From NCBI GenBank assembly GCA_031406795.1, contig JANOHV010000139.1, positions 1 through 21,991 on the forward strand: 21,991 nt of DNA, given 5' to 3'. The translations under genes were made by a program, and so were the position numbers. Below the pieces are notes generated by a model. The model saw only the letters and a list, made by a program, of their open reading frames with translations, was not told the origin of the DNA and ran no database searches. Shown one piece after another: positions 1 to 21,991 of this stretch. Each line of letters opens with the position of its first letter. The stretch's first letter is position 1. The stretch is from DATDCY01 sp031406795 [NCBI: Candidatus Rokuibacteriota bacterium]. GTDB taxonomy: Bacteria; JAUVQV01.

Positions 1-516
1 GATGGTCGGCAGGAAGTTGATGCCCATCGCGTGGGGAATCCAGTTCTTCTCGTCGTAGATCACCGGGAAGTTGATCTGTATCTTCCGCTGGGCCTCGATG
101 GTGCTCAGGAATTCCCGGATCGTCGCTTCGCCCTCCCGGTATTCGCCGTCGGTGTTCACCGAGATCACCTGGAGACCCTGCGGCTCGTACTTCGTCTGCA
201 GCGCGACCAGGGAGCTGAACTTCTCGACGCAGGCCTTACAGTACTTCGACCAGAAGGCCAGGATTACGGGGCGGCCGCTTTTCACGAGCGCTTCGAAATC
301 CACCTCCTTCCCGAAGATGCCCCGGGCTTTGAATGCCGGGACCGGAGTGCCGATGCGTATCTGGCTGGGATCCATCACGAAGACGGTGGAGTAGTGCGTG
401 AACTTGTCCGCTTCGTCGCCGGCTGCGCCGGCAGCCGGCGCCAGGGGCAGACAAAGCGCCGTCGCGATCGTCACCGCCCGCCGCGCCACTCTTGACCATC
501 GGGAGGAACCAAGCAT
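1..516 (-). CDS. TlpA-like exported thioredoxin-fold protein (3' end outside window)
   Basis: Probable thiol:disulfide oxidoreductase of the TlpA/AhpC-TSA redoxin type acting outside the cytoplasm. The frame is open to the left window edge, so the C-terminus is missing. The N-terminus has arginines followed by a hydrophobic, alanine-rich stretch ending near AGAAG, which fits a signal peptide. A redoxin core follows: IRIGTPVPAFKARGIFGKEV, then ILAFWSKYCKACVEKF carrying a CxxC active site (C-K-A-C), then VISVNTDGE and a late FLPTI with the cis-proline. I chose the ATG at 516 because GGAGG lies 8 nt upstream. In-frame ATGs at 522 and 540 are possible but worse spaced. It is divergent from mscL. 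The substrate cannot be told from sequence. Confidence 0.85.
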   Translation of the reverse strand, partial: MLGSSRWSRVARRAVTIATALCLPLAPAAGAAGDEADKFTHYSTVFVMDPSQIRIGTPVPAFKARGIFGKEVDFEALVKSGRPVILAFWSKYCKACVEKFSSLVALQTKYEPQGLQVISVNTDGEYREGEATIREFLSTIEAQRKIQINFPVIYDEKNWIPHAMGINFLPTI

Positions 517-659
517 CGCCATCCCCTCCGCCGCCGCCATCGTTGTTTTCACCCGGGCACCACTCTCCGGTTTTTCCGTTCATCGCAGCTTATTGGGCTG
601 AACTTGCGGTGTCAACACGAGCCTCGCGGGACCCGAACCGGCTGGCCGCGACGTGGCGC

Positions 660-688
660 TTGCACGTCCGGAAAAATCAGCTTACAGT
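660..688 (+). promoter_or_regulatory. Candidate sigma70-type promoter for mscL
   Basis: TTGCAC at 660-665 and TACAGT at 683-688 are separated by 17 bp and lie about 90 bp ahead of the mscL start. This is a match by eye only. I see nothing else in the gene-free stretch 541-778. Confidence 0.4.
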
Positions 689-778
689 CTTTTCAGTGCT
701 GCCGTGGCGACCCGCGGACACTGGTTTGCCGGGCGCCACGCCAGAGTGCAACCCGCAGTTCCCGAAAAGGAGCGTGCC

Positions 779-1222
779 ATGTTCAAGGAGTTCAAGGAAT
801 TCGCGATGCGCGGCAACGTGGTCGACATGGCGGTCGGCATCATCATCGGCGCCTCGTTCGGCGGCATCATCTCCTCGCTCGTCGCCGACGTGATCATGCC
901 GCCGATCGGCCTCGCGCTCGGCAACGTCGACTTCGCGAACCTCTTCGTGACCCTCAAAGGGGGCGCGAAGGCGGCCGGGCCGTACGCGTCGCTCGTCGAC
1001 GCGAAAGCGGCCGGCGCCGTCACGGTGAACTACGGGGTCTTCTTCAACACGATCGTCAGCTTCCTGATCGTGGCGTTCTCGATGTTCATGGTGATCCGCG
1101 GCATGAACCGGATGAAGCGGAAGGCGCCGGCCGTCGCGCCGACGACCAGGGACTGCCCCTTCTGCATCACGGCGATCCCGCTGCTGGCGAAGCGCTGCCC
1201 GAACTGCACCTCCCAGCTCTGA
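779..1222 (+). CDS. mscL: Large-conductance mechanosensitive channel MscL
   Basis: Inner-membrane homopentameric channel that opens under membrane tension and releases solutes on hypo-osmotic shock. The 147-residue protein starts with the family's amphipathic helix ([20 protein letters not shown]). TM1 follows (about residues 15-45, with the glycine/alanine-rich pore stretch [19 protein letters not shown] and MPPIG), then a periplasmic loop, then TM2 (about residues 83-107, [20 protein letters not shown]). The C-terminus carries two CxxC pairs (CPFC and CPNC), a zinc-ribbon-like tail seen in many MscL proteins. The ATG at 779 has AAAGGAG about 7 nt upstream. The longer upstream reading frame has no family similarity. 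Its last 56 bp overlap the convergent phosphatase gene. Confidence 0.97.
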
Positions 1223-2618
1223 TGGCGAGCGGGAGGCCCTTCTTCTGCAGGTAGTCGTACCTGGTGTTGTAGCCGGGCTGGTAGGCCATGGCGATGATGG
1301 AACCCTGGCCTTCCTTGATGGTGGAGTAGTCGGCGAAATCCAGGGTGCGAATTACCGCCTCGAAAACGCGCAGGGCGCCGGAGTGATCGCAGAGCACGAT
1401 GCGCCGTCCCAGGTTGTTCCTGAGCAGATCGACGAAGGAGTGGGCGATGCGCCAGTCCGCCTCGATCAGGGTCTCTCCCTCGGGGAAGTGATAGAAGCGA
1501 TTCTTGAAGAGCGCCTTCGCGGCCAGCTTCTTGTCCTCGTCGGTGCCGTTCATGGACGGGCCATGGACCTCGAGCAGCTGCCGGGTGATGTCTTTCTTGA
1601 ACTTGTGGGTCAGGGCGCCGTATTTCTGGGAATTGAGCCCATAAAGCGGCGTGAACTCGACGTCCGTAATGCCGGCGGCCTCCAGGAAGCAGCGTAAGGT
1701 CTCCTCCGTGTTCTCGCTCTCACTGCCGAAAATGGGCACTCGCCGGCCGTCCCCGTCCGGCCACAGCGGGTGCCCGCTCCGCGCCATGAGGTCCACCACG
1801 ACCTTGAAGTCGCCGCCCAGTTCCCGGGCGGTGTCGATACCCGCGGGCTTGAGCCGATTGCCGATGGAACCGCTGATGCGCCGGTTGTCCCGCCAGGTGT
1901 CCCAGCAGCCGGAACCGACGAACTCCGGATCGTCTCCGCCGGATTCGTGGCTGGACTTGCCGTGGCGGATGGCGATCAGCTGGGTCTGATTGGCGGGCAC
2001 ATAGGCATTGGGGTAGACGGGCATACCTTTGCCGCTCGGAAGCCAGACAATGGCCTCCTGCAGAAGGTTGCCGCTGCCGTCGTCCAGGATCCGGCCGGTG
2101 TTGCGGTGCCTGCCGCCCGTTATCCTCAGATCCTCCGCCGCGAGAACCAGCTTGGTGCGGTACCGGGTGTGCCGGGCTCCGAAAGGGGGTATGGTGCGGG
2201 GGGCGACCAGATCGTCGAACCGCCGCAACGAGAACTTCTTCCGGAGGACGCGCTTGAAGCTGTCGTTGCCCAGCAGCCCGTTCCAGGCCAGGTAGAAGAG
2301 ATGGGGATCCCCGTCGGGGACCGAGCCCTTCAGGAAGCTGAACTTGTGCTTGATGTAGCTGCTCGGGGTGACGTGGTCCGTGAGGCCGAGGATGAAGAAG
2401 TAGAGGCGCTTGCCGAGAGTCTTCAGCTCCCGCAGGAAATCGTCGGTGACATCCCCCGGCGAAAGGCTCATCCGGTCCCCGTAGATCGCCTTGAGAAACC
2501 GGACGTCGTTGCTGACATTCTCCGTCCGATAGGCGTTGTGGAATTCCGCGTGCTCGCGGTTGATGCCGAACTCCTCGATGAGTCGGGCTTCCCCGCCTCG
2601 GGCTCTGGTTTCTCCCAT
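1167..2618 (-). CDS. Histidine phosphatase family protein with long N-terminal region
   Basis: Member of the phosphoglycerate-mutase-like histidine phosphatase superfamily, which uses a phospho-histidine intermediate. About 483 residues. Residues 1-205 form an N-terminal region I do not recognise. The catalytic domain starts with [13 protein letters not shown] (R218-H219-G220, the RHG motif). It continues with [14 protein letters not shown] and then [10 protein letters not shown], which supplies the second catalytic histidine. The substrate is unknown. I chose the ATG at 2618 because GAGAGG lies about 6 nt upstream. An in-frame ATG at 2639 is the alternative. The final 19 or so residues are rich in Ser, Ala and Gly and read antisense through the mscL zinc-ribbon end, so the tail is probably a late extension. 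It lies downstream of the LmbE-type gene on the same strand, with a gap of about 90 bp. Confidence 0.85.
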
Positions 2619-2708
2619 GATGTCCTCTCTCTCAGTCATGTGCGGATTACTCCGGCCGCCGTTGGGCCCGCGTTGTCGATCCCGGGCGATCCTCCGCCCG
2701 CTTGCCCG

Positions 2709-3389
2709 TCAGATCAGGAAGCGGTCCGCCTTGCCGAGCTGGATGTACTGGAAGGCTTCCGCCAGCCGGCAGTAGGCCGCCAGCCCGTTGCGGGTGAGGT
2801 TGGCGAACACCAACTCCTCGACGGGCCACTTGCCGTACATCCCCTCGTAGATCGCGAAGAAGGCGCGGATCCGCTCCTGCTGGTGCGAGACGTCGACCAG
2901 CCGGACGGGGTAGCGGGGCCGGGCCTCGTGGGTGAGGTAGACGCTCATGTGTTCCCGGTGCACCTCCCGGCTCGCCGTGAGCGGAAAGCGGGCGTAGGAG
3001 ACGGCGTCGAGGACGATGGCGTGGGTGTTGCGGTGGTCCGGGTGGCCGGCGCCGACGGCGCGGGAGCGGCTCCAGGTGATGACGATCGTCGGCTTCCAGG
3101 CGCGGATGACCTCGCTCACGACGAGGGCGTTCTCCCTGCTGTGGACGATGCCGGCGTCGGGGAAGTCCAGAAAGCCGGTCTCGACGCCGAGGAGGGCGCC
3201 CACCTGCTTTGCCTGCCGCGCCCGCTCGCGGATCTTCTCTTCCTGGTTCATCGCAAGCGTGGTGGCGTTCTCGCCCCGGGAAAGCCACAGAAGCCGCACA
3301 GCGTGGCCGGCGTCGCCGTGGTTGGCCAGGGTGCCGACGCAGGCGGCCTCGTCGTCGGGATGGGCGAAGACGGCAAGAATCCGTTCCAT
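2709..3389 (-). CDS. PIG-L/LmbE family N-acetyl-sugar deacetylase
   Basis: Zinc-dependent deacetylase of the PIG-L/LmbE family, which removes acetyl groups from N-acetylglucosaminyl or similar conjugates (relatives are MshB, BshB and LmbE). The 226-residue protein opens with ILAVFAHPDDEA (A9-HPDDE), holding the metal ligands and the catalytic aspartate. The second motif GHPDHRNTH (H116-P-D-H119) supplies the other metal ligand. Length and fold order fit the family. No signal peptide is visible, so it is probably cytoplasmic. It sits in a leftward group of three genes, 63 bp after a small membrane peptide and about 90 bp before the phosphatase. The true substrate (bacillithiol-like thiol, glycan or other) cannot be read from this sequence. 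Confidence 0.93.
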   Translation of the reverse strand: MERILAVFAHPDDEAACVGTLANHGDAGHAVRLLWLSRGENATTLAMNQEEKIRERARQAKQVGALLGVETGFLDFPDAGIVHSRENALVVSEVIRAWKPTIVITWSRSRAVGAGHPDHRNTHAIVLDAVSYARFPLTASREVHREHMSVYLTHEARPRYPVRLVDVSHQQERIRAFFAIYEGMYGKWPVEELVFANLTRNGLAAYCRLAEAFQYIQLGKADRFLI

Positions 3390-3452
3390 GCGCTCAGTGT
3401 AGTCAAGCGCCGGCTCGAAAGCCAGACCGCGGCGGCAGAGCAGGAGGCCGTC

Positions 3453-3590
3453 TTACTGGAAGATCTTAATCCCGGACTGCCCGAGCAGCCACCAGAACAG
3501 AATGAACAGGAGCAGGGCGGTGCAACCACAGCCGCCGCCCACCTTCTTCGCGCCATAGCCCGCCACCAGTCCACGCAACAGCTTGCTCAT
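3453..3590 (-). CDS. Small glycine-rich single-span membrane protein, function unknown
   Basis: A 45-residue peptide. It begins MSKLLRGLVAGYGAKKVGGG, has CGC, then one hydrophobic span (about residues 24-37, TALLLFILFWWLLG), and ends in SGIKIFQ. A strong GGGAGGGG lies just upstream of the ATG at 3590, and the coding frame is clean, which support translation. I do not recognise a named family. The Lys/Gly N-terminus followed by a single helix resembles small inner-membrane peptides. It is the first gene of the leftward group with the LmbE-type deacetylase. A longer reading frame upstream (to 3884) has no ribosome site and no protein-like composition. Confidence 0.6.
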   Translation of the reverse strand: MSKLLRGLVAGYGAKKVGGGCGCTALLLFILFWWLLGQSGIKIFQ

Positions 3591-3735
3591 TCGCCCCTCC
3601 CTTTCATATCCATCGATCGTGCCCTTGCAGCTTCTGTCAATCCCGATGGTCCTCCGCATTGTACCACCTCTGCGATCGTGAGCCGGACACAGCTGAAGCT
3701 GAAATCGACCCGGGGCCATCCTCCAACCGACTGTC

Positions 3736-3788
3736 CACCGGTATTTCGAGGCCGGTGCCTTGACAATCCTCCGCCCTGCACGGAGAAT
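3736..3788 (+). promoter_or_regulatory. Candidate promoter with upstream dyad for the leader/TPR operon
   Basis: TTGACA at 3760-3765, a 17-bp spacer and GAGAAT at 3783-3788 make a good promoter match. A 6-bp inverted repeat (CACCGG 3736-3741, CCGGTG 3752-3757) lies directly upstream and could bind a regulator. The remainder of 3591-3899 shows no gene. Confidence 0.45.
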
Positions 3789-3899
3789 CGCCTCTATCAC
3801 GAAACAAAGCACGAACCAAAGGACTTCTCGGCGAAACGACGACGCTCGGGGAGCGAATGGAAATTCATGCGAAGGGGCTGACAAGGAGGTCTCATTCAG

Positions 3900-3935
3900 A
3901 TGACTGATGGAGTCCCGGCAAGGAACCGCGCATGA
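3900..3935 (+). CDS. 11-residue leader ORF overlapping the TPR gene start
   Basis: The ATG at 3900 follows a near-perfect ribosome site, AAGGAGGT (3882-3889), at good spacing. It encodes MTDGVPARNRA. Its TGA overlaps the ATG of the TPR gene by the ATGA arrangement typical of translational coupling. The peptide resembles no known leader. It may simply load ribosomes for the next gene. Confidence 0.45.
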   Translation: MTDGVPARNRA

Positions 3936-4480
3936 GAATCTCCTTACGGCTCGTGACCGCGGGTCTGCTCGCCTGTCTGATGATTCCTCAACCGGTCCTG
4001 GCTGGCGGGGACCTTGGGCAGGCCCCCTTCGAAATCGGCGAGAAGCTCTTCGCCAAGAAACACTACAAGACAGCTCTCAAGTATTACGCAAAAGCACTCG
4101 CGCAGAACGACAGCAGGGCCCATTACCGGATGGGGCGTGCCTACGAAGAGATCGCCCAGCATGAGGACGCTCTCTACCATTATCGGTTGTTCGTCGATCT
4201 TGGCCAGCAAGACACCCAACACCACGATGCCGTCCAACGGGCCGGTGCCATCGAAGAGCGACTGAAGAGGGAAAGCGATCGAACGACGGAACTCCTCGAA
4301 CGGGGGAAGAGCCTCCACAAGGAGGGGAAATATCGGGAAGCGGAGAAAGCACTTTTTCGTGCCGCATCCAGGGACCCGAAGAATCCCGAGATACACTTCC
4401 ATCTTGGCGAGGTCTACCTGAAATTGGAGGCTTACGACAAGGCCACGGCGGAGTACAAGAAAGCGAAGGGATTCTTTTGA
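3932..4480 (+). CDS. Exported tetratricopeptide-repeat protein
   Basis: A 182-residue protein with a signal peptide (MRISLRLVTAGLLACLMIPQ, then PVLA with cleavage near A24). The mature part is made of TPR helices: about residues 31-64 (FEIGEKLFAKKHYKTALKYY), 65-99 (AHYRMGRAYEEIAQHEDALY), 119-150 (LLERGKSLHKEGKYREAEKA) and 152-180 (PEIHFHLGEVYLKLEAYDKA). TPR arrays mediate protein contacts. Here the protein is likely a periplasmic scaffold or assembly factor, with the partner unknown. There is no lipobox cysteine at the cleavage site. It has its own AGGA ribosome site 7 nt upstream and is also coupled to the 11-codon leader ORF. Confidence 0.88.
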   Translation: MRISLRLVTAGLLACLMIPQPVLAGGDLGQAPFEIGEKLFAKKHYKTALKYYAKALAQNDSRAHYRMGRAYEEIAQHEDALYHYRLFVDLGQQDTQHHDAVQRAGAIEERLKRESDRTTELLERGKSLHKEGKYREAEKALFRAASRDPKNPEIHFHLGEVYLKLEAYDKATAEYKKAKGFF

Positions 4481-4511
4481 AGAAACGAGCCCACGCTCAG
4501 GACATCTGCCA

Positions 4512-4554
4512 GGAAGCGGAACTGTTCCCGTAGTCGCGCGAAGTCTTCGCGTTA
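4512..4554 (+). repeat. 43-bp dispersed repeat, copy 1
   Basis: This stretch differs from 7614-7656 at only 5 of 43 positions by eye. In the frame that reads into the HIT fragment both copies translate as EAEL(F/L)P, a TAG stop, then a short run. Both are followed closely by pieces of a HIT-family gene, so they probably descend from one ancestral cassette. Confidence 0.6.
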
Positions 4555-4587
4555 GATTATTCGACGATCATTTGCATCGGCCGGCAG

Positions 4588-4641
4588 CGCTTCGCGCCCG
4601 ACGGCTTCAACATCGGCATCAACGTCGGCCAGGCCGTCACT
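4588..4641 (+). pseudogene. HIT-family hydrolase fragment (internal piece)
   Basis: Eighteen codons read RFAPDGFNIGINVGQAVT, matching the conserved core strand of HIT (histidine triad) nucleotide hydrolases (typically PDGFNIGINVG followed by HLHxHxxP). The histidine triad itself is absent here, and no start or ribosome site precedes it. In-frame residues extend upstream to about 4534 without clear HIT character. It is a gene remnant. The other parts of a HIT gene occur at 7673-7806, also behind a copy of the 43-bp repeat. Confidence 0.55.
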
Positions 4642-4714
4642 ATGTTCAACCTCAAGCCGGGACGCTCATCTCCTGTATCATCACTGCCATACACAATGCC
4701 CAGAGGGGGGTGCC

Positions 4715-5365
4715 ATGAGCCATGGAGTGCCGATCGTTCGCGTCGAGGTCTTCAGCGACTACACCTGACCGTGGTGCCTCATCGGGGCGGTCCGCCTCGA
4801 GAAGGCCCGTGCCGGGCTCGCCGGCCGGATCGAGCTTGCGATCGCCTGGCGCCCTTTCGAGATCCACCCGGAGGTGCCGACGGCGGGGATGCCGCTCTCG
4901 GCCCTCGGCTACGACCCCGACGACCTCGCGACGGCAATGGCGAGACTGCGCCGCCAAGCCGCCGACGAGGGGATCGAGTTTGCTCCCCGCTCGCCCGAGT
5001 CTCTCCTCGCCAACACGCACCGCGCCCTCGCGGCAAGCGCGATCGTCCAGGAGGCTGATCCGGGGCGCTTCGAGGCGTTCCATCACGCGCTCTTCCACGC
5101 GGGCTTCGGCCAGTTGCAGAATATCGGAGACGCGTCCGTCCTGCACAGGATCGCCGCCGAAGTGGGGCTCGACGCCCCACGCCTCGACGCTGCCCTCGCC
5201 GCCGGCGTCGGAGAGGCCGCCCTGCGCAAGGCGACGGAGGACGCACACCGGCGAAAGATCACCGCTGTCCCGGCGTTCGTCTTCGGTGGCAAGGAGGTCA
5301 TTGTCGGCGCTTACCCGTCGGAGGCGCTCCGGCAGGCAGCGGAGCGGGCCACCGCACCCGGCTGA
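4715..5365 (+). CDS. DsbA/FrnE-family thiol oxidoreductase, probable selenoprotein (UPWC active site)
   Basis: Read through one TGA, this is a complete 216-residue DsbA-family protein of the FrnE type. Residues 8-17 are VRVEVFSDYT. Codon 18 is TGA (4766-4768), followed by PWCLIG. Family members have CPWC here, so the TGA replaces exactly the first, nucleophilic cysteine. The rest is intact: WRPFEIHPEVP, the helical insert (about residues 60-160), and ITAVPAFVFGGKEVIVGAYP with the cis-proline at P186. There is no other stop in 217 codons. AGAGGGGGG stands 4 nt before the ATG at 4715. Inference: selenocysteine is inserted, supported by the hairpin at 4776-4806. The alternative is a nonsense mutant, plausible because neighbouring accessory DNA holds many pseudogenes. 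No signal peptide is seen, so it is probably cytoplasmic, as FrnE-like proteins often are. Confidence 0.72.
4776..4806 (+). promoter_or_regulatory. Candidate bacterial SECIS hairpin
   Basis: Immediately downstream of the in-frame TGA, GCCT (4776-4779) pairs with AGGC (4803-4806). A 2x2 internal loop follows, then a 7-bp upper stem (TCGGGGC 4782-4788 with GCCTCGA 4794-4800, one G-T pair). The apical loop is GGTCC (4789-4793). The loop begins 20 nt after the TGA. Bacterial SECIS elements need a short stem-loop in this range with a G at the loop start. In E. coli fdhF the SelB-contacted loop also contains GGUC, at positions 22-25 counted from the U of UGA. Here the same four bases lie at 24-27. 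Confidence 0.6.
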
Positions 5366-5375
5366 CGGTCCCGCC

Positions 5376-5419
5376 TACGACAGCTCTTTCAAAGAATATG
5401 GCGCTGCGGCCGCCGACGG
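5376..5419 (-). pseudogene. Fragment of a Fic gene 3' end
   Basis: This short stretch nearly matches the last codons of the two related Fic genes at 16390 and 19428 (reverse strand reading GGRSASYSLKELS and stop), with a 2-bp deletion and a few changes. Nothing else of the gene remains. It marks the left edge of the accessory region, between the FrnE-like gene and the methyltransferase. Confidence 0.65.
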
Positions 5420-5454
5420 AAGGGCGGCCTACGGCGAGGGCCGCTGACCGTTAC

Positions 5455-5852
5455 GGGCTTGTCAAACCGTCGAGGCGAGGACGCGCGACTCAGTGGGACC
5501 CGTAAAGGGGAGCAGGCGCACATCCCGGGCCCCGGCACCAGCGAGCATCGCCGAAAGCTCGGAAAGCGAGTACGAACGCCCCTCGGCGGTGCCGGCAAGC
5601 ATGTTGAGACTGAAAAGTGCGGGGAAAACCGGGCTCGTCCTGGAGTCGTCGAGGATGAACTCGTGCACGAGGAGCAGCCCGCCGGGCTCGAGCGCCCGCG
5701 CCGCCTTGCCGATGATCGCACGGCACATCGAAGGGCCTTCGCCGTGCAGGATGTGCGACAGCCACGCAACATCGAAGCCGCCGGGGAGTTCATCCGCGGT
5801 GAAGTCGCCCCCCGTGAAGGAGACCCGGTCGCCGATGCCGGCCGCGCCGACG
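5455..5852. repeat. Direct repeat, left copy (3' part of methyltransferase gene)
   Basis: Aligns without gaps to 21594-21991 at an offset of 16139, with about 16 mismatches in 397 bases by eye. The right copy continues beyond the window, so the real repeat is longer. Same orientation, so recombination between copies could delete or duplicate the 16-kb block between them. Confidence 0.85.
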
Positions 5853-6481
5853 ATGCGCTCGGCGAACGGTTTCGATGTCGGCAGATCGAAGATTGTCGCG
5901 GTCAGGCCGGGATTGGCGAGCGCGAACTGGACGGCCCACGTGCCGGGGCCGCCGCCGAGGTCCAGCAGGCGGCGGCGTCCGCCGAGATCGATCTCCCGCG
6001 CCGCCCGCGCCGCCGTCCCGAGGGAGTTGCCGTGCATGCCCATCAGGAAGTCCTCGATCTCCGAGGCGTCCCCGTGGCTGGCGCGGCCGCGCACCGGCCC
6101 GCCGGCAAGTGCCGCCTCGTGGAGCCGGTTCCAGGAGGGGACGAGGTTGGCGTGATGGCGGACCATGAACCCGATGTAGTTCGCCGATCCCCGCACGAGG
6201 TAGGTCAGGGCGGATGGGGAATTGGCGAAGCCCGCGTCCGTCCTGTCCAGCAGCCCGAGCGCGGTCAGCGCTTCGAGGAGTGTCGTCACGCCACGCTCGT
6301 CGCCCCCGACCCGTTGCGCAATCTCCGCCCCGTCGAGGCGCGCCTCGCCGATGACGGTGAAGATGTCGAGCCGGACGCCGGCGTGCAACGTAAGGCTCTT
6401 CCAGTACGCGCCGGACATCCCGAGGATTTCCCCCGGGCCCTTTGCTGGCTTTCGTTCTTCCATGACGGGTAGATTCTTCAT
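5462..6481 (-). CDS. SAM-dependent O-methyltransferase (AcsOMT/COMT-like)
   Basis: A 339-residue class I methyltransferase of the plant-COMT / bacterial antibiotic O-methyltransferase type. The N-terminal part (about residues 20-100, AYWKSLTLHAGVRLDIF and the winged-helix dimerisation segment LLEALTALGLLDR) is followed by the SAM site LLDLGGGPGTWAVQFA (residues 172-187). Then come TIFDLP, the GDFTADELPGGFD motif and SHILHGEGP. Acceptor substrate unknown. The ATG at 6481 (MKNLPVMEER) is a choice between it and the ATG at 6463, and neither has a strong ribosome site. The reading frame continues upstream to 6766, but that part overlaps the vapB-type gene and is not protein-like. A near-identical copy starts at the right window edge. 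Confidence 0.85.
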   Translation of the reverse strand: MKNLPVMEERKPAKGPGEILGMSGAYWKSLTLHAGVRLDIFTVIGEARLDGAEIAQRVGGDERGVTTLLEALTALGLLDRTDAGFANSPSALTYLVRGSANYIGFMVRHHANLVPSWNRLHEAALAGGPVRGRASHGDASEIEDFLMGMHGNSLGTAARAAREIDLGGRRRLLDLGGGPGTWAVQFALANPGLTATIFDLPTSKPFAERIVGAAGIGDRVSFTGGDFTADELPGGFDVAWLSHILHGEGPSMCRAIIGKAARALEPGGLLLVHEFILDDSRTSPVFPALFSLNMLAGTAEGRSYSLSELSAMLAGAGARDVRLLPFTGPTESRVLASTV

Positions 6482-6526
6482 CGTCTGGGGACGGGTGTCA
6501 ACGCCCGCCCGGCACACAGAAGCTCC

Positions 6527-6564
6527 TTGACACAGAAGCGCGCACGTCTTACCCTGATGTAAGA
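6527..6564 (+). promoter_or_regulatory. Promoter and candidate operator of an AbrB/PIN module
   Basis: TTGACA (6527-6532) is followed after 17 bp by a weak TACCCT (6550-6555). An inverted repeat TCTTAC (6547-6552) / GTAAGA (6559-6564) covers that -10 region, which is where antitoxin autorepressors of this type usually bind. Confidence 0.45.
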
Positions 6565-6578
6565 AAGTGAGGTGCCGC

Positions 6579-6806
6579 ATGTCCACGGTTACCATGTCGT
6601 CGAAGGGCCAGATCGCCATTCCAGCGAAGATTCGCCGAGAGCTGCATCTCGAGCGCACTTCCCGCCTCGAGGTCTGCGTCGAGCGGGACCGTCTGGTGCT
6701 CACACCCATTCGCGAGGAGTCATGGCGCGAGTTGCGTGGAAGCCACCGCGGGACGCGTTTGACCACATGGATCGAGGAGGAACATCAGCGGGAGCGCGAA
6801 CGTTGA
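6579..6806 (+). CDS. AbrB/SpoVT-type antitoxin (VapB-like)
   Basis: A 75-residue swapped-hairpin AbrB DNA-binding protein: TVTMSSKGQIAIPAKIRREL (about residues 3-22), then RLEVCVERDRLVLTPI. A basic and acidic C-terminal tail (WIEEEHQRERER) would wrap the cognate toxin. The ATG at 6579 has GAGG about 7 nt upstream. A GTG at 6567 is also in frame but less likely. Its stop overlaps the start of the adjoining PIN toxin gene, the usual vapBC coupling. That toxin carries an amber codon, so the antitoxin may now be without an active partner. Confidence 0.88.
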   Translation: MSTVTMSSKGQIAIPAKIRRELHLERTSRLEVCVERDRLVLTPIREESWRELRGSHRGTRLTTWIEEEHQRERER

Positions 6807-7225
6807 AGCGGTAGGTCTTCGATTCGTGGGCCCTCCTTGCCTGGCTTGGAGGTGAGGAGCCGGCTGACGCCGAGGTGCAGTCCCTGCTCGATGCCGCGGC
6901 GGCAGGACGTGCCGAATTGTGGATGAGCATCATCAATCTCGGCGAGGTCTACTACGCAACGGCAAGGAAATCGGGGATCGAGAAGGCCCGCGAGGACCGC
7001 AAGAGTTTAATGCAGTCTCCCATCCGCTTCGTCGAAGTGGATGACGATCTGGTCTGGGAGGCGGCGGAAATCAAAGCGGCCCATGCTTTGGCCTACGCCG
7101 ATGCCTTCGCAGCGGCGTTGACCGTGAGGTTGAAGGCCGTCCTGGTCACCGGCGATCCCGAATTTGACGTCCTTGCAAAGAGTCGTCTGATCGCTGTGAA
7201 GAGACTCGCTCGCCTGGCGAGATGA
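6803..7225 (+). pseudogene. PIN-domain toxin (VapC-like) interrupted by TAG at codon 4
   Basis: VapC toxins are PIN-fold ribonucleases. The frame from TTG 6803 reads L-K-R-stop-VFDSWALLAWLGGEE. The TAG at 6812-6814 replaces the residue (usually Tyr) before the VFDSWALLA strand that holds the first catalytic Asp. Beyond it the frame is open to 7225 with SIINLGEVYYATARKSG (catalytic Glu) and AYADAFAAAL (catalytic Asp). Thus one base change separates it from a full-length toxin. The first in-frame start codon after the stop is GTG 6875, which would lose the first catalytic Asp. The toxin is therefore probably inactive unless the amber codon is suppressed. The segment 6878-7028 is repeated at 21299-21449. 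Confidence 0.75.
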
Positions 7226-7243
7226 AAAACCTGGGGCCTGGGC

Positions 7244-7377
7244 AGCGCGCCTTCCTTCGCCGACAGACAGATCGCCGCTGTGGCGGCGTGAACGGTTTGG
7301 TTCTTGTCACGCGAAAGGTGAAGGACTTTCGGCACTTCAAAGCGCTCCGTCTCGAGAACTGGTTCGTCCCGGACTAA
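7244..7377 (+). pseudogene. C-terminal fragment of a second PIN toxin, frameshifted
   Basis: The frame before about 7287 reads APSFADRQIAAVAA. From 7288 another frame reads VNGLVLVTRKVKDFRHFKAL then RLENWFVPD and TAA at 7375. Joined by a single-base shift these form the end of a VapC-type PIN domain (FADxQIAAxAxxNGLxLVTRNxKDF). The N-terminal two thirds are missing. It follows the previous PIN pseudogene directly. Confidence 0.65.
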
Positions 7378-7465
7378 TTACACGGTGATCCCCGCCTGAT
7401 CGAAGGGCCCGCAGGTTCCCTCTCGACTCATAGGTTTGGAGGGACTTTTCGACTAAAATGTCTTC

Positions 7466-7657
7466 GTGAAGCCCAAGTCACTCGCCGAGTCAAATTCGTA
7501 CCTCAAGGGCAAGCAACCCTTGGCGGCTGTCTTCGCGCGGACCGTTGAGAGTTCTACGGCCATCGAGGGTGTCCACCTCAAGCTTGAAGGACACAAGTTA
7601 AGCACAACTACAGGGAAGCGGAACTGCTCCCGTAGCCGCGCAAAGGCTTCTCGTTAA
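7466..7657 (+). CDS. Small protein with Fic-inhibitor-like motif, function unknown
   Basis: A 63-codon frame from GTG 7466. Its first half looks like a real conserved small protein: MKPKSLAESNSYLKGKQPLA, then VFARTVESSTAIEGVHLKL. The segment S30-TAI-E34-G35 fits the [S/T]xxxE[G/N] inhibition motif of Fic antitoxins, and the same pattern (SSEIEG, TTAAIEG) occurs in the Fic proteins of this window. The last third is probably not native because it runs into the 43-bp dispersed repeat in a low-complexity Arg/Ser/Lys frame. No Fic gene adjoins it, and I see no convincing ribosome site. It may be a class-I-type Fic antitoxin or an unrelated small protein. Confidence 0.4.
   Translation: MKPKSLAESNSYLKGKQPLAAVFARTVESSTAIEGVHLKLEGHKLSTTTGKRNCSRSRAKASR
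7614..7656 (+). repeat. 43-bp dispersed repeat, copy 2
   Basis: Five mismatches to 4512-4554. It contains the dyad-like GGAACTGCTCC and ends 16 bp before the start of the HIT-gene remnant. The pairing of this repeat with HIT pieces is the same at both loci. Confidence 0.6.
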
Positions 7658-7672
7658 CGGCTGGGAGGCTTG

Positions 7673-7806
7673 ATGAGAACGCCCGTCAGCACGGACTGCC
7701 CGTTCTGCCAACCCGCCCGCGAGCGCATTCACGCTACGACGGCGACGTGCCCGACCCGCGCGGCGGCGTGCGCTGGGTGATCCCCACCAAGGGGAATTAC
7801 CTGTCG
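7673..7806 (+). pseudogene. HIT-family gene remnant with internal deletion
   Basis: From ATG 7673, MRTPVSTDCPFCQPARERIH matches the N-terminus of HIT hydrolases (the CPFC zinc-knuckle pair). After a frame change near 7730, RYDGDVPDPRGGVRWVIPTK and GNYL match the C-terminus of the same family. The middle, including the histidine triad, is gone (I estimate about 90 residues). The C-terminal part is in frame with the PLD-helicase coding region that follows, so HIT and helicase may once have been adjacent or fused. Confidence 0.65.
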
Positions 7807-10265
7807 CCCCCTTCGACCAGCTCAGGACGAACGGTTACGCCTGAGGCCTCCGCCGCCGAATCGCCCTCCCCCGACCGCTCCCGCCTCATCTCCGGCGGCG
7901 CCGACGACCCGCTGCTGCATTGTCTCAGCGAGGAGTTCACCCGCGCCGACCAGGTCGATATCGCCGTCGGCTTCGTGATGCCCAGCGGCGTCCACCGCAT
8001 CGAGACGCACCTCCGCGACTTCCTCGAGCGCGGCGGCCGTCTGCGCCTGCTGACCGGCGACTACCTCGGCGTCACTGACCCCGACGCACTTGTCCGCCTG
8101 CTCGACCTCGAGGGCGACCGCCAACTCCGGGTGTTCGAAACGGGAAGCAGGTGTCCCGTCGCCTTCCACCCCAAAGCCTACGTCTTCATGCGCGCCGGCG
8201 GCGACGGCGTGGCCTTCGTCGGCAGCTCCAACCTCTCCGAGTCGGCGCTCCTGACCGGCATCGAATGGAGCTACCGCACGGTCTCCTCGACGGACGCCCC
8301 TGCCTTCGCCGGTATCACCCAGGTCTTCGAGAGCCTCTTCCAGCACCCGTCCGCGCGGGAGCTGACGGCCGCGTGGGTCGACAGCTACCGCCAGCGCAGG
8401 AAGATCGCCCCCCGGCCGGAGACCGCGGCCCCGCCCGTCGATGTCGAACTCGAACCGCAGGCAGTCATCCCGCCGCACGCGGTCCAGCTCGAAGCGCTCG
8501 CCGCGCTGGAGAAAACCCGCGCCGACGGAAACACCGCCGGGCTCGTCGTCCTCGCGACCGGCCTCGGCAAGACCTGGCTCAGCGCCTTCGACTCGAACCG
8601 CCCCGAGTATCGCCGGATCCTCTTCGTCGCCCACCGCCCACCTCGAGCGCTTCAGTCGCGACGCCTTCGACTACATCGTCGTCGACGAGTTCCACCACGC
8701 GGCCGCCGCGACCTATCGGCGCCTCATCGACTGGTTCCGCCCCAGGTTCCTCCTCGGCCTCACTGCCACGCCGGAGCGCACCGACGGGGGCGACCTGCTC
8801 GCGCTCTGCCAGGAGAACCTCGCCTACCGCTGCGACCTGGTCGAGGGCGTCCGGCGAGACCTGCTCAAGCCTCGGACCCTGTTCGGCCTGCCGCCGGGGG
8901 AACAGGCTGTTCTCGACCTGCTGGAGAGGGCGCGCGGCGGCCCCATCGAGATCGCCCCCGGGTGCTTCGTAACGTACGAGCTGGAGACCATCGACATCCT
9001 CGGCGGGCTGGTCCGGCCGCCGACCACGGACGCCCTGCGGCGCTACTACGAGGACTTCGTCGAACTGCACGGCCTGCGCCCGCGGCTATCGAGGCCTTCC
9101 ACGACGGCTACACCCCGCGCGCGATGCGGCCCCGGCACGGATCCTGGCTCGGCTTCATCGCCTCGATGCCTGCTAATACCGCTTCCCCGGCGAGATCGGG
9201 ATCGAGCAACTCGGCGACGCCGTCGCGCATCTGGCATCCCGGAACCACCTGTTGCGCGACGATCTCGGACCCAGAGTCGACCAGACGGACGGCCTGCGGC
9301 GGCTCCTCGAGGAGAATCCCATCGCCGCCTGGGTCGGCGGCAGTGGCACGGGAGGCACACCGTACTTCGCGTATGAAGGGGGCGTCTTCAGATCTAAGCT
9401 CCCGACTGAGCCGGCGGAAAGGACGGCATTCCAGGAGCTGACTCGCGAGATCGTCGACTGGCGGCTCGCCAATTACCTTCAGCGGCACGAGCGCCAACCC
9501 GACGACGAAGTCGGATTCGTCTGCAAAGTATCGCATTCGGGCGGCAAGCCGATCCTCCGCCTCCCCGACCGCGAGAGCCACCCAGACCTGCCGTCCGGTC
9601 CGACGCCCCTCGAGATCGACGGGATTCCCTTCGACGCGGACTTCGTCAAGGTCGCCCTCAACGTCGTCCGCCAGCCGGACAACGCGCAGAATCAGCTGCC
9701 CGGCATCCTGCGGGGATGGTTCGGTCCCGAGGCCGGATTGCCCGGGACCAGGCATGAGGTACGGTTGGAGAAGACGGAGGCGGGATGGAGGATGAAACCA
9801 CTCGGGCGGCGGGAGGGCCAACTGCAAATCTGGCGGCGATATTCGCGCGAGGAGATTCCGAAACTCTTCGGGTTCCCCTTCTCCGTGGCTGTTTGGAACG
9901 TCGGCTTCGTCGCCAGTTTCCAGGGGCATCTGTTTTTGTTGGTCACCGTGGATAAGAGTGGCAAGGGCACAGATTTCCAATATCTCGATCGTTTTCTCTC
10001 ACCTGATGTTTTTGAATGGAAGAGCCAGAATCGCACGACGCAGGCAAGCAACCACGGTCAACTCATCAGAGATCACAAAGTCCGCGGAGTTGCTGTTCAC
10101 CTGTTCATCCGAAAGAGCGGCAAGATTCCAGGCGGTGGGGCCTCCCCCTTCCTTTACTGCGGCAACGTGGCGTTCACTGACTGGGAAGGCGAAACGCCGA
10201 TTACCGTCCACTGGCGGCTGCCGGAGGCGGTGCCGGAACGGCTACGGGCAGAACTCGGGATTTGA
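7807..10265 (+). pseudogene. PLD / SF2 helicase / DUF3427 protein gene, decayed
   Basis: The intact family joins a phospholipase-D-like domain, a DEAD/DEAH (SF2) helicase and a C-terminal DUF3427 domain. Here the PLD part is in frame 1 (about 7900-8420, HPKAYVF and GSSNLSESALLTG), followed by the Walker A segment VLATGLGKTW and motif Ia FVAHR (8626). The frame then shifts and motif II VVDEFHHAA and motif III LGLTATPERTDGG appear in frame 2. It returns to frame 1 near 9080 (IEAFHDGYTPRAM), and from about 9180 frame 3 runs to TGA 10265. The last part includes DUF3427 (FEWKSQNRTTQASNHGQLIR, SPFLYCGNVAFTDWEGE). Helicase motifs IV-VI are absent between 8880 and 9000, so a deletion is likely. At least three frame breaks make a working protein improbable. 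Confidence 0.8.
7808..7834. repeat. REP-like palindromic element
   Basis: The core TTCGACCAGCTCAGGACGAA has the form of the widespread REP sequence that translates as PELVEG on one strand and STSSGRT on the other. Arms TTCG/CGAA enclose it. Only one element is seen. It lies in the linker between the HIT remnant and the PLD domain and is read in frame. Confidence 0.55.
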
Positions 10266-10388
10266 ATAGAGCGGGTGGTAAACTCGGGCTAGTTCCTCAT
10301 GGCATTGTTCTTAGGGCTTGACCCCAACGGACGCAAAATCAGGCCGGACTCATGACGTCACGACTGCCGAGAAGATCGGAGTGACCGC

Positions 10389-10685
10389 ATGGCGCACGCC
10401 ATTTCGAACGTCATCCTCGTGCGGACGGCGGAGATGGCTTCCGCCGACTAGGTCGAAATCCTGGTCTCGTTCATCAAGTGGTCGGGTCTGCGCCTGCTCA
10501 TCCCGGCTTTCGAGGAGTTGCGCGCGCGCCGCATCCCGGTCCGGGTGATCACCACCTCCTGTATGGGCGCCCCCGATCCCCCTACGGTGGAGTGGCTCGC
10601 CCGCCTGCAGAACGTGAAAGTCCGCGTCTCCTACGACACCCAGCGCACCCTCCTTCACGCCAAGGCCTACCACATGCCCCTCCTT
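10389..10685 (+). pseudogene. Second PLD-domain remnant of a helicase-type gene
   Basis: The frame from ATG 10389 reads ...AEMASAD, TAG (10449-10451), then VEILVSFIKWSGLRLLIPAF, a continuing PLD fold (RRIPVRVITTSCMGAPDPPT, NVKVRVSYDTQRTLLHAKAY) and the HxK motif in LHAKAY. This is the N-terminal PLD part typical of helicase proteins like the preceding gene, but from a different paralogue. It is broken by an amber codon and cut off after the HxK motif. The rest (10686-10779) is unrelated. The gap 10266-10388 holds nothing recognisable. Confidence 0.7.
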
Positions 10686-10779
10686 GCTGTTCAGCCCTTC
10701 GCCAGATTTGGTATTCATGGGCCTTTGCCCCCCCACCAGCGCCATTGGCCTTTCTCCGCCCGCATGATACGTTCTGGCC

Positions 10780-11223
10780 ATGCGCTACTCCGAAGCCCGC
10801 ACCGGCCGCGTCTTCGTCGTCCGTCTCGAGACGGGCGACCGCCTGCCCGACGCCATCGAGCGGCTCGCCGTGGAGCAGGGGATCGCCTGCGGCTTCCTGG
10901 TGGTGCTCGGCGGCGCCGATGACGGCAGCCGCATCGTCACCGGCCCGGAGGACGGCGCCGCCCTCCCCCCGATCCCGATGATCCACCGCATCGCTGGCGT
11001 CCATGAGATCGCCGGGGTCGGGACGATCTTCCCCGACGCGCAAGGGAAGCCGTCGCTGCATCTGCACGCCGCGCTGGGGCGGGGCGGCGCGGCCGTTGCC
11101 GGCTGCACCCGCCCGGGCATCGACATCTGGACGGTCGGCGAAGCGGTGCTCGTCGAGCTGCTGGGGACCGGCGCCCGGCGCGAGCTCGACCCGGCGACGG
11201 GGTTCTCCCTGCTCGAGCCGTAG
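10780..11223 (+). CDS. PPC/DUF296 domain protein
   Basis: A 147-residue single-domain protein of the PPC (plant and prokaryote conserved, DUF296) family. Family members form trimers, and the domain is linked to AT-hook DNA-binding proteins in plants; bacterial roles are unclear. Visible features are FVVRLETGDRLPDAIERLAV, CGFLVVLGGADDG, HEIAGVGTIFPDAQGKPSLH, HLHAALGRGG with the conserved histidines, and TVGEAVLVELLG. Length matches the family. The ribosome site is weak. The gene is intact and reads away from the PLD remnant. Nothing ties it to the surrounding toxin modules. Confidence 0.88.
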   Translation: MRYSEARTGRVFVVRLETGDRLPDAIERLAVEQGIACGFLVVLGGADDGSRIVTGPEDGAALPPIPMIHRIAGVHEIAGVGTIFPDAQGKPSLHLHAALGRGGAAVAGCTRPGIDIWTVGEAVLVELLGTGARRELDPATGFSLLEP

Positions 11224-11341
11224 ACGGCACCGGGGAAGGCGCGGGTGGGGCGGCTGCACCTGGTCGTCAGCAGTTCCAGAAGACGGAGGCGGAGATGTTC
11301 GAGATGAATCGCCGGGGTGGGTGAGCGCGGGGTGAAGGAGT

Positions 11342-11704
11342 CTACATCCCTTTGTCACCGGGAGCTTGCGGGACGAGTGGCTCGAGCATCTTGATCAACT
11401 CGGCAATGCGCTCGGTGGCAACGCGCCAGAGGAGTTCGTGCTTGATCTCGCCATATTCATGAACCAGCACATTTCTCTGATTGATGACCTTGCGCCAGGG
11501 GATCTCCGGATGGCTCGACTGGAATCCCGCGGAAACCTTGTTCGCCGCTTCACCGATGATCTCGACATGGCGCTCGACAGCGCCGCGCAACAGCCTGCTC
11601 TTCAGGTAGTCGTGTAGTGTCTTGCCGGCAACAAACTCGCTGATGGCCCGCGCCGCGTCGAGCATGTCCCAGAGGTAAGCGGCGTCCGCTTTTTCAGGCT
11701 GCAT
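11342..11704 (-). CDS. hepT: HEPN-domain toxin HepT (DUF86)
   Basis: A 120-residue all-helical HEPN ribonuclease-type toxin, the partner of an MNT nucleotidyltransferase. The catalytic RX4HXY motif is R77-NVLV-H82-E-Y84. It lies in IPWRKVINQRNVLVHEYGEI, flanked by the conserved helices AVERHVEIIGEAANKVS and ELLWRVATERIAELIKMLEP. The ATG at 11704 overlaps the end of mntA by 11 nt; a GTG at 11716 is also in frame. Known biology: MntA-type antitoxins AMPylate the tyrosine of RX4HXY and so silence HepT. All the needed residues are present, so the module looks functional. Confidence 0.92.
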   Translation of the reverse strand: MQPEKADAAYLWDMLDAARAISEFVAGKTLHDYLKSRLLRGAVERHVEIIGEAANKVSAGFQSSHPEIPWRKVINQRNVLVHEYGEIKHELLWRVATERIAELIKMLEPLVPQAPGDKGM

Positions 11705-12008
11705 AGAGGATTTCACGATGGTTGAGGATCTCGTGCCGCCTGAAGGGATTGCGCAGACCCGACTTATCGACGAGGTCGATATCGCGGCCGAAGATTCCGC
11801 GAAGCTCCTCGATCATCTCGGTCCACTCGTAGAGACTCCATGGGGCGTCCGGGGCGAGGTCAACGAGGATGTCCACATCGCTGTCAGGGGTGAAATCGCC
11901 GCGCAGGATGGAGCCAAAGAGGGAGAACTCGACGATCTGCCACTTGCGGCAGAATGCGGCGATCACCTCGGCAGGAGGGACTACTGGTGCGCTCGTGACT
12001 GGGACCAT
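11694..12008 (-). CDS. mntA: MNT-domain nucleotidyltransferase antitoxin MntA
   Basis: A 104-residue minimal nucleotidyltransferase of the MntA type. The signature GSX10DXD is complete: G32-S33, then D44-V45-D46, within LFGSILRGDFTPDSDVDILV. Residues SLYEWTEMIEELRGIFGRDI and LVDKSGL complete the fold. It is the first gene of the pair and is coupled to hepT by an 11-nt overlap, the common MNT-HEPN order. I took the ATG at 12008; the frame also continues to a TTG at 12026. The region upstream (12009-12128) contains no gene. Confidence 0.92.
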   Translation of the reverse strand: MVPVTSAPVVPPAEVIAAFCRKWQIVEFSLFGSILRGDFTPDSDVDILVDLAPDAPWSLYEWTEMIEELRGIFGRDIDLVDKSGLRNPFRRHEILNHREILYAA

Positions 12009-12128
12009 GGGGCTATGATGCCACAAATGAAGCCGTGCCGTGCTGATTCCGCAGAGGACGTCGACGTTAATCGCCGGGAGGTGGTTCCCCTCGAATCTTC
12101 ATACGTCATCCACAAGTCGTTGCCATAA

Positions 12129-12151
12129 ATGCATATAGCATATATATGCAT
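12129..12151. promoter_or_regulatory. Perfect 9-bp-arm palindrome, candidate antitoxin operator
   Basis: ATGCATATA (12129-12137), spacer GCATA, TATATGCAT (12143-12151). The arms are perfectly complementary. It stands out as AT-rich in GC-rich DNA and ends 23 bp before the RHH antitoxin start, where RHH dimers normally autoregulate. Confidence 0.65.
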
Positions 12152-12174
12152 CCCGTGAACCCTGAGGATGCCCG

Positions 12175-12399
12175 ATGAAGAGAACCACGCTTTTCGCCGA
12201 CGAGCAGCACATGGACGAACTCAAGGAGATCGCCCGCGAGGAGCGCAAGACCCTCGCCTCGGTCGTCCGGGAGGCGACCGCCCTCTATGTCCGCGAGAAG
12301 CGGAAGAAGAAAAAGCGGAAACTCTCGATCGTGGGTATCGGCAGCAGCGGGCGCGGCGACATCGCGGAAAAGCACGAAGAACTGCTGTGGAACGGCTGA
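12175..12399 (+). CDS. Ribbon-helix-helix antitoxin (orphan)
   Basis: A 74-residue protein starting MKRTTLFADEQHMDELKEIA, then REERKTLASVVREATALYVR: a short strand followed by two helices, the ribbon-helix-helix (CopG/Arc) plan. A lysine-rich stretch REKRKKKKRKLS and an acidic C-terminal tail ending EELLWNG follow, typical of a toxin-binding region. GAGG lies about 8 nt before the ATG at 12175. It follows the palindrome at 12129-12151. The downstream toxin is only a C-terminal stub, so the antitoxin is an orphan, perhaps kept because it controls itself or neutralises related toxins. Confidence 0.8.
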   Translation: MKRTTLFADEQHMDELKEIAREERKTLASVVREATALYVREKRKKKKRKLSIVGIGSSGRGDIAEKHEELLWNG

Positions 12400-12485
12400 A
12401 GATCACGACGATCCTCACCACGGACCGGCGCCACTTCTCGATCATCATGGGCAAGGACGGCAATCCCTACACGCTGCTGCCGTAG
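12390..12485 (+). pseudogene. VapC-type PIN toxin stub (C-terminal end only)
   Basis: A 31-codon frame overlapping the antitoxin end reads VERLKITTILTTDRRHFSII then GKDGNPYTLLP and TAG. This is the last strand-helix segment of PIN toxins (TTDRRxFSxxR). About 100 residues including all but the last catalytic position are missing. The deletion joins the antitoxin's coupled toxin start to the toxin end. Confidence 0.65.
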
Positions 12486-12514
12486 CACCCGAGTTGAAAG
12501 GTGTATAGCGTCTT

Positions 12515-12825
12515 GGACCCCGGCGCTTCATCTTCGCATCGAGGAGGGTCGCCAGAATCAGGCTGTCCAAACCCGGCAGGCCGTACTTGTTGCCAATTCG
12601 TGCGGCATGCCTGGCGGTATCCTCATCAAGACCGATCGCCGAAACGGCGAGTCGGAGATCCGCCATGATCGTTGGCCAGCGACGGAGGCGGCCGCCGAGG
12701 AGTTTCTTCTCGATCTCGAAGAGAACGATGACTGAAGTGACGATCTCCTGCTCTTCCCAGACCTTCAGGGCAATCGGGTGCTGCTCCTCGAGCGCGAAGA
12801 AGAAATCTGATATAACATCACTATG
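12515..12825 (-). pseudogene. PIN-domain toxin fragment, both ends missing
   Basis: One open frame on the minus strand reads DVISDFFFALEEQHPIALKV, QEIVTSVIVLFEIEKKLLGG (catalytic-Glu region) and ARHAARIGNKYGLPGLDSLI then LATLLDAKMKRRG (catalytic-Asp region). An in-frame TAA (12826-12828) sits just upstream where the N-terminal strand should start. After MKRRGP the sequence no longer resembles a PIN domain. It faces the VapC stub from the opposite strand. Confidence 0.6.
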
Positions 12826-12925
12826 TTACAACTGTGTGCGGGAAAGCCAAGATGATCTGAACTTTTCAATCAGCCTCGGAATTTCTGGACGATTTGAACA
12901 GTTGAAACGGAGGATAGCCGCCTCA

Positions 12926-13138
12926 CTACCGGTATGCCTCACCGCGCGGGACGATGGCGAAGACATACAGGAACCTCTCCTCCGTATTCGGTGTGAACAG
13001 CACCCGCCAACCGCCGACACGCAGCCGATAATCGCCGTGCAACACCCCAGTCAGTGCGCGAACCTGGGTGTGCAGAAGTTGATTCTCCGAGCCTGAGGAA
13101 GCGCTTCTCGGCGGTGGGTTTGACCTCAATCCGCCAGG
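12926..13138 (-). pseudogene. RelE/ParE-type toxin remnant
   Basis: The minus strand reads WRIEVKPTAEKRFLRLGE near 13138-13085, then in another frame LLHTQVRALTGVLHGDYRLR, VGGWRVLFT and FAIVPRGEAYR with stop. These are the start and end of a RelE/ParE-fold toxin (conserved GDYRLRxGxxRV and the final R..AYR). The central part is shortened and out of frame, and no start codon precedes the first part. No antitoxin gene adjoins it. Confidence 0.65.
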
Positions 13139-13145
13139 TCGGCCA

Positions 13146-14270
13146 TCAGACTTCCACTACCTCCCAGCGCAGATCATAGCTCACACTCCGGCCCCCGCCC
13201 GGCCGCCTCAGCAGAATATCGCGCGTCAGCAGGTTCTCTATCTCGCGGAAGGCCGTAGCACGGCTGGCACCGGTCATGCCAACGTACTTGCGTGTCGTGA
13301 GCCCGCCTTCGAAGCCGCCTCTTCCCGTGTCGAGGAGGCGGTTGACCACCTTCAGCTGGCGCTCGGTGAGGGGCAGGCCGGCATAGCGCCGCCAGAAACG
13401 CGCTTTGTCGAGAACCACGGCGAGCCGCTGCTCCGAGGCCGCGATCGCGCGGCCGAAGCAGCCGAGGAACCACGCGAGCCACGGGGTGAGGTCCCCTTCG
13501 CCGTTGGAGCAGCGAGCGAGCGCCGCGTAGTAATCGAGCCGTTCCTTCATAATCTGCGACGACATGCTGTAGTAGCGCGCCGGCCGGCGGTCATCGCGCG
13601 CGATCGCACGGTCGGTGAGGGCCCGGGCCAGCCGCCCGTTGCCATCTTCGTACGGATGGACCGCGACAAATCGAAAGTGCGCGACGGCGGCCCGGATCAA
13701 GCCATCCGCCGCGGGCTCATGCCGATTGAACCATGAAAGGAAAGTGCGCATCTCCCCCGGCACCGTTCTCGCCGGCGGCGCTTCGTAGTGCACGCGCTCC
13801 CGACCGGCGGCCCCGGACACGACCCTCATCGGCCCCTCACCCCGCCAGCGTCCGACGCGGATCCTGGTGAATCCCGAATAGCCTGTCGGAAACAGTGCGG
13901 CGTGCCAACCGTGCAGGTGCTGCGCTGTGAGGGGAGACGCGGCATCTGCGGTGGCATCAAGAAGCACGGAGACCAGGCCGTCGGCGCTCCGGTCAGTCGA
14001 GAGCCCGGCGGTCGGCAGGCCGAGTTGACGCGCGACCGACGAACGCACCGATTCCCGGGCGAGGATTTCCCCCTCGATCGCGGCGGTGGTGATCGCCTCA
14101 TCGGTCAACAGTTCAGCCTGGGCTTCCATGGCCAGAGCCATCCCAAGCGAGGAGACCTCCGCGAGAAGTTTGCCCTGGCGCTTGCGGCACTCCCCAAGCA
14201 GAGGCAGAAGGACGGCGGCGTCCCAGCGGAATTCGGTCCAGTCGGCGTGCTGCCAGATGAGCGTCGCCAT
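13146..14270 (-). CDS. Fic-domain protein with DUF4172 N-terminus (likely AMP-transferase)
   Basis: A 374-residue Fic protein. The catalytic loop HPYEDGNGRLAR (H205-R216) keeps every residue needed to transfer AMP from ATP to a target hydroxyl. The N-terminal DUF4172 region (WQHADWTEFRWDA and the helix with TTAAIEGE) holds the inhibitory motif T62-AAI-E66-G67 of self-inhibited class II Fic proteins. Residues 258-374 contain a winged-helix-like end (LTERQLKVVNRLLDTGRGGF, MTGASRATAFREIENL) that probably reads DNA or partner signals. It is distinct from the other two Fic genes here (the latter are close to each other). It has no adjoining antitoxin gene, as expected for class II. Confidence 0.93.
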   Translation of the reverse strand: MATLIWQHADWTEFRWDAAVLLPLLGECRKRQGKLLAEVSSLGMALAMEAQAELLTDEAITTAAIEGEILARESVRSSVARQLGLPTAGLSTDRSADGLVSVLLDATADAASPLTAQHLHGWHAALFPTGYSGFTRIRVGRWRGEGPMRVVSGAAGRERVHYEAPPARTVPGEMRTFLSWFNRHEPAADGLIRAAVAHFRFVAVHPYEDGNGRLARALTDRAIARDDRRPARYYSMSSQIMKERLDYYAALARCSNGEGDLTPWLAWFLGCFGRAIAASEQRLAVVLDKARFWRRYAGLPLTERQLKVVNRLLDTGRGGFEGGLTTRKYVGMTGASRATAFREIENLLTRDILLRRPGGGRSVSYDLRWEVVEV

Positions 14271-14294
14271 GACGAGACTATTGCATCACATCAT

Positions 14295-14321
14295 GAAGCG
14301 AATGGCAACGAGAATCGCTTC
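14295..14321. promoter_or_regulatory. Inverted repeat upstream of the Fic gene
   Basis: GAAGCGA (14295-14301) and TCGCTTC (14315-14321) with a 13-bp spacer, beginning 25 bp before the Fic start codon. It could be an operator; there is no direct evidence. Confidence 0.3.
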
Positions 14322-14366
14322 AGAGATTCTTCCTGTCCGCGCCCTTCGTCAGACTGCGTATTCCGG

Positions 14367-14460
14367 CCATGGTGACCAGCCAGTCCGGCCTCATGGTTAC
14401 CAGCAATCGGAGCGCAGCAGCGACGCCGGTCAGTTTCTTATAGCTTAGTGGTCACCATGG
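14367..14460. repeat. 12-bp inverted repeat with a third related site between
   Basis: CCATGGTGACCA (14367-14378) and TGGTCACCATGG (14449-14460) are perfect complements. A third related unit, ATGGTTACCAGC, lies between them (about 14393-14404). All share GGTNACC. The stretch 14271-14504 between the divergent Fic and the ATPase remnant holds no gene; these sites are its only structure. Confidence 0.5.
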
Positions 14461-14504
14461 TTCAAGTCGTGGCGGTCACGGGAGAAATAGCGAGCTGGCG
14501 CTCC

Positions 14505-15330
14505 TCATCTCTTTGCCCATGCCTCCACCGGCTGCGAAAGGAACTCCTCCACCGACATACCGGCGCCGCCCACGAGCAGCGTACGCTGCGGCTTGAAGGC
14601 GGCCGTGAACGCCGCCATGCCTGGCTGCGAATCGCGGACACGCCCGCTCTTGACCTCGATCGCCGTCACCTGCCGGCCGACGCGCACGACGAAGTCCACC
14701 TCGCGATTGAGCTCGCGCCAGTAGAACACCTCGCACGTGCCGATGGCCGCCGAGTTGGCGAGATGCGCGCCGATAGCCGACTCCACGAGGCACCCCCGAA
14801 ACGCCGGGTCGGCCAGCGCCTCATCAAGAGTGAGCCCAGCCTGCACGGTGAGCAGCGCCGTATTCAGCACCTGCAGCTTGGGGCTGGAACCCCGCTGCCG
14901 AACGACCTGCCCCGCGAATTTGGGGATGCCAGTGAGCAACCCGGCGCCCGCGAGCAGTTCCAGATAGTGCGCAAGCGTCGTCGTGTTGCCGGCATCCTGC
15001 AGCTGCCCGAGCATCTTGGTATATGAGAGCACTTGTCCCGAATAGCGGCATCCGAGCTCGAAGACACGCCGCAGCAGGGCTGGCTTGTCCACGCGGGAGA
15101 GGAGCAGCGCGTCGCGCCTCCGCCCGTGCCTCCTCCCAGCGCTGGGTGATCCATGCACGATCGCGCAGTGTGGGCTCGTCGGCCGAGATGTAAGCACTCG
15201 GCGTGCCGATTGCGCCAAGGACCTGCAGGACGAGGGTGCTCTTGCCGACCTGCCGCGGCCCGGCGACCACCTGGAGAAACCGGCGCGGCTCACGCAGACG
15301 CGCCTCTGATGTGGCGGCAAAAGCTTTCAT
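14505..15330 (-). pseudogene. AAA ATPase with DUF4143 domain, internal deletion and frameshift
   Basis: The family couples an AAA ATPase to a C-terminal DUF4143 domain. The N-terminal frame (15330 to about 15110) reads RFLQVVAGPRQVGKSTLVLQ, with a normal Walker A, then YISADEPTLRDRAWITQRW. The second frame (about 15105 to 14505) reads LLRRVFELGCRYSGQVLSYT, LAHYLELLAGAGLLTGIPKF and EVFYWRELNREVDFVVRVGR (DUF4143), then a nuclease-like end VTAIEVKSGRVRD. Together they give about 270 residues, against roughly 390 for the family by my recollection. The missing part includes Walker B. The joint lies near 15105-15120 and changes frame. It is likely non-functional. Confidence 0.72.
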
Positions 15331-15407
15331 ATATCGGGATCAAGGCACTATTGCTGACCGTTCATGACACTCAAAAGGTAACATTCGACTCCTACGCCCA
15401 GTTCAAG

Positions 15408-15480
15408 TTGCACTATATTACTTCGTGTTGTACTTTATAGTCGTAAGTTATATCTTTGTTCATTAGTTACAACAGGAGGT
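15408..15480 (+). promoter_or_regulatory. AT-rich promoter/operator region of vapBC
   Basis: TTGCAC (15408-15413), 17 bp, TACTTT (15431-15436) is one promoter possibility. ACTATA (15412-15417) and TATAGT (15436-15441) form a dyad across it. The stretch is markedly AT-rich against its surroundings and ends in the ribosome site AGGAGGT at 15474-15480. Confidence 0.45.
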
Positions 15481-15485
15481 GCTCC

Positions 15486-15716
15486 ATGGCCATCGTCACT
15501 GCCACCCCCAAGGGACAGATCGTCATTCCGGCGCCGATCCGGGCGAAATTCGGCATCACCGGCGGCTCCCGCGTGGAGGTCCGTGAGGAGGGGGGCAAGA
15601 TCATTGTCGTCCCGCTCCTCGCGGATCCTGTTCGTCAGGCCCGCGGCATCTTCAAGGGCGGTGACTCGGCACTCAAGGCCCTCGCGAAATTGCGCAGGGA
15701 GAAGGCCGGACGGTGA
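15486..15716 (+). CDS. vapB: AbrB-type antitoxin of an intact VapBC pair
   Basis: A 76-residue AbrB/SpoVT protein. MAIVTATPKGQIVIPAPIRA, then KFGITGGSRVEVREEGGKII, forms the DNA-binding swapped hairpin. The tail DPVRQARGIFKGGDSALKAL ending LRREKAGR is the toxin-binding part. The ATG at 15486 has a near-consensus AGGAGGT 5 nt upstream. Its TGA overlaps the toxin's GTG by 4 nt (GTGA), so the two are translationally coupled. It presumably represses its own AT-rich promoter region. Confidence 0.92.
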   Translation: MAIVTATPKGQIVIPAPIRAKFGITGGSRVEVREEGGKIIVVPLLADPVRQARGIFKGGDSALKALAKLRREKAGR

Positions 15717-16120
15717 GCGGCGTCTTCGTTCTCGACAGCTTCGCCCTGCTGGCCTACTTCGAGGATGAGGCCGGAGCGGAACGCGTCCAGTACATCCTCG
15801 CGCAAGCCGAGAAGGGCCGTACCTCGCTCGCCATGAGCCTCATCAACTGGGGAGAGGTACTCTACGCTCTGCAGCGATCCCGTGGAGAGACCGGCCGGAA
15901 CGCAGCGATCAGCGTCATCGATCAGCTTCCCATCTCCCTGATCGCCCCCGACCGTGCGCAGACCATGGCAGCGGCCGGACTGAAGGCCCGGCACCCTATC
16001 GCCTATGCCGATTGTTTCGCTGCCGCCCTGGCCATCACCCGCAAGGCCCGGCTGGTTACCGGCCATCCCGAATTCCGGCGTCTGGAAAAAAACATCTCTA
16101 TCGACTGGCTCGCCCAGTAG
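15713..16120 (+). CDS. vapC: PIN-domain ribonuclease toxin of the intact VapBC pair
   Basis: A 135-residue PIN-fold protein, a metal-dependent ribonuclease toxin (known VapC targets include tRNA and rRNA). Catalytic acids are in place: D8 in FVLDSFALLAYF, E48 in SLINWGEVLYAL and D100 in HPIAYADCFAAALA, followed by RLVTGHPEFRRLEK. It starts with GTG 15713 inside the antitoxin stop. It belongs to the same subfamily as the amber-interrupted toxin at 6803, so it shows what that gene looked like before decay. Confidence 0.93.
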   Translation: MSGVFVLDSFALLAYFEDEAGAERVQYILAQAEKGRTSLAMSLINWGEVLYALQRSRGETGRNAAISVIDQLPISLIAPDRAQTMAAAGLKARHPIAYADCFAAALAITRKARLVTGHPEFRRLEKNISIDWLAQ

Positions 16121-16231
16121 TGAATGGAATCAACGGACACTCGCCCCTCCTCCGCCCAGGTGAATTTGAGCGGATCATACGAGGAGTCGAGAGCCTGCTT
16201 CTCAAGGTCGAATGCCTCAGGACCATTGATC

Positions 16232-16351
16232 GGCCTTGCGACTGCCCTTCTCTGGCGCGAACTGGAAGGGGAACCACTTGTCATGGCGACCCATGATTCC
16301 GCACTCGCCATGGCGGCACGTGCCAACGCGTTCACGGTGATCGGCGTCTGA
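16232..16351 (+). pseudogene. C-terminal PIN toxin fragment
   Basis: The frame reads GLATALLWRELEGEPLVMAT, then HDSALAMAARANAFTVIGV and TGA. This matches the end of VapC proteins of the LATHDxALAxAARAxGFxVxGV type. Residues before GLATALL in the same frame do not resemble a PIN domain, so only the last 40 or so residues survive. It follows the intact vapC directly. Confidence 0.65.
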
Positions 16352-16389
16352 TTCGAACCTGCGGCCTACGGATCAGGAGTCCAGCGCTG

Positions 16390-17349
16390 CTACGACAGCT
16401 CTTTCAAGGAATAGCTGGCGCTGCGGCCGCCGGCGGGGTCTTTTGTCAAGATGCCGCGCTTTACGAGATCAAGGATGTCGCGGAGTGCAGTGTCCTGCGA
16501 GCACTTCGCTATCCTGGCCCATTTTGAAGAGGTCAGCTTGCCGTCGAAACCGTCGAGCAGCTGATTGAGGAGTAAGCGTTGCCGCTCATTGAACGGGAAA
16601 CTTTGAGAAGATTCCCAAAAACGGGCCTTTCTGAGTACGGCCGCAAGCGTACTCTCCGCTCGGTCGAGCGCACGGTCGAGGCAGGCCAGGAACCACTTCA
16701 ACCGCTCCGTGATATCCAGCGTTCCCTTCTGTGTCTTTTCCAGGCCGCCATAGTAGGCGTCCCGTTCGACGCGTATTTGCGCGGACATGCTGTAGAAGCG
16801 TTGGGGGCTCCCCTCGGATCGGGCCAGCATCGTGTCGGCAAGCGCGCGTGCGATACGGCCGTTGCCGTCATCCAAAGGATGGATGGTGACAAACCAAAGA
16901 TGGGCGATGCCGGCACGCAGTACGAGGTCCGTCCCATCTTCGCGGTTGAACCAGTCCAGGAAGGCGGTCATCTCCTGCTCGAGCCGTGCGGCGGCAGGCG
17001 CTTCGAAATGCACCCGTTCGCGGCCGACGGGTCCGGATACGACCTGCATCGGCCCTCTGGCGTCGTCGCGCCAGGCGCCGACATTGCTTTTACGCAGGCC
17101 GCTGTACCCTGCCGGAAATAAAGAGGCGTGCCAGCCGAGCAGTCTTTCCCTGGTGAGCGGCTTCTCATAATTTTGCGTGGCGTCAAGCATCATCCCGACA
17201 ACACCGTCGACGTTTCTGTCGCCAGGCGCCAAGGCCCCGACATCGACGCCAAGACGTCGGGCCACGGATGAACGGACCTGATCCCTGTCGAGCGCCTCCC
17301 CTTCGATCTCGCTGGATTTCAAGACGTCGAGGGTCAGCGTTTGAAGCAC
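16390..17349 (-). CDS. Fic-domain protein, N-terminally truncated duplicate
   Basis: A 319-residue frame equivalent to residues 51-369 of the Fic protein at 19428-20537, with only scattered substitutions. The catalytic loop is HPLDDGNGRIAR; the usual HPF is HPL here. The inhibitory SSEIEG motif is kept just inside the new N-terminus. Similarity stops sharply near 17353, so the first 50 residues (most of DUF4172) are lost. The only start is an internal GTG (17349) without a ribosome site. It may be a pseudogene or a shortened, possibly deregulated Fic. The 3' ends of both copies and of the fragment at 5376 align. Confidence 0.75.
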   Translation of the reverse strand: MLQTLTLDVLKSSEIEGEALDRDQVRSSVARRLGVDVGALAPGDRNVDGVVGMMLDATQNYEKPLTRERLLGWHASLFPAGYSGLRKSNVGAWRDDARGPMQVVSGPVGRERVHFEAPAAARLEQEMTAFLDWFNREDGTDLVLRAGIAHLWFVTIHPLDDGNGRIARALADTMLARSEGSPQRFYSMSAQIRVERDAYYGGLEKTQKGTLDITERLKWFLACLDRALDRAESTLAAVLRKARFWESSQSFPFNERQRLLLNQLLDGFDGKLTSSKWARIAKCSQDTALRDILDLVKRGILTKDPAGGRSASYSLKELS

Positions 17350-17468
17350 AGCACTCTTTGTTCTGAAAAGCCCTGGCGGTGAGTAACATGGTCTCTTGAT
17401 CGACCGACGATAGAGAGCCTAAGGCTTTACGCTTTGGATCTTTAGAGGGGCATAAGGTCAGCGGCCGG

Positions 17469-17888
17469 TCACAATCCTTCAGCCGTTGCGGCCGTGCGCA
17501 GTTGCGCATCCCAGGTGAGTAACCGCAACTCCGGCAGGTCGCGGCTGAGGCTGACCGCGAGCGCGAGGTGCCAGAGGTCGGCACCCCTGAGACGGTGACG
17601 GTCGGCGAGCGCGGGAACAAGCCCGGTGTCCGGGGTGGCGGAGACCTTTTCCCACGGTCCGGCTGCAAGATTCGCCCGGACTTGTGGTAGTTCTTCCTCG
17701 CCGAAAAGACCGTCCCGGCACATCCGGGAGAGCACCGCGTGCGTCTCGGCAAGCGCGAGCGAGGAGATCAGGTGGTGGCCCGGAGCGCGTAATCGCCTGA
17801 GCGTTTCCTGGGAGTGACCCTCATGCACGAGGGCGGAGAGCACCGCGGATGAGTCCCAGTACAGGACTATCGGGCGCCGGGAACTCAC
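17469..17888 (-). CDS. PIN-domain toxin, partner of a Phd/YefM-type antitoxin
   Basis: A 139-residue PIN ribonuclease. Acidic residues are D12 in LYWDSSAVLSALVHEG, E48 in SLALAETHAVLSRM, D104 in RLRGADLWHLALAVS and the Asp in LLTWDAQLRTAA. It differs from the VapC proteins at 6803 and 15713 in sequence and in partner type. Its start ATG overlaps the antitoxin stop by 4 nt (ATGA). All catalytic positions are present, so it looks active. Confidence 0.9.
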   Translation of the reverse strand: MSSRRPIVLYWDSSAVLSALVHEGHSQETLRRLRAPGHHLISSLALAETHAVLSRMCRDGLFGEEELPQVRANLAAGPWEKVSATPDTGLVPALADRHRLRGADLWHLALAVSLSRDLPELRLLTWDAQLRTAATAEGL

Positions 17889-18169
17889 CGACCCTGATTC
17901 CGGTCTTCGCGGAGGAGTCGCTGGGCCGCGTCGCCGCCGTGCTTCAGTGGTGTCGGAATCCGCGAGAGCGGGGGCTTCGGGCCGATACTCCCTTGCCGCC
18001 GGAGCTGCGAGATGCGCTCCTCGAGGCGGCTCTCTCTGGCATCGATCGGTACAAGTTTGCCGACCGCGCGTCCACGATCCGTGATGACGATCTGCGCCCC
18101 GCCTTGCACGAGCCTCACGAGCTTGCTGAGGTTGAGCCGGGCTTCCCTGATGCCGACAGCGGTCTGCAT
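17885..18169 (-). CDS. Phd/YefM-type antitoxin
   Basis: A 94-residue protein beginning MQTAVGIREARLNLSKLVRL, then VQGGAQIVITDRGRAVGKLV. This is the Phd/YefM DNA-binding fold (short strand, helix, ITxRGxxVAxLVP). The C-terminus is Arg-rich (SRLEERISQLRRQGSIGPKP) and would bind the toxin. I chose the ATG at 18169 because GGAG lies 9 nt upstream and the fold begins at its first residue; in-frame ATGs at 18178 and 18202 are alternatives. It is the first gene of the pair. A palindrome over its promoter probably gives autoregulation. Confidence 0.9.
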   Translation of the reverse strand: MQTAVGIREARLNLSKLVRLVQGGAQIVITDRGRAVGKLVPIDARESRLEERISQLRRQGSIGPKPPLSRIPTPLKHGGDAAQRLLREDRNQGR

Positions 18170-18210
18170 TGGCTTCATCTCCCGTTCGGTTGCCTGGCCC
18201 ATAATGTAGT

Positions 18211-18240
18211 CACTGTAGTGTCATAAGTGCAGCCCGTCAA
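18211..18240 (-). promoter_or_regulatory. Promoter and operator of the Phd/PIN module
   Basis: On the minus strand TTGACG (18240-18235), 17 bp, TACAGT (18217-18212). The palindrome CACTGTAGTG (18211-18220) covers the -10 box, as expected for Phd-type repression. The rest of the gap 18241-18426 shows no gene. Confidence 0.55.
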
Positions 18241-18426
18241 GCTCAACCCTCCAGTACCCCGCATGGAGCGTCTCTGCCCAGACGCTGCCCGCGACCCCGC
18301 GATCATCGCCTGGGCCTGCAGCAGGAGCCAGGGTCGATGATGGTCAGCGACCCTTGGAGCACAGGGCAGAGGTAACGTCGAAGTCGCGAAGGCTTGCCGG
18401 AGTTCGACAATGGGTTTCGATTGGCC

Positions 18427-18467
18427 TTGACAGAGTAAAATGTTGACGTATGTTGATGTATACAACA
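18427..18467 (+). promoter_or_regulatory. Promoter and operator of the RHH-DUF433 module
   Basis: TTGACA (18427-18432), 16 bp, TATGTT (18449-18454). TGTTGATGTATACAACA (18451-18467) is an inverted repeat (TGTTG...CAACA around GTATAC), and TGTTGACGTA just before it is a half-repeat. It is well placed for antitoxin autorepression. Confidence 0.55.
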
Positions 18468-18486
18468 GCATCAAGGAGATGACGAG

Positions 18487-18906
18487 ATGAGCAGTGCGGT
18501 GAAGAGCATCCGGGTTGATCCAGAGACGGCGTCCGACATCGAACGACTTTCGGCAGGGCAGCGCACCACCTTTTCAGCGCTGGCAGCCGAGATGCTCTGC
18601 GAAGCGACAAAGGCGCGGCGATGTCCCGGCGTCGTCTTCGCCGACGGACCCGCGGGGCGGCGGGCTCGGATCGAAGGAACCGGAATCGAGATCTGGGAGG
18701 TGATCTCCTCCTTCCTGACATTGGGCAAGGATGAGCGGAGGCTCCGCGAAGCGTACCACTGGCTTTCCGAGCGGCAGATCCTCGCCGCGCTCGGCTACGG
18801 TCGGACGTACCCTCGGGAGATTGAAGATCTTATTCGGCGAAACAACGCGCAGGACGGGGCCGGCCGAAATGACGAGCTTCCGTTTGCGCGCAGGCGCGCC
18901 AGGTGA
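18487..18906 (+). CDS. RHH + DUF433 antitoxin
   Basis: A 139-residue protein. Residues 1-43 (SIRVDPETASDIERLSAGQR, FSALAAEMLCEATK) look like a ribbon-helix-helix DNA-binding region. Residues 45-118 are DUF433-like (VVFADGPAGRRARIEGTGIE, LTLGKDERRLREAYHWLSER, QILAALGYGRTYPREIEDLI). DUF433 proteins pair with DUF5615 PIN-like proteins, and such a gene follows with a 4-nt overlap. AGGAG lies about 9 nt before the ATG at 18487. Confidence 0.88.
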   Translation: MSSAVKSIRVDPETASDIERLSAGQRTTFSALAAEMLCEATKARRCPGVVFADGPAGRRARIEGTGIEIWEVISSFLTLGKDERRLREAYHWLSERQILAALGYGRTYPREIEDLIRRNNAQDGAGRNDELPFARRRAR

Positions 18907-19268
18907 AGCTGCTCCTCGACGAGGATCTCAGTCCCAGGATCGCGCAGGCTCTTCGGAAGCTTGGCGTAGACGCAGTCAGCGTCCACGAAGTTGGCCGCCA
19001 GGGGCTTTCGGACCGTGAGCAGCTCGAATACGCGGCGTCCGAAAAGCGGTGCGTCGTCACCAGGAACCGCAACGATTACCTGATCCTCACCCGCGAATTG
19101 TTTGGCCGGAGCGAACCCCACGAGGGGGTCCTGGTGGTCTCCTCCGGACTTGCGCCCGACGACTTCGGACGCATTGCATCTGCCGTGAAGGAGTACGTTG
19201 ACCTCTACGGCGATCGCCCGGCGGCATTCCTGTTCGACTTCGTTTCCGACCCCGAACGACCCGCCTGA
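18903..19268 (+). CDS. DUF5615 PIN-like toxin
   Basis: A 121-residue DUF5615 protein (the PIN-like group related to Mut7-C). It opens MKLLLDEDLSPRIAQALRKL with the acidic cluster D6-E7-D8, followed by GVDAVSVHEVGRQGLSDREQ, RCVVTRNRNDYLILTRELFG and PHEGVLVVSSGL. The start is GTG 18903, inside the antitoxin stop. It is a probable toxin by its PIN-like fold and its partner; its target is unknown. Intact. Confidence 0.9.
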   Translation: MKLLLDEDLSPRIAQALRKLGVDAVSVHEVGRQGLSDREQLEYAASEKRCVVTRNRNDYLILTRELFGRSEPHEGVLVVSSGLAPDDFGRIASAVKEYVDLYGDRPAAFLFDFVSDPERPA

Positions 19269-19387
19269 GCCCGGCTTACAAACGGCGATTCCGGGACAAC
19301 CAGCGCCAACAGATCACGGTGAATGTCCGGCCAAGGCTGATTGAGGAAGTGTTTGAAAACATGGTGCGCCCAGCAGGATTCGCACAT
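19265..19387 (-). other. Unrecognised ORF between the DUF5615 and Fic genes
   Basis: The minus-strand ATG at 19387 reads MCESCWAHHVFKHFLNQPWP, then DIHRDLLALVVPESPFVSRA, before running antisense into the DUF5615 gene. Composition is protein-like, with a CxxC and several aromatic residues. I recognise no family and see no ribosome site. It may be a gene remnant. Confidence 0.2.
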
Positions 19388-19427
19388 AAGACCAGCACAT
19401 AAGGGAACAACCTGAATTGCCGCGCCG

Positions 19428-20537
19428 CTACGACAGTTCTTTCAACGAATAGCTGGCGCTGCGGCCGCCAGCGGGGTCTTTTATCAGGATGCCGCGCTTC
19501 ACGAGTTCAAGGATGTCACGTAGTGCAGTGTCCTGTGAGCACTTCGCTATCCTGGCCCATTTTGAAGAGGTCAGCTTGCCGTCAAACCCGTCGAGCAGCT
19601 TATTGAGGAGCAAGCGTTGCCGTTCATTGAACGGGACACTTTGAGAAGATTCCCAAAAACGGGCCCTCCTGAGTACGGCCGCAAGCGTACTCTCCGCGCC
19701 GTCGAGCGCACGGTCGAGGCAGGCCAGGAACCACTCCAGGCGCACGGTGATATCCAGCGTTCCCTTCTGTGTCTCCTCCAGGCCGCCATAGTAGGCGTCC
19801 CGTTCAACGCGTATTTGCGCGGACATGCTGTAGAAGCGTTGGGGGCTCCCCTCGGATCGGGCCAGCATCATGTCGGCAAGCGCGCGTGCGATACGGCCGT
19901 TGCCGTCATCAAAAGGATGGATGGTGACAAACCAAAGGTGGCCAATGCCGGCACGCAGTACGAGGTCCGTACCATCGTCGCGGTTGAACCAGTCCAAGAA
20001 GGCGGTGATTTCCTGCTCAAGCCGTGCGGCAGCAGGTGCTTCGAAATGCACCCGTTCGCGGCCGACAGGTCCTGATACGACCTGCATCGGCCCTTTGGCG
20101 TCGTCGCGCCAGGTGCCGACGTTGATTCTTCTCAGGCCGCTGTACCCTGTCGGAAATAAAGAGGCGTGCCAGCCGAGCAGTCTTTCTTTGGAGAGCGGCT
20201 TTTCATAATGTTGCGTGGCATCGAGCATCATCTCGACAACACCGTCGACGTTTCTGTCTCCAGGCGCCAAAGCCCCGACATCAACGCCAAGACGTCGGGC
20301 CACGGACGAACGGACCTGATCCCTGTCGAGCGCCTCCCCTTCGATCTCGCTGGATTTCAAGACGTCGAGTGTCAGCGTTTGAAGCACAGCCTCTGCGCGC
20401 AGAGAAAACCCCAGTGCCTGCATACGCCCAAGCAGATAACCCTGTTTGTGACGCACGTCAGCAAGCCGCTGCGCCAACGCCTGCATACTCCAGCGGAATC
20501 GAGGCCAATCCGGAAGTTCATGGATATACTTTGTCAT
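19428..20537 (-). CDS. Fic-domain protein with DUF4172 N-terminus, full-length copy
   Basis: A 369-residue class-II-type Fic protein, probably an AMP-transferase. DUF4172 begins MTKYIHELPDWPRFRWSMQA. The inhibitory helix carries S62-SEI-E66-G67. The catalytic loop is HPFDDGNGRIAR (H207-R218), fully canonical. The C-terminal region (LPFNERQ-like VPFNERQRLLLNKLLDGFDG, KWARIAKCSQDTALRDILEL) is a winged-helix-type segment. AGAGGT precedes the ATG at 20537 by 7 nt. The truncated copy at 16390 and the fragment at 5376 derive from the same gene family member. Its promoter shows repeated sites that may bind a regulator. Confidence 0.95.
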   Translation of the reverse strand: MTKYIHELPDWPRFRWSMQALAQRLADVRHKQGYLLGRMQALGFSLRAEAVLQTLTLDVLKSSEIEGEALDRDQVRSSVARRLGVDVGALAPGDRNVDGVVEMMLDATQHYEKPLSKERLLGWHASLFPTGYSGLRRINVGTWRDDAKGPMQVVSGPVGRERVHFEAPAAARLEQEITAFLDWFNRDDGTDLVLRAGIGHLWFVTIHPFDDGNGRIARALADMMLARSEGSPQRFYSMSAQIRVERDAYYGGLEETQKGTLDITVRLEWFLACLDRALDGAESTLAAVLRRARFWESSQSVPFNERQRLLLNKLLDGFDGKLTSSKWARIAKCSQDTALRDILELVKRGILIKDPAGGRSASYSLKELS

Positions 20538-20580
20538 TCACCGCACCTCTTGCGGTTATTATAACCCATATTCACCGCAC
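20536..20580 (-). promoter_or_regulatory. Fic promoter with repeated sites
   Basis: On the minus strand a perfect TATAAT (20563-20558) lies 20 bp from the ATG. The 11-mer GTGCGGTGAAT occurs twice (20580-20570 and 20546-20536), flanking the -10 and touching the start codon. ACCGCA/TGCGGT (20540-20556) forms a 6-bp dyad. These look like operator sites. Confidence 0.5.
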
Positions 20581-20688
20581 AAGGGGGTACGGCGGCACCC
20601 CGAGCTGCGCAGCACCGCGTGGCCGCCTTCCAGGCTGTGCAGGGGTGATTGAAAGTGGGTGATTCCGAGCCTAAGATAGGAAGCATCG

Positions 20689-20710
20689 GGTGCCTGGACT
20701 TGCAGGCACC
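20689..20710 (+). promoter_or_regulatory. Stem-loop ahead of the DUF433 gene
   Basis: GGTGCCTG, loop GACTTG, CAGGCACC: a perfect 8-bp stem ending 8 bp before the first ATG (20719). It could be a 5' UTR hairpin limiting translation or a bidirectional operator. No T-run follows, so it is not a typical terminator. Confidence 0.45.
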
Positions 20711-20727
20711 GGAAAGGAATGGACAGC

Positions 20728-20979
20728 ATGGCACAGGAAGAACTGTTAGATCGGATCACCGTGGACACGAAGATCTTCGGGGGAAAGCCTATTATTCGGG
20801 GGCGTCGTCTTGCCGTGGAGCACGTCGTGGAAATGCTTGCTGCCGGCGACACTCCGGAGACTATCCTCGAGGGTTATCCCTGGCTCGAGCGTGATGACAT
20901 TCGTGCCTGCCTGGCATACGCTCACCGACTCGTCGGACACGAGCGAATCGAGCCGCTCTCCCTCAAAGTCGGGGCGTGA
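20728..20979 (+). CDS. DUF433 antitoxin
   Basis: An 83-residue stand-alone DUF433 protein: RITVDTKIFGGKPIIRGRRL, AVEHVVEMLAAGDTPETILE, GYPWLERDDIRACLAYAHRL. This is the typical pattern (GGKPxIRGxRxxV, then YPxLxxxDIxAxLxYA). Unlike the one at 18487 it has no RHH extension. AAGGA lies 9 nt before the ATG at 20728, which I prefer over the ATG at 20719, where the same site is too close. Its end overlaps the next gene by 4 nt (GTGA). Confidence 0.9.
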   Translation: MAQEELLDRITVDTKIFGGKPIIRGRRLAVEHVVEMLAAGDTPETILEGYPWLERDDIRACLAYAHRLVGHERIEPLSLKVGA

Positions 20980-21347
20980 AGCTCCTCCTCGACACCTGCG
21001 TTTCGGGCGTAGCCCGGCATGCCCTTGAAGCGGCTGGTCATGATGTCATCTGGTCCGCCGATTGGGACAGGGATCCCGGGGATGAAGAAATCCTTTCGCG
21101 CTCTCACGCTGAGGGCAGGATCCTCGTCACCGTCGACAAGGACTTCGGTGAGCTGGCAATCGTCCGCGGATACCCGCACTCGGGGATTGTACGTCTGGTA
21201 GGACTCCGTTCGGGGCAGCAGGGTCCGGTCTGCGGGGAAGTTCTCGAACGATACGGTGCCGAGCTCCAGAAGGGCGCGGCTGACCCAAGACTCTCCTTGA
21301 CACCCTGCTGGATTCCGCGGAGGCGGGTCGTGTCGAATTGTGCATGA
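20976..21347 (+). CDS. DUF5615 PIN-like toxin with a foreign C-terminal tail
   Basis: The start is GTG 20976. Residues 1-99 are a normal DUF5615 domain: MKLLLDTCVSGVARHALEAA, HDVIWSADWDRDPGDEEILS, RILVTVDKDFGELAIVRGYP, GIVRLVGLRSGQQGPVCGEV. From about residue 100 (after ELQKGA) the family's usual ending is replaced by about 24 residues (ADPRLSLTPCWIPRRRVVSN) that read out of frame through a VapC fragment. So the toxin gene was joined to vapC debris near 21280-21300. The core residues remain, and activity is uncertain. Confidence 0.78.
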   Translation: MKLLLDTCVSGVARHALEAAGHDVIWSADWDRDPGDEEILSRSHAEGRILVTVDKDFGELAIVRGYPHSGIVRLVGLRSGQQGPVCGEVLERYGAELQKGAADPRLSLTPCWIPRRRVVSNCA

Positions 21348-21451
21348 GCATGATCAATTTCGGCGAGGTTTGTTACGCAACGGCCAGGAAATCGGGGATC
21401 GCGAAGGCCCGCGAGGAGCGCAAGAGTCTGTTACAGTCGCCAATCCGCTCG
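21296..21451 (+). pseudogene. VapC-type PIN fragment, duplicate of 6878-7028
   Basis: The frame reads LDTLLDSAEAGRVELCMSMI, then NFGEVCYATARKSGIAKARE and ERKSLLQSPIR, nearly identical to the amber-interrupted vapC at 6803 (SIINLGEVYYATARKSGIEK). Both ends are cut: the left inside the DUF5615 tail, the right at about 21449 where unrelated sequence begins. Confidence 0.75.
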
Positions 21452-21593
21452 AAAATGATCTCTCCCGCTTCCAGGGTTATCGCCCTGGCGGGACACAGCG
21501 CCACGCACTGCCCGCGAAGCTCGCGATCGGATCCTGCTTCAGGAATGGCTCCAGGAACTCCAGGAATTCGTCGCTCACCATCAGGCGCCGCAT
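21449..21593 (-). pseudogene. Unrecognised frameshifted gene remnant
   Basis: The minus-strand ATG at 21593 reads MRRLMVSDEFLEFLEPFLKQ. In another frame the sequence continues RELRGQCVALCPARAITLEA then GEIIFE. The second part could be a ferredoxin-like cysteine motif or, as likely, an AbrB-type strand pair; I cannot decide. It sits between the VapC fragment and the methyltransferase copy. Confidence 0.3.
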
Positions 21594-21991
21594 GGGCTTG
21601 CTAAACCGTCGCGGCGAGGACGCGCGACTCAGTGGGGCCCGTGAAGGGGAGCAGGCGCACGTCCCGGGCCCCGGCCCCGGCGAGCATCGCCGAAAGCTCG
21701 GAGAGCGAGTACGAACGCCCCTCGGCGGTGCCGGCAAGCATGTTGAGACTGAAAAGTGCCGGGAAAACCGGGCTCGTCCTGGAGTCGTCGAGGATGAACT
21801 CGTGCACGAGGAGCAGCCCGCCGGGCTCGAGCGCCCGCGCCGCCTTGCCGACGATCGCGCGGCACATCGAAGGGCCTTCGCCGTGCAGGATGTGCGAAAG
21901 CCACGCAACGTCGAAGCCGCCGGGGAGTTCGTCCACGGTGAAGTCGCCCCCCGTGAAGGAGACCCGGTCGCCGATGCCGGCCGCGCCGACG
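21594..21991. repeat. Direct repeat, right copy
   Basis: Partner of 5455-5852 in the same orientation. Similarity begins at the GGGCTTG just outside the stop codon and runs to the window edge without gaps. Confidence 0.85.
21601..21991 (-). CDS. O-methyltransferase, second copy (5' end outside window)
   Basis: The C-terminal 129 residues of a protein almost identical to the methyltransferase at 5462-6481: DELPGGFDVAWLSHILHGEG, AARALEPGGLLLVHEFILDD, GRSYSLSELSAMLAGAGARD. The stop is TAG here and TGA in the left copy. The frame is open to the window edge. Differences are few and mostly silent (for example ATV for STV at the end), so both copies are probably under protein-level constraint or recently duplicated. 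Confidence 0.85.
   Translation of the reverse strand, partial: VGAAGIGDRVSFTGGDFTVDELPGGFDVAWLSHILHGEGPSMCRAIVGKAARALEPGGLLLVHEFILDDSRTSPVFPALFSLNMLAGTAEGRSYSLSELSAMLAGAGARDVRLLPFTGPTESRVLAATV

What the first reader, a model, noticed from the sequence alone, without database searches (positions are those of the whole stretch)
4715..5365. Probable selenoprotein: FrnE/DsbA-like oxidoreductase with UPWC instead of CPWC
Seen: a full-length 217-codon frame with a good ribosome site and one internal TGA, at codon 18, followed by PWCLIG. Known: FrnE-type DsbA proteins have CPWC there, and UxxC redox proteins are a recurrent class of bacterial selenoproteins. Inference: the TGA encodes selenocysteine at the nucleophilic position. 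A random nonsense change is unlikely to fall on the one catalytic Cys codon while sparing every other codon. The caveat is that pseudogenes are common in the DNA just to the right.
Basis: partly seen in the sequence, partly recalled or inferred. Interest (0 to 1): 0.88.

Follow-up and report, generated by a model that had tools for sequence, protein, structure and literature searches.

The report
Selenocysteine form of a FrnE-type oxidoreductase
A gene for a common disulfide-handling enzyme has a UGA stop codon exactly where its relatives have their catalytic cysteine, followed by an RNA hairpin of the kind that tells bacteria to insert selenocysteine there, so it is most likely a genuine selenoprotein of an already known kind.

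Summary
Frame 4715-5365 encodes a full-length FrnE-type DsbA protein (PF01323) with one in-frame TGA, codon 18 (4766-4768), in place of the catalytic Cys of CPWC.
(1) In 395 genomes of the relatives' phylum (Gemmatimonadota), 15 listed homologues carry a TGA: 5 at or beside their own end, 1 elsewhere inside, 9 on this same Cys.
(2) Those 9 mostly share a 7-bp, 5-nt-loop hairpin at one codon register, with compensatory changes. The window pairs 7/7 there (loop GGUCC), as do 6 of the 9; of 38 Cys homologues, 0 do.
(3) The nearest relatives (52% identity or less, all Cys) come from genomes with selenocysteine machinery.
Against: no genome is held for the window, so its own sel genes are untested; the nearest relatives have Cys; the gene is more diverged than they are; broken genes lie nearby; there are no reads.
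UXXC DsbA-like (COG2761) selenoproteins were published in 2005, so this is a new member of a known kind. The mildly new part: it nests in a Cys-only branch, suggesting a separate Cys-to-Sec switch.

The parts
4702..4709 (+). putative Shine-Dalgarno (AGAGGGGG), 5 nt before the ATG
   Evidence: read from sequence
4715..5365 (+). FrnE-type DsbA oxidoreductase gene, 216 codons plus TGA stop, with in-frame TGA at codon 18
   Evidence: PF01323 E 7.9e-36; FrnE 5cnw E 1.6e-26; fold match to D. radiodurans FrnE, TM 0.84
4766..4768 (+). TGA, proposed selenocysteine codon (U18 of U-P-W-C)
   Evidence: aligned with the catalytic Cys of all 13 loci and with the TGA of 9 phylum homologues
4775..4777 (+). 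resolving Cys codon TGC (Cys21 of UPWC)
4782..4800 (+). proposed bacterial SECIS upper stem-loop: 4782-4788 pairs with 4794-4800, loop GGTCC 4789-4793, 20 nt between UGA and loop
5363..5365 (+). true stop, also TGA (so TGA is ordinarily a stop here)

Best explanation
The gene is a selenoprotein: a FrnE-type, DsbA-family thiol-disulfide oxidoreductase in which UGA at codon 18 is decoded as selenocysteine. Shown: the intact frame, the UGA at the nucleophilic position, the in-register hairpin shared with most UGA homologues, and Sec machinery in relatives. Inferred: SelB with Sec-tRNA(Sec) binds the hairpin whose loop starts 20 nt after the UGA and inserts Sec, giving a U18-P-W-C21 active site at the start of the first helix opposite the cis-proline loop. 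Sec18 would be the attacking residue and Cys21 the resolving one in reduction or exchange of substrate disulfides, probably in the cytoplasm (no signal peptide seen by eye; no predictor was run). The gene most likely arose by a Cys-to-Sec switch separate from the main Sec branch of the family in Gemmatimonadota.
For: Frame and domain: (pLDDT 92.5). TGA on the catalytic Cys: about 1 in 46 of single-base nonsense routes, taken as equally likely. Phylum homologues: 15 listed hits with a TGA, all 15 fetched: 9 on the catalytic Cys (UPWC or UPFC), 1 internal elsewhere (L060), 5 at or beside their own end. Hairpin: RNAalifold of 8 TGA homologues without the window gives one 7-bp stem, columns 17-23/29-35, 5 of 7 pairs with compensatory changes. 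The window has 7/7 pairs there with a G-U loop; of 9 TGA homologues 6 have 7/7 (two of these near-copies); of 38 distinct Cys homologues 0 have 7/7 and 1 has 6/7. With the window included, 85.7% of cells pair, against 28.6-52.4% when slid. A 7/7 stem with NG[GU] loop occurs at 4 of 51,084 codon positions of GC3-rich frames. The criteria of the published bacterial SECIS model (PMC13188914 section 5) are met. Relatives decode Sec: tRNA-Sec at 62-79 bits in 12 of 13 nearest genomes, at 61-75 bits in 8 of 9 genomes with an active-site TGA, in 147 of 200 of the phylum; selB in 22 of 24 and selA in 20 of 24 genomes searched.
Against: No genome of the window is held, so its sel genes are untested, and its phylum is unsettled: a 490-aa neighbour has no match in 200 genomes of the phylum. 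All 13 loci, and the three further near ones L018, L020 and L027, have Cys. The window sits in a 17-row clade with 16 Cys rows (98/91), so the Sec state is not shared with a close relative that I can see. Leaving codon 18 out, the protein keeps 69 of 98 clade-conserved columns, against 75 of 88, 81 of 87 and 77 of 86 for three basal Cys rows, as relaxed constraint would also give. The generic SECIS criteria are weak: 20 of 38 Cys homologues pass, 12 in the stricter form, and 61% of synonymous recodings pass the stricter form. Even the 7/7 stem arises in 5.8% of recodings of the window's own residues. Three of 9 TGA homologues lack the 7/7 stem, and one measure (further pair types) does not exceed its shuffles (234 of 500 as high). 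tRNA-Sec in 8 of 9 TGA genomes is little above the phylum's 147 of 200; of the 6 genomes whose TGA lies elsewhere, 3 also have a match over the cut-off, one of them only 52 bits.
Confidence: 0.86

Rival explanations
1. Recent pseudogene: a TGC-to-TGA nonsense change killed an ordinary CPWC FrnE gene and no other damage has accumulated yet.
For: Nearest relatives all have Cys; long branch 0.76 and loss of conserved residues; broken and duplicated genes lie to the right.
Against: Needs a roughly 1-in-46 hit on the catalytic codon and a chance 7/7 SECIS-like stem in the register used by the TGA homologues (0 of 38 Cys homologues, 5.8% of recodings). No other stop or shift in 216 codons.
Confidence: 0.08
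2. Sequencing or assembly error: the true codon is TGC and the protein is an ordinary FrnE.
For: No reads available; the window has repeated segments that can mislead an assembler, although none of the repeats of 60 nt or more found there overlaps this gene.
Against: A single C-to-A error on exactly this codon together with a matching SECIS-like stem is improbable; no frameshift in the gene.
Confidence: 0.04
3. TGA is a sense codon for another residue throughout this organism (variant genetic code).
For: In-frame TGA in an otherwise open gene.
Against: The same gene ends at TGA 5363-5365, close to where homologues end, and the neighbouring 2709-3389 gene ends on TGA as well. Trp or Gly at this site would abolish the CXXC chemistry.
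Confidence: 0.01

Closest known systems
DsbA-like selenoproteins with UXXC (COG2761 in the Sargasso Sea set; 'DsbA-like protein form 1', PF01323, in the 2026 review)
   Same: Same Pfam family and Sec at the first position of UXXC. PMC1088965 (passages) gives 9 sequences, COG2761; PMC13188914 (passages) lists form 1 with PF01323 and UxxC. That these two are the same set is my inference: the review's reference 59 was not looked up. PMC1794560 (passages) lists DsbA-like selenoproteins for Anaeromyxobacter dehalogenans and others, without a COG in the passages seen.
   Different: I could not compare sequences with those records. The window lies in a Cys-only branch of the family rather than with the TGA homologues that I found.
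FrnE of Deinococcus radiodurans (DR_0659; PDB 5cnw, 5co3)
   Same: Best solved relative by sequence (E 1.6e-26) and by fold (TM 0.84); CP(W/F)C active site; FrnE proteins are described as predicted cytoplasmic thiol oxidoreductases of the DsbA family (PMC8945050, passages).
   Different: Uses Cys, and has a C-terminal CXXXXC that the window protein lacks: its only Cys is residue 21.
Gemmatimonadota UPWC/UPFC FrnE-like proteins found here (L048, L050, L052-L057, L059)
   Same: TGA at the same codon; 6 of 9 have the same 7/7 hairpin; host tRNA-Sec in 8 of 9.
   Different: 28-37% identical to the window protein for the eight aligned (L057, a near-copy of L056, is not in that list); the tree puts six of them in one other clade, and holding the window with those six is rejected at p-AU 0.025.
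CPWC FrnE-like proteins of Gemmatimonadota (L001-L013, L018, L020, L027)
   Same: Nearest by sequence (41-52%), same clade (98/91), from genomes with Sec machinery.
   Different: TGC or TGT in place of TGA, and no 7/7 hairpin.

Membership tests
Sec-containing DsbA-like (PF01323 UXXC) selenoproteins | DsbA thioredoxin domain (PF01323) | tested here: met
   124.1 bits, cut-off 25.6
Sec-containing DsbA-like (PF01323 UXXC) selenoproteins | in-frame UGA at the position of the catalytic Cys, followed by xxC | tested here: met
Sec-containing DsbA-like (PF01323 UXXC) selenoproteins | bacterial SECIS hairpin downstream of the UGA (3-9 nt loop, 4-16 bp upper stem, G in first two loop positions, 16-37 nt spacing, MFE at most -7.5) | tested here: met
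   criteria: stem 7 bp, loop GGUCC, spacing 20, MFE -26.0 over 47 nt. The generic criteria alone are weakly selective (20 of 38 Cys homologues pass).
Sec-containing DsbA-like (PF01323 UXXC) selenoproteins | homologues in which UGA and Cys exchange at this position | tested here: met
   9 homologues with TGA, the nearer ones with TGC or TGT
Sec-containing DsbA-like (PF01323 UXXC) selenoproteins | host encodes selA, selB, selC, selD | not testable with these tools
   no genome held for the window; relatives have selA, selB and tRNA-Sec; selD was not searched
Sec-containing DsbA-like (PF01323 UXXC) selenoproteins | Sec shown in the protein (75Se label or mass spectrometry) | not testable with these tools
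   needs an experiment
FrnE subfamily of DsbA | best sequence and fold match to FrnE, CP(W/F)C-type site, cis-Pro loop | tested here: met
   (P186 invariant in 18 rows); first residue of the site is TGA here
FrnE subfamily of DsbA | C-terminal CXXXXC as in D. radiodurans FrnE (present in many, not all) | tested here: not met
   no Cys codon other than 21; PMC8945050 (passages) says some FrnE proteins lack it, so it does not exclude membership
Pseudogene | further stops or frameshifts | tested here: not met
   one TGA only in 216 codons

The most novel reading that the evidence does not exclude
A separate, fairly recent Cys-to-Sec switch in an otherwise Cys-only branch of FrnE proteins, in which the coding sequence acquired a SECIS hairpin in exactly the codon register already used by the distant Sec branch of the same family, a case of convergent SECIS placement. 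The alternative inside this reading is that the branch's ancestor was Sec and all sampled relatives went back to Cys.
Probability: 0.55. Interest if true: 0.45.

Novelty: new member of a known kind. Interest (0 to 1): 0.4.

Why it matters
An ordinary gene caller would end this protein at codon 17 or start it at the GTG at 4874 (the open frame listed), so it would be annotated as a fragment. If real, it adds a Sec/Cys pair within one clade, useful for asking what a Sec-for-Cys change buys a FrnE oxidoreductase and how a SECIS hairpin is fitted into coding sequence. It also shows that UPWC/UPFC FrnE-like proteins recur in Gemmatimonadota (9 among the hits), where 147 of 200 genomes examined carry tRNA-Sec.

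Tried and rejected
Placing the window's host: MscL matches Gemmatimonadota at up to 69%, but the 490-aa neighbour has no match in 200 genomes of that phylum (an empty answer without a positive control). Of the 18 other window genes tried against the loci held, only MscL matched, and only loci fetched with MscL itself. I found no way to reach other phyla with the handles I had, so the host stays unsettled.

Closer relatives: searches of the order of G001 (43 genomes), of G352 (117) and of G064 (117) gave nothing above 52% identity. Viral contigs gave no relative. In plasmid records the 15 listed of 148 matches are at 34% or less, and all 148 are under 60%.

Generic SECIS criteria as evidence: rejected as too permissive and replaced by the fixed-register test. 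The idea that the window's A-V residues at the loop (where the Cys clade mostly has W-A) show SECIS pressure on the protein is not supported statistically: the window disagrees at 3 of 9 conserved columns inside codons 19-31 and at 26 of 89 elsewhere, about the same rate.

tRNA-Sec cut-off: it is not clean, since 5 of 14 control genomes pass it (2 of 14 with the stricter filters). I therefore give the bit scores; the 52-bit match of G260 may be false.

Rows dropped: from the 38 Cys rows, homologues without a [CU]P[WF][CS] motif (L040, L044, L062) and duplicate sequences. L057 was left out because it repeats L056 there; it is counted. L060 and L062 were left out of the tree, and L059 also out of the AU test. 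The group in the AU test was named after a first tree had been seen. One search used 14 Cys rows of the clade. One further hit with a TGA, in G367, was not examined. The hit lists name only the better matches, so 15 TGA hits is the number listed.

Another selenoprotein in the window: none stood out in a scan for TGA between two coding-like stretches; that scan's filter also misses the TGA of this gene, so it shows little.

Full report
What is there. Searches confirm an ATG at 4715 behind AGAGGGGG, a frame of 216 codons ending at TGA 5363-5365, and one internal TGA at codon 18 (4766-4768), followed by PWCLIG. Read with a residue at the TGA, the product is a complete DSBA-domain protein (PF01323, E 7.9e-36). 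Its nearest solved relative is FrnE of Deinococcus radiodurans, by sequence (E 1.6e-26) and by fold (TM 0.84; model pLDDT 92.5).

Chance. The only internal stop sits on the catalytic Cys of CPWC. The frame offers 45 other single-base routes to a stop at 40 other codons, 8 of them to TGA, so a blind nonsense change would pick this codon about once in 46 times if all routes are equally likely.

Relatives. A pattern scan of the species-genome collection found 13 related loci, 41-51% identical, all 13 with TGC or TGT at this codon. Twelve of the 13 titles name Gemmatimonadota lineages; the 13th (L001, 'uncultured bacterium') belongs to the same phylum, since genomes of eight of the others came up in the search of its phylum. 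Searching 395 genomes of that phylum gave matches in 208. Fifteen listed hits carry a TGA, and all 15 were fetched. Five have it at or beside their own end. One (L060) has it elsewhere inside. Nine have it on the catalytic Cys, as UPWC or UPFC (L048, L050, L052-L057, L059; L056 and L057 are near-copies). A second search of the same 395 genomes with one of these as query listed one further TGA hit, in G367, which was not examined.

Machinery. tRNA-Sec is over the Rfam cut-off, at 62-79 bits, in 12 of the 13 nearest genomes; at 61-75 bits in 8 of the 9 genomes with an active-site TGA; and in 147 of 200 genomes of the phylum. The last figure means that 8 of 9 is no strong enrichment, and 3 of the 6 genomes whose TGA lies elsewhere also have a match over the cut-off (one at 52 bits). 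The cut-off itself is passed by 5 of 14 control genomes and by 2 of 14 (E. coli and M. jannaschii) under the stricter filters. In a set of 24 (the 13 nearest, G064, G352 and the 9 TGA genomes) selB is over cut-off in 22 and selA in 20 (controls over cut-off 2 and 1 of 14). G352 shows selA and selB but no tRNA-Sec; G051 shows selB only. The window's own genome is not held, so this is evidence about kin, not about the host.

SECIS. The 50 nt from the UGA fold at -26.5 kcal/mol, z -2.48, with 5 of 200 shuffles as good. The published bacterial model (PMC13188914, section 5 read) is met: 7-bp stem 4782-4788/4794-4800, loop GGUCC, 20 nt between UGA and loop. But that model is permissive: 20 of 38 Cys homologues also pass it, 12 of 38 in a stricter form, and so do 86% and 61% of synonymous recodings. 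The telling test is positional. Eight TGA homologues folded together without the window give one 7-bp stem at columns 17-23/29-35, with 5 of 7 pairs showing compensatory changes. At that codon register the window pairs 7/7 with a G-U loop, 6 of 9 TGA homologues pair 7/7, and 0 of 38 Cys homologues do (one reaches 6/7). With the window included, 85.7% of cells pair, against 28.6-52.4% when slid by 1-3 columns; the covariation score is 0.540 against a shuffled mean of 0.257, none of 500 as high, while the count of further pair types does not exceed its shuffles (234 of 500). Across 51,084 codon positions of GC3-rich frames, 60 have a 7/7 stem and 4 also an NG[GU] loop. The most cautious null, recoding the window's own residues, gives 7/7 in 5.8% of 20,000 cases.

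Descent. In a 49-row tree the window falls in a clade of 17 rows, the other 16 with Cys (98/91); the TGA state needs four changes on the tree. Holding the window with six TGA rows is rejected at p-AU 0.025, with the caveat that the group was named after the tree was seen. So the window's Sec is either a separate switch from Cys or a leftover of an older Sec state; the base of the clade is unresolved. PMC1794560 (passages) states that in most families with rare selenoproteins and widespread Cys homologues the selenoproteins evolved from Cys forms, in organisms that already decoded Sec.

Against the reading. Leaving codon 18 out, the window protein keeps 69 of 98 clade-conserved columns where three basal Cys rows keep 75 of 88, 81 of 87 and 77 of 86. 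That fits a distant host, but also relaxed constraint. The neighbourhood holds a helicase gene split over frames (7747-10265) and repeated segments. No read data exist here.

Known kind. DsbA-like COG2761 selenoproteins with UXXC were reported from the Sargasso Sea (9 sequences, PMC1088965, passages), and 'DsbA-like protein form 1', PF01323, UxxC, stands in the 2026 review table (PMC13188914, passages; that both mean the same set is my inference). A full-text search for 'selenoprotein' with 'COG2761' found only the 2005 paper; one for 'selenoprotein' with 'DsbA-like' and 'UxxC' found five; one for at least three of 'selenoprotein', 'DsbA', 'FrnE', 'UGA' found 21, 20 listed; one for 'selenocysteine' with 'Gemmatimonad' found 19, 15 listed, none of whose titles is about selenoproteins of this phylum (passages read in one of them). 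That is not proof that none exists. I therefore file this as a new member of a known kind.

Noticed in passing
window 5455-5754 and 21594-21893: A 300-nt repeat, 96% identical, within an O-methyltransferase gene (5462-6766 minus, PF00891) and a second copy that runs off the window end. It begins 90 nt after the dsbA-like gene.
   Followed up: partly
window 16384-16683 and 19422-19721: Two similar genes in direct repeat (93% identical over 300 nt); the right one is a DUF4172-Fic protein of 369 aa, the left one (319 aa, not scanned) lacks its start.
   Followed up: partly
window 7747-10265: PLD/ResIII/DUF3427 helicase-nuclease gene spread over different frames, apparently broken.
   Followed up: partly
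window 4534-4713: Short stretch that by eye resembles a HIT-hydrolase remnant (recalled motif); no Pfam match.
   Followed up: no
window 6567-7225, 11342-11716, 15713-16120, 18903-19268, 20976-21347: Run of toxin-antitoxin-like genes: MazE/PIN, HepT-like, PIN, two DUF5615.
   Followed up: no
L018 (G352 homologue): Cys homologue, 50-51% identical to the window protein, whose loop (CGGGA) and residues YIGSGR resemble the YLSAGR of some Sec forms although its stem pairs only 4/7; possibly a Sec-to-Cys revertant.
   Followed up: no
L060 (G117): FrnE-like gene with intact CPWC but an internal TGA elsewhere, probably a broken gene or an error.
   Followed up: no
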